DNA from: Pedobacter psychroterrae
GTDB lineage: Bacteria > Bacteroidota > Bacteroidia > Sphingobacteriales > Sphingobacteriaceae
Reading direction: 5' to 3'
Length of the DNA: 64,000 bases
Assembly (NCBI RefSeq): GCF_004331695.1
Contig: NZ_SJSL01000001.1
Location: 1,364,001 to 1,428,000, forward strand
Of this stretch, positions 1 through 64,000 are shown one piece after another. Under the pieces are notes generated by a model. That model was not told the DNA's origin, made no database searches, and saw nothing but the letters and a program-made list of their open reading frames with translations. Each line of letters begins with the position of its first letter. The first letter of the stretch is position 1. Position numbers and translations under genes: made by a program.

Positions 1-109
1 CCGAATTGATTTCCTGATAACTGTAATTTCCGAGATCCTTTTTACAGGAAAGAGCCGTTAACAGCATTAAAACGCATAATGCATGTTTTATATATTGATT
101 TTTAAGCAT
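1..109 (-). CDS. Lipoprotein of the SusCD locus, N-terminal fragment
   Basis: Only the first 36 codons lie in the window; the gene continues past the left edge. The peptide begins with a charged N-terminus, a hydrophobic stretch and a lipobox ending at Cys22 followed by two lysines (LTALSCKKD), so it is an outer-membrane or periplasmic lipoprotein cleaved by LspA. It starts 16 nt after the stop of the DUF4843 lipoprotein gene and is presumably in the same transcript. In Bacteroidota, SusC-SusD-DUF4843 clusters are often followed by a PKD-like family lipoprotein, and the GNYSY segment after the signal peptide fits that group, but the fragment is too short to be certain. Confidence 0.7.
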   Translation of the reverse strand, partial: MLKNQYIKHALCVLMLLTALSCKKDLGNYSYQEINS

Positions 110-125
110 ATTTGTCTTTTTTAAA

Positions 126-899
126 TTATTGAACTCCCGGACCCATAATCATTTCACTGGAGTCCTCCTCATAAATAGTCTTTCCTGCTGCCTTCATTTC
201 ATTCAGATATCGTTGCATGAAAGTTGCGTAATAGAGGGATTTTGGGATGGGCGTAAGGGCAGTATTGTCGAGATCACTGATTTTTTCAATTTCAGCAACT
301 TCTGCCAAGAGAAATAACTTTTTTCTGCTGAATGTGCCCATATAGAAATCCAGCCAGGACTTAGGTTTTTTTAGAATGTCATCAAACCAGACACTATGCT
401 GGATATAACTGAGCTTTTTCCCTGTTGTGACATTCACTATCCGGTCTTCCATTGGCGTTTTGAAATTGGCGTTTTCTTCCAGATTCAGACGCAGTATGAC
501 CGGCTTACTGGTCAGTTCAGCAATACGATTAAGTTTTAAAAATATACGTCCAACGGTTTCATTGGCCGGGATAACAAAATTTTTGGAAACAAATTCATAA
601 TGCGTACCTTCTATAGCCGTTGACGATGGATCAATAGTTAATTTAAAATCCCTGTCTGTTTTCGATGGAAGGCCGGCGGCCCTTACTTGTAGGTAAAACA
701 CTGAATCTTTTAGTTCTGGCTTTGCATAGCCAAATGATACGATAGAGCTATCATTAACCGGAAGCTGATTAATAGAAACCATGGCAGGCAGGAAATAAAT
801 ACCGTCTACACCATCATAGGTATTCAGATTTTTTTTGCATGATACAAATGCGGCACAGAATGCCAGCAATGCAACTATTATATATATATATTTCTTCAT
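126..899 (-). CDS. DUF4843 domain lipoprotein
   Basis: This 257-residue protein has a lipoprotein signal peptide with Cys21 in the context AFVSCKKN, so it is probably anchored in the outer membrane. The rest is a soluble domain that looks like the DUF4843 family, whose members are encoded beside SusC/SusD pairs in Bacteroidota. The N-terminal part (about residues 25-155) has a predicted immunoglobulin-like beta pattern including TAIEGTHYEF, resembling Calx-beta-type repeats. The function is unknown; the position suggests an accessory surface lipoprotein that helps capture the substrate of the neighbouring SusCD transporter. It lies 13 nt after susD and is almost certainly cotranscribed with it. 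The ATG at 899 is the only start that preserves the signal peptide. Confidence 0.85.
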   Translation of the reverse strand: MKKYIYIIVALLAFCAAFVSCKKNLNTYDGVDGIYFLPAMVSINQLPVNDSSIVSFGYAKPELKDSVFYLQVRAAGLPSKTDRDFKLTIDPSSTAIEGTHYEFVSKNFVIPANETVGRIFLKLNRIAELTSKPVILRLNLEENANFKTPMEDRIVNVTTGKKLSYIQHSVWFDDILKKPKSWLDFYMGTFSRKKLFLLAEVAEIEKISDLDNTALTPIPKSLYYATFMQRYLNEMKAAGKTIYEEDSSEMIMGPGVQ

Positions 900-912
900 G
901 ATCTGGATCTTA

Positions 913-2334
913 TTATCTAGGGGTTAATTCAGACAAAGGCAATGGAACAACATATTTGGTAGCATTCATTGTAATACTGCCGCTTGTCGCTAATGGATTT
1001 GGAATCGTAGCGCTGTTCATCCGTTTGTAATAATAAAAAAGCTGTCCTTCACCAAAAAATTCTTTTTGATATTCTTTTAACAATTCCGTAGTAAGATTAG
1101 CAGTGGGCGGTAAATTTAGCAGGCCCCTATTGTTCCTTACTGTATTTAAATAACCGGCATTTTGCTCACTCTCTGCAGCGATATAATACATTTCACTTAA
1201 CCTAAGCAATGATATCGTTAACCTGTAGTCCAATTTCTTGTCGATGATATCGGCATATTTAAAAAACGTTTTATAAGATTTCCCACCTATGCCGGTAAGC
1301 ATCCAGTTGGGGTTATAACGGTAGTCATTTTCGTTGTTCTCAAATGTTGTTTTCAAACGGGCATCCGATGGGGCCAATATACTTTTGTCCTGTAAATCCG
1401 GAGCAAAGTAGTCCCTGTGTACATCGTAAAGATCAAGCGTTTGCAATCCAAAAAGGATCTCGCCGGTAAATACCCGGTTTGGGTTTATCTTGTCTGATAA
1501 GACCTGTCCTGTGGTGATCCAGGGGAATTTAGTTGCGTTATCGATCACCGATTTAGCCGCTGCCAGAGCGGAGACCTTATCTCCGCGATATAAATAAACT
1601 CTTGCCTGCAATCCCTTTACCGCATAATAATTCAAACGATAATTTCGGTAGGTCAGGTAATTGTAATTTGCCGATTTAATTACGCCAACTTTTTTAATTG
1701 GATCCCCGTTCAACAGTATTTCTGCAGTATTAAGATCAGCTATAACCTTTTGCATGATCTGGTTTGCAGGCAAAATTTCACTAACATCCGTACCTGCGGT
1801 TGTGTAATAAGGGATTGCTGTTTTAGTAGAGTCGGCGGTACGATATACCGGGCCAAACAACCTAAGCATATCGAACTGAAGGAAGGCCCTGAGTGCGTAT
1901 GCCTCTCCTCTGAACAAAGAATCTGTTTGCTTATCCAGTACGCCAGGATAGGCATCCAGGTTTTGGATAAATTTATTGGCATTGACTACATTTATGTACG
2001 TCTGCGTCCACATCCCATCTAACCTTGCCTTAACATTCTTATCATCAAATGTGTATGTCTGGTATTTGCTAAAATCGTGGAGTGAGTTAACATTGTAGCG
2101 CTGGGCAAAGATATCCAATACTGTACTGGTTAGGTTCGCTCCATACAACCTTTCTTTCCCCATTTCCAGGTAAATTCCGTTTAATGCATCGGCAATACCT
2201 TGCCGGGTTGAAAAAATCTGTTTTTCTGTAAATTTATCCTCCGGCTGAACATCGAGCCATTTTTTGCATGACACAAACGGAAGTAATGCTACCAGAGCGG
2301 TGATTATGATGGTATTCTTAGATATTTTTTTCAT
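913..2334 (-). CDS. SusD/RagB family nutrient-binding outer membrane lipoprotein
   Basis: A 473-residue SusD-like protein. The lipobox is at Cys23 (PFVSCKKWLDVQP), and the sequence after it (KWLDVQPEDKFTEKQIFS) is the standard start of SusD homologues. Helical TPR-like repeats follow, including the typical RGEAYALRAFLQFDMLRLFGP segment near residues 140-165. A SusD protein sits as a lid over its SusC barrel and binds the ligand at the cell surface. It is separated from susC by 11 nt, so the two are an obligate pair. The ligand cannot be read from the sequence. No glycoside hydrolase is directly inside the operon, so this need not be a polysaccharide system; peptides or other nutrients are possible. 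Confidence 0.95.
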   Translation of the reverse strand: MKKISKNTIIITALVALLPFVSCKKWLDVQPEDKFTEKQIFSTRQGIADALNGIYLEMGKERLYGANLTSTVLDIFAQRYNVNSLHDFSKYQTYTFDDKNVKARLDGMWTQTYINVVNANKFIQNLDAYPGVLDKQTDSLFRGEAYALRAFLQFDMLRLFGPVYRTADSTKTAIPYYTTAGTDVSEILPANQIMQKVIADLNTAEILLNGDPIKKVGVIKSANYNYLTYRNYRLNYYAVKGLQARVYLYRGDKVSALAAAKSVIDNATKFPWITTGQVLSDKINPNRVFTGEILFGLQTLDLYDVHRDYFAPDLQDKSILAPSDARLKTTFENNENDYRYNPNWMLTGIGGKSYKTFFKYADIIDKKLDYRLTISLLRLSEMYYIAAESEQNAGYLNTVRNNRGLLNLPPTANLTTELLKEYQKEFFGEGQLFYYYKRMNSATIPNPLATSGSITMNATKYVVPLPLSELTPR

Positions 2335-2345
2335 AACTGATAATA

Positions 2346-5300
2346 TTAAAAGCCTGCGTTTAAACTAAATGATACAGAACGGGCAAATGGATATTCTATA
2401 CCACGTTCTCTGCGTACCGTTGAAAATCGGAAGATATCATTGGCATAGCCATTCATTCGCAATGAAGAAAGTCCTAGTTTTTTTAACCAGCCATTACTCT
2501 GGAAAGTATAGCCAAAACTGATCGACTCACCACTCAGCATGTTCTCCGTTTGTACAAAACGTGAAGATATCGGGGTTTCAGTGGTCAGGGAGATGGCTTT
2601 GAATTGAGAGATATCACCCGGTCTTTTCCAACGGTCATAAAGTGCCCGTTTATCCTGGTTATCTTCCAGCCCCTGCACATCGATATTTTCTACTTTATTA
2701 TAAAGAGCAGAATTAAAAACGTCTCGGCCAAGGATATACCTGAGGTTAACGCCCATATTAAATCCTTTATAAACCAGCGTATTGCTAAAAACACCTTCTA
2801 GCTGAGGTTGTTCACTGCCTACCTTTACAATATCGTCTGTATTATAGGTAAAGGTGTATTGACCGTCACTTCTCAAAAATATTTCCTGCCCTGTTGAAGG
2901 ATCAATTCCTTTAGACAGAACAGCCCAGATATCTTGCGGACCATACCCGTCTTTGTAACGAATTAATCCTTTGCTGTTTTGTTGAGCCGTATTTAAAGAG
3001 GCCAGCCTGTTGTTAAAGCCCCCATAGGTACTTTTATATGCTGTGCCTGTTAAACCCAGTGTCCAAATTACCCTATCTTCAGGTCTGTATAGCAGCGAAT
3101 ATTTAACTGTAGCTTCAAAACCTTTAGTATCCAGGTAGCCCGCATTCATCGGATATGCTTTAATTCCTGTTGAAGAAGGCAGGTCGACCGCCACCACCAA
3201 AGGATCGGTTTTCTTAGAATAGATGTTAACGTTTAAAGCCAGCTTATCCCCGAACATAACCAGATCAGTACCAAGATTGGTCTGTACTGAATTTTGCCAT
3301 TTAAGATTTGGATTGCCCAATGAATTCAATGTGACGCCTTGGCCATATATATTAATGTAAGCGTCATACCCATAAGTTGAAATGGAAGAGACTGAAGCGA
3401 AGTTCTGATTACCCGTTTTACCGATGTTGGCCACCAGTCTGAAAGTACCTATCCAGTCTACACTTTCCATAAAATCTTCACGATGTACGTTCCATCCTAT
3501 GCCACCACTTAAGTAGGGGGAGTATTTTTTGTTGGAACCAAAGGCTGTCGACCCATCATATCGGAATGAAAAATCAGCCAGGTATCTTCCATCATATGCA
3601 TAGTTTGCAGAGGCCAGGATAGAATTAGTCCGGGCTGTACTAAGAGCCGTCGCCGGACGTGAATCTGGTTGATAGCTGTAGGCAAAACTTGGGTTACCAT
3701 TACTGGACGCAGGAAAACCGACTACAGAAAAAGCTATGTTTTGGTTGTTGCTGTGCCTGATATCTGTCCTAAGGTTTGCAGTTAACGAGTGTACTTCGTT
3801 TAATACCTTACCATAAGTTAACATTGCATTCGCGTTATAACTGAAATTATCAGTTTTGCTATTATTGTAAGAGCCCTTTTCAAATATGCTGGCATTGTCA
3901 AATGAAGTATGAAGGGGGGACAGAAACTTAAGTCCTGTAGTAACACCTTTCTGCAACTGTACAGCACCCTGCAAGCGTAAATCCTGGCTAAGATCAACGA
4001 TGATCTGGAGGTTGTTCTGGATAGCAAAATTTTTTGTGCTGTTTATGCTGTTCAATGCAGCATTATACAAAGGATTGGTTACTTTGTAAAGATTGATGAA
4101 TGTATTGTCCCTGCTTTCTTCAAGATAACGGGCATCTGGATTGTCTTTTCTGTAATAAGGATTTGCATTTACAAAATTGGCAAAAGATCCATAAGGCGAT
4201 TCGTCACCCTTATATCCATTGACATATAGCTGGTTGGATATATTAAATCTACCCCTTCTGTAAGTGAGGTCAACGTTTCCTGCCCAATCTTCTCTTCCGG
4301 AACCCTTCATTGTTCCTGAAGTTTTTTTGTAGGTAGCTCCTACACCGTAACGCAAGGACTGATCACCACCATCGGCATAAATGGAATGCCTTTGTGAAAA
4401 CCCGGTCTGAACAGGCTCATTTAACCAATAAGTGTTTACACCTCTGCGTACTTCAGCCAAGCGTACATTGTAAATCGAATCCAGGTAAATCTGACCCTGG
4501 GGATATGAATTTGCCCCAAGAAAATAAGTGTATCTGCCAGATAGCCTCTCAAATTCCAGTTTCTCTTCGGCATTCATCATATTGTACCCACTCAGATCTG
4601 GTGCTTCTACGTTAAAGTCACTGCTGTAATTCAAACGCATCTGTCCCGGTTTCGGTTTAACCGTTTCAATAACCACTACGCCGTTAGAAGCCTTTGAGCC
4701 GTACATCGCAGTAGAAGCGGCATCCTTAAGAATCGTAACCGAACCGATTCTGTTTATGTTTAAATCAACAATGGTACGCAATGAGGTTTCAAATCCATCA
4801 AGGATAAACAAAGGTTGATTGGGATCAGAAGCAAACTGATCCTGTAATGTAGAAGATATACTGGTTTTACCACGTATTTCTATGTTTGGCAATTCGTTTG
4901 GATTAGAACCCAAACGATTGTTTTCTAATTGAAGAAAAGAGGGATCTAATGCACGTAGTCCCTGGATGAGATTCTGGTTTCCGACAGCTTTTAGTTGTTC
5001 GCCAGTATAGGAAGCTGTCGCACCTGTAAAGCTATTCTTGTTCCGTGTTATACCCGTACCGGTAATAACCACATCTTTCATAGCTGTTTCAGACATCTCC
5101 ATTCTTACAATAAGTGGACCTTGGATGGATTTAAGCTTTACTTCCTGAGTCTTGTAGCCCACATAAGAAACCAGTAGTATATCATTTTCTGAATTTACAG
5201 TGATGCTAAACTTGCCATCGCTGTTGCTGACAATCAACCTGGACAGCGTCTGCTGACTGCTGTCTTTGATTCTGATCGTGGCACCTGGGATAGGTTTGCC

Positions 5301-5714
5301 CGATTCATCAACTATTGTCCCGGTGATATTGATATCCCGTGGGGCTAAAGTCCGTTCCGTCTGGTACCTTACGACGATTGTTTTCTGCTCAATCCGATAT
5401 GACAATGGCTGATTTTTGAAACACAGGTCAAGTGCTTCCTCTACGGATACATCATTTACCACAATGGTGATAGGCCTGGCTTTATTTAGCATATCTGAAT
5501 TATAAAAGAAATCATACCCAGTTTGCCTTTTGATTTTTTGAAGAACATTTTCAAGGCGCGCTGATTTCTCATTCAGTGTAATCTGGGCATAGCTGGTGGC
5601 GCTTACCTGCAGAATTACAGTCATCCATACGATTAAGGTGAGTTTCAATTTTAATATAATATTGGCATAAGCATTGCCTTCAAAGCGACGCTTAAATGTC
5701 ATGTAAAAATTCAT
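2346..5714 (-). CDS. SusC/RagA family TonB-dependent outer membrane transporter with STN domain
   Basis: A 1122-residue TonB-dependent receptor. In order it shows an N-terminal signal region (to about residue 44, SATSYAQ), an STN domain (about 50-115, with the VLQKIKRQTGYDFFYN segment), a carboxypeptidase-regulatory-like domain (about 130-210, GTIVDESGKPIPGATI), a plug domain (about 215-350, ending in LKDAASTAMYGSKASNG) and a 22-strand type barrel ending in the aromatic-terminated SFSLNAGF. The STN domain marks it as a signal transducer that contacts the periplasmic end of the FecR anti-sigma factor encoded just upstream. The signal sequence is long; M1 at 5714 or M5 at 5702 could be the start. 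It is the first gene of the susC-susD-lipoprotein unit. Confidence 0.95.
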   Translation of the reverse strand: MNFYMTFKRRFEGNAYANIILKLKLTLIVWMTVILQVSATSYAQITLNEKSARLENVLQKIKRQTGYDFFYNSDMLNKARPITIVVNDVSVEEALDLCFKNQPLSYRIEQKTIVVRYQTERTLAPRDINITGTIVDESGKPIPGATIRIKDSSQQTLSRLIVSNSDGKFSITVNSENDILLVSYVGYKTQEVKLKSIQGPLIVRMEMSETAMKDVVITGTGITRNKNSFTGATASYTGEQLKAVGNQNLIQGLRALDPSFLQLENNRLGSNPNELPNIEIRGKTSISSTLQDQFASDPNQPLFILDGFETSLRTIVDLNINRIGSVTILKDAASTAMYGSKASNGVVVIETVKPKPGQMRLNYSSDFNVEAPDLSGYNMMNAEEKLEFERLSGRYTYFLGANSYPQGQIYLDSIYNVRLAEVRRGVNTYWLNEPVQTGFSQRHSIYADGGDQSLRYGVGATYKKTSGTMKGSGREDWAGNVDLTYRRGRFNISNQLYVNGYKGDESPYGSFANFVNANPYYRKDNPDARYLEESRDNTFINLYKVTNPLYNAALNSINSTKNFAIQNNLQIIVDLSQDLRLQGAVQLQKGVTTGLKFLSPLHTSFDNASIFEKGSYNNSKTDNFSYNANAMLTYGKVLNEVHSLTANLRTDIRHSNNQNIAFSVVGFPASSNGNPSFAYSYQPDSRPATALSTARTNSILASANYAYDGRYLADFSFRYDGSTAFGSNKKYSPYLSGGIGWNVHREDFMESVDWIGTFRLVANIGKTGNQNFASVSSISTYGYDAYINIYGQGVTLNSLGNPNLKWQNSVQTNLGTDLVMFGDKLALNVNIYSKKTDPLVVAVDLPSSTGIKAYPMNAGYLDTKGFEATVKYSLLYRPEDRVIWTLGLTGTAYKSTYGGFNNRLASLNTAQQNSKGLIRYKDGYGPQDIWAVLSKGIDPSTGQEIFLRSDGQYTFTYNTDDIVKVGSEQPQLEGVFSNTLVYKGFNMGVNLRYILGRDVFNSALYNKVENIDVQGLEDNQDKRALYDRWKRPGDISQFKAISLTTETPISSRFVQTENMLSGESISFGYTFQSNGWLKKLGLSSLRMNGYANDIFRFSTVRRERGIEYPFARSVSFSLNAGF

Positions 5715-5802
5715 ACATTTGATTGTTTGGGTTAGGGTCCAATGTTTAGTAAGTCGAATTATTAGAACAGCCTTCCCGGACAGTTACTCATAGAGTAAAT
5801 CT

Positions 5803-5835
5803 AAATTCAGGGGCGTTGCAACCGCTCCTGAATTT
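5803..5835 (-). terminator. Hairpin between fecR and susC
   Basis: The arms AAATTCAGG and CCTGAATTT are extended inward by four more pairs (one G-U) around the loop TTGCAAC, giving a stem of about 13 bp. Read on the minus strand it lies 34 nt after the fecR stop and is followed by a T-rich stretch, so it is probably the terminator or attenuator separating the sigma/fecR message from susC. Confidence 0.5.
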
Positions 5836-5868
5836 TTTTGTTCCGGATTACTGCTTATTAAGTAAAAG

Positions 5869-7011
5869 TTATGGCATCACAGTAATCCTCCTTTCCTCAA
5901 ACTTAAAGTGAATTGATTCAGTTAGTTCCATTATTTTAAGTACTTCTCTAATGTTCTTTCCCCTGGATACAGAACCGGCAAACTTTATTCTGGCAATTTC
6001 ATCCGGACAAATCACCTCTACATCATACCATCTAGATATTTTACGCATGATACTCCCCAGTTCCTCGTTATTAAACACAAAAACATTCTTCGTCCAGGCT
6101 ATGACATCTTCGGGGTAAACATCTGAGACCGATATAGAATTTTGTATTACTGTTGCTTGTTCACCTGGGCTTAGTATCACAGGGGTCTTACTACCCACAT
6201 TTATGCGTACCTTACCTTCCAGTAAGGTAGTTTTAATATCCGCTTCGTCGGGATAGGCACTGATGTTGAAATGTGTACCAAGTACTTCTACACTCTGCAG
6301 ATTTGAATACACGATAAATGGCATATCAGGTTTATGGGCTACTTCAAAATACGCTTCCCCAGTGAGTTCGACCGTACGTCTGGCGCCGGAGAACGAGGTA
6401 GGGTACTTTAAAGAAGATGCCGAGTTTAATACAATTGCTGTTCCGTCGGGCAAAATGACCCTGTACTGGCCCCCTCTTGGGGTGCTGATTGTGTTGTATT
6501 CAATCACCTTCTGATTATCAGTACCATGGGATACAGGTGATGGAATTACATGGTAAATCAATTGTCCGTCTTTTGTCTTTGAAATAACCACCCCAGATTG
6601 ACTGGCAAGTTTTCCATTAACAGCATCAGTAAGGGAAATTTTAGATCCGTTAGCCAGTGTCAGTATTGCTTTATTGCTGCCGGGAACTATTTCGGCAACA
6701 TTGTCCATCTTGCCTTCTTTTCCGGTATTTTTATATGGATAGTAGAAGAACATTCCAGCTGCTACAGCAATTACAATTGAGGCAGCCGCAGCAATATTTT
6801 TCCAAAGGTTAACGGTTTTTCTCCCATACATTTCATGCACAGGAAGCGTAGACCAGACCTTATTTTTTGCTTCTGTTAAATCAGATTCTGTTAAACCAAT
6901 GCCTTTATCTTTAGCTTCAAGATACCAACTTTCCAGCAAGGCAATTTCCTCTTCAGTGCAAGAGCCGTTCTTATATCTATTCAGTAGTTCTTTTGCTTGT
7001 AGTTGTTTCAT
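5869..7011 (-). CDS. FecR family anti-sigma factor
   Basis: A 380-residue inner-membrane anti-sigma factor. The cytoplasmic N-terminal part (residues 1-80) is helical, a transmembrane segment lies at about 85-105 (AAAASIVIAVAAGMFFYY), the FecR domain follows at about 170-270 (TPRGGQYRVILPDGT, LTGEAYFEVAH) and a DUF4974 domain closes the protein (about 305-378). In this family the periplasmic part receives a signal from the STN domain of the partner TonB receptor and releases the ECF sigma factor. It lies 77 nt downstream of the sigma factor gene and upstream of the STN-bearing susC, the usual order for such a regulatory trio. Confidence 0.93.
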   Translation of the reverse strand: MKQLQAKELLNRYKNGSCTEEEIALLESWYLEAKDKGIGLTESDLTEAKNKVWSTLPVHEMYGRKTVNLWKNIAAAASIVIAVAAGMFFYYPYKNTGKEGKMDNVAEIVPGSNKAILTLANGSKISLTDAVNGKLASQSGVVISKTKDGQLIYHVIPSPVSHGTDNQKVIEYNTISTPRGGQYRVILPDGTAIVLNSASSLKYPTSFSGARRTVELTGEAYFEVAHKPDMPFIVYSNLQSVEVLGTHFNISAYPDEADIKTTLLEGKVRINVGSKTPVILSPGEQATVIQNSISVSDVYPEDVIAWTKNVFVFNNEELGSIMRKISRWYDVEVICPDEIARIKFAGSVSRGKNIREVLKIMELTESIHFKFEERRITVMP

Positions 7012-7088
7012 AGTCTAAAAGAGATTTCGCCCTTTAAATAATAGACGGGAAAGCACCAGGGTATGGGGTAGAGAAATTAAAGAAATTT

Positions 7089-7673
7089 TTAAATACAGAT
7101 AAAAACCATTATTCCGAGCTTTCCACGCAGTATTTTTAGCGCATTGTTCACCTGTTTCCTTACCGTTTGTTCAGAAATGTTCAGCTGAACGGCAATTTCT
7201 TTATGGCTCATGCAATGTTTTCTGCTTAGCTCGAATACTTCCCGCATTTTAAGCGGCAGTTCAGAAACCCCCTTTTGTATTAGCTCCGCCAACTGGCGTT
7301 CCCGCACTAAATGATCGGTGATACAATACCCCTGATCAAGAAATCCCTGCAATGAATTAATATATTTAGATTCAACTTGTCTATGGGCTATTATATCCAG
7401 AATCCTGTTCCGTACTGAAGTATAAAGGTATGCTGCCAGGTCAGATTTAACAAGCAGGTCCTGTTTCTTATTCCAGATGGTCACAAAAAGCTCGTGTATT
7501 ACATCTTGTGCCTCTTCCTTGTCATTTAAACGATTGGATGCGTGGATAAAAAGTTCTCCAAAGTAGCGGTTATAAATAACTGTATAGGCGGCTGCGTCAC
7601 CTTCTTTTAACAGATCTGTTAATTCAAAATCAGAAAGCGATCCATAATCCAGCATTTCAAACTCTTTGTTCAT
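7089..7673 (-). CDS. ECF RNA polymerase sigma factor (Bacteroidota type)
   Basis: A 194-residue sigma-70 family protein. Region 2 lies at about residues 30-95 (EEAQDVIHELFVTIW) and the region 4 helix-turn-helix at about 130-185 (SHKEIAVQLNISEQTVRKQVNNAL). It presumably recruits RNA polymerase to the susC promoter when FecR releases it, which makes the SusCD locus self-inducing. The size and the INSLQGFL-type linker fit the Bacteroides-expansion group of ECF sigma factors. M1 at 7673 and M7 at 7655 are both possible starts; the first is chosen because MNKEFEMLDYGSLSD preserves the longer N-terminal helix. Confidence 0.93.
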   Translation of the reverse strand: MNKEFEMLDYGSLSDFELTDLLKEGDAAAYTVIYNRYFGELFIHASNRLNDKEEAQDVIHELFVTIWNKKQDLLVKSDLAAYLYTSVRNRILDIIAHRQVESKYINSLQGFLDQGYCITDHLVRERQLAELIQKGVSELPLKMREVFELSRKHCMSHKEIAVQLNISEQTVRKQVNNALKILRGKLGIMVFICI

Positions 7674-7766
7674 TTATGAATAGACCCTATGATCAAAAGT
7701 AATTTAAATCAGCAAATATTCAATGGTAACTCATATCAGAAAATAAAAAAGTAATATAACGGAGTA

Positions 7767-9053
7767 TTAGTGAACAAAGAACGGGATGTTTGCGGTAGCG
7801 ACATGGTTGTGCCCGTCACTTACATAAACAAACAACCTGTAGGCTCCTAGTTTTGTTGGAACAGAAAGCATTGCATTGGTTAAAGAAGTGGCCACAACCA
7901 TATCAGGTATGGCAACTGGTCTGCTTTCTCTGTCTCCACCCTGACCTAAATCTGTAGCTTCGGGTAATAATTCCCATCTCACCGTTAATTTGTCATTGTC
8001 GGGGTCTGAAGCTGATAATGCGATCAAATATTTTTCCTGAGGGTTGAGGTGGATAGAGCTGCGTGCACTTTTGCCGTCTATCTTAAGGGAAGTGATGCCG
8101 GGTGCCCGATTCTGAGGCCATTTGTTGCTCCACAGGTAATGCATGATGTCTACTACTTCTGAGGTTTCTCCTGCCTCTGTAAACAGCCCATACCAGGTAG
8201 GTGTCCTTTCCTGTTTTTGTCCCCAGAGAAATACATAGGAACCAAGACAATTTTTATCTTTCACTATTGAGGCCTCATATCGTGTTTTATAAACTTCAGC
8301 TTTTTCAGTGCTGGTTTCTTCTATTGGGGCACCCCAGGATGTTTTCGGGCATTCCCAATGCCCTGTTGGACCCCATTCCGTTACCAGATATGGGCCGTTC
8401 CATCCAGTAGTCTGCAATTGCTGAGGCACTTTTGCCAGTCCTCCGTATACCTGCACAGATATGAGGTCAAGTGCGGGGCACTTTGCTTTGATATGGTCAA
8501 TTTCCTTTTGGTTGATGCCGGCCAGCATGGTAGTGGCAGGGTGGTTGGGGTCTTCCTTATGGATCATTTTGGCTATGTCATTTACAGCATCCCATACTTT
8601 TGTGTTTTTGTAATCCAGATTAAGTTCGTTGCCGATGCCCCAGGCTAGTAAGGCAGGGTGATCTTTGTATTTTTGCACCTGCTTGCGAAGCTTTTCCAGC
8701 TGATTTTTTACAGCAGTAGCATCATCATAATTAAAGCCATGACGTTCGCGGGAAACATCCAGGCCCATCGTAACCGTCAGACCGAGCTTATCTGCATTGT
8801 CTAAAACTGTTTCGGCGTTTCCTGTACTCCATGTTCTTATAGAATTTCCTCCAGCGGCTTTTAATTCTTCCAAACGGGCAGATCCTCCGGCCCCATTGAC
8901 AAAATACGGCTTACCATTTCTTGTAAAGGTATAGCCTGAGCTGGTCTTTTTTATTTCAACTTTGATGGCTTTGCCAGTTTGCTGAGCATCTGTAGCCACA
9001 TAATTGGTAATCAAAATAATAGCCGGCAAGCAAAATCTGAAGATTTGTATCAT
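7767..9053 (-). CDS. Secreted clan GH-A TIM-barrel glycoside hydrolase
   Basis: A 428-residue protein with a signal peptide (residues 1-23, ending TDAQ). A TIM barrel follows with the clan GH-A signature: WGIGNELN near 137-144 supplies the acid/base Glu and VTEWGPTG near 224-231 the likely nucleophile Glu. Early strands read FVNGAGG and GGNSIRTWS, like the catalytic domains of GH2 and related families. The C-terminal 110 residues (from about 318) form an Ig-like module with a DPDND segment. The substrate is unknown. The gene lies 93 nt downstream of the sigma factor coding start and on the same strand, but it precedes it in transcription, so it may not be part of the SusCD operon. Confidence 0.8.
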   Translation of the reverse strand: MIQIFRFCLPAIILITNYVATDAQQTGKAIKVEIKKTSSGYTFTRNGKPYFVNGAGGSARLEELKAAGGNSIRTWSTGNAETVLDNADKLGLTVTMGLDVSRERHGFNYDDATAVKNQLEKLRKQVQKYKDHPALLAWGIGNELNLDYKNTKVWDAVNDIAKMIHKEDPNHPATTMLAGINQKEIDHIKAKCPALDLISVQVYGGLAKVPQQLQTTGWNGPYLVTEWGPTGHWECPKTSWGAPIEETSTEKAEVYKTRYEASIVKDKNCLGSYVFLWGQKQERTPTWYGLFTEAGETSEVVDIMHYLWSNKWPQNRAPGITSLKIDGKSARSSIHLNPQEKYLIALSASDPDNDKLTVRWELLPEATDLGQGGDRESRPVAIPDMVVATSLTNAMLSVPTKLGAYRLFVYVSDGHNHVATANIPFFVH

Positions 9054-9176
9054 TAACTGAGTGATTGATAACGCTAAAATAAGATTTATTGCGGTCTCTG
9101 GGTGCTTTTGAATGATCTTTTTCGCTATGCGGTGTTTGCTAAGGCAATCTTTTATAATCGCTTAAAATAAAACAGA

Positions 9177-9536
9177 TCATTTATCCATCAGTTCAATCCA
9201 GGTATTGACCATTTTTTCAATCAGTTCTTTATTTGTTGTTACATCTTCCATGGAATAAAACTTTGCGTACACCTTTCCCTTTGTGGCTTCTTCTAAAAAA
9301 TCAGATTTGATATTGAGCAGCTCTCCTTTGTGAAAGATAAGTGCAACATAGTTCTTGATCCGGGGATTGAAGGTGGCGAGGTCTTCTTTGTAAAAAAAGC
9401 TGGGACCTCCCCATTTTACGTCTTCTTCCATTTTGGGATGGGCATTGACAATGATTGACCTGACTGCATCCATTTCTGCTTTTAGCGGGTGTTCAAGTTT
9501 AGACATAAAATCGTCTACTTTCTTTGTGTTGTTCAT
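9177..9536 (-). CDS. DUF1801 domain protein (YdhG-like)
   Basis: A 119-residue cytoplasmic protein of the DUF1801 family, recognised by the EMDAVRSIIVNAHPKMEEDVKWGGPSF region and the conserved pattern KNYVALIFHKG. The biochemical function of the family is unknown; members have a small alpha/beta fold and often occur as single stress-related genes. The open frame extends 24 codons further upstream (to 9608), but that segment is rich in Gln/Pro and does not resemble the family, so the ATG at 9536 (MNNTKKVDDF) is taken as the start. The gene stands alone between two unrelated secreted proteins. Confidence 0.8.
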   Translation of the reverse strand: MNNTKKVDDFMSKLEHPLKAEMDAVRSIIVNAHPKMEEDVKWGGPSFFYKEDLATFNPRIKNYVALIFHKGELLNIKSDFLEEATKGKVYAKFYSMEDVTTNKELIEKMVNTWIELMDK

Positions 9537-9730
9537 GTGTTTTGGTGTTTGTTGTTGTGAACAAATATGAAGATCTTTTTTTTGGTAAGGGAGGGGTGGA
9601 AATGACAAATTGATGGGGGGATTGCGGCTGGGTTGATGGATAGGAGATTCGTTCCGAGTTTCGAGAGACTGTCTGAATAGCGGTATAAATTGTTAGCTTA
9701 GTATTTGAAAATTAACCCGCTTACACAAAC

Positions 9731-10957
9731 ATGGTACGGACGAATAAAATCATAATGCTCTTTTTGCTCTTCTTGTCTTTTAATGGAATGGCACAGGAGT
9801 TTGACAGTACAGGTATATCCAGAGAAAGACTGAAATTCTATTTGAAGCGTGCAGTAACGATGGCTGAGTTTTTAACGGTAGATCCATATGGTAATGACGG
9901 TCCATATCCTTATAAAAAAGATGATGTAAGACTGATCCATAATATTGGCGCCAAATTTATTGGCCGTGCCATCTATCGATGGGGCAATGAAGCTACACTG
10001 GCAAAACCTGAATTTCTGAACAAAGCCCGTGATCTGATCAGGGAGGTACACAGCAAAGATCCGGAGGTGATCTTTCAGGCCGCTGTTTTTGAAGCTGTGA
10101 GCGGACAGGTAAATCAGCTGCCTGTGCCTGCATGGGCCTTTGCTGCTCTAGGAAGGCAGGCAGAAACAAGGAATTTTCGCTATGAAGATATGCTGGATAT
10201 CAATGGTAAATTTGTAAACCAATGGGGTAAGGGAAGTAGTGTGCCTGATATTACCCGTCCCGAGGCGCAGCTTTGGCTGATGTATCTTTGCGGGGTATAT
10301 ATGAACCTGGGATGTGAGGCGCTGCACCTGGGACAAATAGGACTGATGGGAATGAATGATCCGGGACTGCGTGTATGGAATACATTTATCCACAAGGTTA
10401 GGGATTATGCAAGGCTCCATACGCCGCGAAATTGGGTATTGCTGGATGCCCATACGCCACAGGGAGGAATGGTGGTGGATGGTAAAAGTATGCTAGACTT
10501 CAATTCGTTTCCGCTCCGGATAAAAGAAATTCCTGCGAAGCCTATGGAAGGTGTATTGGAAGTGGGGTACCTGGATGCTATTTTTCAGCGAAGTATGGGC
10601 TGTATTACACCAAGTGGCTGGAAGTGTGCTGCACTGCCTTACCTGGTAGAATTTGATAATTTTGGTATTAGTCAGAAACCAGGTGTGGCAGACACGGCGT
10701 CACATTTTATCTGGGGCTATGATGAGATCAGCTGGTTTTATCTGCTGCCTGAAAAGAAAAGGAATGATTGGTTGCGCTATGCATATCATTGGGTTGCGGA
10801 AAATGACCGTACCGGATGGCTTCAAATGCCCATTTCCAGGATTGTAACGCTGGGAAATGGGATACATGGAACCCGCAACAGGGGCAATACGCGGTCTGCA
10901 GATTGCCCTGTGGGAATCAACGTGGAAAAAACGGTAAAGGCGCTTTGGAGAGAATAG
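9731..10957 (+). CDS. Secreted protein of unknown function
   Basis: A 408-residue protein with a clear signal peptide (residues 1-21, LLFLSFNGMAQ) that I do not assign to a named family. The mature part contains many aromatic residues and segments such as EVIFQAAVFEAVSG, RPEAQLWLMYLCGVYMNLG, ALHLGQIGLM and DAHTPQGGMVVDGKSMLDF, a pattern of acidic and aromatic motifs at regular spacing that would suit a TIM-barrel or a helical glycosidase-like fold. No cysteine-rich or lipobox feature is present. It is a single gene running opposite to its upstream neighbour, with no operon partner. The proposed fold is only an inference. Confidence 0.75.
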   Translation: MVRTNKIIMLFLLFLSFNGMAQEFDSTGISRERLKFYLKRAVTMAEFLTVDPYGNDGPYPYKKDDVRLIHNIGAKFIGRAIYRWGNEATLAKPEFLNKARDLIREVHSKDPEVIFQAAVFEAVSGQVNQLPVPAWAFAALGRQAETRNFRYEDMLDINGKFVNQWGKGSSVPDITRPEAQLWLMYLCGVYMNLGCEALHLGQIGLMGMNDPGLRVWNTFIHKVRDYARLHTPRNWVLLDAHTPQGGMVVDGKSMLDFNSFPLRIKEIPAKPMEGVLEVGYLDAIFQRSMGCITPSGWKCAALPYLVEFDNFGISQKPGVADTASHFIWGYDEISWFYLLPEKKRNDWLRYAYHWVAENDRTGWLQMPISRIVTLGNGIHGTRNRGNTRSADCPVGINVEKTVKALWRE

Positions 10958-10972
10958 ATAGCGTTGTAAATG

Positions 10973-11533
10973 CTATTTAACGCGCTCTACATACTCTCCT
11001 GTACGGGTGTCTAATTTAATTTTATCACCTTGGTTGACAAATAACGGAACTTTTATCTCCACACCATTTTCTGTTGTAGCATATTTCAGGGCACCTGAAG
11101 AAGTATCGCCTTTAACGGCAGGCTCAGCATAGGTAATTTCCAGTTCTACAAAGTTGGGTGCCTGGGCCATAATGGGTTCTTCACTTTCGAAGGAAACGAT
11201 TACATCCATTCCTTCTTTTAAGAATTTTGCAGCTGGCCCGAATAGTGATTTAGGAATATTGAACTGATCAAAAGTGACATTGTCCATGACCACGAAATAA
11301 TCACCCTCTTCATATAAGTATTGGAAATCATTGGTTTCCACACGGCAAATCTCAATCTGCTCGTCTGTCCCTAAGCGGGCCTCTACGATTCTTCCGGTTT
11401 TAATATTACGAAATTTACCCAGATAGAAAGCCCCGCCTTTACCTGGTGTACGGTGTATGAGTTCTGTAACTGTCACCAGTTCACCATTGTACCGTAAAAT
11501 ATTCCCTACTTTAGCTTCAGATGTCTTTGCCAT
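10973..11533 (-). CDS. efp: Elongation factor P
   Basis: A 186-residue translation factor that relieves ribosome stalling at polyproline stretches by binding next to the P-site tRNA. All three beta-barrel domains are present: the KOW-like N-terminal domain with the tip loop RTPGKGGAF (Lys32 is the residue normally modified), the central OB domain and the C-terminal OB domain with the signature GDTSSGALKYATTENG. The length is normal. The frame is open to 11560, but MAKTSEAKVGN at 11533 is the family's N-terminus. No epmA/epmB/earP-type modification gene is visible in the window. A TATATTTG promoter element lies 25 nt upstream of the chosen start. Confidence 0.97.
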   Translation of the reverse strand: MAKTSEAKVGNILRYNGELVTVTELIHRTPGKGGAFYLGKFRNIKTGRIVEARLGTDEQIEICRVETNDFQYLYEEGDYFVVMDNVTFDQFNIPKSLFGPAAKFLKEGMDVIVSFESEEPIMAQAPNFVELEITYAEPAVKGDTSSGALKYATTENGVEIKVPLFVNQGDKIKLDTRTGEYVERVK

Positions 11534-11557
11534 ATATATAATTGTAAAATTTGAGCG

Positions 11558-11565
11558 CAAATATA
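11558..11565 (-). promoter_or_regulatory. efp promoter -7 element
   Basis: TATATTTG on the minus strand matches the Bacteroidota -7 consensus TAnnTTTG exactly and would give a leader of about 20 nt before the efp ATG at 11533. No convincing TTG was found at the -33 spacing. Confidence 0.5.
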
Positions 11566-11649
11566 TATGCTTTTCGCATTTACCTGGCGTAATCAGACTA
11601 ATATAGTTTCAGTCGCATAAATGCTGATCAGTAAATAGCATATTTTACC

Positions 11650-11657
11650 TAAGTTTG
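11650..11657 (+). promoter_or_regulatory. -7 element directly before the DUF4271 gene
   Basis: TAAGTTTG matches TAnnTTTG exactly and ends 5 nt before the ATG at 11663, so transcription would begin at or within a base or two of the start codon. Confidence 0.5.
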
Positions 11658-11662
11658 CAGCA

Positions 11663-12646
11663 ATGAAATGGAGGAATGTTTTTCTTATCACAATCTTGAT
11701 TTTTATTCTGGGCGGGGATACGGGAATGGCCCAGGTTGCGGCGCAATTGCCTGATACGGCCGCAAACCAAAAAACGTACAGAAATACCAGAATAGTAAGG
11801 GATTCTGCATATAGGGCCAGGCAAAAATTTGTAACAGATTCTATCATTTCGCATACCTGGCTTTTTCCAGACTCGATGATCAATAAGCACATGATCATGG
11901 ATAGTATCATCAAGGCAAATGTTTACGGACGTTCTAACCTGATCAACAGGTATAAAGACTACAGTCATATAAAGAAAGGTAAATACAGGACAGGAGAACC
12001 TGTTCCAAAAGGGAATATCTGGGTGCCGGTTGTAGTTGGGCTACTGGTACTGCTTTTTGCAGTTTTGAAGATCTCGTTTGCCAAGCAGCTGCAAACAATT
12101 GTTCAATCTTTTTTTAGCAACAGGGTGCTGAATAATTTAAATAAGGAGGACAATCTATTCTCCTCCTGGCCATTTTTATTGTTGTTCGTACAGTTTGGGT
12201 TTACGGTAGGGATGTTTTTCTACCTGGTTTCGCAGTATTATCACATCTCATTTCCCGGTAGCGGATTTCAGTTTTATCTGGGGATTTCTGTGATCATTCT
12301 TGTTTTGTATATTTTTAAGATACTGCTCCTAAGATTGCTTGGACATCTTTTTAACATACAAAAACCGGTTAACGAATACGTTGTAATATTATATTTAAGT
12401 TATTTTAACTTGTCTTTATTGTTTATTCCGTTGGTGGTAGCTTTTGCATTGTCACCGCTGAAATACGCCATTTATTATATTGTGATCTCTTTTATTTTAT
12501 TGGGCGTGATATTTGTGTTTCAATTCATCAGGGCAGGGCTGAATATTTTATCTCATAATCGATTTCCAAAAGTGTATTTGTTTTTGTACTTTTGTGCCCT
12601 CGAAATTTGCCCTATTTTGATATTAATCAAGGCAATAGGATTGTAA
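11663..12646 (+). CDS. DUF4271 domain membrane protein
   Basis: A 327-residue protein. It has an N-terminal signal-like segment (residues 1-26), a polar region of about 85 residues, and then about seven to eight hydrophobic helices from residue 115 on (VPVVVGLLVLLFAVLK, FLLLFVQFGFTVGMFFYLV, FQFYLGISVIILVLYIF and others), the arrangement of DUF4271 proteins. The function is unknown, but in Bacteroidota this gene commonly precedes a HemD-like gene and sits close to the gldKLMN cluster, as here, so a role in envelope biology is plausible. It is followed after 26 nt by the HemD-like gene. Confidence 0.85.
   Translation: MKWRNVFLITILIFILGGDTGMAQVAAQLPDTAANQKTYRNTRIVRDSAYRARQKFVTDSIISHTWLFPDSMINKHMIMDSIIKANVYGRSNLINRYKDYSHIKKGKYRTGEPVPKGNIWVPVVVGLLVLLFAVLKISFAKQLQTIVQSFFSNRVLNNLNKEDNLFSSWPFLLLFVQFGFTVGMFFYLVSQYYHISFPGSGFQFYLGISVIILVLYIFKILLLRLLGHLFNIQKPVNEYVVILYLSYFNLSLLFIPLVVAFALSPLKYAIYYIVISFILLGVIFVFQFIRAGLNILSHNRFPKVYLFLYFCALEICPILILIKAIGL
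12587..12594 (+). promoter_or_regulatory. Internal -7 element before the hemD-like gene
   Basis: TACTTTTG matches TAnnTTTG exactly within the last codons of the DUF4271 gene, 78 nt before the hemD-like ATG. It may allow separate transcription of the downstream gene. Confidence 0.35.
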
Positions 12647-12672
12647 GGATAAACAAGTGGTAATAAGAAAAA

Positions 12673-13443
12673 ATGCAAGAAAAGACAGAAGATAGGCTGC
12701 GTAAAGTGAAAAGTATACTGATCACTTTGCCAAAGCCTGAAACAGAGAAGTCTCCTTATTTTGATTTGGCTAAGAAATACAACCTTAAAATTGATTTTAG
12801 GTCGTTTATTCATGTGGACGGCGTGCCTGCACGTGATTTCCGGAAGGAGAAGGTAAACCTGGCGGATTTTACAGCAGTGGTCTTCACCAGTAGGAATGCC
12901 GTGGATCATTTTTTCAGGATCAGCGAGGAGATGAGGCATGATGTACCCGCCGATCTAAAATATTTTTGCATTTCTGAATCTACAGCGCTATATCTTCAAA
13001 AGTATATCCAGTACAGGAAACGTAAGATCTTTTTTGGAAAGCAAACTGCTGCCGACCTTGCCGAAGTAATGAAAAAGCATTCTGAAGAGAAATTCTTGTA
13101 CCCTTGTTCTGATGTGGCGACGGAAGCTACCATGAACTTTTTGCAGAAGAATGGATACAATGTAACGCCGGCTGTCTTGTTTAAGACAGTGGTGAGTGAT
13201 CTTTCAGATCTTGCGGAGGTGTTTTATGATGTTTTAGGATTCTTTAGTCCTTCCAGCATACAGTCTCTTTACATAAATTTCCCTGATTTTAAACAAAATA
13301 ATACTAGGATTGCAACATTTGGAGTAAACACCTTTAAGGCGGTGGAAGATGTCGGGCTGATAGTAGATATTGCGGCACCTTCACCTGAAGCCCCTTCTAT
13401 GATTATGGCGATAGAGAACTATATTAAGAAGTCTAATAAATAG
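12673..13443 (+). CDS. hemD: Uroporphyrinogen-III synthase family protein
   Basis: A 256-residue cytoplasmic protein with the two-lobed HemD fold. It begins with VKSILITLPKPE, has the typical AVVFTSRNAVDHFF segment near residues 72-85 and ends with the GFFSPSSIQSL and ATFGVNTFKAVEDVG segments of the family. HemD closes hydroxymethylbilane to uroporphyrinogen III in haem and sirohaem synthesis. HemD proteins are poorly conserved, and no other tetrapyrrole gene is nearby, so the enzyme role is inferred from the family. Its place between the DUF4271 gene and gldK is common in Bacteroidota. Confidence 0.85.
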   Translation: MQEKTEDRLRKVKSILITLPKPETEKSPYFDLAKKYNLKIDFRSFIHVDGVPARDFRKEKVNLADFTAVVFTSRNAVDHFFRISEEMRHDVPADLKYFCISESTALYLQKYIQYRKRKIFFGKQTAADLAEVMKKHSEEKFLYPCSDVATEATMNFLQKNGYNVTPAVLFKTVVSDLSDLAEVFYDVLGFFSPSSIQSLYINFPDFKQNNTRIATFGVNTFKAVEDVGLIVDIAAPSPEAPSMIMAIENYIKKSNK

Positions 13444-13546
13444 CTTCTCTCTTGTTTTTTCTGGTGTACTGGCATATTTTTGGTTTTATTAATTGTATAT
13501 CTCAATCATTTTCGATAAAATTGTTATAAAATTGCTTGACGATACT

Positions 13547-14914
13547 ATGAAAAACGCTTACATATTTGTATTTCTTATTGTTACAATACTACTTTCAAGT
13601 TGCGGGAAAGGTGGTCAGGGTGAGCTTGTAGGGGTATATAACAGGAAATTCAAGAACAACAGGGTTCCATTGGGGATGGTATATATACCACCAGGGCGAA
13701 CCCTGATTGGTATTTCTGATGAGGATATAAACAATTCTCAAAGTTCCCCTAGCAGCATGACTTCATTTAGTGCATTTTTTATGGACCAGACTGAGATTTC
13801 AAATGCTGAATACAGGCAGTTTGTAAATTGGGTAAGGGATTCAATAGCTGTGACACTTTTAGGACCCAGCGGTGCTCCAAACTTCTTTAAACCCTTGCCT
13901 CAGGGTGCTGCAGGTGCTGCCCCTATAGCAGGGACGCAGAATATAGACTGGAAGAAAGTAGGAAATGGGTCACTTTTGTGGAGCAACAAGACGAATGGGA
14001 TGGGGGCTAAGCTGACAGATATGTATTACAGCGGTGCAGATGCCATTCCGGGAAGAAATGAAATTGATATCCGGAAATTAAGGTATGCCTATAGCTATGT
14101 AAATTCTGACCTTGCGGTGGAAGGAAGGAAAGATCCTTCAAAAAAGCGCCAGGACTTTATTGTTACCTATACCGACCTGCCTGACCCAACTAATCCAAAT
14201 CATCATCCATCTATACCGGTTTATCCGGATACATTGGTATGGAAAGTAGATTATACTTATTCGCAGAATGATCCGATGGTAAAAACATATTTTAACCATC
14301 CTTCGTATGATAACTATCCTGTAGTAGGTGTGACATGGGAACAAGCTGCTGCATTTTGTGTATGGCGAACCAGATTTTATGAGTCTGTAGCAGTAGCCAG
14401 AAAACAACCATTAAATGCCAGACCTGAATATCAGTTGCCGAGTGATGCACAGTTTGAATATGCTGCAAGAGGAGGAAATGTAAAAACTAAATATCCATGG
14501 GGTGGGCCTTATATCAGGAATACCAAGGGTTGTATGCAGGCGAATTTTAAAGTGGGACGGGGGAATTATTCAGATGACGGCGGATTGTATACTGTAAATG
14601 TTAAGTCTTATTTCCCGAACGATTACGGACTTTATAACATGGCTGGAAATGTGGCCGAATGGACGATAACCTCATATAATCAGTCTGCTGCACCTATGCT
14701 TCTTGACTTTAACCCTAATTATACTTACGAAGCCAAAACTCAGGACAGCAAGTATAAAAAGCGTAAGGTGGTAAGGGGCGGATCATGGAAAGATATCGGG
14801 TTTTTCCTTCAGAATTCAGTAGGCACTTATGAGTATCAGGATCAACCAAGATCATACATTGGTTTCAGATGCGTTTCAGCATATCCGGGTACTGACATCA
14901 CATATAGAAATTAA
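13547..14914 (+). CDS. gldK: T9SS/gliding motility lipoprotein GldK
   Basis: A 455-residue lipoprotein (PorK in Porphyromonas) with the lipobox at Cys19 (ILLSSCGKG) and a formylglycine-generating-enzyme-like domain: GMVYIPPGRTLIG at the N-terminus, DQTEISNAEYRQF, YGLYNMAGNVAEWT and the terminal VRGGSWKD and YIGFRCVSA segments. In the type IX secretion system it forms, with GldN, a periplasmic ring attached to the outer membrane. The frame is open from a TTG at 13493, but that extension would bury the lipobox, so the ATG at 13547 is used. It is the first of four consecutive gld genes, 34 nt before gldL. Confidence 0.97.
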   Translation: MKNAYIFVFLIVTILLSSCGKGGQGELVGVYNRKFKNNRVPLGMVYIPPGRTLIGISDEDINNSQSSPSSMTSFSAFFMDQTEISNAEYRQFVNWVRDSIAVTLLGPSGAPNFFKPLPQGAAGAAPIAGTQNIDWKKVGNGSLLWSNKTNGMGAKLTDMYYSGADAIPGRNEIDIRKLRYAYSYVNSDLAVEGRKDPSKKRQDFIVTYTDLPDPTNPNHHPSIPVYPDTLVWKVDYTYSQNDPMVKTYFNHPSYDNYPVVGVTWEQAAAFCVWRTRFYESVAVARKQPLNARPEYQLPSDAQFEYAARGGNVKTKYPWGGPYIRNTKGCMQANFKVGRGNYSDDGGLYTVNVKSYFPNDYGLYNMAGNVAEWTITSYNQSAAPMLLDFNPNYTYEAKTQDSKYKKRKVVRGGSWKDIGFFLQNSVGTYEYQDQPRSYIGFRCVSAYPGTDITYRN

Positions 14915-14948
14915 TAACATATACCTAGAACCTTTACCTTAAGAAAAA

Positions 14949-15758
14949 ATGGCGGCAAAAAGAAAATTTGATTGGTTACACGTGGCAATATCGTGGGGGG
15001 CCAGCATCGTAATTTTAGGAGCATTATTTAAAATTTTACATATTGGCGGAGTATTCGGTAACTATGCCATTGGTATAGGACTGGGTGTGGAAGCCATTCT
15101 TTTCTTTTTGACCGGACTCAGACAACCGGAACAAGAATTACCATGGGAGAACGTTTACCCTGAACTGAGTCCTGAATTTGCTGGTGAGCTGCCTAAGAGT
15201 ACTGCCAGGCCGACCGGAAATGCTTCGGGCTTTTCTTCTACTGCAGCCCTGGATAAGATGCTGGTTGATGCCAAAATTGGTCCGGAGCTAATTGAAAGCC
15301 TGGGAGCGGGGCTGCGTACTTTTGGTGACAAGGTTTCTTCCATTGCTAATGTTGCTGATGCTTCTGCCGCTACCACTGAATTTACAGGTAAGTTAAAAAA
15401 TGCTTCTGCAAGTTTTGACGGGTTAAATAATGCATTTTCCAAGGCTACTGCCCAATTATCTGAATTGGGTGAAAGCAATATTGCTGCTGCAGCTTATCAT
15501 GATCAGGTGAATGCACTGGCTAAAAATCTTTCTGCTTTGAATGCGGTATATGAACTGGAATTGCAGGATTCAAGTGCACATCTTAAGTCGATGAATAAAT
15601 TTTATCAAAACTTATCTCTGACAATGAATAACTTTAACGAGTCTATGGAAGATTCTAAGCAGTTTAAAGATGAGGTAGGAAAACTTGCTAAAAACTTATC
15701 GTCGTTGAATGCCATTTATGGTAATATGTTGTCTGCTATGAACCAACCAAGAGTTTAG
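14949..15758 (+). CDS. gldL: T9SS inner-membrane motor protein GldL
   Basis: A 269-residue inner-membrane protein. It has two transmembrane helices near the N-terminus (about residues 10-33 and 37-57) and a long cytoplasmic helical tail. The second helix carries the conserved Glu48 (GVEAILFFLTG), which in GldL is part of the proton path. GldL forms a pentamer around a GldM dimer, making the proton-powered motor that drives secretion and gliding. The tail contains a repeated KNLSxLNAxY motif (around residues 193 and 242). The gene lies 12 nt before gldM. Confidence 0.97.
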   Translation: MAAKRKFDWLHVAISWGASIVILGALFKILHIGGVFGNYAIGIGLGVEAILFFLTGLRQPEQELPWENVYPELSPEFAGELPKSTARPTGNASGFSSTAALDKMLVDAKIGPELIESLGAGLRTFGDKVSSIANVADASAATTEFTGKLKNASASFDGLNNAFSKATAQLSELGESNIAAAAYHDQVNALAKNLSALNAVYELELQDSSAHLKSMNKFYQNLSLTMNNFNESMEDSKQFKDEVGKLAKNLSSLNAIYGNMLSAMNQPRV

Positions 15759-15770
15759 ACTTAATTTATT

Positions 15771-17309
15771 ATGGCAGGAGGAAGAGAGACAACAAGGCAG
15801 AAGATGATCAATATCATGTATTTGGTATTGCTTGCTATGCTCGCCTTAAATGTATCGGATACAATATTGAATGCGTTTAAAAATATTAATGATAGTTTGG
15901 TAAGTTCAAAAACCAATGTTAATACCAGTATAGAACAGCTTTTTACATCATTTCAGAATACAAAATTAAAAGATGAACCTGAGAGGGCCCAACCAATTTG
16001 GGAGAAAGCAAATAAGGCCAGAGCATATGCTGATGAACTGAGTAGCTATGTACAACAGCTTAAAGACAGGTTTAACAAAGCAGGGAATGGTATTGATGAG
16101 GAGACTGGTGACCTGGTAGAAAGGGCTAACCTTGACATTGCCCAGGGGATCATGATCAACCAGAAAGAAGGCCAGAAGCTGAAGGTAAAGATCAATGAAA
16201 CCCGTGAGAAACTGATTAATCTATTGGATGCCCAGGATCGTGCAGGTGTAACTTTTACCATGGAGGCTAAGGATGCTGTAAAGTCTATTAACGGGAACAA
16301 AAAATGGGAAGATATCAATTTTGGTGAGGGAACACCGCTTACGGCGGCCAACACTATTTTGAGTAAAATCCAGTCTGACGTAAAAAATGCAGAAGCTGAA
16401 GTAGTGAAGAAGCTGTTTGGAAATATGGACAAATCTTTGGTGAACCTAGATCAGTTTGCTGCGGTAGCGGTGGCACCAACTTCGTATGTAATACAGGGCC
16501 AGCCTTATACTGCACAGGTTTTTCTGACGGCAAGTGATTCTAAATCGAGCCCTGAGATCTCGGTAGGTGGCAGTCGTCTGTCTATGAAAGAGGGCAAAGG
16601 CGTTTATACCGGAGGGACAGGAAATGTCGGGGTGTTTAAGTGGATAGGAACGATAAGGGTTAAACAGACTGATGGGCAGGTGAAGGAGTACAGGACCCCT
16701 GAACAGATGTACCAGGTAGCTAAACCTTCTGCAACCGTATCTCCAGATAAAATGAATGTGATCTATGCTGGTATACCGAATCCCTTTTCTGTTTCAGCTG
16801 CAGGCTTTCCGCTGGAAAGTGTTAATGCATCAATGGAGGGTGGTTCGATTTCTGGCAGTAATGGTAAATATACCGTGAATGTTGGGGGTAATCAGGTTGG
16901 TAAGACACTAAGCATCAATGTGTCTGCGGCCAATGAAGGTAAGACCTTAAATTTAGGGTCGCAATCATTCAGGGTTAAGGCTTTGCCTACACCGCGGGCA
17001 TATGTAAAGGGTAAGTCTGGAGGAAATGTTCCTTTGGAATGGATTGAAAGCTCTGGCGCAATTGAAACCCAGCTTGAAGATTTCGTATTTGATGTTAAAT
17101 TTACAGTGATTCGTTTTGCAGTTACTTTTATTAATCCAAAGGCAGATGCAGTAACCATTACTTGTAATGGTGCAGGGTTTAACGGACAAGTAAAAGGAGC
17201 ACTAAACTCATTAAAGCCGGGTGCAACTGTGATATTTAAGGATATCGTATGTGAGGGGCCGGATGGCAGACAAAAGGTTTTGGATGGAATTACGTTTATA
17301 GCAAAATAG
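15771..17309 (+). CDS. gldM: T9SS motor/stator protein GldM
   Basis: A 512-residue protein with the single N-terminal transmembrane helix of GldM (RQKMINIMYLVLLAMLALNV) and a large periplasmic part of four domains, the last three beta-rich. The opening MAGGRETTRQKMINIMYLV is highly conserved. The helix inserts into the GldL pentamer, and the periplasmic domains span to the GldK/GldN ring at the outer membrane, transmitting motion. The length is normal. The gene follows gldL by 12 nt and precedes gldN by 6 nt. Confidence 0.97.
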   Translation: MAGGRETTRQKMINIMYLVLLAMLALNVSDTILNAFKNINDSLVSSKTNVNTSIEQLFTSFQNTKLKDEPERAQPIWEKANKARAYADELSSYVQQLKDRFNKAGNGIDEETGDLVERANLDIAQGIMINQKEGQKLKVKINETREKLINLLDAQDRAGVTFTMEAKDAVKSINGNKKWEDINFGEGTPLTAANTILSKIQSDVKNAEAEVVKKLFGNMDKSLVNLDQFAAVAVAPTSYVIQGQPYTAQVFLTASDSKSSPEISVGGSRLSMKEGKGVYTGGTGNVGVFKWIGTIRVKQTDGQVKEYRTPEQMYQVAKPSATVSPDKMNVIYAGIPNPFSVSAAGFPLESVNASMEGGSISGSNGKYTVNVGGNQVGKTLSINVSAANEGKTLNLGSQSFRVKALPTPRAYVKGKSGGNVPLEWIESSGAIETQLEDFVFDVKFTVIRFAVTFINPKADAVTITCNGAGFNGQVKGALNSLKPGATVIFKDIVCEGPDGRQKVLDGITFIAK

Positions 17310-17315
17310 ACTATT

Positions 17316-18197
17316 ATGAAAAATATCTTGGTTATTGTAGTATTGTTATTATTAGGAACAGGTTCTTTTGCACAAAATCAAGTGAATAGGGGGCGTGCGG
17401 ACTCTCTTAAAAAAGCAAGAATAAAGACTCCACCTAAAGATGGGTTTGCTGTAAGGGCAGATATTGATAGCAATATCATGGTCCCTTATCCTGATGTGCG
17501 CGAAGAGGATGTGTTTTATGCAAAGAGAATCTGGCGGGAGATAGACCTTAGGGATACGATTAACTCAGTGCTGAAAGCTGAGGGTTCAAAACTGATAGAT
17601 GTATTACTTGAAGCTGTTAGAAATGAGGAGCTTACTGTATATTCTAATAAGGATACCACGGCCGGAAAGCTGCTGGATGATAATGATTCATTTAGGATAG
17701 CATTGACAGCTCAGGAAGCGTTATCAAGTGCACAGGGGATAAGTGAAGGTGTCGCAGATTCGGCAACAGGTAAGATCGCTGATCCAACCTTGCGAAGACT
17801 GAGGTCTGACGAGTTTGTGAAATATAGGATTAAAGAGGATTGGATTCTGGATTCAAAAAGATCGGTTTTTGAACCCAGGATAGTTGGCATAGCGCCGATG
17901 AAACAGGTAGAAGGAAACTGGCAACCTGTATTTTGGGTGTATTTTGAAGATGCAAGAGAACTATTAAGTAAGAAAAAACTGATAAATCCTGCAAATGATG
18001 CCTCTACCATAACTTTTGATGATTTTTTTGTAAGAAGGTTATTTTCAAGCTATATAGTGAAGGAAACCAATCCGTCTAATCAGAATATTAATGACATACT
18101 CGGTCTGACGGATGCTAAAGACCCAAAAAAGCTATATGAATCTGAGAGAATAAAGAAATCAATTTCTGACTTTGAGCAAAGCCTTTGGGAGTATTAG
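17316..18197 (+). CDS. gldN: T9SS/gliding protein GldN
   Basis: A 293-residue periplasmic protein (PorN homologue) with a signal peptide ending at FAQ (residue 20). The body has the family segments VREEDVFYAKRIWREIDLRD, YRIKEDWILDSKRSVFEPRIVGIAP and FWVYFEDARELL. It forms the outer-membrane-associated ring with GldK. It closes the gldKLMN operon; the next gene is convergent (uvrC), with 76 nt in between and no strong terminator hairpin visible. Confidence 0.97.
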   Translation: MKNILVIVVLLLLGTGSFAQNQVNRGRADSLKKARIKTPPKDGFAVRADIDSNIMVPYPDVREEDVFYAKRIWREIDLRDTINSVLKAEGSKLIDVLLEAVRNEELTVYSNKDTTAGKLLDDNDSFRIALTAQEALSSAQGISEGVADSATGKIADPTLRRLRSDEFVKYRIKEDWILDSKRSVFEPRIVGIAPMKQVEGNWQPVFWVYFEDARELLSKKKLINPANDASTITFDDFFVRRLFSSYIVKETNPSNQNINDILGLTDAKDPKKLYESERIKKSISDFEQSLWEY

Positions 18198-18273
18198 TTT
18201 TCAATACAACAGTGAGCATTTAAAGCGTCGTAATTCTGAATTTATTTTAGGATGACGAAGCCCATAATAATCT

Positions 18274-20076
18274 TTACACCTGATTGTTGAAGTAACTGAT
18301 CAGCGTTTGCAATTGTTTTTTATTCAATACAGCAGCCAGTTCAGCTTCCGTTGCTTCTTTGATCTTCTTAACAGATTTAAAGTGTACCAGCAGTTTGTCT
18401 GACGTAGTCCTGCCAATTCCCGGAATTTGGGCCAGTTCGGTTTTCAATGTTCCCTGGTCTCTCTTTTTTCTATGAAACGTAATGCCGAACCGGTGGGCTT
18501 CATCCCTCAGTTGCTGAATTACCTTGAGGGTTTCAGATTTCTTGTCAAGATATAATGGATATGAATCTCCAGGATAGTATAGCTCTTCTAAACGCTTGGC
18601 TATTCCAATTACGGTAACTTTTTTATCAATGCCCAATTTCTTCAAGCTTATCAGCGCTGAAGATAGCTGTCCCTTACCCCCATCAATGATGATCAGTTGA
18701 GGTAATGTGTCCTCTTCTTCCAGCATACGCTTATAGCGCCGGTAAACCGCTTCTTCCATTGTGGCGAAATCATTCGGGCCTTCTACCGTCTTAACATTGA
18801 AATGGCGGTAGTCCTTTTTGGAGGGTTTGGCATCTTTGAATACGACAATAGCAGAGACTGGATATTTGCCCTGAAAATTTGAATTATCAAAGCACTCTAT
18901 GTGTTGTGGTAATTGTGTTAACCGGAGATCTTTTTGCATCTGGCTGAGAATCCTGTCTGTCCGTAGGTCGGGGTTGAGCTTTTCATACTGATTTAGTTTT
19001 TCCTTTTTAAAGAAGAGTACATTTTTTTGCGAGAGCTCCAGCAGTTTCTTTTTCTCTCCTAATTTAGGAACTGTGAACTTTAGGTTATTATCTGTAAGCG
19101 TAATTTCAAAAGGAACGATAATCTCTTTTGAAGTGCTGTTAAACTTAGTCCGGAATTCAGTAATGGCTATTGTCAGTAATTCTTCGTCGGTTTCATCGAG
19201 GCGCTTTTTGATTTCTATGGTTTGTGTCTGGATAATACTGCCATTCATTACCTTGAGATAATTTACAAAGGCATAGCGTTCATCAGATGCAATACTTACT
19301 ACATCTATATTGGTTATGGCACTGTTAACTACGGTTGATTTGCTCTGGTATTTTTCCAGAACCAATAGTTTTTTCTGATACTGGTGTGCATATTCGAAAT
19401 TAAGCTGGTCAACAGCAGTTTTAATGACTTGTTTTACATTTCTGATTACATTACCTATTTTGCCATCAAGGATGTCTTTAATCTCTTCTATTCCGTTGTC
19501 ATAATCATCCAATGCCTGATAGGCCTGACATGGACCTTTGCAATTTCCGATCTGGTATTCCAGGCACACCTTGAATTTATTCTGTTCGATGTTTTTAGGT
19601 GTGAGCGGAAGGTTGCAGGTGCGCAATGGATAAGTTTCTTTGATTAAATCTAATATAGTATGCATCATACCTACTGAAGCATAAGGGCCAAAATAGGTAG
19701 ATCCATCTTTAACCATTTTTCTGGTCCAGTAAAGGCGCGGGAACTGTTCTTTCTTGATGATGATCCAGGGATAAGTCTTGTCATCCTTGAGCATGATGTT
19801 GTACCTTGGCTGGTGCTTTTTGATGAGACTGTTTTCCAGCAGCCATGCATCAATCTCAGTGTCGACAATGGTAAAGTTTATCTTTCTGATTTTAGAAACT
19901 AAAACTCTTGTCTTCCCGTTCATTTGATTGTCCTTATTGAAATAGGAGCCAACTCTATTTCTCAGGTCTTTTGCTTTACCAATGTAAATGAGTATACCAT
20001 CAACATCCCAAAACTGGTATACTCCAGGTTTATGAGGGATGTCGGCCAATGCCTTTCTATATTCGAAAGCACTCAT
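18274..20076 (-). CDS. uvrC: UvrABC system protein C
   Basis: A 600-residue nucleotide-excision-repair endonuclease that makes the two incisions on either side of a lesion after UvrA/UvrB recognition. The N-terminal GIY-YIG domain (about residues 14-90, GVYQFWDVDGILIYIGKAKD), the UvrBC-like linker (about 200-235), the UvrC RNase-H-like endonuclease domain with acidic residues in CFDNSNFQG and IIDGGKGQLSS, and C-terminal helix-hairpin-helix repeats (IPGIGRTTSDKLL) are all present. It is the last gene of porW-pbp1A-uvrC, 9 nt after pbp1A. Confidence 0.97.
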   Translation of the reverse strand: MSAFEYRKALADIPHKPGVYQFWDVDGILIYIGKAKDLRNRVGSYFNKDNQMNGKTRVLVSKIRKINFTIVDTEIDAWLLENSLIKKHQPRYNIMLKDDKTYPWIIIKKEQFPRLYWTRKMVKDGSTYFGPYASVGMMHTILDLIKETYPLRTCNLPLTPKNIEQNKFKVCLEYQIGNCKGPCQAYQALDDYDNGIEEIKDILDGKIGNVIRNVKQVIKTAVDQLNFEYAHQYQKKLLVLEKYQSKSTVVNSAITNIDVVSIASDERYAFVNYLKVMNGSIIQTQTIEIKKRLDETDEELLTIAITEFRTKFNSTSKEIIVPFEITLTDNNLKFTVPKLGEKKKLLELSQKNVLFFKKEKLNQYEKLNPDLRTDRILSQMQKDLRLTQLPQHIECFDNSNFQGKYPVSAIVVFKDAKPSKKDYRHFNVKTVEGPNDFATMEEAVYRRYKRMLEEEDTLPQLIIIDGGKGQLSSALISLKKLGIDKKVTVIGIAKRLEELYYPGDSYPLYLDKKSETLKVIQQLRDEAHRFGITFHRKKRDQGTLKTELAQIPGIGRTTSDKLLVHFKSVKKIKEATEAELAAVLNKKQLQTLISYFNNQV

Positions 20077-20085
20077 TAAAAATTA

Positions 20086-22308
20086 TTAAAAGCCTAATTT
20101 TTCATCCAGTTCAGTTTCCTGTTCCTGCTGCTGGTATTGTGAGCAATCATAAATGATGGAAACACCATTTTTTGGTGGCTCGAAATCTGCTTTAGAGATG
20201 TTGAGCTTAGGATTTGCATAAATGCGTTTCATAAACCCTGCGAAGATAGGCAGGGCAGTTGTAGCGCCATCACCCTGTGCGGTGCTGGTAAAATGAAAAG
20301 CGCGGTCTTCGCAGCCGGTCCATACACCGGTAACCAATTGCGGGCTGATCCCCATAAACCAGCCGTCAGAATTATTTTGGGTCGTTCCGGTTTTACCGCC
20401 TATTGGTGTTTTTACACCATATTTTGAATATAATCTCCAACCTGTGCCGCTTGTAATAACTCCCCTGAGCATACGTGTCATTACGTAAGCGACCTCTTCG
20501 TTCATAGCTGGTACGGGGATTGGCTTTTCGCTGTGCAGCACCACGCCATTCTTATCCTCGATTCTTAAAATATAGGTGGGCTTTGTCCAGACTCCTTTGT
20601 TGGCAAATACACTGTAAGCACCGACCATGTCATACACTGAGGCATCAAATGAGCCCAGGGCAATGGAAGGATAAGCTGGTACATCGGATGTGATCCCCAT
20701 CCTTTTAATAAGTGTGGATACTGCGGTGGGGCCAACCTGCTTCATTAGATAAGCTGCTATAAAATTTTGCGAAAGGGCAAGACCTTTTTGAAGTGTCAAA
20801 TATCCAGGGACTGTCCCTGAGGACCGTGGAGTCCAGGGATCACTTCCAGGTGTTTCAATGGTGACAGGTTCGTTGAGCACTGGTAAGCAGGGTGAATAGC
20901 CATTTTCTACTGCCACCGCGTAAGTAAACGGCTTGGCTGTAGAGCCTACCTGCCGGGTACCCATCTTTACCTGATCGTATTTAAAGTGTTCGTAGTTAAT
21001 TCCGCCTACCCAGGCCTTAATATATCCTGTTTGCGGGTCCATGGCCATCATGGAATTGCGGAGCAGCATTTTATAGTACTTAACTGAGTCAATAGGTTTC
21101 ATTAGCGTATCAATATTCCCTCTCCAGGTAAAGATTGTGAGCCTGGTAGGCGTGTTGAAATCTTCCTTGATCTCCGCATCAGATTTTCCTTCAAGTTGTA
21201 ATGCTTTATACCTGTCTGAACGTTTAACACCTTGTTCTATCTGCATCTCTTTGCCTTTAAAAGGGTTTCTGCCCTTCCAGCTTTTAATAAATGAGAGCTG
21301 TAGGATCTTCATGTATTCTTTTTGGGCCTCTTCGGCAGCAACCTGCATGTCGTAGTTTATGGTCGTAATAATTCTGAGACCGTCTCTGTCAAGATCATAT
21401 GGGGTGCCATTGGGTTTTGTTATTGACCTTTCTTCAAATATTTTGCGGATATCACTTTTCAGAACCGCCCTGAAATAAGGCGCAATGCCGTCATTAACTG
21501 TAGCTGCACTAAATTTTAGACCGAGTGGTTTTTCTTTGTCTGTATCAAGCTGTTGTTGGGTAAGCATATTTTCCTTAACCATTAAGCCCATTATGGTATT
21601 TCTTCTGGCAATGGATCTTTCCGGATTACGTGTAGGGGAATATCTTGTGATGCCTTTTAAGATTCCGATCAGGGTGGCCGCCTGAGGTACTGTGAGTTTA
21701 TCCGGCGTAGTATTGAAGTATACCCTTGCAGCCGATTTAATGCCATAGGCCTGATTGCCAAAATCTACGGTATTTAAGTACATGACGATAATTTCTTCTT
21801 TTGTATAGTTTCGCTCAAGCTTTACTGCAATCACCCATTCCTGAAATTTCTGTAATATGCGTTTTGCGAAGTTCTTTTGTCTGCCTTCTTCCGAAAAGAG
21901 ATTTAAAGCTAATTGTTGGGTTATTGTACTTCCACCTTGCTTTTTCCCTACCAGGGCATATAAAAAAATGGTAAATGTCCTTTTGAAATCAATACCTGAA
22001 TGATCTCTGAACCTGATGTCTTCAGTAGCGATTAAAGCGTTAATGGCATTTGGCGATATTTCTGAATAGGTTACATTAGAACGGTTTTGGACAAAGTAAG
22101 TACCTAAGATCCTTCCGTCATCTGTAACAATTTCAGAAGCTTGGTTGCTCTTGGGGTGTTCGATATCTCTAAAAGAAGGAAGTTGTCCGAATAACCCGAA
22201 TCCAATAGCCACGATAAATAGTGCAAAAATGATGAGTGCTCCTATTAATAGTTTCCATAAGGTAAAGTTGTACTTTCTAATGTCCTGCGCCAAAAGTGGT
22301 TTGTTCAT
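20086..22308 (-). CDS. Class A penicillin-binding protein (PBP1A-type)
   Basis: A 740-residue bifunctional peptidoglycan synthase. It has a transmembrane helix at about residues 17-40, a GT51 glycosyltransferase domain with the catalytic Glu96 in ATEDIRFRDHSG and the GGSTITQQLALN motif, and a transpeptidase domain with Ser of STAKP near 455, SQNF near 507 and KTGT near 637. It polymerises glycan strands and cross-links them in the periplasm. It sits 2 nt downstream of porW, which implies coupled expression of a cell-wall enzyme with a T9SS component. Confidence 0.95.
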   Translation of the reverse strand: MNKPLLAQDIRKYNFTLWKLLIGALIIFALFIVAIGFGLFGQLPSFRDIEHPKSNQASEIVTDDGRILGTYFVQNRSNVTYSEISPNAINALIATEDIRFRDHSGIDFKRTFTIFLYALVGKKQGGSTITQQLALNLFSEEGRQKNFAKRILQKFQEWVIAVKLERNYTKEEIIVMYLNTVDFGNQAYGIKSAARVYFNTTPDKLTVPQAATLIGILKGITRYSPTRNPERSIARRNTIMGLMVKENMLTQQQLDTDKEKPLGLKFSAATVNDGIAPYFRAVLKSDIRKIFEERSITKPNGTPYDLDRDGLRIITTINYDMQVAAEEAQKEYMKILQLSFIKSWKGRNPFKGKEMQIEQGVKRSDRYKALQLEGKSDAEIKEDFNTPTRLTIFTWRGNIDTLMKPIDSVKYYKMLLRNSMMAMDPQTGYIKAWVGGINYEHFKYDQVKMGTRQVGSTAKPFTYAVAVENGYSPCLPVLNEPVTIETPGSDPWTPRSSGTVPGYLTLQKGLALSQNFIAAYLMKQVGPTAVSTLIKRMGITSDVPAYPSIALGSFDASVYDMVGAYSVFANKGVWTKPTYILRIEDKNGVVLHSEKPIPVPAMNEEVAYVMTRMLRGVITSGTGWRLYSKYGVKTPIGGKTGTTQNNSDGWFMGISPQLVTGVWTGCEDRAFHFTSTAQGDGATTALPIFAGFMKRIYANPKLNISKADFEPPKNGVSIIYDCSQYQQQEQETELDEKLGF

Positions 22309-22310
22309 TT

Positions 22311-25091
22311 TTAATAGTTTTTTTGGTAAAATTCTATATACTTGGTCAGCAGTTCCCCGCTGATAAGTTTGTCGAAATTCTCTTTGCTTATGATGAAACT
22401 GCTGTAAATGTTAACGGGTACCTTCATGATTTGTTTCAACTGAGGAGTAATTCCTGCAGCGTAAGATTTGACATCTTCAAAATTACTAAAGTTCCCAACA
22501 TAAATCAGTTGATCGTTGTCAAATTCTTTCAATTGATGCTTTAAATTGCTGCCTATATAATTTCCCCTGTTGAACTGACCTATTCCAAAACGGGAAGAGC
22601 TTAGGGTGAGGGCAGCATCGGAAACGTGTACTACAAAGTAATAGGTAGCAGATACAGCGTTATTAAAGGTGCCGTCTGTTATAATTGCTGGGATTACTTT
22701 ATCCGGTTCCTGAGCTTTTGGAGTTTCGGCAGGTTTTGGAGATGTATTATTAGGAAGCTGAGTTGTTATCTTTTCCAGAACCACTATTGGCTGCTTAGGT
22801 TTTACAACTGCAGAAATGACTACGGCTTGTTTTGCAGGATCTGAAAAAGGAGGCTCGTTTGGATCGAAATCTACCAGTGCAATTTTTCTTTTTTGGAATT
22901 CAGACAGATGGGCCATTACATAAGTAATGTGTTCCTTTACAAGGGGAGTAGTCAGTTTATCGTCTGGAAAATTTTCTATAATGTTATTTAAAGCAGTTAA
23001 AAGACTGTCTGCATTGTTTGTTCTTCCAATAGCTATGGCTTTTAAATAAGCCAGTTGCGGGGAAAGTATATTCGGGTTTCCGGATGAGAGGGCTTTGTTG
23101 GCTTGCCGGATAACAGAAATGAAATCTTTCTTTTCGTATTGAGAGAAAATGTCATTATATTGATTGTTGGCTTCGTTTTCAGCTTCGGACTGCTTTACCG
23201 AAAATGTGGGATCGAGTATGGTCTTAGCATAAATAGAACTCGGGAAATCTTTTAAGATCCGGTTCTTGAAATTTAAGGACTCTGCCGGGTCGTTAGGTTT
23301 ACTAATTAAATATAGACTATAATAAATTGAGGCCAGATGGTTGTTTTGAGGGAAGCGTATTAACAAAGTTTTATAAACATTTGCTGCTTCTGCGGTATCA
23401 TCAAGTTCCTGTAAATAAAAACTGGCAATCTCGTAGTAAGCATCTATTATTTTTTGATTGGAGGCCGCCATTAAAGCTGAATTCAGTGGTATCGCGGCAG
23501 TGTATTCTGCAATTAGCGATTCTTTATTTGAAGTCAGCGAGGTACTGTCGGGATTGATAGGACCGGCATTTGTGACATTTGTAATTTGCTGTGTTGTTTC
23601 CTGCGCAGATGTCCGGACACTTTGGCGCCAATTATTTTCTAATTTCCTATTACCCCATTTGCGTTTAAAATCGGAGAAGCCGATACTGATGGTCGTTGTA
23701 TTACTAAAGTAAAACGAATTTTGAGGCGGTAATTTATTTGCACTATAACCAGGTTGGGAATTGGGGTTTAACAAGTTATTACTGCTTTGAACTTGCGTAA
23801 TAATAACTGGATTTGCAAGCATCTGTATTTTGGTTTTGCGGAGTTCCTCAGGTAGTCTGGCAATAGATTGCAGCGTGTCCTGCAGGGTAATAAGCTCATA
23901 CCTGTCTGTAAGGTATTTCAAATTAATACTCTTTTTGAGTATTAGGTCATACCCCGGATAGTTCTTTGGTAAAGTATTTACCGTGCTGTCATAATATGAT
24001 TTTGCCAGTATGTCATCTTTGAAATGTTTAAAATTAAGGTCTGCGATTCTAAGATAGGAAAGTCCTTTTTGATGCTGATTTTTATTGCTTTTTTGAACAG
24101 ACAATAAATAATATTTTAAAGCTTCCTGAAATTCCTGGTCTGCAGCATGACCTTCTGCAATCTGAAAATATATCTGGTCATTATAGTCTAAGTTTTTATC
24201 ATCTTTCAAAAGTGCCAGCACTTGATCATGCTTATCTATTTTGTTGTTATTTTGAAGTGTTTTTAATTTTATCTGATTCAATGTTGCATTGAAATACATC
24301 TCAAATGGCGCATTGCTTCTCTGTACTTTCCTGTAGTTAACGGCTGCATCTTTATAATTCTGTTGCCTTTCGTACAGTTGCGCCAGAATATAGGTCCACC
24401 TGATTTTGTTCTGGTCCTTGCCGCCAGCTCTGAGGGCATCTTTTAAATAAGAGATTGCAGCGGTATCATTATTAAGATAAATGCACATTTGGGCAATTGT
24501 GGACAACGGCCCGGGAAGTTGTCTTTTTACTTTAACTTTTGGGAGTATACTATCCAGGGTATCCAGTACCTGGTTTGCTTCAGTAATTCTTCTGAGCTGC
24601 ATTAGACTACGTGCTTTCCAGTTTAATGCCTCAAGATAAGTGTTCTGGTTATTTTTGTAAGTTTTGGTGATATAATCAAAATATTCAGCAGCATTGAAAT
24701 AGTTGCCATTAAAGAAGCTTGCTTTTCCCAGGAGAATATAGGCATCGTCTGTATAATTACTGAAACTTTTTTCAAGGATAATAAGCTGGGCTTTTTTGAT
24801 GATATCATCCATCGGCTTAAGGTTCAAGCCCTGGTTAACCTCCATATTACTTACCTCAGGCCCAAGATATACGGGCAATATCTGATCATAATTGTCGGCA
24901 TAGTTTTCAGTGAGCTCCAGCTGGTGATTATTAAGCAGTACTTTTGAATTATAAATGTAATTGTAACGAGCAGTAAGATTTTGCATACTTCTACTGATCG
25001 CAGTATCCTTCTGTGAGCTGCAGGAAGATCCTATGCACACATATAATATAAATAATATTATCTTTAAATTGTAAATGCTGTAATTTTTCAA
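22311..25091 (-). CDS. porW: T9SS periplasmic lipoprotein PorW/SprE
   Basis: A 926-residue lipoprotein with a lipobox at Cys24 (CIGSSCSSQ). The body is a series of TPR-like helical repeats (for example ILLGKASFFNGNYFNAAEYF, YILAQLYERQQNYKDAAVNY), a proline-rich linker around 780-810 and a C-terminal domain of about 110 residues that contains a repeat-like VGNFSNFEDVKSYAAG segment. PorW/SprE is needed for T9SS function and links periplasmic and outer-membrane parts of the machine. The assignment rests on lipobox, TPR architecture, size and the neighbouring pbp1A; SprE is the Flavobacterium name. Confidence 0.88.
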   Translation of the reverse strand: MKNYSIYNLKIILFILYVCIGSSCSSQKDTAISRSMQNLTARYNYIYNSKVLLNNHQLELTENYADNYDQILPVYLGPEVSNMEVNQGLNLKPMDDIIKKAQLIILEKSFSNYTDDAYILLGKASFFNGNYFNAAEYFDYITKTYKNNQNTYLEALNWKARSLMQLRRITEANQVLDTLDSILPKVKVKRQLPGPLSTIAQMCIYLNNDTAAISYLKDALRAGGKDQNKIRWTYILAQLYERQQNYKDAAVNYRKVQRSNAPFEMYFNATLNQIKLKTLQNNNKIDKHDQVLALLKDDKNLDYNDQIYFQIAEGHAADQEFQEALKYYLLSVQKSNKNQHQKGLSYLRIADLNFKHFKDDILAKSYYDSTVNTLPKNYPGYDLILKKSINLKYLTDRYELITLQDTLQSIARLPEELRKTKIQMLANPVIITQVQSSNNLLNPNSQPGYSANKLPPQNSFYFSNTTTISIGFSDFKRKWGNRKLENNWRQSVRTSAQETTQQITNVTNAGPINPDSTSLTSNKESLIAEYTAAIPLNSALMAASNQKIIDAYYEIASFYLQELDDTAEAANVYKTLLIRFPQNNHLASIYYSLYLISKPNDPAESLNFKNRILKDFPSSIYAKTILDPTFSVKQSEAENEANNQYNDIFSQYEKKDFISVIRQANKALSSGNPNILSPQLAYLKAIAIGRTNNADSLLTALNNIIENFPDDKLTTPLVKEHITYVMAHLSEFQKRKIALVDFDPNEPPFSDPAKQAVVISAVVKPKQPIVVLEKITTQLPNNTSPKPAETPKAQEPDKVIPAIITDGTFNNAVSATYYFVVHVSDAALTLSSSRFGIGQFNRGNYIGSNLKHQLKEFDNDQLIYVGNFSNFEDVKSYAAGITPQLKQIMKVPVNIYSSFIISKENFDKLISGELLTKYIEFYQKNY

Positions 25092-25117
25092 GCTGTAGAT
25101 TGGTATACTTATATATG

Positions 25118-25151
25118 CAAAAGTATTTTATTCAGTGAATAACTTAACAAA
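25118..25151 (-). promoter_or_regulatory. Promoter of porW-pbp1A-uvrC
   Basis: On the minus strand TTTG (25151-25148) is followed after 22 nt by TACTTTTG (25125-25118), an exact TAnnTTTG. The predicted transcript would have a leader of about 20 nt before the porW ATG at 25091. The spacer is at the long end of the usual range. Confidence 0.5.
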
Positions 25152-25174
25152 AAACATTTATTTTATATAATTGT

Positions 25175-25402
25175 ATGAAAGATCCAAATGAAAAGAAGAG
25201 GAACATTGGTAGCTTTGCCCGATATTCTGCTATAAGCTTTCAGATGCTTGCTACGATAGGCTTGTTTGCATTTGGCGGATATAAGCTAGATAAATATATG
25301 GGGCATAAAACTCTGCTCTTAACAGCTTTACTAAGTCTGATGGGTGTAGTCATATCTTTGTATCAGGTTGTCAGGCAATTGAATAAAAATGATAATGAAT
25401 AA
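25175..25402 (+). CDS. AtpZ/AtpI-family ATP synthase accessory protein
   Basis: A 75-residue protein with two transmembrane helices (about residues 15-35 and 43-64) separated by KLDKYMGHK, the pattern of AtpZ-type small proteins placed at the head of F-type ATP synthase operons. Such proteins assist c-ring assembly or Mg2+/Ca2+ handling in other bacteria. It is the first gene of the ATP synthase unit, divergent from porW with an 83-nt shared upstream region. Confidence 0.8.
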   Translation: MKDPNEKKRNIGSFARYSAISFQMLATIGLFAFGGYKLDKYMGHKTLLLTALLSLMGVVISLYQVVRQLNKNDNE

Positions 25403-25423
25403 GTTAAACCAGCCCGAAATGTA

Positions 25424-25431
25424 TACTTTTG
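25424..25431 (+). promoter_or_regulatory. Possible internal -7 element in the atp operon
   Basis: TACTTTTG matches TAnnTTTG exactly in the gap between the AtpZ-like gene and the AtpI-like gene, 12 nt before the TTG used as the start of the latter. No good -33 partner is visible. Confidence 0.35.
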
Positions 25432-25443
25432 TAAAAAAAAGCA

Positions 25444-25836
25444 TTGATTTTGAGTTTAACAAGGTTCACTTTATTTTATCTAATCTATTGCGCAGCCCTT
25501 GCGGGAATAGCTTATTTGCTTCCTTTTCTTTTTCCTGATTCTATGGTTTTGGTGAGGCACTTCTGGGTTGTTTTCGGGTTTTTAGGAGGAATTACATTTA
25601 TAGCATATGTTGTTGCTGATCTTGGGATAAAACGCAACCCAGAAACAGGAATAATGGCCATTATGGGCTCTATAGCTTTGAAGATGATTTTTTCTATGGC
25701 TTTTGTGCTGATTTACAGCTTGAACAGTAAAGGAAAGGGGATGGTTTTTGTCTTGAATTTTTTTTCTTTATATTTATTGTTCAGCTTCTTTGAAATATAC
25801 TCTTTGTTACGTAACTTGCGCCACCAAAATAAATAG
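25444..25836 (+). CDS. AtpI-like membrane protein of the ATP synthase operon
   Basis: A 130-residue protein with four hydrophobic helices (about 7-28, 38-58, 68-90 and 98-118), like the small membrane protein found between atpZ and atpB in Bacteroidota; it resembles ATP synthase protein I only in topology. The start is unusual: the frame has a stop at 25432 and no ATG before the first helix, so TTG at 25444 or 25450 must be used. An alternative is an indel in the A8 run at 25433-25440: removing one A would join an upstream ATG (25395 or 25419) to this frame. It ends 17 nt before atpB. Confidence 0.75.
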   Translation: MILSLTRFTLFYLIYCAALAGIAYLLPFLFPDSMVLVRHFWVVFGFLGGITFIAYVVADLGIKRNPETGIMAIMGSIALKMIFSMAFVLIYSLNSKGKGMVFVLNFFSLYLLFSFFEIYSLLRNLRHQNK

Positions 25837-25853
25837 TAAAAATCTGCGACTAA

Positions 25854-26978
25854 ATGGATTGTAGCCACGTTTTTGAGTTTAAAGTTAATAGGTTAATTGT
25901 TGTTTTTGCGCTTTTTTTAGCGTTTTTTTCTCATGCATCCGTTGCGCTTGCTCAGGCGGACACGGCGCATGCAGGTGAAAATAGTCATACCAAAGCAGAG
26001 AAAAAATTTGATATTGGTAAATTTGCCTTACATCATATAGGTGATTCTCATAGCTGGCATGTAATAGGTAATACCTATATAAGCCTTCCCGTAATTTTAT
26101 ATACTTCCAATGGGTTTGTAACTTTTAGTTCCGGTGATTTTCTTCATGATGATGAGGCAAAAATTGTTGTGGAAAGAAAAGGTATGGGGTTTGTAAAACT
26201 TCATGAGAAAATCTATTATGCATCTGCGAATGCGAATTCACATGGGCAGTATGTAGATCTGGATGAAAAGCACCATGCTTCAAATGCACGGCCATTAGAT
26301 ATTTCAATAACGAAGAACGTTTGTACGCTGATCTTTTCGATCATCGTAATCCTTGCTGTTTTCCTTAATGTAGCCAATGGTTATAAAAAACGTAAGGGGA
26401 AATCTCCAAAAGGATTACAGTCCTGGATGGAGCCAATTATTCTTTTTGTAAGAGATGATATTGCGAAACCGAATCTTGGGCATAAATATGAGCGTTTTAT
26501 GCCTTATTTACTGACAGTATTTTTCTTCATCTGGTTTAACAATATGCTGGGCCTTGTGCCTTTCCTTCCTGGTGGGGCAAACTTAACGGGTAATATTGCT
26601 GTAACTATGGTTTTGGCGATTGCTACATTCTGTCTAACTGTATTTAACGGAAATAAATATTATTGGAAGCATATATTTATGCCCGACGTGCCATGGTGGA
26701 TGTATATAGTAATGGTTCCGGTGGAGTTATTTGGTATTTTCACTAAACCGATTGCCTTGATGATTCGTTTGTTTGCGAACATTACGGCGGGCCACATTTT
26801 AGTTTTGTCTTTAATCTGCCTGGTCTTTGTATTTAACAGTTTGTACATTGCTCCGATTTCCATTGCTTTTGCTGTTTTTATTGGTGCAATTGAATTGTTA
26901 GTTGCATTTATACAAGCTTTTATTTTTACCATATTGTCGGCCTTATTTATCGGTATGGCAATAGAAGAACACCATTAA
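25854..26978 (+). CDS. atpB: F0F1 ATP synthase subunit a
   Basis: A 374-residue integral membrane protein that forms the proton half-channels next to the c-ring. The essential Arg is in ALMIRLFANITAGH (near residue 303), and the terminal helices carry EL...FIQAFIFTILSALFIG. As in other Bacteroidota the protein has a long N-terminal extension: a signal-like hydrophobic segment (residues 11-33) and about 110 His- and acid-rich periplasmic residues before the first core helix near 148. It is followed by atpE after 38 nt. Confidence 0.96.
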   Translation: MDCSHVFEFKVNRLIVVFALFLAFFSHASVALAQADTAHAGENSHTKAEKKFDIGKFALHHIGDSHSWHVIGNTYISLPVILYTSNGFVTFSSGDFLHDDEAKIVVERKGMGFVKLHEKIYYASANANSHGQYVDLDEKHHASNARPLDISITKNVCTLIFSIIVILAVFLNVANGYKKRKGKSPKGLQSWMEPIILFVRDDIAKPNLGHKYERFMPYLLTVFFFIWFNNMLGLVPFLPGGANLTGNIAVTMVLAIATFCLTVFNGNKYYWKHIFMPDVPWWMYIVMVPVELFGIFTKPIALMIRLFANITAGHILVLSLICLVFVFNSLYIAPISIAFAVFIGAIELLVAFIQAFIFTILSALFIGMAIEEHH

Positions 26979-26995
26979 TTAGAATTATTTTTTAA

Positions 26996-27229
<234 letters not shown>

Positions 27230-27233
27230 AAAT

Positions 27234-27265
27234 AATTGTACCAGGTAGTAATGCCTGGTACAATT
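27234..27265 (+). terminator. Hairpin between atpE and atpF
   Basis: A perfect 12-bp inverted repeat (AATTGTACCAGG, loop of 8 nt, CCTGGTACAATT) lies 5 nt after the atpE stop and is followed by a short T-rich run (TTGTT). It could be a partial terminator or an mRNA-stabilising 3' structure that raises subunit c output relative to subunits b, delta, alpha and gamma. Confidence 0.6.
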
Positions 27266-27305
27266 TTGTTAAAGAAAAATATAAAATATTTTAATATATA
27301 CTTAA

Positions 27306-27800
27306 ATGGAATTATTAGTACCTGAAATTGGCTTGGTTATCCTTCAAACGATCGCATTTTTACTGCTGATGTTTTTACTTGCCAAGTTTGCATGGAAACC
27401 TGTATTGGCTGCCATTAAAGAGCGCGAGCAATCAATAGATGAAGCCTTAAACAAAGCTGAGCTTGCAAAGCAGGAAATGACACGGTTAACTGCTCAAAAT
27501 GAGGAGTTAATGAAAGAAGCGCGTTCAGAACGGGACCGAATATTGAAAGAAGCGAAGACTTTAAAGGATAATATTCTCCATGAAGCTAAAAATCAGGCCC
27601 ATACTGAAGGTGTGAAGCTAATTGAAAAAGCTAAAATAGAAATTGAAAATCAAAAGAAAGCAGCCCTAGCCGAGTTAAAAAGTCAGGTTTCTACTTTGTC
27701 AATTGACATTGCTGAGCGGATATTACGCAACCAGTTAACGGATAAAGCCAAGCAGCAGGATTTAGTTGCCAGCCTTTTAAAAGATGTTGAATTAAACTAG
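27306..27800 (+). CDS. atpF: F0F1 ATP synthase subunit b
   Basis: A 164-residue peripheral-stalk subunit with one N-terminal transmembrane helix (about residues 8-28, LVILQTIAFLLLMFLLAKFAW) and a long charged coiled coil (about 30-130) that contacts delta and alpha. The length and the AWKPVLAAIKEREQSIDEAL segment are typical. It starts 76 nt after atpE, a gap larger than elsewhere in this operon because of the hairpin. Confidence 0.97.
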   Translation: MELLVPEIGLVILQTIAFLLLMFLLAKFAWKPVLAAIKEREQSIDEALNKAELAKQEMTRLTAQNEELMKEARSERDRILKEAKTLKDNILHEAKNQAHTEGVKLIEKAKIEIENQKKAALAELKSQVSTLSIDIAERILRNQLTDKAKQQDLVASLLKDVELN

Positions 27801-27828
27801 TTGATAGTTTTTAGCCAGATATATTAAA

Positions 27829-28377
27829 ATGTCAGAAAATAAAGCAGCATCAAGATACGCCAAGTCGTTAATAGATCTTTCCACTGAGCAAAATGCTTTG
27901 GAAGCGTTGAAAAACGACATGGTTCTTTTAGAGCGGGTGATTGATGAGAACCCCGAACTGGAAGCTATTCTTAAAAATCCCATTGTTCCTCTTGAAAAAA
28001 AGGCAGGAATTTTAGATAGCGTGTTTGGTAGTAAGGTACATCAAATTACTAAAGCATTTTTAAAATTAATCGTGAGTAAAGGACGTTCTGCAATTTTATT
28101 TGCAACCTCAAAAGCTTTTTTATCTCAATACAATGTCATTAAGGGTATTGTAACAGCAGAGGTAACTGCTGCAATTGAGCTCACAGATGCTAACAGAGCT
28201 GAGATAGAACAGATAGTGAAGAAGGACTTTGGCGCTAATGAAGTAATAATCAAAGAAAAAGTTAGTAATAAACTAATAGGTGGTTTTATTTTGAAAGTTG
28301 GAGACAGGCAGTTTGACGCCAGTATTTCCAGTGGTTTAAATAAGCTTAAAAAGGAATTTGCCCAGGGAATAGTTTAA
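27829..28377 (+). CDS. atpH: F0F1 ATP synthase subunit delta
   Basis: A 182-residue subunit that joins the stator stalk to the top of the alpha/beta hexamer. The opening ASRYAKSLIDLSTEQNALE and the C-terminal signature VSNKLIGGFILKVGDRQFDASISSGLNKL are those of the OSCP/delta family. It sits 28 nt after atpF and 61 nt before atpA. Confidence 0.96.
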   Translation: MSENKAASRYAKSLIDLSTEQNALEALKNDMVLLERVIDENPELEAILKNPIVPLEKKAGILDSVFGSKVHQITKAFLKLIVSKGRSAILFATSKAFLSQYNVIKGIVTAEVTAAIELTDANRAEIEQIVKKDFGANEVIIKEKVSNKLIGGFILKVGDRQFDASISSGLNKLKKEFAQGIV

Positions 28378-28438
28378 CCAGCATTATTAATAACAGAAGA
28401 TAACATATACTGATTTACAAAAGAAATAATATAAAATT

Positions 28439-30013
28439 ATGGTAGAGGTAAGACCAGACGAAGTATCGGCAATTATCAGGCAACAATTGGCGGGCTTCAA
28501 ATCAGAAGCAGAACTTGAAGAAGTTGGTACCGTATTGCAGGTGGGCGATGGTATTGCCCGTGTTTATGGCTTAACTAAAGTTCAATCCGGTGAGTTAGTT
28601 GAGTTTGAAAACGGCTTGCAAGGTATTGTTTTGAACCTTGAAGAAGATAATGTTGGTGTGGTTCTATTGGGACTATCAAGCAATATCAAAGAAGGTGATA
28701 CGATTAAGCGTACTAAGAAAATTGCCTCTATTAAAGTTGGTGAAGGTATGTTAGGCCGTGTGGTTAATACGCTTGGTGAGCCAATTGATGGTAAGGGACC
28801 TATATTAGGTGAAACTTATGAGATGCCTATAGAGCGTAAAGCTCCTGGCGTAATCTATCGTCAGCCAGTTACCGAGCCATTACAGACAGGTATCAAAGCG
28901 ATTGATGGTATGATACCCATTGGACGTGGTCAGCGTGAACTTGTTATTGGTGATCGACAGATTGGTAAAACTGCTGTATGTATTGATACTATCATCAATC
29001 AAAAAGAATTTTATGAGGCAGGTAATCCTGTATTCTGTATATATGTGGCTTGTGGTCAGAAAGCAAGTACTGTAGCAAACATTGTCCGTACTTTAGAAGA
29101 GAACGGTGCAATGCCATATACAGTAGTTGTTGCTGCTTCTGCAGCGGAGCCTGCTCCTTTGCAGTTCTATGCCCCATTCTCTGGTGCTGCCATAGGTGAG
29201 TTTTTCCGTGATACCGGAAGACCTGCCTTGATTGTTTATGATGATCTATCTAAACAGGCCGTAGCTTATCGTGAGGTTTCACTATTGTTACGTCGTCCAC
29301 CAGGCCGTGAAGCTTATCCTGGAGATGTGTTTTATCTTCACAGTCGCTTGTTGGAGCGTGCTGCTAAGATCAACGCTAACGATGAGATTGCTCAAGCAAT
29401 GAACGACTTGCCTGAATCATTAAGAGGCATTGTTAAAGGTGGCGGGTCATTAACTGCGTTGCCGATTATTGAGACACAAGCTGGAGACGTTTCTGCATAT
29501 ATCCCGACTAACGTAATTTCAATTACTGACGGTCAGATCTTCCTTGAGAGTAATTTATTTAACTCTGGTATTCGTCCGGCAATTAACGTGGGTATCTCGG
29601 TATCCCGTGTTGGTGGTAATGCACAGATTAAATCAATGAAAAAAGTTGCGGGTACTTTAAAATTGGATCAGGCTCAGTACCGCGAGCTGGAGGCTTTCTC
29701 CAAATTCGGTTCGGATCTTGATGCAGCTACTAAATCAGTATTGGACAAAGGAGCACGTAACGTAGAGATCTTGAAACAAGGTCAGTTCTCTCCAATGACG
29801 GTGGAAAAGCAAGTTGCAATTATCTATATTGGTACTAAAAACTTGATGCGTTCAGTTCCTGTAAATAAAGTGAAGGAGTTTGAAGCTGAATATTTACAAC
29901 AACTTGAATTGCGTCATCCTGAAACATTGAGTGCTTTAAAGGCTGGTAAATTTGATGATCAGATAACTGGAGTACTAGAAACAGTTGCTAAAGAGCTTTC
30001 AAGTAAATACTAA
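28439..30013 (+). CDS. atpA: F0F1 ATP synthase subunit alpha
   Basis: A 524-residue F1 subunit with a non-catalytic nucleotide site. The P-loop GDRQIGKT is near residues 169-176, the conserved [21 protein letters not shown] segment follows near 260, and the signature [14 protein letters not shown] lies near 380. The length is normal for Bacteroidota. The partner catalytic subunit beta is not in this operon. Confidence 0.98.
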
Positions 30014-30031
30014 TTAGACACAACCAAAAAA

Positions 30032-30913
30032 ATGGCTAATTTAAAAGAGGTAAGAATCCGCATTGCATCTGTTCAGTCTACTCAACAGATTACCAAAGCT
30101 ATGAAGATGGTTTCGGCTGCTAAACTTAAGCGTGCTACTAATGCGATCATACAATTACGCCCATATGCTACTAAACTTAAAGAAATCCTCGGAAATCTTT
30201 CTGCAAGTTTGGAAGGTTCTTCGTCACCTTTTATACAGGAGCGTGAACCCAATAAGGTCTTAATTATTGTGGTTTCTTCTAATCGTGGCTTGGCGGGAGC
30301 ATTCAACATGAACGTGATTAAGGCAGCAAATAACTTAATTGCCGAAAAATATAGTGATCAGTATAAAAATGGCAATGTAAGTATAGTGGCCATTGGTAAA
30401 AAGTCTCAGGATTTTTATGAGAAGCGCAACTACAAAGTAATTGGGAACAATAACGAAGTCTATACTGCACTTACTTTTCAAAATGTTACCAAAATTACGG
30501 ATTCAATTATGGCCGGGTTTGAAAATGGAGCATATGATAAAGTAGAGTTGGTTTATAACAGGTTTAAAAATGCAGCAGTTCAAATCCTTACAACAGAACA
30601 ATTGCTACCGCTGCCAAAGGCTGAGGCTAGTGCTGAATTGGCAACTTCAAATGCTGACTATATATTGGAGCCATCTCAAGAAGAAATCGTTGAGCAACTC
30701 ATACCTAAGTCAATCAAGATCCAGGTATACAAAGCTGTACTGGACTCTCATGCATCTGAGCATGGCGCGCGTATGACATCAATGGATAAGGCAACAGAAA
30801 ATGCTGGTGATTTGCTGAAGGCACTTAAACTTTCTTATAACCAGGCGCGCCAGGCTGCAATTACTACAGAGCTTACAGAGATTGTAAGTGGTGCAGCAGC
30901 ATTAAACGGCTAA
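30032..30913 (+). CDS. atpG: F0F1 ATP synthase subunit gamma
   Basis: A 293-residue rotor shaft subunit. The two long terminal helices are recognised from MANLKEVRIRIASVQSTQQITKAMKMVSA and from ARMTSMDKATENAGDLLKAL...TTELTEIVSGAAAL. It is the last gene of the operon and is followed 19 nt later by a strong bidirectional terminator. In many other bacteria atpD and atpC follow directly; here they do not. Confidence 0.98.
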   Translation: MANLKEVRIRIASVQSTQQITKAMKMVSAAKLKRATNAIIQLRPYATKLKEILGNLSASLEGSSSPFIQEREPNKVLIIVVSSNRGLAGAFNMNVIKAANNLIAEKYSDQYKNGNVSIVAIGKKSQDFYEKRNYKVIGNNNEVYTALTFQNVTKITDSIMAGFENGAYDKVELVYNRFKNAAVQILTTEQLLPLPKAEASAELATSNADYILEPSQEEIVEQLIPKSIKIQVYKAVLDSHASEHGARMTSMDKATENAGDLLKALKLSYNQARQAAITTELTEIVSGAAALNG

Positions 30914-30931
30914 TTATAAAACATATTTTCT

Positions 30932-30968
30932 ATAAGAGCTCCTGATCCAAAAGATCAGGAGCTCTTAT
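30932..30968. terminator. Bidirectional terminator between atpG and the MuiA-like gene
   Basis: A perfect 16-bp inverted repeat (arms starting at 30932 and ending at 30968, core AAGAGCTCCTGATC) around a CAAAA loop, with A/T-rich flanks on both sides. It lies exactly between the convergent stops of atpG (30913) and the MuiA-like gene (30971) and so ends transcription from both. Confidence 0.85.
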
Positions 30969-30970
30969 TA

Positions 30971-32591
30971 TTAGAGGTTCAGGATGTTTTTATCTTTAGG
31001 GTATTTCACAGCATAGCTAATGCGAATGGTTTCAGTAGCTCCAGGTTTTAAATTAAGCTTCCAGGTGAGTACACCGGTTTCTTTGTTTATCTGGGCAGCA
31101 CCTGCATTGAGGAGTTCTACTTCTATATCTTTATCTGTCGATACTGGGTACTGGTCTTTCAGCAATAGATCTACTGCTTCTTTTTTTCCATTTCGCAAGC
31201 GGATTTCATAGGTAAATATTTGTTTTTTACTGTTTCCGATAAATTTAACACCCGTTTGTTCGGCTACCTTTTCTCTCTTAATGGTAATTTTTTTATCCCG
31301 TCCCATGCTTAGGTTTAAGGTGTCGGTAGTGGCATTTGGATTGATAAAGGATTTACCGACATAACTGTTCTCAAAGATAATATTGGCTTCTCCGGGAAGC
31401 AGGTTCAGTTGGTCGTAATTTGTAATTTCGGCCATTAAAAATGCATCTCCATCCACTTTTGGGACGCTATAATATTTGAAGTTTGCTGGTTGGTTAAACT
31501 CTTTTAGGATTACGCTATGTGGTTTGCTGTTAGAGGCGATGTCATATGGGATTTCGATGTCAAACGTCGTATTTAGCATGTTTTCGTTTTGCTGAATCAC
31601 AAGTCCATTTACTTTACTTTGGGGTATTGTCACTTCGGACAACGCTGCCTTCGACAAAGAAGCAGTGCTGGATATCCCCTGGATACGGTTTTGATATAAC
31701 TCTTTTTTTGCTCTATAAGCATGTTCAGGTTCTCCAAACTGAAGGAACCAGGCTGAAAGAAGAGGAGCAGTTCCATTTTGCGTAGGGTTACCGCTAGACA
31801 GACTTAATTTAACCTTCTTCCAGTCCAGCCCCGTAGACTGGCTTACGTTAGCCTTATAAATAATCTTAAGTGGTGAGGTGGTGTTTTCAGCCCTAAGGTC
31901 ATAGAATGCGATCCAGGTTGCGCTAGGGCTGAAGTAGCTCACGTTCAGGTCAGCGCTGGTTGCTGCATTCGCCATCAACTGTAATACAATTTGTCCTGCA
32001 GTACCGCTTTTGTCCTGACTTAATTCCTGCAGTTGCTTCCCCATCTGCACGATTTTCTTTTGCTGTAATGCTTCCGCTTCTTTCAGCGTAACTATGTTAT
32101 TTCGCAATTCCAGCTGCTTGTTTTTGTAATAATCCACAACTTTAATCAATTCAGTTACATTTACTCCAGAATTTGATCCGCCGATAGCTTGGTTCTTATC
32201 CAGCAAAATAAGTTGGTTTTCCTCCACTATCCTTTTATTTTCCAGCTTATTGAGCGCTCTTTTTACGAGTTGTAAACTGTCTTCTACTTTAATGTAGGCA
32301 GGGCTGTTATTTTCATTCCTGAGAAAATCCCCGGGTGAAACTGGTTGACAATATGGTTACGTTGGAGGGGACACTAATCTGGATGCTGTTTTCATCGATC
32401 AAATTGGCTATATTTCCCAGAGTAATCTCGCTGGTGCCTGCTGGCAGGGTTACTTTACTACTGTGATTTAATTCTGCACCCCTGCCGTAGACGGTTACTG
32501 ATTCCAATCTGCTGTTAAATGTTTTAGGAGACTGTGCCTGACTGTAAATAGCCGTAAGACTTGTAAATAAAAATAAAAGGATTCTTTTCAT
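30971..32591 (-). pseudogene. Frameshifted DUF4140/DUF4139 (MuiA-like) secreted protein
   Basis: Two adjacent frames encode one protein. The N-terminal piece (32313..32591, 92 codons) has a signal peptide (ending YSQAQ) and the DUF4140 start (RLESVTVYGRGAELNHSS). The C-terminal piece (30971..32227, 418 codons) has the coiled coil and the DUF4139 domain (ATWIAFYDLRAEN, ending in ETIRISYAVKYPK). The missing joint reads on in the second frame (DFLRNENNSPAYIKVEDSLQ) if one base is skipped in the CCCGGGG run near 32325-32331. The span of 1621 nt is three times 540 plus one, so a single extra base explains the break. The family is called mucoidy inhibitor-like, and its function is unknown. It may be a true pseudogene, a phase-variable tract or a sequencing error. 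Confidence 0.85.
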
Positions 32592-32693
32592 AAGATCGTG
32601 TTTTGATTAGGATGTAATAATTTAAGATAATCCATAAATGGAATTAGCTTAAATTTTATGACTGTGTTATTCTGGTTTTTAGCTAATTAATAC

Positions 32694-32701
32694 TACTTTT
32701 G
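32694..32701 (+). promoter_or_regulatory. -7 element of the small membrane protein gene
   Basis: TACTTTTG matches TAnnTTTG exactly, 23 nt before the ATG at 32725. No convincing TTG at the -33 distance. Confidence 0.45.
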
Positions 32702-32724
32702 CAACATAATAAACAATATCTAAA

Positions 32725-32940
32725 ATGGAACAAACACCAAATCAAAACACCGAAAGCATGAAAAAGGCTAATGACGTATCAACTTATAAATTGATGACTG
32801 TTGGGATCTTAATTGGTATTTTAGGTGTTTATCTTCGTTTTGCTTATGACTCGACTACTTTATCAATAGTGTCCTGGGCCATTCTGCTTATTGGTACCGT
32901 GATTGCTTGTAAAGCGGTATTCAAGATACTGGATGCATAA
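32725..32940 (+). CDS. Small membrane protein of unknown function
   Basis: A 71-residue protein with a polar N-terminus (residues 1-23, rich in Gln, Asn, Thr) and two hydrophobic helices (about 25-42 LMTVGILIGILGVYLRFA and 48-66 IVSWAILLIGTVIACKAVF). No family is recognised. It stands alone, divergent from the MuiA-like gene and convergent with ruvC, with its own promoter element and a good ATG. Small two-helix proteins of this kind are common and often uncharacterised. Confidence 0.75.
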   Translation: MEQTPNQNTESMKKANDVSTYKLMTVGILIGILGVYLRFAYDSTTLSIVSWAILLIGTVIACKAVFKILDA

Positions 32941-32951
32941 GTATCATTCAT

Positions 32952-33515
32952 TCATTTTATGCGTTTCTTATTGTCTTTGGCAAATGCTTCCCAGCCAGAA
33001 TAAGATTTGCTGCCTGAAGTGGTGCTGATCCTTTGAAAGGAATGACAGACAGCAACAGCCAATCCATCTGTGGCATCCAAAAACTCAGGAGTTTCTTTAA
33101 AATTTAATAAACGTTGCAGCATAGCAGCAACCTGTTCCTTACTGGTGTTCCCGTTGCCTGTTATAGATTGCTTGATTTTTTTTGGTGCATATTCTGCTAC
33201 AGGTATGTTTCTTGTCAATGCCGCAGCCATAGCGATGCCTTGTGCGCGTCCTAATTTTAACATAACTTGAATGTTCTTACTGTAAAAAGGCGCTTCCAGG
33301 GCCAATACATCTGGTTTGAATTCTTCTAAAAGAAGTGTTGTTTTTTCGAAGATTCGCTGAAGTTTTAAAAAATGATCATCTAAGTGATCCATTCTTACAA
33401 TTCCCATTGTTATTAATTCAATCTTGCTTCCCTTCTCTAATATCAATCCATAACCCATTATTGAAGTTCCAGGGTCAATGCCCATAATCACACGTTCCTT
33501 TTTATTAGCCAACAT
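32952..33515 (-). CDS. ruvC: Crossover junction endodeoxyribonuclease RuvC
   Basis: A 187-residue Holliday-junction resolvase. The RNase-H-like active-site acidic residues are visible as Asp14 in GIDPGTS, Glu in ALEAPF near residue 74, and the Asp pair in DATDGLAVAVCH near 147-150. It resolves junctions migrated by RuvAB during recombination repair. The N-terminal MLANKKERV before the core is slightly longer than in E. coli. ruvA and ruvB are not nearby. Confidence 0.96.
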   Translation of the reverse strand: MLANKKERVIMGIDPGTSIMGYGLILEKGSKIELITMGIVRMDHLDDHFLKLQRIFEKTTLLLEEFKPDVLALEAPFYSKNIQVMLKLGRAQGIAMAAALTRNIPVAEYAPKKIKQSITGNGNTSKEQVAAMLQRLLNFKETPEFLDATDGLAVAVCHSFQRISTTSGSKSYSGWEAFAKDNKKRIK

Positions 33516-33534
33516 AAGACAATATTAAGCATAT

Positions 33535-34536
33535 TTGTACAGAGTAAAAGTAAAAAGATTGACTTCCCAATATAAAAAAACCATTTCATACGTGCTTAAG
33601 GCAGCTATTGTTGTGCTTGCCTTTTGGTTCATTTATCGTAAACTTTCTACTAATGAGAACTTAGTGGCATTTAACGATCTTTTGAAACAAATCTCACAAC
33701 TGGAAATTATACTTATCCTCGCTACGGTGGGCTTTCTTATGTTTATAAATTGGGGATTAGAAGCATTAAAGTGGAGGAAGCTAATTTTCAGGGTTGAAAA
33801 AATTAGTACATGGAGAGCCATAGAATCAGTTTTTTGTGGATTAACATGGGCAGTTTTTACACCAAACAGGATCGGTGAATACGGCGGAAGAGTTTTTTTT
33901 CTGTCACCAAAAAGAAGGATAATAGGGATTGTTGTAATGGCAGTAGGAAATATCGGGCAAATGGTACTGACAAATATTTTTGGTGCTATTGCCTTATGCT
34001 TATTCATCAACAAATTTATTGATATGGATTATCGGTTGTTTTATGCCCTTGTAGTTTTATCAATGATGTTTTGTTTGTTTTTTATACTCTTCTACTTTAA
34101 TATTAGATGGTTGAATGGTATTTTACTTTCTTTTCGGGTTACACGAAAATACAAGAAATTTTATAGTGTTCTTTCGAGATATCAGACGGCGGAATTGTTA
34201 GGTATACTTATGTTTTGTTTAGCAAGGTATATAGTTTTTAGTACGCAATACTTCATTTTGTTTAACTGGTTGATACCGGAAATACATTCCCTTGATATCC
34301 TGATGATGGTAAGTATTTTGTTTTTTGTTCAGTCCACTTTACCGTCCCTGGATATTTTTGATATTGGGGTCAGAAGTGTTACTGCGGCTTACTTCTTTGG
34401 TTTTGTGACTACCCAGGATATAGCGGTAATTGCGTGTATTGCTATAATCTGGCTAATAAATATTATTATTCCAGCTATATTAGGCTCCTATTTTGTTTTT
34501 AAACTAGATTTTTTTGGAAATTCCAGGCATAATTAA
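33535..34536 (+). CDS. Lysylphosphatidylglycerol synthase-like/flippase-like membrane protein
   Basis: A 333-residue polytopic membrane protein with about eight helices, matching the flippase-like domain of the LPG synthase TM region (UPF0104) family; VFTPNRIGEYGGR near residues 106-118 is the family's signature. Such proteins are thought to move lipid-linked substrates across the membrane; no synthetase domain is attached. The start is uncertain: no ATG exists before the first helix, TTG at 33535 overlaps a CATATTTG promoter-like element, and TTG at 33559 is an alternative. The next gene, a glycosyltransferase, overlaps its 3' end by 23 nt, so the two probably act in the same glycolipid pathway. 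Confidence 0.85.
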   Translation: MYRVKVKRLTSQYKKTISYVLKAAIVVLAFWFIYRKLSTNENLVAFNDLLKQISQLEIILILATVGFLMFINWGLEALKWRKLIFRVEKISTWRAIESVFCGLTWAVFTPNRIGEYGGRVFFLSPKRRIIGIVVMAVGNIGQMVLTNIFGAIALCLFINKFIDMDYRLFYALVVLSMMFCLFFILFYFNIRWLNGILLSFRVTRKYKKFYSVLSRYQTAELLGILMFCLARYIVFSTQYFILFNWLIPEIHSLDILMMVSILFFVQSTLPSLDIFDIGVRSVTAAYFFGFVTTQDIAVIACIAIIWLINIIIPAILGSYFVFKLDFFGNSRHN

Positions 34537-35650
34537 TTTGATAATCTTTATTCTTACTGCTTTATATTTAATAATAGTAGTGGTTTTTATCAGAGGATGG
34601 TATAAATTGGTAGACTATTTGCCATCAACAAATCAATTAAGTACAAAAGTATCTGTTATTGTTGCCGCAAGAAATGAAGAAGGAAATATCTCCAAAACTT
34701 TAGATGACCTACTTGCTCAATGTTATGACAGACAGCTAACTGAGATAATTTTTATTGATGACCACTCCACTGACCGAACCTCAGAGATCATTAAATCATA
34801 TAATGGGTTTGGAGTTAAGTTAATACAATTGAATGAGGACAGACCGCTGAATTCTTATAAAAAGAAAGCAATTCAAACGGCTATTGCAGAATCGTCGGGT
34901 ACATTAATCGTTACCACAGATGCCGACTGCAGGATGGGGCCTCACTGGCTAAGGGCGATAGTATCGCTTTATGAAATAAAGAAGTATAAGATGATCTCCT
35001 CACCAGTAGTATATTTTGAAGAAAGTAGTTTTTTTGAACGTGCCCAGTCTTTAGAATTTCTCTATCTCATTGGTTTAGGTGCGGCCACAATTGGCAATGG
35101 AAGACCTGCAACTTGTAACGGGGCAAATCTTGCTTATGAAAAAGAAGCTTTTTACGAAGTTGGGGGATTTAGTGGAATTGATGACCTTGCTTCTGGCGAT
35201 GATGAGCTGTTATTACACAAAATGGCAGCAGAATTCGCCAATAACATAGGATTTTTAAAAAATAGTGAGGCTATAGTCTATACCCATGCCAAAGGTACTT
35301 TAAAAGAATTTATTCAGCAGCGCAAACGCTGGTCATCAAAAAGTACCCGATATAAAAATAAATCTATCATTGTTCTTGGGGTTTTTATATGGCTCTTCAA
35401 TTTAAGCATAGTGGTTAATATAGGTATGGGTTGTCTTAATGACCTCTATTTAAAGGTCGCTTTTATCCAATTATTGACCAAGATGGCTGTTGAGTTTCTT
35501 TTTCTGTATGGTGTGACAAGCTTTGTAAACAGAAGAAAATTATTATTATTGGTACCAGTGCTTAGCATATTGCACATTATTTACATTATTTACATTGGAA
35601 TAGCCGGTAATTCTGGAAAATACAAATGGAAAGGGAGAATGGTAAGGTAA
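34514..35650 (+). CDS. Membrane glycosyltransferase, family 2
   Basis: A 378-residue GT-A fold enzyme. An N-terminal membrane helix (about residues 7-27) is followed by VSVIVAARNEEGN, the nucleotide-binding FIDDHSTDRT, the metal-binding TTDADCRMG and the QRKRW acceptor motif near 267-271, then two or more C-terminal helices. It transfers a sugar from a nucleotide donor to an unknown, probably lipid-bound acceptor at the inner membrane. The start must be a TTG (34514, or 34538), overlapping the flippase-like gene; translational coupling is likely. The stop overlaps the ATG of the following permease gene (TAATG). Confidence 0.9.
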   Translation: MEIPGIINLIIFILTALYLIIVVVFIRGWYKLVDYLPSTNQLSTKVSVIVAARNEEGNISKTLDDLLAQCYDRQLTEIIFIDDHSTDRTSEIIKSYNGFGVKLIQLNEDRPLNSYKKKAIQTAIAESSGTLIVTTDADCRMGPHWLRAIVSLYEIKKYKMISSPVVYFEESSFFERAQSLEFLYLIGLGAATIGNGRPATCNGANLAYEKEAFYEVGGFSGIDDLASGDDELLLHKMAAEFANNIGFLKNSEAIVYTHAKGTLKEFIQQRKRWSSKSTRYKNKSIIVLGVFIWLFNLSIVVNIGMGCLNDLYLKVAFIQLLTKMAVEFLFLYGVTSFVNRRKLLLLVPVLSILHIIYIIYIGIAGNSGKYKWKGRMVR

Positions 35651-36741
35651 TGGAAAAATTTAATAGCCCTTTACAAAAGGCCTGGAGACGATTTAAAAAG
35701 AATAAACTTGCTTTTGGCGGACTTTTGTTTGTTCTGCTGCTAATGCTGATGGGTATTTTAGGATATTTAATAACTCCGGATCAAACTCCTCAGGCCAATA
35801 CGATGCATTTACAACTTAGCAATAAAAAACCGGGCCGTACTTTTAATTTTCTCATCATCAGCAGAAATGGAAATGTCAAGCGAGTAGGCATAATTGAAAA
35901 GATGTTCTTTGGACAACAAGCTGATTTTAAAAGTATCCCGGTCACTTCCCTTCGCAAAGTCGGAAACAAGATTCTTGCAAGAGAATATATCGGTGATGAC
36001 GAACAAGCAGAAGAAGTTGTGTATCCTTTAGTAAATGGAAACTACAGCTATACTCAAAAGTTTTGGCTTGGAACAGATATTTATGGAAGAGATCTTTTGA
36101 GTAGATTAATTCTCGGAATTAGGGTGTCGCTATCGGTGGGGTTAATCGCAGTACTCATCTCTCTTTTTATAGGAGTGAGCCTCGGCGCTATGGCCGGTTA
36201 TTTTGGTGGAAGGACAGACGCTGCTATCAGCTGGTTTATGAATGTCATCTGGTCCCTGCCTTCATTATTGTTGGTAATAGCAATATCATTTGCGCTGGGG
36301 AAGGGGTTTTGGCAGATATTTATCGCCGTTGGACTGTCCACATGGGTAGAAGTATGCCGTTTAGTGCGGGGACAGGTAATGGCCTTAAAAGAAGTAGAAT
36401 TTATAGAGGCTTCCAAATCTTTGGGTTTTTCGACAACTAGAATTATTGTCAGACATATATTACCCAACATAATAGGGCCCATACTCGTAGTAGCTTCTGC
36501 AAATTTTGCCTCTGCGATCTTACTGGAAACCGGTCTGAGCTTTCTTGGTTTTGGGGCACAACCTCCCATGCCAAGCTGGGGAGGGATGATTAAAGAGCAC
36601 TACGGATACATTATTATGGATGCAGCATATCTCGCTATATTGCCAGGTTTAGCGATTATGTTAACAGTGTATGCCTTCAATTTGCTTGCTATTGGGCTTC
36701 GTGACGCATTTGACGTCAGGTCTCAAAATATTTCCGTTTAA
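35650..36741 (+). CDS. OppC/DppC-type peptide ABC transporter permease
   Basis: A 363-residue inner-membrane permease. TM1 is at about residues 23-42 of the chosen start; the ABC permease core begins with FWLGTDIYGRDLLSRLILGIRVSLSVG and contains the EAA-loop sequence EFIEASKSLGFSTTRIIVRHILPN. Between TM1 and the core is an insertion of about 90 residues, longer than in enterobacterial OppC. The open frame begins at 35626, but the ATG at 35650 overlaps the previous stop and gives the conserved MEKFNSPLQKAWRRFKKNKLA start. No matching OppB, ATPase or binding protein is adjacent, so the partners must be encoded elsewhere. Confidence 0.92.
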   Translation: MEKFNSPLQKAWRRFKKNKLAFGGLLFVLLLMLMGILGYLITPDQTPQANTMHLQLSNKKPGRTFNFLIISRNGNVKRVGIIEKMFFGQQADFKSIPVTSLRKVGNKILAREYIGDDEQAEEVVYPLVNGNYSYTQKFWLGTDIYGRDLLSRLILGIRVSLSVGLIAVLISLFIGVSLGAMAGYFGGRTDAAISWFMNVIWSLPSLLLVIAISFALGKGFWQIFIAVGLSTWVEVCRLVRGQVMALKEVEFIEASKSLGFSTTRIIVRHILPNIIGPILVVASANFASAILLETGLSFLGFGAQPPMPSWGGMIKEHYGYIIMDAAYLAILPGLAIMLTVYAFNLLAIGLRDAFDVRSQNISV

Positions 36742-36755
36742 TGAACTGTAATTTG

Positions 36756-36763
36756 TAGCTTTG
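36756..36763 (+). promoter_or_regulatory. -7 element directly before rnhB
   Basis: TAGCTTTG matches TAnnTTTG exactly and ends 5 nt before the rnhB ATG (36769), the same arrangement as at 11650, so a leaderless transcript is possible. Confidence 0.5.
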
Positions 36764-36768
36764 CTATC

Positions 36769-37380
36769 ATGTTGCTACACGCTTATCAGAAAGAGCTTTT
36801 AGAAGCAGGGTGTGACGAAGCCGGTAGAGGCTGTCTTGCAGGACCTGTTTTTGCTGCAGCTGTAATCTTACCACCTGATTTCATTGCCGGTGAATTAACG
36901 GATTCTAAAAAGCTTACGCACAAACAGCGTTGTGCCCTGCGGCTGATCATAGAGAAGGAAGCCATTGCCTGGGCCGTTGCAGAAGTGGATAACTATGAAA
37001 TTGATAAGATCAATATTCTCAATGCTTCGTTTTTAGCAATGCACCGTGCAATTGAAAAACTGGTTGTAAAACCGGCGTATTTAAGTATTGATGGTAATAG
37101 GTTCAAAGCCTATCCGGATATACCTCATGCCTGCATTATAAAGGGAGATGGCAAATACCTGAATATAGCCGCAGCCTCTATTCTTGCAAAGACTCACAGG
37201 GACGAGTTTATGGAAAATATTTCTTTTCAATATCCTCATTATCAATGGCAGCAGAATAAAGGGTACCCCACTGTGGTTCATAGAAATGCTGCTCTTGAAT
37301 ATGGATTGTCCCCATTTCACCGTAAAACTTTTTCTATAACCGCGCCCCAACTCCAGCTATTTTCCAAAAGCGAATGTTAA
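36769..37380 (+). CDS. rnhB: Ribonuclease HII
   Basis: A 203-residue enzyme that removes ribonucleotides from DNA and RNA of RNA-DNA hybrids. The catalytic residues are visible in GCDEAGRGCLAGPVFAAAV (Asp16, Glu17) and near SIDGNRF (Asp about 107), and IKGDGKYLNIAAASILAKTHRD is the family's central motif. The length is normal for Bacteroidota. It follows the permease by 27 nt but has its own promoter element. Confidence 0.97.
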   Translation: MLLHAYQKELLEAGCDEAGRGCLAGPVFAAAVILPPDFIAGELTDSKKLTHKQRCALRLIIEKEAIAWAVAEVDNYEIDKINILNASFLAMHRAIEKLVVKPAYLSIDGNRFKAYPDIPHACIIKGDGKYLNIAAASILAKTHRDEFMENISFQYPHYQWQQNKGYPTVVHRNAALEYGLSPFHRKTFSITAPQLQLFSKSEC

Positions 37381-37397
37381 TTTGTATTTTCACCTGA

Positions 37398-38600
37398 TTG
37401 AAAACATTAATTCTTACAAATAGGGTCCCTTTTCCGCCAAATAGCGGATATCCAATAGTAGTATACAACACCATGAAAGGTCTACTAAAGCTTGGGGTAG
37501 AGATTACTTTGTTTAGTATCAACACCAATAAGCATAGGGTTGATGTGGATGATATTTATGACCCCGTTTTTGATAGTATTAATTTCCATTCCTTCAGTCT
37601 CGATACTGAGGTAAATATATGGGGAGCTTTCTTTAATATTTTTTCCAATCAATCTTACAACGTTTCCCGGTTTTTTGATGATGATGCTGCCAGGCTGCTG
37701 GAAGAGATCCTGAGAGAGAATGAGTTTGATATCATTCAGTTTGAAGGTCTTTTTGTAGTGCCATATCTGGATATTGTGAAGGCAAACAGCAAAGCAAAAG
37801 TAATTTACCGTGCCCATAATATTGAATTTGATGTTTGGGAACGAATAGCAATGACAGAACGGTTTACTCCCCGCAGAAAATATTTGCAGTTCCTTGCCCG
37901 TCGTTTAAAAGTCTATGAAACTGAGCAGATCAACCGGTTTCATCAGGTATTTGCCATTAGTGAGCAGGACAGGCAAAGCATTGTTCGTTTTGGTTGCCAG
38001 ACCGCACTGGAGGTCTTTCCTGTTGCCTTGGATTTTGAGAAATACGTCACTGATAGTTCAAAAACCAGTTTTCCTACGCTATTTCATTTGGGAGCAATGG
38101 ACTGGCGTCCTAATAAAGAAGGACTGGAATGGTTCTTAGACGAAATATGGCCCGATATAGAGACATTAAGCAGTGAGTTACGATTTTACATTGCAGGTAA
38201 ACACATGCAGGCGGAATTTTTTGACTATGACTCAGAGAACCTGGTAGTAGAAGGGGAAGTATTTGATGCCGTAGAATTTATCAATTCAAAAGCCATTATG
38301 ATTGTTCCATTGCTATCAGGAAGCGGGATGCGTGTTAAAATTGTTGAAGGAATGGCCATGAGAAAATGTATCATCGCTACCAGCATGGCAGCAGAGGGGA
38401 TCAGGTGTCATCACGGTAAAGATATACTCATTGCAAATACTGCTGATGAATTTTACAGGTCGATCTTGCAATGTATCACAAATCCCAATAAGTGGCGGGA
38501 AATTGGAGAGAATGCCAGAAGAACGGTTGAAAGAGATCACGATATTTCTTCTATCTCTAAACGAATGCTGAAAGTCTATCAAAAGTTAGTTAGTGCTTAA
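37398..38600 (+). CDS. Glycosyltransferase, family 4 (GT-B fold)
   Basis: A 400-residue cytoplasmic GT-B enzyme. The N-terminal domain starts MKTLILTNRVPFPPNSGYP and contains the segment IYRAHNIEFDVWERIA; the C-terminal nucleotide-sugar domain has FHLGAMDWRPNKEGLEWFL and the donor-binding IVPLLSGSGMRVKIVEGMAM near residues 300-320 with the conserved Glu. The donor and acceptor are unknown. The start codon is TTG at 37398, since it gives exactly the expected first beta strand and no ATG is available. It lies 17 nt after rnhB. Confidence 0.9.
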   Translation: MKTLILTNRVPFPPNSGYPIVVYNTMKGLLKLGVEITLFSINTNKHRVDVDDIYDPVFDSINFHSFSLDTEVNIWGAFFNIFSNQSYNVSRFFDDDAARLLEEILRENEFDIIQFEGLFVVPYLDIVKANSKAKVIYRAHNIEFDVWERIAMTERFTPRRKYLQFLARRLKVYETEQINRFHQVFAISEQDRQSIVRFGCQTALEVFPVALDFEKYVTDSSKTSFPTLFHLGAMDWRPNKEGLEWFLDEIWPDIETLSSELRFYIAGKHMQAEFFDYDSENLVVEGEVFDAVEFINSKAIMIVPLLSGSGMRVKIVEGMAMRKCIIATSMAAEGIRCHHGKDILIANTADEFYRSILQCITNPNKWREIGENARRTVERDHDISSISKRMLKVYQKLVSA

Positions 38601-38608
38601 ATTTTATG

Positions 38609-38616
38609 TACTTTTG
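38609..38616 (+). promoter_or_regulatory. gcvT promoter -7 element
   Basis: TACTTTTG matches TAnnTTTG exactly, 24 nt before the gcvT ATG. A TTA at 38586 takes the -33 place, one mismatch from TTG. Confidence 0.5.
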
Positions 38617-38640
38617 CCGACGTTTTTATAGATAAATCAA

Positions 38641-39720
38641 ATGAAAAATACTGCGTTAACAGAGAAGCACATTTCCCTAGGAGCTAAAATGGTACCATTT
38701 GCAGGCTACAACATGCCGGTCCAGTATGAAGGTATCAATGCCGAGCATGCTGTAGTAAGAAATGGCGTGGGTGTATTTGATGTTAGCCACATGGGTGAGT
38801 TTATGTTGAAAGGCGAAAATGCCCTTGATTTAATTCAACGTGTTACCAGCAATGATGCGTCAAAACTTTATGATGGTAAAGTACAGTATTCTTGTCTTCC
38901 AAATGAAGAAGGCGGCATCATCGATGATCTGCTGGTTTACCGGATAGATGAAAAAACGTACATGCTGGTAGTGAATGCATCTAATATAGAAAAAGACTGG
39001 AACTGGATCCAAAAATATAATGATAAGGATGTAGAAATGCATAATATATCTGATAGAACCTCCCTATTGGCCATTCAGGGCCCTAGGGCGGCAGATGCTT
39101 TGCAAAGTCTTACGGATGTTGATCTGGGGTCAATGGAGTATTATAATTTTGTAAAAGGTACGTTTGCAGGAGTGGGGAATGTCGTAATTTCGGCAACAGG
39201 ATATACAGGTGCGGGTGGATTTGAGATCTATTTTGAGAATGAACATGCCGATAAGATCTGGGATGCAATTTTTGAAGCAGGTGCAGCCTTTAATATTAAG
39301 CCGATAGGGCTAGGCGCACGTGATACCCTGCGTTTAGATATGGGTTTCTGTTTGTATGGCAATGATATTGATGACACCACCTCTCCTATAGAAGCAGGCC
39401 TCGGCTGGATCACTAAATTCACCAAAAAATTCACCAATTCAGAAGCCCTGCTCGAACAAAAAGAACAAGGGGTCAAAAAGAAGCTAATTGGCTTCGAAAT
39501 GATCGACAGGGGCATTCCGCGCCACGACTATGAAATAACTGATTCGGAAGGAAGGAATATTGGTAAAGTTACTTCGGGTACTCAATCTCCTTCCTTACAG
39601 AAGGCAATAGGTATGGGCTATATTGAAAAAGGAATGGATAAAGAAGGAACAGAGATCTTTATTAATATCCGTAACAATAAGATCAGGGCCAAAGTTGTTA
39701 AATTCCCATTTTTTAAATAA
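38641..39720 (+). CDS. gcvT: Aminomethyltransferase (glycine cleavage T protein)
   Basis: A 359-residue enzyme that takes the aminomethyl group from lipoylated H protein and passes it to tetrahydrofolate, releasing ammonia. The folate-binding N-terminal region ([25 protein letters not shown]) and the segment [20 protein letters not shown] with the catalytic Asp, plus the C-terminal barrel ([21 protein letters not shown]), are complete. gcvH and gcvP are not in the window. comB follows 16 nt later and is probably cotranscribed. Confidence 0.97.
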
Positions 39721-39736
39721 GGAATATTAATTGCCG

Positions 39737-40456
39737 ATGCCTAAACGTATAGAGGTTTGTTTAACGCCCGCATTACTACATCTTTATGATGTAAAGGACA
39801 GCATTGTTGTTGTGATAGATATTCTCCGAGCGACATCATCAATCGTATATGGTATTGCCAATGGTGCAAGTGCAATTATACCGGTAGCCAATGTTGAAGA
39901 TTGCCTTCAGTATTCAGGCCAGGGCTATTTATTAGCTGCCGAGCGGAACGGGGAAGTGGTTGAAGGATATGACTTCGGAAACTCCCCCTTTTCCTATACT
40001 GCAGAAAAAGTAGCGGGAAAAACTGTTGTATTGACAACGACCAATGGTACAAAGGCACTTCATATGGCAAGAGAAACGGCGTACCAGGTAATAATCGGAT
40101 CCTTTTTAAATTTAAAATCCTTATGTGCCTGGCTTAAGACACAAGATAGAAGTGTCCTGCTGCTGTGTGCAGGATGGAAAGATGCATTTAATCTGGAAGA
40201 CACCCTGTTTGCCGGTGCGGTAGTTTCTGATCTCAGGAAAGACTTTGATCATTTTGATGATTCATCTATAGCTGCAGAAGACTTGTATCAACTCGCAAAA
40301 AATGACCTGCGTAAATATCTTCATAAATCTTCTCATAGCCACAGGCTTGCCGCGCTTAACATTGAGGAAGACGTGAAGTTTTGCCTGCAACTTGATATAT
40401 GTAAAGCGATCCCGGTTTTAATAGGGGATACCTTGATTGCTTTAGAGACCGATTAG
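39737..40456 (+). CDS. comB: 2-phosphosulfolactate phosphatase family protein
   Basis: A 239-residue member of the ComB family, known in archaea for dephosphorylating 2-phospho-3-sulfolactate in coenzyme M synthesis. Family segments include VVVIDILRATSSIV near the N-terminus, AERNGEVVEGYDFGNSP, VVLTTTNGTKAL and LLCAGWKDAFNLEDTLFAGA. Coenzyme M synthesis is not expected in this group, so the substrate here is probably another sulfonate or phosphate ester. The frame opens at a TTG (39731), but the ATG at 39737 is the better start. Its stop abuts that of convergent gldB. Confidence 0.88.
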   Translation: MPKRIEVCLTPALLHLYDVKDSIVVVIDILRATSSIVYGIANGASAIIPVANVEDCLQYSGQGYLLAAERNGEVVEGYDFGNSPFSYTAEKVAGKTVVLTTTNGTKALHMARETAYQVIIGSFLNLKSLCAWLKTQDRSVLLLCAGWKDAFNLEDTLFAGAVVSDLRKDFDHFDDSSIAAEDLYQLAKNDLRKYLHKSSHSHRLAALNIEEDVKFCLQLDICKAIPVLIGDTLIALETD

Positions 40457-41491
40457 TTATTTAGGTTTGTACTTTGAACCATTTAATATTTTTTGAGCAT
40501 CCTGTTCGGCCATTAGCTGCTGTAAGGTTACATCTTTATTTTCAGTCATGTATTTTCTTACAATTTGCCAGCCAGTCCATATGCCTAGTTTTGGGGCAGA
40601 TTCATTCTTTTCTCCCAATCCGGGAGTGAAAGGGCCTTCACTCAGGTATACCTGTATCTTTTGATAGTCTGTTTCAAAAAGCAAATTGTTTTGCAGATAG
40701 AAAGCCCAGATGTCACTTTCAAAAGTTTTGCACCATTCAACCTGATTGCCTGTATAGCCTATTTTCACAGAGTCAGGCACGCTTTCCTCAAGTATCCTAT
40801 CCATAAAGTACAGGATTTTACCATTATGGATCATCTTTGAGATTAAGGTCCTGTCTTCATCAAGCTCCGGAAAGAGTTCTTCCCTGGCATAGGTCTCGGT
40901 GACACGTGGTATGATATATTCGGGACTGAAACGCCTTGAAAGATAGGCAGGGACACTTTGCACGATTGCTTTATAGAATTTGCTTTCATCACCTAAAAAC
41001 ATGTCCAGGCCTATTCCCATATAATTGTCGCCAACAGGGGTCTGAACGGCAAAGCCAGACACAAAAGAAATGAAATTTGGGATCTTCGCTTTTGGATAAT
41101 AATGTCTGATGTACCTGAAAGCTAGGTCTAACTCACTTTCTACAGACCCAAGGGTTTTAAATACACTGTCAACCTCATAGGTCAGATCTGTATAAGCCTG
41201 ATCTTTATACAATGTCTCCATGACTTCCTGTTCTGTATACTCAAAATTGCCTACCATTCTATGGATATAGTCATCGTAGAAATTAGTGTATTTTTTTTTG
41301 AGAATTGATGCTGTCTGATTGATGTCTTTAGATTTTCCAGCATACAACTCCTTGTCAAAACGTAAGATTTTTACATCCAGATGTATGTTGCTAATATCTG
41401 GTTTGCTGTCATGTTTGCATGAAACAAACATTAGCAGGCCACATAATAAAAAAAATAGATAGCTTTGACCGAATTTGACGTTATATATCAT
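40457..41491 (-). CDS. gldB: Gliding motility lipoprotein GldB
   Basis: A 344-residue lipoprotein with the lipobox at Cys25 (LLMFVSCKHD). The body contains the GldB-family segments LRFDKELY, YDDYIHRMVG, YMGIGLDMFLGDESKFYK and LSEGPFTPGLGEKNESAPKLGIWTGWQIVRKYM. GldB was found as a protein required for gliding in Flavobacterium and is widespread in Bacteroidota, including non-gliding ones; its biochemical role is unknown. The TTG at 41500 is inside a promoter element, so the ATG at 41491 is used. It is divergent from the PorT-like gene. Confidence 0.93.
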   Translation of the reverse strand: MIYNVKFGQSYLFFLLCGLLMFVSCKHDSKPDISNIHLDVKILRFDKELYAGKSKDINQTASILKKKYTNFYDDYIHRMVGNFEYTEQEVMETLYKDQAYTDLTYEVDSVFKTLGSVESELDLAFRYIRHYYPKAKIPNFISFVSGFAVQTPVGDNYMGIGLDMFLGDESKFYKAIVQSVPAYLSRRFSPEYIIPRVTETYAREELFPELDEDRTLISKMIHNGKILYFMDRILEESVPDSVKIGYTGNQVEWCKTFESDIWAFYLQNNLLFETDYQKIQVYLSEGPFTPGLGEKNESAPKLGIWTGWQIVRKYMTENKDVTLQQLMAEQDAQKILNGSKYKPK

Positions 41492-41497
41492 TACAGG

Positions 41498-41505
41498 CAA
41501 ATATA
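41498..41505 (-). promoter_or_regulatory. -7 element directly before gldB
   Basis: TATATTTG on the minus strand matches TAnnTTTG exactly and ends 6 nt before the gldB ATG at 41491; a leader would be absent or only a few nucleotides. Confidence 0.5.
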
Positions 41506-41548
41506 AAATAAGTTTATATAAGCCTCATAACCGTAAGAATATATTGGC

Positions 41549-42199
41549 ATGAAACAAACATTTATCTGTTTAGTATTATTAATGATGTCAGGAAGCAGCT
41601 ATGCTCAGGATCTGACGGTTCCCTATTATGGCTTTAGGCTAGGATTAACAGCTCATCCTACCATAGGATGGGTAAAACCACAAATTGGTAAAAGCAATAG
41701 TGTCTCAATGGGGTTTTCTTATGGATTAATTGCTGATTTCAATTTTACCCAGAATTACAGTTTTGCTACAGGTTTAACGATTACTACCATTAATGGAAAA
41801 ACCAAAGAAGCAAGAACCGTATCGAATGAGCCTCCTGCACAGACCGAAGTGCAGTTAAAATATAAGCTTCAATATATTGAAATTCCACTTACCCTTAAAC
41901 TAAAAACGGTAAAAATAGACGACGTTCGATGGTATGGACAATTTGGTCTTTCAAACGATTTTAAAATCCGTGCCAGGCAGGATGTTAACGAAAAGACGGA
42001 TACTGAATATGCGCCTGAAAGTATCAAGTTTTACAGATCAGGATTGATCATCGGAGCAGGAGCTGAGATCGATATTAATGGGAATATGAGTGTTACAACC
42101 GGATTGACTTTCAACAATGGATTTACTAATATTACAGGTGACAAAGATAACCGTATCCGCAATCATTATATAGGTGTAAATTTTGGGGTATTTTTCTAA
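41549..42199 (+). CDS. Outer-membrane beta-barrel protein, PorT-like
   Basis: A 216-residue protein with a signal peptide (residues 1-19, GSSYAQ) and an eight-stranded type of beta barrel with alternating hydrophobic strands, ending in HYIGVNFGVFF with the C-terminal Phe of outer-membrane proteins. It resembles the PorT family (OMP beta-barrel 2), of which PorT is a T9SS component, and its place beside gldB supports a link to T9SS or gliding. A generic small porin is the alternative. nadE follows 38 nt later. Confidence 0.75.
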   Translation: MKQTFICLVLLMMSGSSYAQDLTVPYYGFRLGLTAHPTIGWVKPQIGKSNSVSMGFSYGLIADFNFTQNYSFATGLTITTINGKTKEARTVSNEPPAQTEVQLKYKLQYIEIPLTLKLKTVKIDDVRWYGQFGLSNDFKIRARQDVNEKTDTEYAPESIKFYRSGLIIGAGAEIDINGNMSVTTGLTFNNGFTNITGDKDNRIRNHYIGVNFGVFF

Positions 42200-42237
42200 G
42201 AAATCAACCGGACAGATAAAAAGATTACTAAACAGGA

Positions 42238-43878
42238 ATGAACATAGCACTTGCGCAACTCAACTATCACATTGGCAATTTTGAGTATAATACTAAGAAG
42301 ATCATCGACCATATTCAGCTTGCGAAAGACAAAGGAGCTGATTTGGTAGTTTTTGCGGAGCTGGCAATCTGTGGATATCCTTCACGTGATTTTCTCGAAT
42401 TCGATGAATTCATCGAACTATGTGAAGAAGCAGCAAATGAAATAGCGCAGCATTGTCATGGAATAGCATGTATTGTTGGCCTGCCAATAAAGAATAATAC
42501 AATTGCCGGCAAAGACCTTTACAATGCGGCCCATTTTATAGAAGAGGGCAAGATTACGTCTACTGTGAAGAAAGCATTACTTCCTAATTATGATGTTTTT
42601 GACGAATATCGCTATTTTGAACCGGGTAGTGAATTTCGATGCATCGAATATAAGGGCCGAAAAATAGCATTAACAATCTGTGAAGATCTATGGAACATCA
42701 ATGACAATCCATTGTATATTTCAAATCCTATGGATCAGTTGATCCTGCAGAAACCTGATTTTATGATCAATATTGCGGCGTCCCCATTCTCTTATGCACA
42801 TGATGATGAAAGAATGGTTGTACTGGCAGACAATGCCAGGAAATATAACCTGCCTTTGCTATATGTAAATCAGGTAGGAGCGCAAACAGAAATCATATTC
42901 GATGGAGGTTCGGTTGCATTTGACAGAAAAGGCAGCCTGCTTGATGAAATGAAATATTTTGAAGAAGAACTGAAAATATATGAAATCAAGGGAAGTGAGA
43001 TTAGTGGTTATTCGCCCATGGCACACGAACCTCTCTCAGATATTGAACAGATCTATCATGCACTCATCCTTGGTATCAAAGATTATTTCCATAAATCAGG
43101 CTTTTCTAAGGCAGTTCTGGGACTATCAGGTGGCATTGACTCTGCTATAGTTTGTGCGTTAGCATGTCGCGCTTTAGGCCCGGAAAATGTAATGGCCGTG
43201 CTGATGCCCTCCAAGTATTCTTCCGATCATTCAATCAATGATGCACTTTTACTGGTTGAAAATTTTGGTTGTCAGCATGAAATAATCCCGATCAAAGAAG
43301 CGGCAGATTCATTTGATAGTATGATGTCATCTGCTTTTAAAGACCTGCCACCTAATCTGGCAGAAGAAAATATCCAGGCCCGGTGCCGGGGAATTGTAGT
43401 GATGGCGATGTCTAATAAGTTTGGCTATATCTTGTTAAATACCTCTAATAAAAGTGAATGTGCAGTAGGTTATGGTACTTTGTATGGGGATATGTGCGGA
43501 GCAATTGGCGTAATCGGCGATATCTACAAAACACAGGTGTACGAACTTGCGAAGTTTATTAATAAGGATGCTGAAATGATCCCGTTAAATTCCATTGTCA
43601 AGCCACCTTCAGCAGAGTTACGACCCGATCAGAAAGATTCTGATTCCTTACCAGAGTACGATGTACTGGATAAGGTCCTCTTTCAATATATCGAATTAAA
43701 AAAGAGTTCCCGTGCTATTATCGCACAGGGATACGATGAGACATTGGTTAGGAGAATCATCAAGATGGTCAATAATGCAGAATTCAAGCGCTATCAGACA
43801 CCACCCATATTGCGCGTTTCTCCCAAAGCCTTTGGTATGGGAAGAAGAATGCCAATCGTAGGGAAATACCTCTCTTAA
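42238..43878 (+). CDS. nadE: Glutamine-dependent NAD+ synthetase
   Basis: A 546-residue two-domain enzyme that makes NAD+ from deamido-NAD+, ATP and glutamine. The N-terminal nitrilase-type glutaminase has the Glu-Lys-Cys triad in FAELAICGYPSRD, VKKALLPNYDVFDE and LTICEDLW. The C-terminal synthetase domain has the PP-loop LSGGIDSAIVCALA near residue 297 and NTSNKSECAVGYGTLYGD. The last 4 nt overlap the convergent lnt gene. A gldB/nadE association is recurrent in Bacteroidota, though no mechanistic link is known. Confidence 0.97.
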   Translation: MNIALAQLNYHIGNFEYNTKKIIDHIQLAKDKGADLVVFAELAICGYPSRDFLEFDEFIELCEEAANEIAQHCHGIACIVGLPIKNNTIAGKDLYNAAHFIEEGKITSTVKKALLPNYDVFDEYRYFEPGSEFRCIEYKGRKIALTICEDLWNINDNPLYISNPMDQLILQKPDFMINIAASPFSYAHDDERMVVLADNARKYNLPLLYVNQVGAQTEIIFDGGSVAFDRKGSLLDEMKYFEEELKIYEIKGSEISGYSPMAHEPLSDIEQIYHALILGIKDYFHKSGFSKAVLGLSGGIDSAIVCALACRALGPENVMAVLMPSKYSSDHSINDALLLVENFGCQHEIIPIKEAADSFDSMMSSAFKDLPPNLAEENIQARCRGIVVMAMSNKFGYILLNTSNKSECAVGYGTLYGDMCGAIGVIGDIYKTQVYELAKFINKDAEMIPLNSIVKPPSAELRPDQKDSDSLPEYDVLDKVLFQYIELKKSSRAIIAQGYDETLVRRIIKMVNNAEFKRYQTPPILRVSPKAFGMGRRMPIVGKYLS

Positions 43879-45503
43879 ACAGACCTTTTTCTCACAGAAG
43901 AGATTTTATAAAACGGAATAAGCAGGGCAAGTAGGGCTCCGATAATGCAGGAGATGATCGCTATCATATCTCCATTTTTCACATATGGTGTTATTTCGTC
44001 GTTTAAGTTTATATCTGCTTTCATTGCAGTTCTGGTCCACCATTTTGATTGTGTCAAAATGTCTCCACGTTGGTTTATAAAGCCAGAAATACCAGTATTG
44101 GCAGATCGAACTACATAACGCCGTGCCTCTATAGCGCGCAATTTTGCGTATAACAAGTGTTGTTCCTTGCCTGAGGTGTTGCCCCACCATGCGTCATTGG
44201 TGATCACAGCGATGAACTGAGCGCCATTTCTGACAGCCTCACCAATCCATTCCCCCCACAAAGATTCATAACAGATAACGGGGACAACACCAACGCCGCT
44301 TTGTGAATAAAACACTTCTGGATTATCCTGCCATCCCCAACCGCCGCTACTGCCGCCAAACTGTTCAAAAATCGGTGCCAGTACAGAAAGTGCTACAGGG
44401 AAAGGCATTTTTTCAACGCCTGGTACCAGTTTGGATTTATGATAGAACTGCACATTCGCAGAATTCTCCACCTGCATTGCTGAATTGAAATTATCTTTAA
44501 AAATGCCATATCCCCAGTTTTTGGCCGTGATCGTTTTTTGTTCATTGTAAAATCTAACGCTTTCAATCCCCGTCAGTACAGTCCCATTCTTATATTTGTC
44601 CAGGAAGTGTTGAACAATGATAAATTCTGGGTTACTATGAATTTTCTCTTCATCAGCATAATTAGGAATGGCGGTTTCGGGCCATATAAAATATTCTGTG
44701 TTGGGTTGTGCTACAGAATCTGACAGTTTAATTAGTATGTCTAATTGATCCCTGACTGGGAGATCCACGAATTTTTTATACGGGTCAATGTTAGGTTGTA
44801 CCGCCACTACATTTAGTGGAACTACCTTTTCAGTATAGTTGTAGTATGTGGTTAGCGATAATCCTATTGGAACCAATATAACTATTGCTGGCACCAATAT
44901 CGGCAGTGCCTTCCAGCCGCCGGCCTGCTTAATTTCTTTGTAAGCTTCAAAAACAACAATATTGCTAAGCAGTATCCATAGAGAACCACCATATACTCCC
45001 GTATATTCATACCATTGGGCTAGCTGATGCATGCCTGCCAAGCCGTTTCCTAGCGTCATCCAGGGAAAAGAAAGGTCCCATGTCTGATGCAGGTATTCCA
45101 TAGCTATATAAAAGCATATCAGGCCTGCATAAGCGATGTATTTGTTTGCAACAAGGCCTAGCCTATAATATAACCAAAAAGCAAATGTCATCAGGAGCGC
45201 ACCTAAACCGAAGGGTATAATAGATACTAAAGCTGCTACCAGAGGGTCATTGACAGCACTTATTGCATTATACACCCAGTAGATGGAGGCGGTGTTCCAT
45301 ACCAAAAAAGTTAGCCCCGCAGTCAGGAATACCCGCTTGCCCTTCTTAGACCGGTCATCGGCTTTTATAGCAGACAAAGCAATAAGGAGAGGTACGAGAC
45401 CAATCAGCAGTAACGGGGTAGTATAATTAATAGGTGGCCAGGCCAGCCACATTAAAAATGAACTTAACAGGCCAAGAAAATAAACATTGCTAACTATCTT
45501 CAT
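43875..45503 (-). CDS. lnt: Apolipoprotein N-acyltransferase
   Basis: A 542-residue inner-membrane enzyme that adds the third acyl chain to lipoproteins after LspA cleavage. It has about seven membrane helices (up to residue 215), a periplasmic nitrilase-like domain with Glu in IWPETAIPNY, Lys in HKSKLVPGVEKMPF and the nucleophile Cys in VPVICYESLWGEW, and a final helix. A full-length Lnt means that the many lipoproteins in this window are probably triacylated. It is the last gene of rsmI-PH/SHOCT-lnt, 8 nt after its neighbour. Confidence 0.96.
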   Translation of the reverse strand: MKIVSNVYFLGLLSSFLMWLAWPPINYTTPLLLIGLVPLLIALSAIKADDRSKKGKRVFLTAGLTFLVWNTASIYWVYNAISAVNDPLVAALVSIIPFGLGALLMTFAFWLYYRLGLVANKYIAYAGLICFYIAMEYLHQTWDLSFPWMTLGNGLAGMHQLAQWYEYTGVYGGSLWILLSNIVVFEAYKEIKQAGGWKALPILVPAIVILVPIGLSLTTYYNYTEKVVPLNVVAVQPNIDPYKKFVDLPVRDQLDILIKLSDSVAQPNTEYFIWPETAIPNYADEEKIHSNPEFIIVQHFLDKYKNGTVLTGIESVRFYNEQKTITAKNWGYGIFKDNFNSAMQVENSANVQFYHKSKLVPGVEKMPFPVALSVLAPIFEQFGGSSGGWGWQDNPEVFYSQSGVGVVPVICYESLWGEWIGEAVRNGAQFIAVITNDAWWGNTSGKEQHLLYAKLRAIEARRYVVRSANTGISGFINQRGDILTQSKWWTRTAMKADINLNDEITPYVKNGDMIAIISCIIGALLALLIPFYKISSVRKRSV

Positions 45504-45511
45504 CGGGGGGA

Positions 45512-46135
45512 TTATAAAGTATCTAAAATACTAGCCTTTTTTGTCTCATATTCCTCCTGAGTGATCAGCTGTTTGTCGTACAATATTTTGAGCTTTCTTA
45601 GTTTCAACGTAGTTTCATCTTCAGGCTCTTCAGCAACGAATGGCATCGTTTTATGATCCGTTAAGGGTTCTTCTGCGAATGCGTTCACAGTCACCACTGA
45701 AGGTACAGCATGCTTTTCTTCTATACTGTCCAGTCGCTGTTGCTCCTTGAAATTTTCCAGTTGCTCGCAAGATATCTGATACAATTTACGCGCTTGTACT
45801 TTAGGAATGTACTCCGTAACAATATTTTCTCCATGCTGGGGCACACAAATAAACTTAGAACCAAAAAACTCTTCCTTAAAAGAGACCTCCTTAATGCTTT
45901 TCCAGGAAATATCTTTAAAATTCATAGTGATCCCAAAGCTACCAGGCTCACAATAGAAGATACGTTTGGTGCTTACAGCAATGCAGTCAGGTAATAAGTT
46001 TACCGCCGGCTTCTTCTGAACAGCCATATAAAGCAGTTCCTCATTTGAACTTAGCATGTCGTTTAATTTTACTAAAACCCGTTCTACAGCCTTAGGGTCT
46101 TGTTCATCACTCAAAAATCTATCTATTAGTGTCAT
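45512..46135 (-). CDS. PH-like and SHOCT domain protein
   Basis: A 207-residue cytoplasmic protein. Residues about 30-125 look like a bacterial PH-like domain (ELLYMAVQKKPAVNLLPDCIAVSTKRIFY, FGSKFICVP), and the last 35 residues are a SHOCT motif (LRKLKILYDKQLITQEEYETKKASIL), a short two-helix domain often at the ends of such proteins. Between them is an acidic, Pro/Glu-rich linker. The function is unknown; PH plus SHOCT proteins are suspected to act near the membrane or in oligomerisation. It follows rsmI by 14 nt. Confidence 0.8.
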   Translation of the reverse strand: MTLIDRFLSDEQDPKAVERVLVKLNDMLSSNEELLYMAVQKKPAVNLLPDCIAVSTKRIFYCEPGSFGITMNFKDISWKSIKEVSFKEEFFGSKFICVPQHGENIVTEYIPKVQARKLYQISCEQLENFKEQQRLDSIEEKHAVPSVVTVNAFAEEPLTDHKTMPFVAEEPEDETTLKLRKLKILYDKQLITQEEYETKKASILDTL

Positions 46136-46149
46136 CTTTTTAAACTCAT

Positions 46150-46857
46150 TTAGTCCTGCTCTTCACGGATACGCTTCTTCTTTACCACTTCAGCTCCCGC
46201 AATACAAATTACGAATTCTCCCTTTAATATATTGTTTTCATAATGTGATTTTATCTCTGCCAGCGTGCCCCTCACAGTTTCTTCATACAGCTTGGTGAGC
46301 TCCCTGCTTACCGATGCCTGTCTGTCCGGACCCAGGTACTGTGCAAATTCTTCCAATGTTTTAAGCAGCCGGTGCGGACTTTCATACAATATAATTGTCC
46401 TGTCTTCTTCTGCCAGCTTCTTAAAACGGGTCTGCCGTCCTTTTTTAACAGGCAGAAAACCCTCAAATACAAATGAATCTGAAGGCAATCCTGAGTTGAC
46501 CAGGGCAGGCACAAATGCCGTTGCACCGGGCAGGCATTCCACCTCCAGCTCGTTTTTAATAGCCTCCCTGACCAGGTAAAATCCAGGGTCTGAGATGGCT
46601 GGCGTACCTGCATCAGAGATCAGGGCAACATTCTTGCCTTCTTTTAAAAACTTTATTATTTCAGATGTAGCCTGATGCTCATTGTGCTGATGATGGGAAT
46701 ATGCCTTTTTATCAATACCAAAATATTTAAGCAAAGGTGCACTGGTACGGGTATCTTCAGCAAGGATTACGTCGGCTTCTTTCAGTATCCGGATCGCCCT
46801 TAATGTAATATCCTCCAGGTTTCCAATTGGTGTAGGTACAAGATATAGTTTGCCCAT
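46150..46857 (-). CDS. rsmI: 16S rRNA 2'-O-ribose methyltransferase RsmI
   Basis: A 235-residue enzyme that methylates the 2'-hydroxyl of C1402 in 16S rRNA using S-adenosylmethionine. It belongs to the tetrapyrrole-methylase fold: KLYLVPTPIGNLEDITLRAI at the N-terminus, LAEDTRTSAPLLKYFGI and SDAGTPAISDPG near residue 83, and LVNSGLPSDSFVFEGFLP. It is divergent from serS; the serS promoter overlaps its first codons. Confidence 0.97.
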   Translation of the reverse strand: MGKLYLVPTPIGNLEDITLRAIRILKEADVILAEDTRTSAPLLKYFGIDKKAYSHHQHNEHQATSEIIKFLKEGKNVALISDAGTPAISDPGFYLVREAIKNELEVECLPGATAFVPALVNSGLPSDSFVFEGFLPVKKGRQTRFKKLAEEDRTIILYESPHRLLKTLEEFAQYLGPDRQASVSRELTKLYEETVRGTLAEIKSHYENNILKGEFVICIAGAEVVKKKRIREEQD

Positions 46858-46879
46858 TTGTAAATCAATCTTATCTTTG
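46849..46879 (+). promoter_or_regulatory. serS promoter
   Basis: TTTG (46849-46852), a 19-nt spacer and TATCTTTG (46872-46879) reproduce the complete Bacteroidota promoter consensus TTTG-N19-TAnnTTTG. It ends 16 nt before the serS ATG, and its -33 element lies inside the rsmI coding sequence. Confidence 0.8.
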
Positions 46880-46895
46880 TGTAAAAAATTAAATA

Positions 46896-48167
46896 ATGCT
46901 GCAAGTTAGTTATATCCGTGAAAATAGAGAGAAAGTTTTAGAACGACTGAGTGTACGTAATTTTAAGCAACCGGAACTGGTTGATGAAATTATTAGAATT
47001 GATGAAGAACGCAGACAGGTTCAAACTTCGCTGGATAGCCTTTCAGCCATTGCCAATGCCAGTGCAAAACAAATTGGCGAATTAATGCGTGCCGGCAACA
47101 AAGAAGCCGCGGAGCTGCTTAAAGCGGAGACTTCTGCTGGTAAGGAACAGCATAAAAAGCTTTCTGATCAGCTCTCTGATGCAGAGCTTAAATTATATAA
47201 CCTCATTGTACAATTACCCAACTTACCTCATGATCTGGTAAAAGCAGGTAGTACACCAGAGGAGAATGAGATCGTGCTGGAGCATGGCAATCCTGCCGAG
47301 CTTCCCACAGGCGCTTTGCCGCATTGGGAACTTACCGCTAAATACGATATCATCGATTTTGAACTGGGAACTAAAATAACCGGTGCCGGATTTCCGGTAT
47401 ATAAAGGCAAGGGTGCCCGTTTGCAAAGAGCACTGATCAATTTCTTTCTTGACCACGCTACAGATGCGGGCTATAGAGAAATGCAGGTCCCGCATTTGGT
47501 AAACGAAGCTTCAGGGTTTGGAACAGGACAGCTGCCAGACAAAGAGGGGCAGATGTATCATGCCGGGATTGACAATCTATACCTTATTCCCACAGCGGAA
47601 GTTCCGGTTACCAATCTTTACAGAGATGTCATTTTAAAAGAAGAAGAGCTACCGATAAAAAATACGGCTTATACCCCATGCTTTCGTCGTGAGGCCGGAT
47701 CTTATGGCGCACATGTACGTGGATTAAACCGCTTGCATCAGTTTGATAAAGTAGAAGTGGTACAGGTAGTTCATCCCGACAAATCGTACCAGGTACTCGA
47801 AGAGATGAGTGCGTATGTTCAGTCCCTGCTAAAGGAGCTTGGATTACATTACCGGGTTTTGCGTTTGTGTGGCGGTGACATGGGTTTCACATCTGCCATG
47901 ACTTATGACATGGAGGTTTGGAGTGCTGCTCAGCAGCGCTGGCTGGAAGTCTCCTCCGTGTCCAACTTTGAGACTTATCAAAGCAACAGGTTGAAGCTAA
48001 GGTTTAAGAATGCTACTGGAAAAACGCAATTTGCCCATACCTTAAATGGAAGTGCCCTGGCGTTGCCGCGTATTGTTGCCGCAATATTGGAAAACAATCA
48101 AACAGAGAATGGTATTAAAATCCCTGAGGCGCTGGTAAGGTATACAGGGTTTGAATACATAGATTGA
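46896..48167 (+). CDS. serS: Seryl-tRNA synthetase
   Basis: A 423-residue class II synthetase that charges tRNA-Ser. It has the N-terminal coiled-coil tRNA arm (about residues 30-105), motif 2 FRREAGSYGAHVRGLNRLHQ and motif 3 NGSALALPRIVAAILENNQ. The length is normal. The gene is single, with its own promoter, and ends at a strong bidirectional terminator. Confidence 0.98.
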   Translation: MLQVSYIRENREKVLERLSVRNFKQPELVDEIIRIDEERRQVQTSLDSLSAIANASAKQIGELMRAGNKEAAELLKAETSAGKEQHKKLSDQLSDAELKLYNLIVQLPNLPHDLVKAGSTPEENEIVLEHGNPAELPTGALPHWELTAKYDIIDFELGTKITGAGFPVYKGKGARLQRALINFFLDHATDAGYREMQVPHLVNEASGFGTGQLPDKEGQMYHAGIDNLYLIPTAEVPVTNLYRDVILKEEELPIKNTAYTPCFRREAGSYGAHVRGLNRLHQFDKVEVVQVVHPDKSYQVLEEMSAYVQSLLKELGLHYRVLRLCGGDMGFTSAMTYDMEVWSAAQQRWLEVSSVSNFETYQSNRLKLRFKNATGKTQFAHTLNGSALALPRIVAAILENNQTENGIKIPEALVRYTGFEYID

Positions 48168-48204
48168 TAAAAGCAGCTGCATTTTTAAGGATGCATGTAA
48201 AGTG

Positions 48205-48241
48205 AAAGAGGGTGACCATTATTATAATGGCTACCCTCTTT
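48205..48241. terminator. Bidirectional terminator after serS
   Basis: Arms 48205-48222 and 48224-48241 (outer part AAAGAGGGT/ACCCTCTTT, then a two-base bubble and CCATTAT/ATAATGG) form a long stem, with A-rich and T-rich flanks on the two sides. It lies between the convergent serS and the small secreted-protein gene. Confidence 0.8.
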
Positions 48242-48268
48242 TATTGAATAGGGAAGATATAGCGCTTC

Positions 48269-48583
48269 TTAAAGAATAAGTATCAACAATAATATGATAA
48301 TGATGATCGCTCCAACAGAAAGATAAACACCACCACCCGTTGCACGAGCTTGCTGTTTCAGTTCTTTCAATTCATTACGCAACGCCTTTCTTTCAGACTT
48401 TGAAAGATCTGATTTGTCCATTGCTTTAATTTCTTCAACACGATCAGTAATTCTTTTCAGCTGAATCTTCTGCTCTGCAGTCATTTCAGTTTTAACTTTA
48501 TCGTTTTTGTCTGCAGCCGAAACTGTATTTGCACTGATGGCCATTGTAAAGACCAGCACTAAAGAGTAAATAAATTTTTTCAT
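48269..48583 (-). CDS. Small exported protein with C-terminal membrane helix
   Basis: A 104-residue protein with a signal peptide (residues 1-23, SANTVSA), a highly charged helical middle (about 25-78, EQKIQLKRITDRVEEIKAM, SKSERKALRNELKELKQQA), a Gly-Gly-Gly turn and a very hydrophobic C-terminal helix (SVGAIIIIILLLILIL). No named family is recognised. The layout would put a charged helical segment in the periplasm, held by the C-terminal anchor. Similar short proteins are common in Sphingobacteriaceae without assigned role. Confidence 0.75.
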   Translation of the reverse strand: MKKFIYSLVLVFTMAISANTVSAADKNDKVKTEMTAEQKIQLKRITDRVEEIKAMDKSDLSKSERKALRNELKELKQQARATGGGVYLSVGAIIIIILLLILIL

Positions 48584-48616
48584 GTTTTAAGTTTTTTAGA
48601 TATATTTCTAAACAAC

Positions 48617-48650
48617 AAAAAACCTACCAAAGTTAATTGATAGGTTTTTT
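48617..48650 (-). terminator. Terminator of the SIMPL-domain gene
   Basis: Arms AAAAAACCTA (48617-48626) and TAGGTTTTTT (48641-48650) flank a 14-nt loop. Read on the minus strand, the hairpin ends in a T run, 54 nt after the stop of the SIMPL gene. Confidence 0.65.
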
Positions 48651-48704
48651 GTACTGGTTTTCTAGTGTTATACTAGAAACTGTATGCTGTTGTAGTCAAC
48701 TACG

Positions 48705-49409
48705 TTATTTAATTTCAAATACTGTGTTCATAATGTAGTTCAGTTTTATCTTCTTGAAATCTATCTCTGCCGTATTTCCTGCCATTGCATCAGCACTTTC
48801 CGCCTTCATCATCATCACATTGCGGTACATTGGCTGCGGATATTGCTCATTGTTGACTTCCTGAATGTCAATTACGCTTCCCAATTTGTCTCCCAATGCC
48901 TCCACTAGATAAGCCGCTTTGGCTTTTGCTGCCTGCAATGCCTTTATTTTTAGCTCTTTCTTTAAAGATTCGATCTTCGAGTAGTCATAGCTCTCAATAT
49001 TGGTAGATGCCACACCTTTGGGGTCTACAGCTCCAATGATGTCATTAAACTTATTCAGGTCAGAGACTTTTAAGCGATATTGTTTGCTAGCTAAAAAGTC
49101 AGGGTTTTTCTTTTTTTCAGTAGCCCATGAATAACTTGACAGGTTATTGATCGTCAGGCTTTCCTTATCAAGACCGGCTTTTTGGATTGCGCTGTAAAGC
49201 TGGTTCTCCAGGGTAGTGATCTCCACTTTTTTCTTACTGTTGTTGTCCTTCAGGTATTCTTTGAGGGATATAGCAATATAGATAATGTCGGGAGTAACTT
49301 CTGTTTCTGCAGAACCGCTTACGCTGATCTTTTTTCTTAAATCTACTTGTTGCGCCAGCGCACTTAAACTAAATAATGCAACGAAGGCAAGGGTTAATAA
49401 CTTTTTCAT
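48705..49409 (-). CDS. SIMPL (DUF541) domain periplasmic protein
   Basis: A 234-residue protein with a signal peptide (residues 1-19, LSALAQ) and a SIMPL domain: ISVSGSAETEVTPDIIYIAISL is the conserved opening, and LKIKALQAAKAKAAYLVEALGDKLGSVIDIQEV the conserved C-terminal helix and strand. SIMPL proteins (such as BP26 and YggE) form ring-shaped oligomers in the periplasm; YggE has been linked to oxidative stress. A single gene with its own terminator. Confidence 0.9.
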   Translation of the reverse strand: MKKLLTLAFVALFSLSALAQQVDLRKKISVSGSAETEVTPDIIYIAISLKEYLKDNNSKKKVEITTLENQLYSAIQKAGLDKESLTINNLSSYSWATEKKKNPDFLASKQYRLKVSDLNKFNDIIGAVDPKGVASTNIESYDYSKIESLKKELKIKALQAAKAKAAYLVEALGDKLGSVIDIQEVNNEQYPQPMYRNVMMMKAESADAMAGNTAEIDFKKIKLNYIMNTVFEIK

Positions 49410-49492
49410 AAGATTAAATTTTCATTTGTGTATTTAATAAGTAGATGTAAAAATCATACCAATTCCACAAGCCTATTTAAAATTATTGGTGA

Positions 49493-50095
49493 TTATTCCT
49501 CAACTACCTCACTATTAATGCTGATTTCTTCTTTCACATCTTCCTTAAAATAGGTTTTCTGAAAGATCAGAATGATCACCACACCCACTGAGATCGCTGC
49601 ATCGGCTATGTTAAATACCGGTCTGAAAAATATAAAATCTTCGCCGCCCCATATCGGTAGCCATGAAGGGAAGTGTCCCTGCAAAATAGGGAAATAGAAC
49701 ATATCTACTACTCTGCCGTGAAACCATCCCGCATAGCCATATATTTTGCCATAAAATACAGAGTCGATGATATTTCCTAAAGCTCCTGAAAATATCAGTG
49801 CTACGTTCAGTATCAGCCCTCTGTGATATTTTCTCTGGATCAGGTAATGCAACCCATAACCTATTCCTGCTACGGCCGCTATCCTAAACAGTGATAAAGC
49901 AAGTTTTCCAAATTCACCACCAAACTCAAGGCCAAAAGCCATCCCGTTGTTCTCTGTAAAATGAATGATAAACCAATCGCCCATGATCTTAAACTCCTGA
50001 CTCATGTACATATTGGTCTTGATCCAGGTTTTCAAAACCTGGTCGGCAAGCAATACAAAGAAAATAATCAGCAAAGGTTTTGTATAGCCTTTCAT
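49493..50095 (-). CDS. lspA: Lipoprotein signal peptidase
   Basis: A 200-residue inner-membrane aspartyl protease that removes lipoprotein signal peptides after lipidation. It has four helices, and the catalytic Asp residues are in GALGNIIDSVFYG and FNIADAAISVG. The loop before the second catalytic motif is longer than in E. coli (HGRVVDMFYFPILQGHFPSWLPIW), as usual in Bacteroidota, and there is an acidic C-terminal tail. The ATG overlaps the stop of the upstream TraR/DksA-like gene (TAATG), so they are coupled. Confidence 0.97.
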   Translation of the reverse strand: MKGYTKPLLIIFFVLLADQVLKTWIKTNMYMSQEFKIMGDWFIIHFTENNGMAFGLEFGGEFGKLALSLFRIAAVAGIGYGLHYLIQRKYHRGLILNVALIFSGALGNIIDSVFYGKIYGYAGWFHGRVVDMFYFPILQGHFPSWLPIWGGEDFIFFRPVFNIADAAISVGVVIILIFQKTYFKEDVKEEISINSEVVEE

Positions 50096-50475
50096 TATGA
50101 TTGCTTCAGTTTAGCTTCCATACTTAGCGTAGCGTGCGGGACTGCACGTAAGCGTTCCTTTTGAATTAACTTTCCTGTTTCTCTGCAAATGCCATAAGTC
50201 TTGTTCTCTATACGTACTTGTGCAGCTTCCAGGTTTTCGATAAACTTTTTCTGGCGCGCGGCCAACTGGTTCAGTTGCTCTTTTTCAAGAGTCGCAGAAC
50301 CATCTTCCAGCGTTTTGTAAGTGCCGGAAGTATCTTCCGTACCATTAGAATTCGGACTGCTTAACGAGTTTGTCAAATCAAGAAACTCTTGTCTGGCCAT
50401 ACGTAATTTTTCCTGAATCAATTCTTTAAATTCTTGAAGTTCACTGTCAGAGTACCTTGTTTTTTCTTTTTCCAT
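50095..50475 (-). CDS. TraR/DksA-like protein with degenerate zinc finger
   Basis: A 126-residue protein of the DksA/TraR type: an N-terminal coiled coil (about residues 10-95) and a C-terminal finger region (YGICRETGKLIQKERLRAVPHATLSMEAK). In the classical family the finger is C-x2-C...C-x2-C; here only the first Cys remains, with Thr, Ser and Ala at the other three positions. DksA-like proteins enter the RNA polymerase secondary channel to adjust transcription; whether this one binds zinc is doubtful. It lies 5 nt after ileS and overlaps lspA. Confidence 0.88.
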   Translation of the reverse strand: MEKEKTRYSDSELQEFKELIQEKLRMARQEFLDLTNSLSSPNSNGTEDTSGTYKTLEDGSATLEKEQLNQLAARQKKFIENLEAAQVRIENKTYGICRETGKLIQKERLRAVPHATLSMEAKLKQS

Positions 50476-50480
50476 AATAT

Positions 50481-53400
50481 TTATTGTTGTGCAATCGAAA
50501 TTTGAAGTTCAACATCATCGATTACTATTTTGTTTCCATTATCTATATTCTCGTCCAATTTAATGTCATCCGCCAATATTTCCGAGCAAATGTAGGCTTT
50601 ATTCTGCGCTACCGCAGCGGCTATCAGATGATGCTTTTGTAAACTTACCGATATCCTGTCTGTAACTTCGAAATTCATCTCTTTTCTCAGGTTCTGAATT
50701 CTGTTGATCAGCTCTCTCGACAGTCCTTCCTGTTTCAGTTCTTCTGTGATCGTCACATCAAGTGCTACCGTCAGGTTTCCCATATTTGCTACCTGCCATC
50801 CAGGGATGTCCTCTGCCATGATTTCCACGTCGCTCAGCATGATCTGGTATCTTCCTTCAAGTACCATAACCTGCCCTTCGCTTTCAATTTTAGCAATGTC
50901 ATCCTGTGTAAATTCAGAAATAGCCTGTGCTACCGCTTTCATGTCCTTTCCTGCTTTTTGCCCTAAAGCTTTAAAATTAGGCTTTATTTTTTTAGTAATA
51001 AAACCTGCAGTATCAGTTATGTACTCTATTTCTTTGATATTGGTTTCTGAGAGGATCAATTCCTTTACCAGCTCTACTCTTTCTGCGAATTTATTGTCAA
51101 GTACAGGGATCAGTATCCTGGCCAGTGGCTGACGGACATTGATGCTTGTTTTTTTACGCAGTGACAATACCATCGAGGAGATGTCCTGTGCGAGGTGCAT
51201 ACGCTCATTCAGTTCATTGTCGATCAGCGAAGTGTCTGCAGTCGCTAAAAGCGCCAAGTGCACCGACTCAAGTTTATTGTTAACATCACCGGCCGTTAAG
51301 TTTTTAAATAACCAGTCGGCAAAGAATGGTGCAATGGGCGACATTAACTGCGATATGCTTAGCAGGCAGCTGTACAATGTTTCGTACGCAGCCTTTTTAT
51401 CGCCTGTCATTTCACCTTTCCAAAAGCGGCGGCGGGACAGACGGATGTACCAGTTGCTCAGGTGCTCGTCTACAAATGACTGTATCGCCCTTGCTGCTTT
51501 CGTCGGTTCATAAGCCGCGTAACTTTCATCCACCTCGGCAATCAGGTTTTGAAGCAGCGACAAGATCCACCTGTCCAGTTCACTGCGCTCAGCTACAGGA
51601 GTAAGGTTGTCCTCGTCTATTACAAACTGATCAATGTTGGCATACAGGGCAAAAAAAGCATAAGTGTTGTAAAGCGTTCCGAAAAACTTCCTGCGTACTT
51701 CAGCAATCCCTTCGCTGTCAAACTTCAGGTTGTCCCATGGGTTTGCATTAGAGATCATGTACCAGCGTGTTGCATCAGGGCCATATTCTGCTATCGTACT
51801 GAAAGGATCTACCGCATTGCCCAGACGCTTAGACATCTTCTGTCCGTTTTTGTCCAGAACCAGGCCATTTGATACTACATTTTTATAAGCGATCTTATCA
51901 AATACCAAAGTCCCTATTGCATGAAGCGTATAAAACCATCCGCGTGTCTGGTCTACACCCTCTGCAATAAAATCTGCAGGGAAATCAGTATGCTCATCGA
52001 TCTTGTCTTTATTCTCAAAAGGGTAGTGCCACTGTGCATATGGCATGGCGCCAGAGTCAAACCACACATCTATCAGGTCGCTCTCGCGCTTCATAGGCTT
52101 GCCTGACGGCGAAACAAGGATGATCTCGTCCACTACATTTTTATGCAGGTCTACCAGATCATAGTTGGCCTCATCCATGTTCCCAATCTCAAAATCCTTA
52201 AAAGGATGCGTTTTCTGGACCCCAGCCTCGATGGACTTATCTATTGCCTTATACAATTCTTCTACAGAACCGATCAGTACTTCTTCTTTCTTATCTTCTG
52301 TACGCCATATAGGCAATGGAATACCCCAATACCTGGAGCGCGAAAGGTTCCAGTCATTTGCATTCTTTAGCCAGTTGCCAAACCGTCCTTCACCGGTAGC
52401 TTTAGGCTTCCAGTTGATGGTCTCATTCAGGTCAAACATGCGGTCTTTCACGTCTGTCACCTTAATGAACCATGAATCAAGCGGGTAATATAGCAGCGGC
52501 TCATCAGTTCTCCAGCTATGCGGGTAACTGTGCACATACTTTTCTACTTTAAAAGCCTTATTTTCTTCTTTCAAACGGATGGCGATCTCTACGTCTACTG
52601 ACTTTTCAGGAGCTTCGCCTGCCTCATAATATTCATTTTTCACATACTTTCCGGCCAGTTCGCCCAGATGTGAAGTAAACCTGCCCTGCAGGTCTACGAG
52701 GGGTACGGGAGTGCCATTGTCATCCAATACCAGCATTGGCGGTACCTCAGGCACAGCCTCTTTCGCGACCTTAGCATCATCCGCACCGAAAGTAGGAGCT
52801 GTGTGTACAATACCTGTTCCGTCTTCCGTAGTCACAAAGTCGCCCGCTATCACACGGAACGCATTTTCAGGATTTTTGTAAGGTAAAGTATAAGACAATA
52901 ATTGCTCATATTTAATTCCAACCAGGTCAGCACCTTTACATTCAGCCAGTACCTGATACGGAATCTTTTTATCACCTGCTTTAAAATTATTAAAATCTTC
53001 AGCATCTGTGCTTTCAAAATACAGCTTACTAAATTGCTTACCCACCAGGTTTTTAGCCAGGATCACTTTTACAGGAAGGAAGGTATACTGGTTAAATGTA
53101 CTGACCAATACATAGTCAATCTTCGGCCCTACAGTTAGCGCTGTATTGGAAGGCAAAGTCCATGGTGTGGTGGTCCATGCAAGGAAGTAGATGTCGCCAA
53201 AATCCTTTAAAAAATCAGGCAGGGTAGCCGGTATAGATTTAAACTGGGCTACAATAGTCGTGTCAGTTACATCCCGATAAGCCCCGGGCTGGTTTACCTC
53301 ATGAGAGCTCAGTCCAGTTCCCGCTTTTGGTGAGTATGGCTGGATGGTATATCCTTTATAAAGCAATCCTTTATCATAGATCTGCTTCAGCAGCCACCAT

Positions 53401-53876
53401 ACAGATTCCATGTATTTAGACTTGTAGGTGATGTATGGATCACTCATGTCTACCCAATAGCCCATCTTTTCGGTAAGGTCATTCCATACATCAGTATAGC
53501 GCATTACCGTCCTTTTACAGGCCTCATTATATTCTTCTACAGAAATGGTCTTTCCGATGTCTTCTTTGGTGATTCCAAGTTCTTTTTCAGTGCCGAGCTC
53601 TACAGGAAGGCCATGTGTATCCCATCCTGCTTTTCGTTTTACCTGAAACCCTTTAATTGTTTTGTAACGGCAAAAAATATCCTTTATAGCGCGGGCCATT
53701 ACATGGTGAATACCCGGCATTCCGTTTGCTGAAGGTGGACCTTCATAAAACGTAAACGGGTTTGATTTTGACCGGGTAGAAATGCTTTTTTCAAAAATGT
53801 TTTCCGCCTTCCAAAAATCAAGTATTTCTTCCCCTATTTTAGCTAAGTCTAACTGTTTAAATTCCCTATACATCAA
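50481..53876 (-). CDS. ileS: Isoleucyl-tRNA synthetase
   Basis: A 1131-residue class I synthetase. The HIGH-type motif is GIHH at residues 55-58 (PPSANGMPGIHHVMA), and the KMSKS-type motif is KMSKR near residue 677. The editing domain (about 200-420, with WTTTPWTLPSNTAL) and the anticodon-binding region are complete. The length and the KMSKR variant fit the longer, eukaryote-like IleS group that is common in Bacteroidota and often associated with mupirocin tolerance. It is the first gene of ileS-traR/dksA-lspA. Confidence 0.97.
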   Translation of the reverse strand: MMYREFKQLDLAKIGEEILDFWKAENIFEKSISTRSKSNPFTFYEGPPSANGMPGIHHVMARAIKDIFCRYKTIKGFQVKRKAGWDTHGLPVELGTEKELGITKEDIGKTISVEEYNEACKRTVMRYTDVWNDLTEKMGYWVDMSDPYITYKSKYMESVWWLLKQIYDKGLLYKGYTIQPYSPKAGTGLSSHEVNQPGAYRDVTDTTIVAQFKSIPATLPDFLKDFGDIYFLAWTTTPWTLPSNTALTVGPKIDYVLVSTFNQYTFLPVKVILAKNLVGKQFSKLYFESTDAEDFNNFKAGDKKIPYQVLAECKGADLVGIKYEQLLSYTLPYKNPENAFRVIAGDFVTTEDGTGIVHTAPTFGADDAKVAKEAVPEVPPMLVLDDNGTPVPLVDLQGRFTSHLGELAGKYVKNEYYEAGEAPEKSVDVEIAIRLKEENKAFKVEKYVHSYPHSWRTDEPLLYYPLDSWFIKVTDVKDRMFDLNETINWKPKATGEGRFGNWLKNANDWNLSRSRYWGIPLPIWRTEDKKEEVLIGSVEELYKAIDKSIEAGVQKTHPFKDFEIGNMDEANYDLVDLHKNVVDEIILVSPSGKPMKRESDLIDVWFDSGAMPYAQWHYPFENKDKIDEHTDFPADFIAEGVDQTRGWFYTLHAIGTLVFDKIAYKNVVSNGLVLDKNGQKMSKRLGNAVDPFSTIAEYGPDATRWYMISNANPWDNLKFDSEGIAEVRRKFFGTLYNTYAFFALYANIDQFVIDEDNLTPVAERSELDRWILSLLQNLIAEVDESYAAYEPTKAARAIQSFVDEHLSNWYIRLSRRRFWKGEMTGDKKAAYETLYSCLLSISQLMSPIAPFFADWLFKNLTAGDVNNKLESVHLALLATADTSLIDNELNERMHLAQDISSMVLSLRKKTSINVRQPLARILIPVLDNKFAERVELVKELILSETNIKEIEYITDTAGFITKKIKPNFKALGQKAGKDMKAVAQAISEFTQDDIAKIESEGQVMVLEGRYQIMLSDVEIMAEDIPGWQVANMGNLTVALDVTITEELKQEGLSRELINRIQNLRKEMNFEVTDRISVSLQKHHLIAAAVAQNKAYICSEILADDIKLDENIDNGNKIVIDDVELQISIAQQ

Positions 53877-53903
53877 TCAAGTATCTCCAAAAATTAAAGG
53901 ATG

Positions 53904-53911
53904 CAAAGTTA
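53904..53911 (-). promoter_or_regulatory. ileS promoter -7 element
   Basis: TAACTTTG on the minus strand matches TAnnTTTG exactly, 27 nt before the ileS ATG at 53876. No TTG at the -33 distance. Confidence 0.5.
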
Positions 53912-53992
53912 AGGTATTAGAACGAGAAATTGAAGTGTTAATTGGTTGTGTATTTATAGCAGATCATAACAGACTTCAGCCTATTGCGCATC

Positions 53993-54053
53993 TTGTTCGC
54001 AACTTGATCGTACTTTGTTCGCAAAAGGGGTACTTTTTGCGAACAAAGTACGA
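53993..54053. repeat. Palindromic repeat with three TTGTTCGCAA units
   Basis: A perfect 19-bp inverted repeat (arms 54008-54026 and 54035-54053, outer sequence TCGTACTTTGTTCG) with an 8-nt loop. The decamer TTGTTCGCAA occurs at 53993-54002 and 54015-54024 in direct orientation and at 54037-54046 inverted. It lies between the DUF2200 gene and the ileS promoter. No T run follows on either strand, so it is not a normal intrinsic terminator. It may be a REP-like element or a protein-binding operator. Confidence 0.8.
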
Positions 54054-54090
54054 CTGAGGTATGGAATAAGTAATATGGAAGATACAGTTA

Positions 54091-54456
54091 TCACGAACCG
54101 CGCAGTATTTTCACTATTTTCCTTCCCTTTGCCAGCTCATCCACCAACTTGTCCAAATACCTCACCTGCTGTGTTAAGGGATTCTCAATTTCCTCAATAC
54201 GATATCCACAGATTAGTCCGGTGATGAGGCCTGCATTTGGATGCAGAGAAGCGAATTGAAAGAAAGTTTCAAAAGTTACTTTTTTCTCAATCAGGACTTT
54301 TAATTTCTCGTCGTCGAAGCCGGTTAGCCACGCTATCACCTGATGCAACTCCTCTTTTGTCCTGCCTTTGGCGGTTACTTTTGCTATATACATCGGATAG
54401 ACGGAGGCAAAAGTCATTTTTGCAATGCGTTCATTATGTTTGTCTGTGGTATTCAT
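54091..54456 (-). CDS. DUF2200 domain protein
   Basis: A 121-residue cytoplasmic protein of the DUF2200 family, recognised from RIAKMTFASVYPMYIAKVTAKGRTKEELHQVIAWLTGF and the C-terminal half with PLTQQVRYLDKLVDELAKGRKI. Its function is unknown. The open frame reaches 54561, but the extra 35 residues are hydrophobic and not part of the family, so the ATG at 54456 (MNTTDKHNER) is chosen. It stands alone. Confidence 0.88.
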   Translation of the reverse strand: MNTTDKHNERIAKMTFASVYPMYIAKVTAKGRTKEELHQVIAWLTGFDDEKLKVLIEKKVTFETFFQFASLHPNAGLITGLICGYRIEEIENPLTQQVRYLDKLVDELAKGRKIVKILRGS

Positions 54457-54643
54457 ACTATGAAAATTAATGCAACTGTCCTCAGTGTATTTATCTTTAA
54501 GGTAGTTAAATATAAGAAATATAAGCTTTGGAGCTTTTTGCATAACAGTTCTGTCTGTCAATTGTTTTTATATCTGGCAATGCAGTCATTCACATAGTTT
54601 GGATTGGTTTTTGTTTACGTATATCTATCTAAAAAAATGTGCC

Positions 54644-54940
54644 ATGATAAAAGTCCTCAAACTACAAAAAGCATTAGTTGCCTTCATATTAGGCGCATTG
54701 GCTTTAGTCGCATATATCATTATGGACAGTAATAAAGTTGAAGGTAGCAGGGCGATGCTTACCGTATCTGGCATCCTGCTTATGGCAGGGGCATTGATGT
54801 CACTTTATCCCATTCTTTTTGCAAAAAAAGATAAGCAGGGTCAGGTCCAGCTGGATGCTGAAAAGCATGAAGAAATGCTGGCTGATACGGAGAATACGAA
54901 GGCAGCTTCGTCACATACGGAATCTTCTGCTAATCCTTAA
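54644..54940 (+). CDS. Small two-helix membrane protein
   Basis: A 98-residue protein with two hydrophobic helices (about 7-27 ALVAFILGALALVAYIIMDS and 38-58 ILLMAGALMSLYPILFAKK) and an acidic, polar C-terminal tail (about 60-98). No family is recognised. The frame opens at a TTG (54599), but the ATG at 54644 (MIKVLKLQKA) begins just before the first helix. Its stop overlaps that of convergent eboF by 3 nt. Confidence 0.7.
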   Translation: MIKVLKLQKALVAFILGALALVAYIIMDSNKVEGSRAMLTVSGILLMAGALMSLYPILFAKKDKQGQVQLDAEKHEEMLADTENTKAASSHTESSANP

Positions 54941-56289
54941 CTATGAAGTGCCTTCCAGATAAGGCCATATACATCTGTAGCTTTTAACGCTGTATCATTT
55001 AAGCTTTTGTCGGCGATTACTACAGGATGAAATTCCTGCGGTGTATCTACGCTGCCATGTGAACCGCCTACCAGTGTGGCATCCAGTGGAATCACATCCA
55101 TTACATATCTGAACCCGGCCTTTTTACGAAGCAGCTTGTATGCTGCACGGGGTTTGGATGACATGAACATCTCTACAGGGTCATATCCCGGTTTTTTGTG
55201 GATATCCACACAGCGGGCATAGTCGGGTGCCACAGCATCGTCCAACCAGAAGTAATAAGTAAACCAGCTTTTAGCGGATGCAACCAATACAAAATCTCCT
55301 GCCCTTGGATGGTCCATCCCATATTTTTTCTTGCCTTCTTCATCCAGGATCAGTGCTATGCCAGGAGTTTTTTCCAGCAAGGCTTTGACCTGTTCTTTTA
55401 CTGAAGGATTATTGATGTATACATGGGCTACCTGGTGATCGGCTACTACAAATGCTTTGGAAGCTCCTGCATCCAGCAATTCCAGTCCGCGCTCTACCCT
55501 GATTTGAAGCAGGTTGTTTTGTCTGAATACCCTGTTTAAATGTATGGGTTCGCTTACAGGTGTAATGCCATATTCAGACAGGATGATGATGTTGGCGCCT
55601 TGTTTTTCATAGTGTGTTACCAGGTCTTTTACTACTTCATCTACTTCAGAAAGCTCCTTGCTGATCTTTGATAGGTCCTGACCAAACTTCTGCAAGCAGT
55701 AATCAAGGTGTGGTAAATAGATCAGCGTAAGTGTAGGGTTGTACAGCTCATCAGTGATGATAGATGCATCTGCAATCCAACGGGTTGATTTAATATTTGC
55801 TCCCGGTCCCCAGAAGGAAAACAAAGGAAACTGACCTAATTTATTTTGAAGCGTATCTCTAAGCTCAGCGGGTTCGGAATAACAGTCAGGCATTTTTCTG
55901 CCATCTGCCAGGTAATTTGGGCGGGGGGTGACAGAATAGTCTGCATTTGAATACATATTGTACCACCAGAACATATTGGAACACGTAAAGTTAGGGTCTT
56001 CTTTTTTTGCCTGATCCCATATCTTATCTGCCAGCACCAGTTTGTTTGACTGTTTCCAGAACTTAATTTCTGCATCTGTATGGTCATACCAGCCATTACC
56101 AACTATACCGTGTTCTGATGGTTGTTTTCCCGTAAGGTAGGTAGACTGCACTGCTGTGGTCACCGCCGGTAGCATAGGAGCTATGGTATGCAGTTTTTTT
56201 TCTTTGGTATATTTGTCAAGAAAAGGTGTATGCACACCAATCAGGTTTGACGACAGGCCTACTACATCTATTACTACGGTTTTCTTCAT
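54937..56289 (-). CDS. eboF: EboF: alkaline phosphatase/phosphodiesterase-fold protein
   Basis: A 450-residue protein of the alkaline phosphatase superfamily, like type I phosphodiesterases/nucleotide pyrophosphatases. The metal-binding start is VVIDVVGLSSNLIG, and the nucleophile Thr is in MLPAVTTAVQSTYLTGKQPSEHG. The second metal site includes SEYGITPV, ADHQVAHV and the terminal GGSHGSVDTP. It has no signal peptide, so it acts in the cytoplasm unless exported by another route. In ebo clusters this is the last gene (EboF). It lies 24 nt after eboE. Confidence 0.9.
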   Translation of the reverse strand: MKKTVVIDVVGLSSNLIGVHTPFLDKYTKEKKLHTIAPMLPAVTTAVQSTYLTGKQPSEHGIVGNGWYDHTDAEIKFWKQSNKLVLADKIWDQAKKEDPNFTCSNMFWWYNMYSNADYSVTPRPNYLADGRKMPDCYSEPAELRDTLQNKLGQFPLFSFWGPGANIKSTRWIADASIITDELYNPTLTLIYLPHLDYCLQKFGQDLSKISKELSEVDEVVKDLVTHYEKQGANIIILSEYGITPVSEPIHLNRVFRQNNLLQIRVERGLELLDAGASKAFVVADHQVAHVYINNPSVKEQVKALLEKTPGIALILDEEGKKKYGMDHPRAGDFVLVASAKSWFTYYFWLDDAVAPDYARCVDIHKKPGYDPVEMFMSSKPRAAYKLLRKKAGFRYVMDVIPLDATLVGGSHGSVDTPQEFHPVVIADKSLNDTALKATDVYGLIWKALHS

Positions 56290-56313
56290 CTTAATCGGTT
56301 TTGGTGGGGTAGA

Positions 56314-57522
56314 TTATGCTAACTTACTGCTAACCCACAGCAGTTCTTTGCTAATGGATTCTGCTATGGGTAGTTTAATCTGCTGAGGCAATACTTCCCA
56401 TGTATAGGTTTCTACCTCCATATGGTTGGTAAAAGGATTGTTTTTTTGAATAGTTAGTACTTCAATGATGTCCTGCTGAGTGGTGGAAAGCAGGCCGATC
56501 TCCTGGATGGATATCGGCACATGATAATGCGCCCTCCATTCCTGAACATAAGCATTGTCAAAGTCTTCCAGTGCTTCAGGCAGGTCAAGGTAACGCAGTA
56601 AACTGCCGTCCTGCTGTCTGGCTACCACTTGATGAAGGTATACAGGCTCGTTAAACTGATCAAATGCTTTTTTAATTTGCCCGCGCTCTGCAGCAGGTTT
56701 ATTGAGATCGGCCTTTAGCGCTGCGCTGATCTGGATCTTACCTACTTTGATGTTTTTTGCGGCAAGTTCACTGATGATTTCCGCATGGGGTTCATAGCCG
56801 ATAGCAAAATGGCATACATCATAACAAAGCATCAGGTGTCTTCTGATCTGTGCTTCAGCATCGGCTTCGCTAAGGTTAAATACTTCTGAAATCGCTGGAA
56901 TACCCAGGCTAAGCAGATCTCCTTCAAACCAGTCTATAAATTCCCTCCCGGTCTCCATCATGCCGTCGGGTTCAGGTTCTATGTCGAGGTGCAATACTTT
57001 GCCTGTTTCATTATATATGCGGATCAGTTCACTGATCACTTCAACGACATGCAGGGTGCCTTTTTCAGTTGCTTCTTTTAAAGAACCTTCTGTAGTATAC
57101 CAGTGTCTGTAGCCAAGCGGATTGGTAGAGATGCCGCCGTCCATTCCCTGGGGGAGTAATTCCTTCAGGATATGAAAGAGCCTAAGCGTGTAATCCCTGC
57201 GGGATTCGGTAACCCATCCAGGGGTATGTACATCGGCTTTTACCACCGTACGGTGAAATTCTCCATAGGGAAAGCCGTTCATGGTAAAAACGTAGGTTTC
57301 GTTGTCTTTCAGCCACTGCTTAAATTCAGTAAGTGCAGCTGGCTGCGACAAAGCCAGGCTCGCTTCGTTTGACAACCTTAGGCCCAGTCCCATCTGCTTG
57401 CCGGGTGATACAGACTGCTTGATGAGTGGTAAGTTGAGTTTTAAGGCTTCAAAGTCTTCTGTCCAGTTCTTCCCCGGATGTATATTGGTACAGTAAGTAA
57501 GGTGGCCGCTGTTGAGTTTCAT
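56314..57522 (-). CDS. eboE: EboE: metabolite-traffic TIM-barrel protein
   Basis: A 402-residue protein of the xylose-isomerase-like TIM-barrel superfamily, as EboE is. Recognisable segments are LTYCTNIHPGKNW at the start, GFPYGEFHRTVVKADVHTPGW, HLDIEPEPDGMMETGREF with metal-ligand-like acidic residues, MLCYDVCHFAIGYEPHAEI and KVGKIQISAALKADL. The enzymatic reaction is unknown. It starts 2 nt after eboD. Confidence 0.9.
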   Translation of the reverse strand: MKLNSGHLTYCTNIHPGKNWTEDFEALKLNLPLIKQSVSPGKQMGLGLRLSNEASLALSQPAALTEFKQWLKDNETYVFTMNGFPYGEFHRTVVKADVHTPGWVTESRRDYTLRLFHILKELLPQGMDGGISTNPLGYRHWYTTEGSLKEATEKGTLHVVEVISELIRIYNETGKVLHLDIEPEPDGMMETGREFIDWFEGDLLSLGIPAISEVFNLSEADAEAQIRRHLMLCYDVCHFAIGYEPHAEIISELAAKNIKVGKIQISAALKADLNKPAAERGQIKKAFDQFNEPVYLHQVVARQQDGSLLRYLDLPEALEDFDNAYVQEWRAHYHVPISIQEIGLLSTTQQDIIEVLTIQKNNPFTNHMEVETYTWEVLPQQIKLPIAESISKELLWVSSKLA

Positions 57523-57524
57523 TA

Positions 57525-58697
57525 TTAAGCGATATTAAAGCTTGTCCCGTTCTCAATGAATTTAGCCACATAATTGCTGGAAGCTATCAAAAGCTGATGA
57601 TCCATTTGGTTTACTTCCTTTCCGGTACCTAGATCGGTGAGCAGGGTAATGGTCAGTATTCCTCCCAGGTGCTCCTGAAACTCGGCCAGTCCTTTTAAAA
57701 TAGGAGAGTCTGTATCCTTAATCTGGATCAGCGGGTTGGATATGTCATACCCCAGTTTCACCAGAAGGTTTAGTATCCTTTGCAATTTATCTTCTGATAG
57801 CAGGCCGGTTAGGAAAGAGTAGACACTGTCGAGCGCGATGCCCATCGCTACGGCCTCTCCATGAAGCACACTAAAGTTGCTGAGTTGTTCGAGTTTATGC
57901 GCAGCCCAATGCCCGAAGTCTAATGGCCTGGCAGATCCTGTTTCGAAAGGATCATCTCCGCCTATATGGTTCAGGTGCAGTTGCGCACATACCTTTATCA
58001 GGTAGTTCATGCTTTCTGTGTTGCGGGCCACCAGTTCATCTGCATGGTCTTCCAGCCAGTAAAAGAATTTCGGATCTTTAATCAGGGCTACTTTTACCGC
58101 CTCAGATATGCCGGATCGGTAATCTCTGTCTGTCAATGTATTTAAAAACAGTTCATCATTGAATACCGCGGCAGGAGGCGCAAAGGTGCCAAGGAAATTC
58201 TTCTTGCCATCGTAATTGATGCCGTTTTTAACGCCTATTCCTGAGTCATTTTGTGACAACACAGTAGTAGGGATGCGGATGTGCTTGATGCCGCGGTGAG
58301 AAACAGCGGCTGCATAACCCACCAGGTCTAGTACCGCACCACCACCGATGGCGGCGATATAAGAATGCCTGTCGATGCCATACACATTTACGGCTTCTAC
58401 CAGCTGATCGAACAATGGGACATCATTTTTGCAAGTCTCCCCCCCTGGTATTATCAGGATATCAGGTATCAGCTGCACCTCTTTATGCTGATTGAAGTAT
58501 GCGGTGATATCGTTCAATAAATTTGGATGTGCATCTGCAACTCCCTGGTCTACCACAAAAAATATTTTGCGCAGTGCCTCAGTAGCTTTTCCTTTGAAAA
58601 AGGCACTTAAAGTATTATTTCCAATATCGAAAAGTGAGGAAGTAAAAAAGATCTTATACTCAAACTTTACACTAAACGACTGTTCTAAATAGCTCAT
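57525..58697 (-). CDS. eboD: EboD: 3-dehydroquinate synthase-like sugar-phosphate cyclase
   Basis: A 390-residue member of the dehydroquinate synthase/sugar-phosphate cyclase superfamily. The NAD+-binding motif is AAIGGGAVLDLVGYAAA, then PTTVLSQNDSGIGVKNGIN. Putative zinc ligands are Glu in GISEAVKVALI, His in LDFGHWAAHKLE and His in LHGEAVAMGIA. The likely reaction is an NAD-dependent cyclisation of a sugar phosphate, but it is not simply AroB: the sequence departs from AroB near residues 150-170. It is separated by 16 nt from eboC. Confidence 0.9.
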   Translation of the reverse strand: MSYLEQSFSVKFEYKIFFTSSLFDIGNNTLSAFFKGKATEALRKIFFVVDQGVADAHPNLLNDITAYFNQHKEVQLIPDILIIPGGETCKNDVPLFDQLVEAVNVYGIDRHSYIAAIGGGAVLDLVGYAAAVSHRGIKHIRIPTTVLSQNDSGIGVKNGINYDGKKNFLGTFAPPAAVFNDELFLNTLTDRDYRSGISEAVKVALIKDPKFFYWLEDHADELVARNTESMNYLIKVCAQLHLNHIGGDDPFETGSARPLDFGHWAAHKLEQLSNFSVLHGEAVAMGIALDSVYSFLTGLLSEDKLQRILNLLVKLGYDISNPLIQIKDTDSPILKGLAEFQEHLGGILTITLLTDLGTGKEVNQMDHQLLIASSNYVAKFIENGTSFNIA

Positions 58698-58713
58698 ATA
58701 TTAAAATTCGGGA

Positions 58714-59601
58714 CTAAGTAACGGCAAAAGCTTTACTCAACCACATTGATAATGGTAATAAAATTATAATAATCAGCGCGACCTGCCAGACCCCAAAGGC
58801 ACTGGCCCATGCCGCATTTAATAAAATTAATGCAATGACACCTGCTTTTACTGCTTTACCAATGTTTGGGCCAACAGGATTTTGTATGGCTCTTGATAAA
58901 GGCCTGAAGATCATGAATGCAAAAAGGGCAAGGAAGGCAAGAGAGAGGGGCAGGTTGTTGTTGGCAAAAGCAAAATAAACCACACTTCCAATCACTAGTG
59001 CATAAAGGCCTACTGCAAAATACAAAGTCTTTTTGCTGCCTCCATGCACTTCTCCGCGACTGATCATGGTAATGGCAGCAATATAAATAATCGGTATAAC
59101 AGCCAGGTACCACCACATCAGAATACTGGCAGGTGCAATGCTAATGCCCAGTAATAGATTCAACCCGCGGCATAAACCCATGTTAACAGGGCCAAAGATG
59201 GCGCTATGCTTTAAGAATTTGTCATATATCAGGCAGGAGACCATGATCGCTACAGCAAGGTATTGCGCTTCAGTGCTATATAGACCTGCTGCGAAAATAC
59301 CGATAAAGAAACAGATGCCTCCAAATATGGTTGCTGCTTGTTTAGAAATCAGTCCGCTGGGGATAGGCCGTTCTGGTCGTTCCTTTGCATCAAGTTCTGC
59401 ATCAAATACATCGTTAAGAATGATTCCGCCGCTGTAAAGACCTACGGTGGATATGCACAGCAAGATTATCGGAAGCAGCTGCAGGTCTGACTGGTGTAGT
59501 AAAAAATAGCCTGAAATAGCGATGCCCGCCAATACATCAGCCACAGAGGTGACTACGTTGGCAGGCCTCATCAGCCTAAGGTATCCTAGTAATTTGCTCA
59601 C
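58714..59601 (-). CDS. eboC: EboC: UbiA-family prenyltransferase-like membrane protein
   Basis: A 295-residue integral membrane protein with about nine helices. The first Asp-rich motif (NDVFDAELDAKERPERP, near residues 63-79), which binds Mg2+-prenyl diphosphate in UbiA enzymes, is intact. The second region reads ISRGEVHGGSKK, where typical UbiA has a DxxxD motif, so catalysis may differ. Within the ebo operon it presumably handles a prenyl or lipid substrate in the membrane. It begins 4 nt after eboB. Confidence 0.92.
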   Translation of the reverse strand: MSKLLGYLRLMRPANVVTSVADVLAGIAISGYFLLHQSDLQLLPIILLCISTVGLYSGGIILNDVFDAELDAKERPERPIPSGLISKQAATIFGGICFFIGIFAAGLYSTEAQYLAVAIMVSCLIYDKFLKHSAIFGPVNMGLCRGLNLLLGISIAPASILMWWYLAVIPIIYIAAITMISRGEVHGGSKKTLYFAVGLYALVIGSVVYFAFANNNLPLSLAFLALFAFMIFRPLSRAIQNPVGPNIGKAVKAGVIALILLNAAWASAFGVWQVALIIIILLPLSMWLSKAFAVT

Positions 59602-59605
59602 TATT

Positions 59606-60592
59606 CTAAGAAATGATGATCGAATTCTTGTCTACTCTTGGTTGCTGTCCACCACGAAGAATAGTATTGCTCTCAAATTTCTGGCTCTGATCTATATTCT
59701 TTACTGCAATGAAATCATTTTCGTCGATCTGTCCGCTTTGTGCAAAGGCTGTGATCGCATTGCGATACGTGACCATTTCGATGTCTTGTAAGCTAATGCC
59801 CGATTGCTTCATCAGGGCAGCAGTTTTAGGGATGGCGAGCGGATCACTAATACCCCAGTCGGCCGCAGAGTTGATCATGATTCTTTCGGTCCCATATTGT
59901 TTTACTACTTCTACCATGCGCTCATTTCCCATCTTGGTAAAAGGGTAGATGGTAAATGCAGCCCAAAATCCACGGTCGAGCACTTCCTTTACGGTTTCCT
60001 CATTGTTGTGGTCTATGATGACCATATGCGGGGCAAGGCCCTGTTCTATGGCGATGTCCATGCTGCGCTGGGTACCTTTTTTCTTATCACGGTGTGGGGT
60101 ATGGACCTGTACAGGCAGCCCTGCCTGAAGGGCAAGGTCCAGTTGCAACCGGTAATACTTGTCTTCCGCTGCGGTCTGGTCGTCAAAGCCAATTTCTCCG
60201 ATACCAACCACTCCTTCTTTAAAGATAAAGTTTGGAAGTATTTCCATCACCTGTTCTGCCAGACGCTCATTGTTGGCCTCTCTTGAATTAAGTCCGATGG
60301 TACAATAGTGTTTAATCCCAAACTGTGAGGATCTGAACCTTTCCCAGCCGATCAGGCTGCTGTAATAGTCAGTAAAGCTATCAACACCTGTACGGGGCTG
60401 GCCCAGCCAGAAGGCAGGTTCTATTAGCGCAACAATACCTGCATCGGCCATAGCCTGGTAGTCATCCGTAGTGCGAGAGGTCATGTGTACATGCGGATCA
60501 AAGAATTTCATTCCGCTAATGTCATTCAGATTAAGCGTAGTTTGAATTTTCTCACCCGCATTTCTTTCTTCGAAATTTTCGTTACAGCACAT
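59606..60592 (-). CDS. eboB: EboB: TatD-like metal-dependent hydrolase
   Basis: A 328-residue amidohydrolase-like TIM barrel of the TatD type. The metal ligands seen are HxH in FFDPHVHMTSR near residue 31, Glu in GVVGIGEIGFDDQT, His in LPVQVHTPHRDKKKG, His in VIIDHNNEETV and the Asp in NSAADWGISDP. It has no signal peptide and should be cytoplasmic. The N-terminal 28 residues before the barrel are not conserved. It follows eboA by 11 nt. Confidence 0.9.
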   Translation of the reverse strand: MCCNENFEERNAGEKIQTTLNLNDISGMKFFDPHVHMTSRTTDDYQAMADAGIVALIEPAFWLGQPRTGVDSFTDYYSSLIGWERFRSSQFGIKHYCTIGLNSREANNERLAEQVMEILPNFIFKEGVVGIGEIGFDDQTAAEDKYYRLQLDLALQAGLPVQVHTPHRDKKKGTQRSMDIAIEQGLAPHMVIIDHNNEETVKEVLDRGFWAAFTIYPFTKMGNERMVEVVKQYGTERIMINSAADWGISDPLAIPKTAALMKQSGISLQDIEMVTYRNAITAFAQSGQIDENDFIAVKNIDQSQKFESNTILRGGQQPRVDKNSIIIS

Positions 60593-60603
60593 AATTCAAA
60601 TAT

Positions 60604-61314
60604 TTATATTTTCTGATTTGTTAATTCAATTAAATGGTAGATTTCCGGAGCTACCGTACGATGGGCCGCCATACGCTCCTGCACATAATCGTTCAGTGTG
60701 TCGGCAAGGGCGGTGTTGACACGTTCATGTAACCCGCTTATTTTACTCATGTCTTTTTCAGTAAAAAATGCTTTTAGTACCAGCTGGTTCCATGAGGCTT
60801 CAGTGAAATAATATGCCGGAAAAGGATTGTGATACATGATGGCCTCGAGCACGGTACCTATATTGCTGCGGATTCCATTTGCACACCTGGCGATCCATTC
60901 CTCCGGATACGCATAAAAAGGCAAAGCAGCGTAAAGAGCTACTTCCTCGTTCATTTCTGCAGCAGAGAAAAGCCCGTTGATTTTTTTCAGATAGGCTTCT
61001 TTATCACTGGAGTTGATCTGCATCAGTAGCCAGATACGGCATAGTCTGTCGATCGTCCAGTCCGCAATGGAGAATCCGGGCAACAATTCAGCTATTTCCT
61101 TGGCTTCCTGTGCGTCCGTATGTATGGGGGTTTTGCCTGTCTGTTTGGGCAAATGTGAAAAAGTAAGGTTTAGCTGCAGGGACTTCTCTTCCGATTTGAC
61201 TAAAGCCGTCTTATTTTCAAACCATAACAGTGACTCCGCTGTAAGGTTTTTCTTAATAATTTGCAAGAAAAGATCACTAAGGCCTTTCAGCCTTTCTATA
61301 TCTATTAAAAGCAT
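60604..61314 (-). CDS. eboA: EboA domain protein
   Basis: A 236-residue mostly helical cytoplasmic protein. The segment AEMNEEVALYAALPFYAYPEEWIARCANGIRSNIGTVLEAIMYHNPFP is the EboA hallmark, and FTEASWNQLVLKAFF and the acid-rich C-terminus follow. It has no known enzymatic motif and its role in the ebo system is undefined. It is 12 nt after the TMEM220-like gene, which suggests one transcript for all seven genes. Confidence 0.88.
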   Translation of the reverse strand: MLLIDIERLKGLSDLFLQIIKKNLTAESLLWFENKTALVKSEEKSLQLNLTFSHLPKQTGKTPIHTDAQEAKEIAELLPGFSIADWTIDRLCRIWLLMQINSSDKEAYLKKINGLFSAAEMNEEVALYAALPFYAYPEEWIARCANGIRSNIGTVLEAIMYHNPFPAYYFTEASWNQLVLKAFFTEKDMSKISGLHERVNTALADTLNDYVQERMAAHRTVAPEIYHLIELTNQKI

Positions 61315-61326
61315 AACAATCTTTTT

Positions 61327-61698
61327 TTAGTTGACACCCACAAAATAATTGATAGCGAGCGCGGCACTAATAATCAAAAGCCCAAAGAATTCCCTGGTTT
61401 TTTCGATATATGGCTTGGTGGCCTGCATACTTTCCACTAAGCTTGGCCTTCGGTACTTCAGTATCCAGTCGCGGACGCCATCTTTTGCGAAAAACAATAT
61501 AATCGCATAAATCAGATAGAAAGATATGGCTCCTAAATATATTCTCGGATAAAAAACATTAAATATGGCAAATCCACAACAAATGGAGGCCACCATATAG
61601 ATAGGTACCCATAGCCATGAGTCGTTGTCATTTAGATTTACATAGGCAAACAAGATGAATGCAATGCAAAAAACAGAGTTTAAGATGCTAAGCAGCAT
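61327..61698 (-). CDS. TMEM220-family membrane protein preceding ebo
   Basis: A 123-residue protein with four hydrophobic helices (about 3-20, 29-45, 53-70 and 101-119) and the segment FAYVNLNDNDSWLWVPIYM near the N-terminus, which is typical of the TMEM220 family, a group of unknown function named for a human membrane protein. The third helix is followed by a charged stretch (KDGVRDWILKYRRPSL). It is the first gene of the putative operon and has a promoter-like element 44 nt upstream. Confidence 0.78.
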   Translation of the reverse strand: MLLSILNSVFCIAFILFAYVNLNDNDSWLWVPIYMVASICCGFAIFNVFYPRIYLGAISFYLIYAIILFFAKDGVRDWILKYRRPSLVESMQATKPYIEKTREFFGLLIISAALAINYFVGVN

Positions 61699-61741
61699 AG
61701 TAATGAAATTTAATTTTGTGTGTTGTGTTAATACCTAGATA

Positions 61742-61773
61742 CAAATTAACAGTAAAATAAGTCGTTTTAGCAA
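61742..61773 (-). promoter_or_regulatory. Putative promoter of the TMEM220-ebo operon
   Basis: On the minus strand TTG (61773-61771), 21 nt and TTAATTTG (61749-61742) match the Bacteroidota promoter TTG-N19-23-TAnnTTTG with one mismatch. It lies 44 nt before the TMEM220-like ATG at 61698. Confidence 0.45.
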
Positions 61774-61876
61774 TAGCACAATGTAAAAAATTGATTGAGG
61801 CAAATATTTATTTGTACAGATTAACTGGTATTTATGTAAATTTATAAACAAACTGTCAAATTATAATTGAAATAGT

Positions 61877-62701
61877 ATGAGAAAATATTACTTCCTGGCC
61901 ATCGCAGCCTTATTTAGCTTACATGTAAGTGCCCAGCATAAGCTGGAGAAACTATGGGAAACCGACAGCATTATTAATATGCCTGAATCGGTATTGCCAG
62001 ATGTAAAAGCGGGGGTGGTTTATGTAGCTATCATGGGCAACAGTTCCGATGCAAAAGATGGGATAGGTGGTATTGGTAAGCTAGGACTGGACGGTAAGGT
62101 GATTAACCTGGATTGGGTAAGCGGGCTTAATTCTCCGAAGGGCATGGCTATTTATAAAAATAAAATGTATGTGGCTGATGTTACCGATGTGGTGGTAATA
62201 GATATTCCGGGAGGCAAGGTAGAGCGTACCATCCCGATTGCAGGTGCTGCCTTTTTAAATGACGCAACGGTAAGCGACAAAGGAGTGGTTTACGTTTCTG
62301 ATTCCAGAACAAAGAAAATCCACAGGATCATAGATAACAAAGAGGAAGTCTATATGGAAAACATCGACGGCATAAACGGACTTAAAGCGGTGGGTGATCA
62401 TTTATATATTGCAGGTGGAGGTAAAAAGCTGTTGAAGGCAGATGGTGCAAAGAACCTGGTCAATGTAGCGAGTATGCCTCAGGGTGGAGACGGAATAGAG
62501 CCGATAGGAAATGGGGATTTTCTATTTTCTGCCTGGGGAGGATATATTTATTATGTGTACGCAGACGGTAGAAGCGAAATATTGTTAGATACCCATCTGG
62601 AAAAGATTAATACCGCTGATATAGGATATGATCCGGCGAAACGCATTGTTTATATTCCTACGTTCTTCAAGAAAAGCGTAATGGCATACCAGCTTAAATA
62701 G
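61877..62701 (+). CDS. Secreted beta-propeller protein (SMP-30/NHL-like)
   Basis: A 274-residue protein with a signal peptide (residues 1-19, LHVSAQ) and about six repeats of short beta strands typical of an SMP-30/gluconolactonase or NHL propeller (KGMAIYKNKMYVADVTDVVVID, DKGVVYVSDSRTKKIHRII, NGLKAVGDHLYIAGGGKKLL). It may bind or hydrolyse a sugar lactone or similar small molecule in the periplasm, but the gluconolactonase metal ligands are not clearly all present. It is divergent from the ebo operon and has no partner gene. Confidence 0.82.
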   Translation: MRKYYFLAIAALFSLHVSAQHKLEKLWETDSIINMPESVLPDVKAGVVYVAIMGNSSDAKDGIGGIGKLGLDGKVINLDWVSGLNSPKGMAIYKNKMYVADVTDVVVIDIPGGKVERTIPIAGAAFLNDATVSDKGVVYVSDSRTKKIHRIIDNKEEVYMENIDGINGLKAVGDHLYIAGGGKKLLKADGAKNLVNVASMPQGGDGIEPIGNGDFLFSAWGGYIYYVYADGRSEILLDTHLEKINTADIGYDPAKRIVYIPTFFKKSVMAYQLK

Positions 62702-62786
62702 CGGTATGCCATTGCATTAAGGTTTTACCGCTACCTGTATCCCCTCAGAATGGGTGCTAAAGATTAAGAATAATATTTACGATTGA

Positions 62787-63998
62787 TCATTGTCTTGCTG
62801 TTTGTTTATATACCCTCACATAATCTACCAGCATCATCGAGGGGTTAGGGGTTTTATCTATAGGCCAGCCCGATCCGAGTGCCAGGTCGATCAATACATA
62901 CATCGGCTCATTTGCTTCGGCTGGCGTTGGCTTGCGCCAGAGTTCCTTGCCGTCAAAGTACCAGATCATTTCGTTCTTTGTCCATAAGAAGCCATAGGTA
63001 TGAAATTGTGTCGTCATGTCTTCTACTCTAAAATTGTCGCCCACACCTTTATGCCGCCTGTCTGGGTACCACCAATGCAAAGCGGTATGTAATATTCCGG
63101 GCCATTGGCCATATTGTTCAACAATATCAACCTCAAAACCCATTTTTGCACGCGGCGACTTGAGCAACCAAAATGCTGGCCATGTACCGGGGCCGGCCGG
63201 AAGCTTTGCCCGCATCTCAAAATACCCGTATAATTGCGAAAAACCGTTATCGGCCGTATCCAGCGAAGATAAAAGGCCCGATTTCCACTTGTTTGCTTCG
63301 TTTTTTGCGGTGATAGTTAAAATGCCGTTTTTAATGGAAAATGGAAATCCATCCTTCGGATCGCTAAACTGTGCGTCACCAAAATCTCCGCCATACGGTG
63401 TATGTGCTATCCATTTGGTTCCGGGACCCAATGCGGAAACATCCAGCGGTCCATTAAACTCATCCTGAAAGGTAATTTTATAACCTTTAAGATCAAGTGT
63501 CGCTTTTTTATCAGATGCCAGCGGGGGTACAGGTGCGGTCGGGTCTATGGAAAATTTACCGATCTCGTATCCCAGGCCCGGCACCGCCTTTACGCCCGGA
63601 CCGGCATTAAGCTGATGCCTGTCGGTTTTATGGTATAAACCGGCAATGATAATATAGGTGCCGGTTTTCAGCGAATCGGGCACAAAAACAGTTTGTGTAT
63701 AACTGAACCTGCCCGACCAGGTTGAGGTTTCGGTAGGAAAAGGAGGTTCATGATCATTTTGAAATACAGTGGCGCCAGATGCGTCCTTAATATGTACCCA
63801 AACGCTGTAGTTTTTATCCATCGGCACAGCGTCCCAGTTATAGGTGATCTTCAGATCCTGGCCCGGACGGGAAACTTTAGGTGATACACCCGCGGGCAAA
63901 ATGGTAGGTATATCATCACGATTAATCGCAACCATCCCAAGGAACAATATTATAAAAGCAGACGCGAATATTGTTGATATTCTGTTGATTATGGTCAT
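62787..63998 (-). CDS. Glycoside hydrolase family 16 (beta-glucanase-like)
   Basis: A 403-residue protein. An N-terminal membrane segment (about residues 9-26) is followed by a beta-sandwich module (about 38-155) and the GH16 lectin-like fold domain (about 170-400). The catalytic motif is EVDIVE near residues 285-290 in KMGFEVDIVEQYG; FQDEFNG and WPAFWLLKS are further signatures. GH16 enzymes cut beta-1,3/1,4-glucans, agars or related chains by retention. The start is 2 nt from the window edge, so a longer N-terminus cannot be excluded. GC content is clearly higher (about 55-58% in three sampled 60-nt lines) than in most of the window. Confidence 0.9.
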   Translation of the reverse strand: MTIINRISTIFASAFIILFLGMVAINRDDIPTILPAGVSPKVSRPGQDLKITYNWDAVPMDKNYSVWVHIKDASGATVFQNDHEPPFPTETSTWSGRFSYTQTVFVPDSLKTGTYIIIAGLYHKTDRHQLNAGPGVKAVPGLGYEIGKFSIDPTAPVPPLASDKKATLDLKGYKITFQDEFNGPLDVSALGPGTKWIAHTPYGGDFGDAQFSDPKDGFPFSIKNGILTITAKNEANKWKSGLLSSLDTADNGFSQLYGYFEMRAKLPAGPGTWPAFWLLKSPRAKMGFEVDIVEQYGQWPGILHTALHWWYPDRRHKGVGDNFRVEDMTTQFHTYGFLWTKNEMIWYFDGKELWRKPTPAEANEPMYVLIDLALGSGWPIDKTPNPSMMLVDYVRVYKQTARQ

Positions 63999-64000
63999 GT

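Follow-up and report, generated by a model that had tools for sequence, protein, structure and literature searches.

A TMEM220-led ebo operon in Pedobacter psychroterrae that may build a prenylated cyclitol lipid

The window analysed here, a 64,000-nucleotide stretch of the Pedobacter psychroterrae genome, contains seven consecutive genes on the minus strand. From first to last these are:

61327..61698, minus strand: TMEM220-family membrane protein of 123 aa with four predicted membrane helices; leads the operon
60604..61314, minus strand: eboA; 236 aa, all-helical
59606..60592, minus strand: eboB; 328 aa, TatD-like metal-dependent hydrolase
58714..59601, minus strand: eboC; 295 aa, UbiA-type prenyltransferase, GTG start
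57525..58697, minus strand: eboD; 390 aa, sugar-phosphate cyclase with a dehydroquinate-synthase fold, not AroB
56314..57522, minus strand: eboE; 402 aa, TIM-barrel protein
54937..56289, minus strand: eboF, last gene; 450 aa, hydrolase resembling type I phosphodiesterase/nucleotide pyrophosphatase

In the ORF list of the window the genes are separated by 12, 11, 4, 16, 2 and 24 nt, in exact agreement with the uninterrupted arrangement and the gaps described in an earlier sequence-only reading. Such gaps of 2–24 nt suggest a single transcript for all seven genes. Promoter-like sites do not exceed chance: between positions 54500 and 62000, nine sigma-70-type sites occur against 14.8 expected, and a Bacteroidetes-type promoter pattern matched the window five times against 4.1 expected, with no match before the TMEM220 gene. 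Over 54500–62000 there are 11 terminator-like sites against an expectation of 6.5 (sd 2.5), with no such site on the minus strand downstream of eboF. Across 80 related Bacteroidota loci, retrieved by way of EboB and compared at an E-value of 1e-8, the flanking genes are not kept with ebo: 61877–62701 and the small gene 54599–54940 each have a relative at one locus of the 80, and the GH16 gene at none. The absence of scytonemin genes from the window, which the earlier reading had pointed out, applies to the ten proteins scanned with Pfam and NCBIfam. The ferritin-like family PF12902 is absent from the genome itself by profile search.

The ebo operon is known from seven bacterial phyla as well as algal plastids (Yurchenko et al. 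2016, PMC5133447). As described there for Bacteroidetes, cyanobacteria and eustigmatophyte plastids, it comprises eboA–F of the same families, in the same order and on one strand, and the order found here, ABCDEF, is the one given as ancestral for Bacteroidetes. No families recur more often in the 80 Bacteroidota loci than the six ebo genes, and their clustering is therefore far beyond chance. The difference lies at the front of the operon, where a TMEM220 gene precedes eboA; neither 'TMEM220' nor 'Pedobacter' occurs in the main text of PMC5133447. Section 3.7 of that paper already proposes a prenylated cyclitol as the product, so both the operon and the prenyl-cyclitol idea are published, and the window holds an ebo variant with TMEM220.

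The sequence-only reading had placed all six proteins in the EboA–F families. Three pass NCBI ebo models: EboA by its domain model (NF035938, 162.5 bits, cut-off 50), although it falls below the cut-off of the stricter EboA_family model (NF035937, 216.9 bits, cut-off 320); EboC (NF035940, 405.2 bits, cut-off 250; Pfam UbiA 78.3 bits); and EboE (NF035939, 483.5 bits, cut-off 250). Neither EboB nor EboF matched a model dedicated to ebo in the Pfam and NCBIfam scans, and EboB, EboD and EboF are placed by superfamily, conserved residues and gene order. EboB matches TatD_DNase (PF01026, 56.7 bits) and is 60–82% identical to 17 homologues from the surveyed ebo loci; across these 18 sequences D32, H34, H36, E133, H164, H195 and D245 are invariant, and these residues are presumably the metal ligands of the TatD family. 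EboF matches Phosphodiest (PF01663, 196.5 bits, cut-off 23), with 51–72% identity at ebo loci; a nucleophile pattern guessed for it was found in only 32/69 homologues and was dropped as a poor guess. The nearest solved relative of EboC is digeranylgeranylglyceryl phosphate synthase (6m31, E 1.1e-9), and 71 of 75 EboC homologues carry an NDxxDxxxD motif. A guessed second Asp motif, present in only 2/75, was likewise discarded as poor. Structure searches with the predicted models of EboA and TMEM220 gave no clear relative; for EboA a HEAT-like helical-repeat scaffold is one candidate fold.

EboD combines DHQ_synthase (PF01761, 116.4 bits) with DHQS_C (PF24621, 109.3 bits) and is 50–65% identical to its counterparts at ebo loci. 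Against the aroB equivalog TIGR01357 it scores about 220.8 bits, below the cut-off of 305. An LDFGH motif occurs in 70/70 EboD homologues and LNxGH in none; this is closer to the VDFGH of the valiolone synthase ValA than to the LN[LF]GH of five aligned dehydroquinate synthases. The Asp of [LV]DFGH is common to EboD and ValA (4p53), while a His retained in EboD (GHWAAH) is replaced by Pro in ValA (GHSFSP).

On plasmids the place of EboD is often taken by another enzyme. Among 51 plasmid records with EboB, EboD (at least 300 bits) lies beside it in 16, inositol-3-phosphate synthase in 32, neither in three and both in none, such that the two are mutually exclusive on these records. Tblastn found no EboD in any of the ten inositol-3-phosphate-synthase regions searched. 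The replacement occurs in actinobacterial, haloarchaeal and gemmatimonad clusters. In the actinobacterial case (plasmid loci L280–L287) an EboA domain, EboB, EboE, EboF and an adjoining UbiA prenyltransferase are found as in Pedobacter; that cluster differs in having an SCO3242-family prenyltransferase, inositol-3-phosphate synthase for EboD and an extra TIM-barrel isomerase, and in lacking TMEM220 nearby. As this prenyltransferase family is related to EboC rather than the same, the product of these clusters may differ. The exchange of EboD for inositol-3-phosphate synthase beside EboB is new here. Because an unrelated cyclitol-forming enzyme stands in EboD's place, the exchange supports a cyclitol product; the prenylated cyclitol put forward in the sequence-only reading gains from it, albeit as an idea already in print (PMC5133447).

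A different product is suggested by work on EboC itself. Ubi-297, the EboC of Maribacter, is UbiA-like, has the Asp-rich motif and lies in an ebo cluster, as does EboC here. It farnesylated 6 of 14 aromatic acceptors, 8-hydroxyquinoline-2-carboxylic acid being the best, and two further homologues, from Zobellia and Algoriphagus, accept the same acid, the reactions of all three marine Bacteroidota enzymes having been followed in membrane fractions (PMC9235831). The description of the core chemistry as unknown in the earlier reading was thus too strong. EboC might accordingly make a prenylated aromatic of the quinoline-acid type, with EboD merely feeding in a shikimate-like precursor, and the measured acceptors that we found described, those of PMC9235831, are indeed aromatic. 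We consider this a minority possibility to be taken seriously. Inositol-3-phosphate synthase, which stands beside EboB without an EboD of at least 300 bits in the 32 plasmid records above, would not supply a shikimate-type ring; the LDFGH motif sets EboD nearer ValA than the dehydroquinate synthases; and none of the seven genes matched an aromatic-ring-forming family in Pfam or NCBIfam.

The first gene of the operon was correctly recognised from sequence as a TMEM220-family protein: it matches PF15071 with 91.5 bits (cut-off 27) over profile positions 2–99 of 100. Its AlphaFold model (pLDDT 85.9) has long helices at 2–23, 27–45, 51–70 and 96–122. Residues N23, D24, W30, Y34, E99, R102, E103 and G106 are invariant across 34 diverse aligned relatives, and the invariant polar motifs would lie on one membrane face. 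A clade of 43 TMEM220 sequences, which may include one genome twice, has 40 members in or beside an ebo operon and carries Asn at a position occupied by Gln in the 108 other sequences that are not gapped there.

This gene had been regarded as a simple addition to the operon, a description that the wider survey does not bear out. At 35 of the 80 named Bacteroidota loci a TMEM220 gene sits no more than 10 kb from eboB, and four layouts occur: as codirectional first gene (25 loci), divergent and adjoining eboA (5), divergent and about 7.7 kb upstream of eboA (4), or convergent after eboF (1). In a neutral survey of neighbours at the 80 loci it was the seventh most recurrent family and the first after the six ebo genes, with 34 loci against 16 for the next. 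Of the 45 loci without TMEM220 near eboB, 44 belong to searchable genomes, and 41 of these 44 hold one TMEM220. TMEM220 is therefore a recurrent ebo partner in Bacteroidota, whether it sits within the operon or at another genomic site, and not a one-off; this observation is also new here.

Co-occurrence was counted in three families. In f1, TMEM220 is present in 45/49 EboE-positive and 13/102 EboE-negative genomes; in f4, sampled at about one genome per genus, in 27/28 and 11/151; and in f10 in 78/78 and 12/13. Family f10 is uninformative about the link, as 90/91 of its genomes have TMEM220. Overall, 150 of 155 EboE-positive genomes have TMEM220 and five do not, with a stratified chi-square of 193 that ignores kinship. 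Rhodopsin, used as a control in the same f4 genomes, had no link to EboE (7/28 vs 34/151, p 0.81). The counts exclude matches below the TMEM220 cut-off in two genomes, G085 (22.6 bits) and G649 (22.2 bits), and take partial matches in G673, G558 and G548 as presence; the 80 named loci and the numbered genome samples may overlap and are not independent. Two TMEM220 matches occur in 14 f1 genomes (fragments in two). One f1 genome with TMEM220 counted as EboE-negative, G481, carries eboA–D on a contig that then ends.

Physical linkage varies between the families. Within 12 kb of eboE, TMEM220 is codirectional and upstream in 33/49 f1 genomes, codirectional in 25/28 f4 genomes (21 downstream, 4 upstream), and absent in all 78 of f10, 22 of which have both on the same contig. 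One f4 genome, G134, has no ebo but still carries TMEM220 at the corresponding site. Since f10 shows no linkage and G134 keeps TMEM220 alone, some of the linkage may reflect where genes happened to insert.

It could further be argued that TMEM220 is only a passenger: a widespread small membrane protein, inherited next to ebo, that plays no part in its function. Consistent with this are its near-universal presence in f10 regardless of ebo, its occurrence in ebo-less genomes of other families, the G134 site, and its absence from the 7–9 kb around EboB in 17 plasmid loci, 16 of them outside Bacteroidota. We nevertheless think it unlikely, as separate TMEM220 lineages are linked to ebo in several arrangements, the f4 contrast comes from a sample of roughly one genome per genus in which the rhodopsin control was null, and most ebo genomes lacking the gene around eboB have it elsewhere. 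The neighbours of TMEM220 at 39 loci of a phylum sample gave no functional lead: besides TMEM220, and ebo in five linked loci, no family was found at more than 5/39.

In the open-licence literature, none of the papers listed for TMEM220 with bacteria and an operon contained TMEM220, no bacterial title stood among the matches listed for TMEM220, and no description of TMEM220-family biochemistry was found. The human protein is presumably the namesake of PF15071. In HeLa cells endogenous TMEM220 localises to the Golgi, and knocking it down upsets the Golgi and glycoprotein secretion (PMC6979480). The available part of that paper makes no link to a prenyltransferase or a cyclitol, and the human protein is likened to the bacterial one by family name.

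The role of the operon has been studied in Nostoc punctiforme, where ebo genes of the EboA, B, C, E and F families lie beside the scytonemin operon, with eboD, unlike here, close by but oppositely oriented (Klicki et al. 2018, PMC6282210). The role tested there is movement of a precursor to the periplasm: when eboA, B, C, E or F is deleted, the scytonemin monomer stays in the cytoplasm. The available text of that study reports no lipid-linked monomer in extracts, which counts against a lipid carrier, and no gene-specific intermediate in the mutants, and TMEM220 is absent from its main text.

Taken together, we give a probability of about 0.5 to the following reading: the predicted product of the TMEM220-led seven-gene operon is a prenylated cyclitol lipid, assembled in the inner membrane, that would likely help to carry a small and perhaps aromatic compound into the periplasm. 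EboD would close a sugar phosphate to a cyclitol (sedoheptulose 7-phosphate in the published proposal), EboE and EboB would modify the ring, and EboF would remove or release phosphate. EboC would then attach the prenyl chain, farnesyl being the one tested in homologues, while EboA may scaffold the enzymes at the membrane. TMEM220 would use the invariant polar motifs on a single membrane face to hold the lipid or flip it, and we infer that it is the membrane partner of the prenyl-cyclitol carrier. A transport role in Pedobacter is likely by analogy with the Nostoc mutants.

The operon might instead make a predator-deterring compound of its own, as the Pseudomonas EDB region probably does, and have no general role in transport. 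Insertions in the eboA, eboD or eboE homologues make Pseudomonas fluorescens NZ17 edible for C. elegans, as recounted in PMC6282210; the same genes are required in Nostoc for the scytonemin monomer to reach the periplasm, with no gene-specific intermediate detected, and deterrence as the sole role seems rather improbable. It is hardly credible that EboD is a spare shikimate-pathway AroB in a primary-metabolism cluster: EboD does pass PRK06203, labelled 3-dehydroquinate synthase (551.8 bits, cut-off 333), but a separate AroB on another contig exceeds the TIGR01357 cut-off with 348.3 bits against about 220.7 for EboD, the Asn of dehydroquinate synthases is replaced by Asp in all 70 EboD homologues, and EboD stands apart in a published phylogeny (PMC5133447).

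A bolder form of the prenyl-cyclitol reading, which is speculative and distinctly improbable, would make TMEM220 the missing membrane subunit of ebo, binding and flipping a carrier made by EboC and EboD (elsewhere by the SCO3242-type prenyltransferase and inositol-3-phosphate synthase); ebo would then be a dedicated lipid-carrier export machine, and human TMEM220, which supports Golgi secretion, a remote case of the same fold being used to handle lipids. For the family at large, the recurrence of TMEM220 points to a membrane partner for the Bacteroidota ebo operon, whose function can be sought in a family present in humans too. The exchange of EboD, in turn, names the kind of head group to seek, with inositol phosphate and a prenyl diphosphate as a candidate substrate pair.

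The operon was read from sequence alone as seven uninterrupted frames, and an ORF check reproduced both their positions and their gaps of 12, 11, 4, 16, 2 and 24 nt.

61698..54937, minus strand: TMEM220-eboA-eboB-eboC-eboD-eboE-eboF operon
61877-62701, plus strand: gene divergent to the operon; its protein has a signal-like N terminus and matches Arylesterase weakly

Profile searches assigned the TMEM220, EboA domain, TatD-like, EboC, dehydroquinate-synthase-like, EboE and type I phosphodiesterase families. EboA was placed by way of the domain model; the narrower model, EboA_family, was matched with a score below its cut-off. Pedobacter makes up the majority of the named best matches of TMEM220 and EboA. 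The divergent neighbour has a relative in only 1 of the best 80 named Bacteroidota loci, and is thus not conserved with ebo.

These 80 loci were retrieved with an EboB alignment of 18 sequences as query, and contig ends cut some of them. When neighbouring frames were clustered neutrally, the six ebo families took the top ranks (69–79 loci), and TMEM220 followed as the seventh family, at 34 loci. A scan with a TMEM220 profile built from 39 sequences placed the gene within 10 kb of eboB in 35 of the 80 loci.

Position of TMEM220 in linked loci (among the best 80 named Bacteroidota loci)
Codirectional, before eboA: 25/35
Divergent, adjoining eboA: 5/35
Divergent, about 7.7 kb before eboA: 4/35, Chitinophaga
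Convergent, after eboF: 1/35, Hymenobacter

Within the same 80 loci, the codirectional arrangement occurs in Pedobacter, Daejeonella, Mucilaginibacter, Sphingobacterium, Segetibacter, Ferruginibacter, Niabella and others, and in 19 of the 25 pairs the spacing of TMEM220 and eboA, reckoned with ATG starts, is -8 to 23 nt. An eighth neighbour group, resembling Gfo/Idh/MocA oxidoreductases by eye, occurs at 16 of the 80 loci (L153, L155, L156 and 13 others), no more than 10 kb from eboB, and in Ketogulonicigenium two genes annotated as such oxidoreductases precede eboD (L277:1536-3582). The Gfo/Idh/MocA superfamily includes inositol dehydrogenases.

Forty-five of the best 80 loci had no TMEM220 in the stretch around eboB; among their searchable genomes, 41 of 44 have one. 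Across 296 Bacteroidota genomes, EboC exceeded its cut-off in 24, 39 had TMEM220 and 18 had both (Fisher p 2e-13, not corrected for kinship). In f1, the window's family, TMEM220 is present in 45/49 EboE-positive versus 13/102 EboE-negative genomes, the latter including G481, whose contig ends after TMEM220 and eboA–D and which is therefore ebo-positive in truth. A second family, f4, sampled around G182 (179 genomes, 178 genera), gave 27/28 versus 11/151. In a third, f10, sampled around G249, the figures were 78/78 versus 12/13, a result uninformative on the link by itself because nearly every f10 genome has TMEM220. The stratified chi-square over the three families was 193. Rhodopsin, chosen as a control for its similar patchiness in f4, was found in 7/28 EboE-positive versus 34/151 EboE-negative genomes of that family (p 0.81).

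TMEM220 lies codirectionally within 12 kb of eboE in 33/49 f1 genomes, always upstream, in 25/28 f4 genomes (21 downstream, 4 upstream) and in 0/78 f10 genomes, where both genes share a contig in 22/78. The EboE-positive f1 genomes without TMEM220 (G396, G415, G428, G459) all belong to one genus; the only such f4 genome, G592, has EboE alone, with the other ebo genes absent from the 17 kb read. Two TMEM220 matches were seen in 14 f1 genomes, two of these with a fragment. In G134, an f4 genome in which EboC and EboE were not found, TMEM220 (L053:7884-8240) adjoins the same downstream genes as follow ebo and TMEM220 in three relatives, so ebo was either lost or inserted beside a resident TMEM220.

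In a tree of 153 TMEM220 sequences, the window's protein falls in a clade of 43 (support 0.97). Thirty-nine members are labelled as in or beside an ebo operon, and a fortieth, from G481 (L268), proved linked once its contig was read; in G357 ebo sits on another contig, and in G362 and G377 neither EboE nor, in the stretch fetched, any ebo gene was found. Two residues before the N-D-x-D motif of TMEM220, all 43 members have Asn, whereas 108/108 other sequences with a residue at the site have Gln. Gln is retained in the operon copies of f4, which group in other clades; TMEM220 therefore seems to have become associated with ebo repeatedly, though the deep branches of this tree of a short protein are weakly supported. 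In the predicted structure (pLDDT 85.9, four long helices), helix 1 terminates in N23-D24-x-D26 and E99-x-x-R102-E103 sits at the beginning of helix 4, which would place both motifs on one membrane face. Mean Lys/Arg counts are 1.0 at the N end, 2.2 at the C end and 0.24 in loop 1. By the positive-inside rule they point weakly to a motif face outside the inner membrane, weakly because loop 2, then inside, has 0.44 and the long third loop is mixed (3.7 positive, 4.4 negative charges).

As regards chemistry, a distinct aroB, scoring 348 bits, is present in the window's genome; EboD falls below the aroB cut-off but passes that of PRK06203, another model of the same name. LDFGH occurs in 70/70 EboD homologues, whereas the five solved dehydroquinate synthases aligned have LN[LF]GH at this site and the valiolone synthase ValA has VDFGH. 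One ebo operon (L096, genome G178) comprises A, B, C, E and F, with eboD not matched.

A stronger hint at a cyclitol comes from other phyla, where EboD is swapped for myo-inositol-phosphate synthase. Although their folds are unrelated, enzymes of both families use NAD to cyclize a sugar phosphate into a cyclitol. Among 51 plasmid records with EboB, and with EboD taken from the best 60 of 115 EboD records, EboD (at least 300 bits, within 5.5 kb) lay beside EboB in 16, both enzymes in 0 and neither in 3 (two Streptomyces and Haladaptatus). The synthase (within 4.5 kb) lay beside EboB in 32: 25/27 Streptomyces, both Embleya, Nonomuraea, three haloarchaea and Gemmatirosa. Since many of the Streptomyces plasmids appear to be near-duplicates, few cases count as independent: Streptomyces with Embleya and Nonomuraea, the haloarchaea, and Gemmatirosa. 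Tblastn on 17 regions (14 annotated, 3 not) found EboD without the synthase in 7 and the reverse in 10. Matches to Pfam PF07994 and PF01658 confirmed that the synthases of Streptomyces and Natronococcus belong to this family; the Streptomyces protein scored 42 against the NCBIfam INO1 cut-off of 638, far below it.

In the six annotated Streptomyces regions the synthase gene immediately precedes that of the prenyltransferase. In three of these six it is itself directly preceded by genes of the ScyD/ScyE family, named after scytonemin genes (L280:3817-5016, NF033206 252.9 bits; L281:1880-3079; L284:2096-3298). The haloarchaeal ebo-like cluster of Natronococcus (L288 7001-13722) encodes EboB-like and EboF-like proteins, UbiA, inositol-3-phosphate synthase and a pair of TIM-barrel isomerases, with no EboA match by tblastn.

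Elsewhere, a gene pair adjoins the ebo genes of Aureibacter (L274:5073-8133), Gloeothece (L276:12005-15283) and Mycetohabitans (L279:1029-4093), encoding a PF12902 ferritin-like protein and a protein with, in L274, a weak VioB C-terminal match. By analogy with the iminophenyl-pyruvate dimer synthase VioB, the pair may point to an aromatic ebo cargo. In Mycetohabitans the gene after eboF encodes a membrane protein of the TMEM165/GDT1 family (L279:11469-12050), possibly another membrane partner.

The operon was named in 2016, when an isoprenoid-cyclitol product was proposed, according to the main text of PMC5133447. As described in that of PMC6282210, single deletions of eboA, B, C, E and F in Nostoc (5/5 tested) leave the scytonemin monomer in the cytoplasm, and Pseudomonas with insertions in eboA, eboD or eboE homologues, as recounted there, becomes edible to nematodes. 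The main text of PMC9235831 describes EboC homologues of Maribacter, Zobellia and Algoriphagus, in membrane fractions, farnesylating 8-hydroxyquinoline-2-carboxylic acid. Neither TMEM220 nor inositol occurs as a word in these three main texts, and literature searches found no paper joining ebo with inositol-3-phosphate synthase or, with ebo, UbiA, scytonemin and TMEM220 terms, combining TMEM220 with an ebo term.

Beyond the observed genes, families, linkage, co-occurrence and swap, EboD would make a cyclitol, EboE, EboB and EboF would trim it, and EboC would add a prenyl chain; for the product we lean, if slightly, towards a prenyl-cyclitol. EboA would serve as scaffold, its model (pLDDT 95) being a helical array most like HEAT-type scaffolds, with middling scores, in agreement with the scaffold idea as worded in the main text of PMC6282210. 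Transport to the periplasm is carried over from work on Nostoc, and the prenylation of aromatic acids from work on marine Bacteroidota. TMEM220 would be the membrane partner, with a probability of about two thirds put on its taking part directly in the ebo process; binding or flipping of the lipid by TMEM220 is an improbable guess. The window thus holds a known operon with a recurrent seventh partner, TMEM220, unreported within the literature searched, and the swap adds a new argument on its chemistry.
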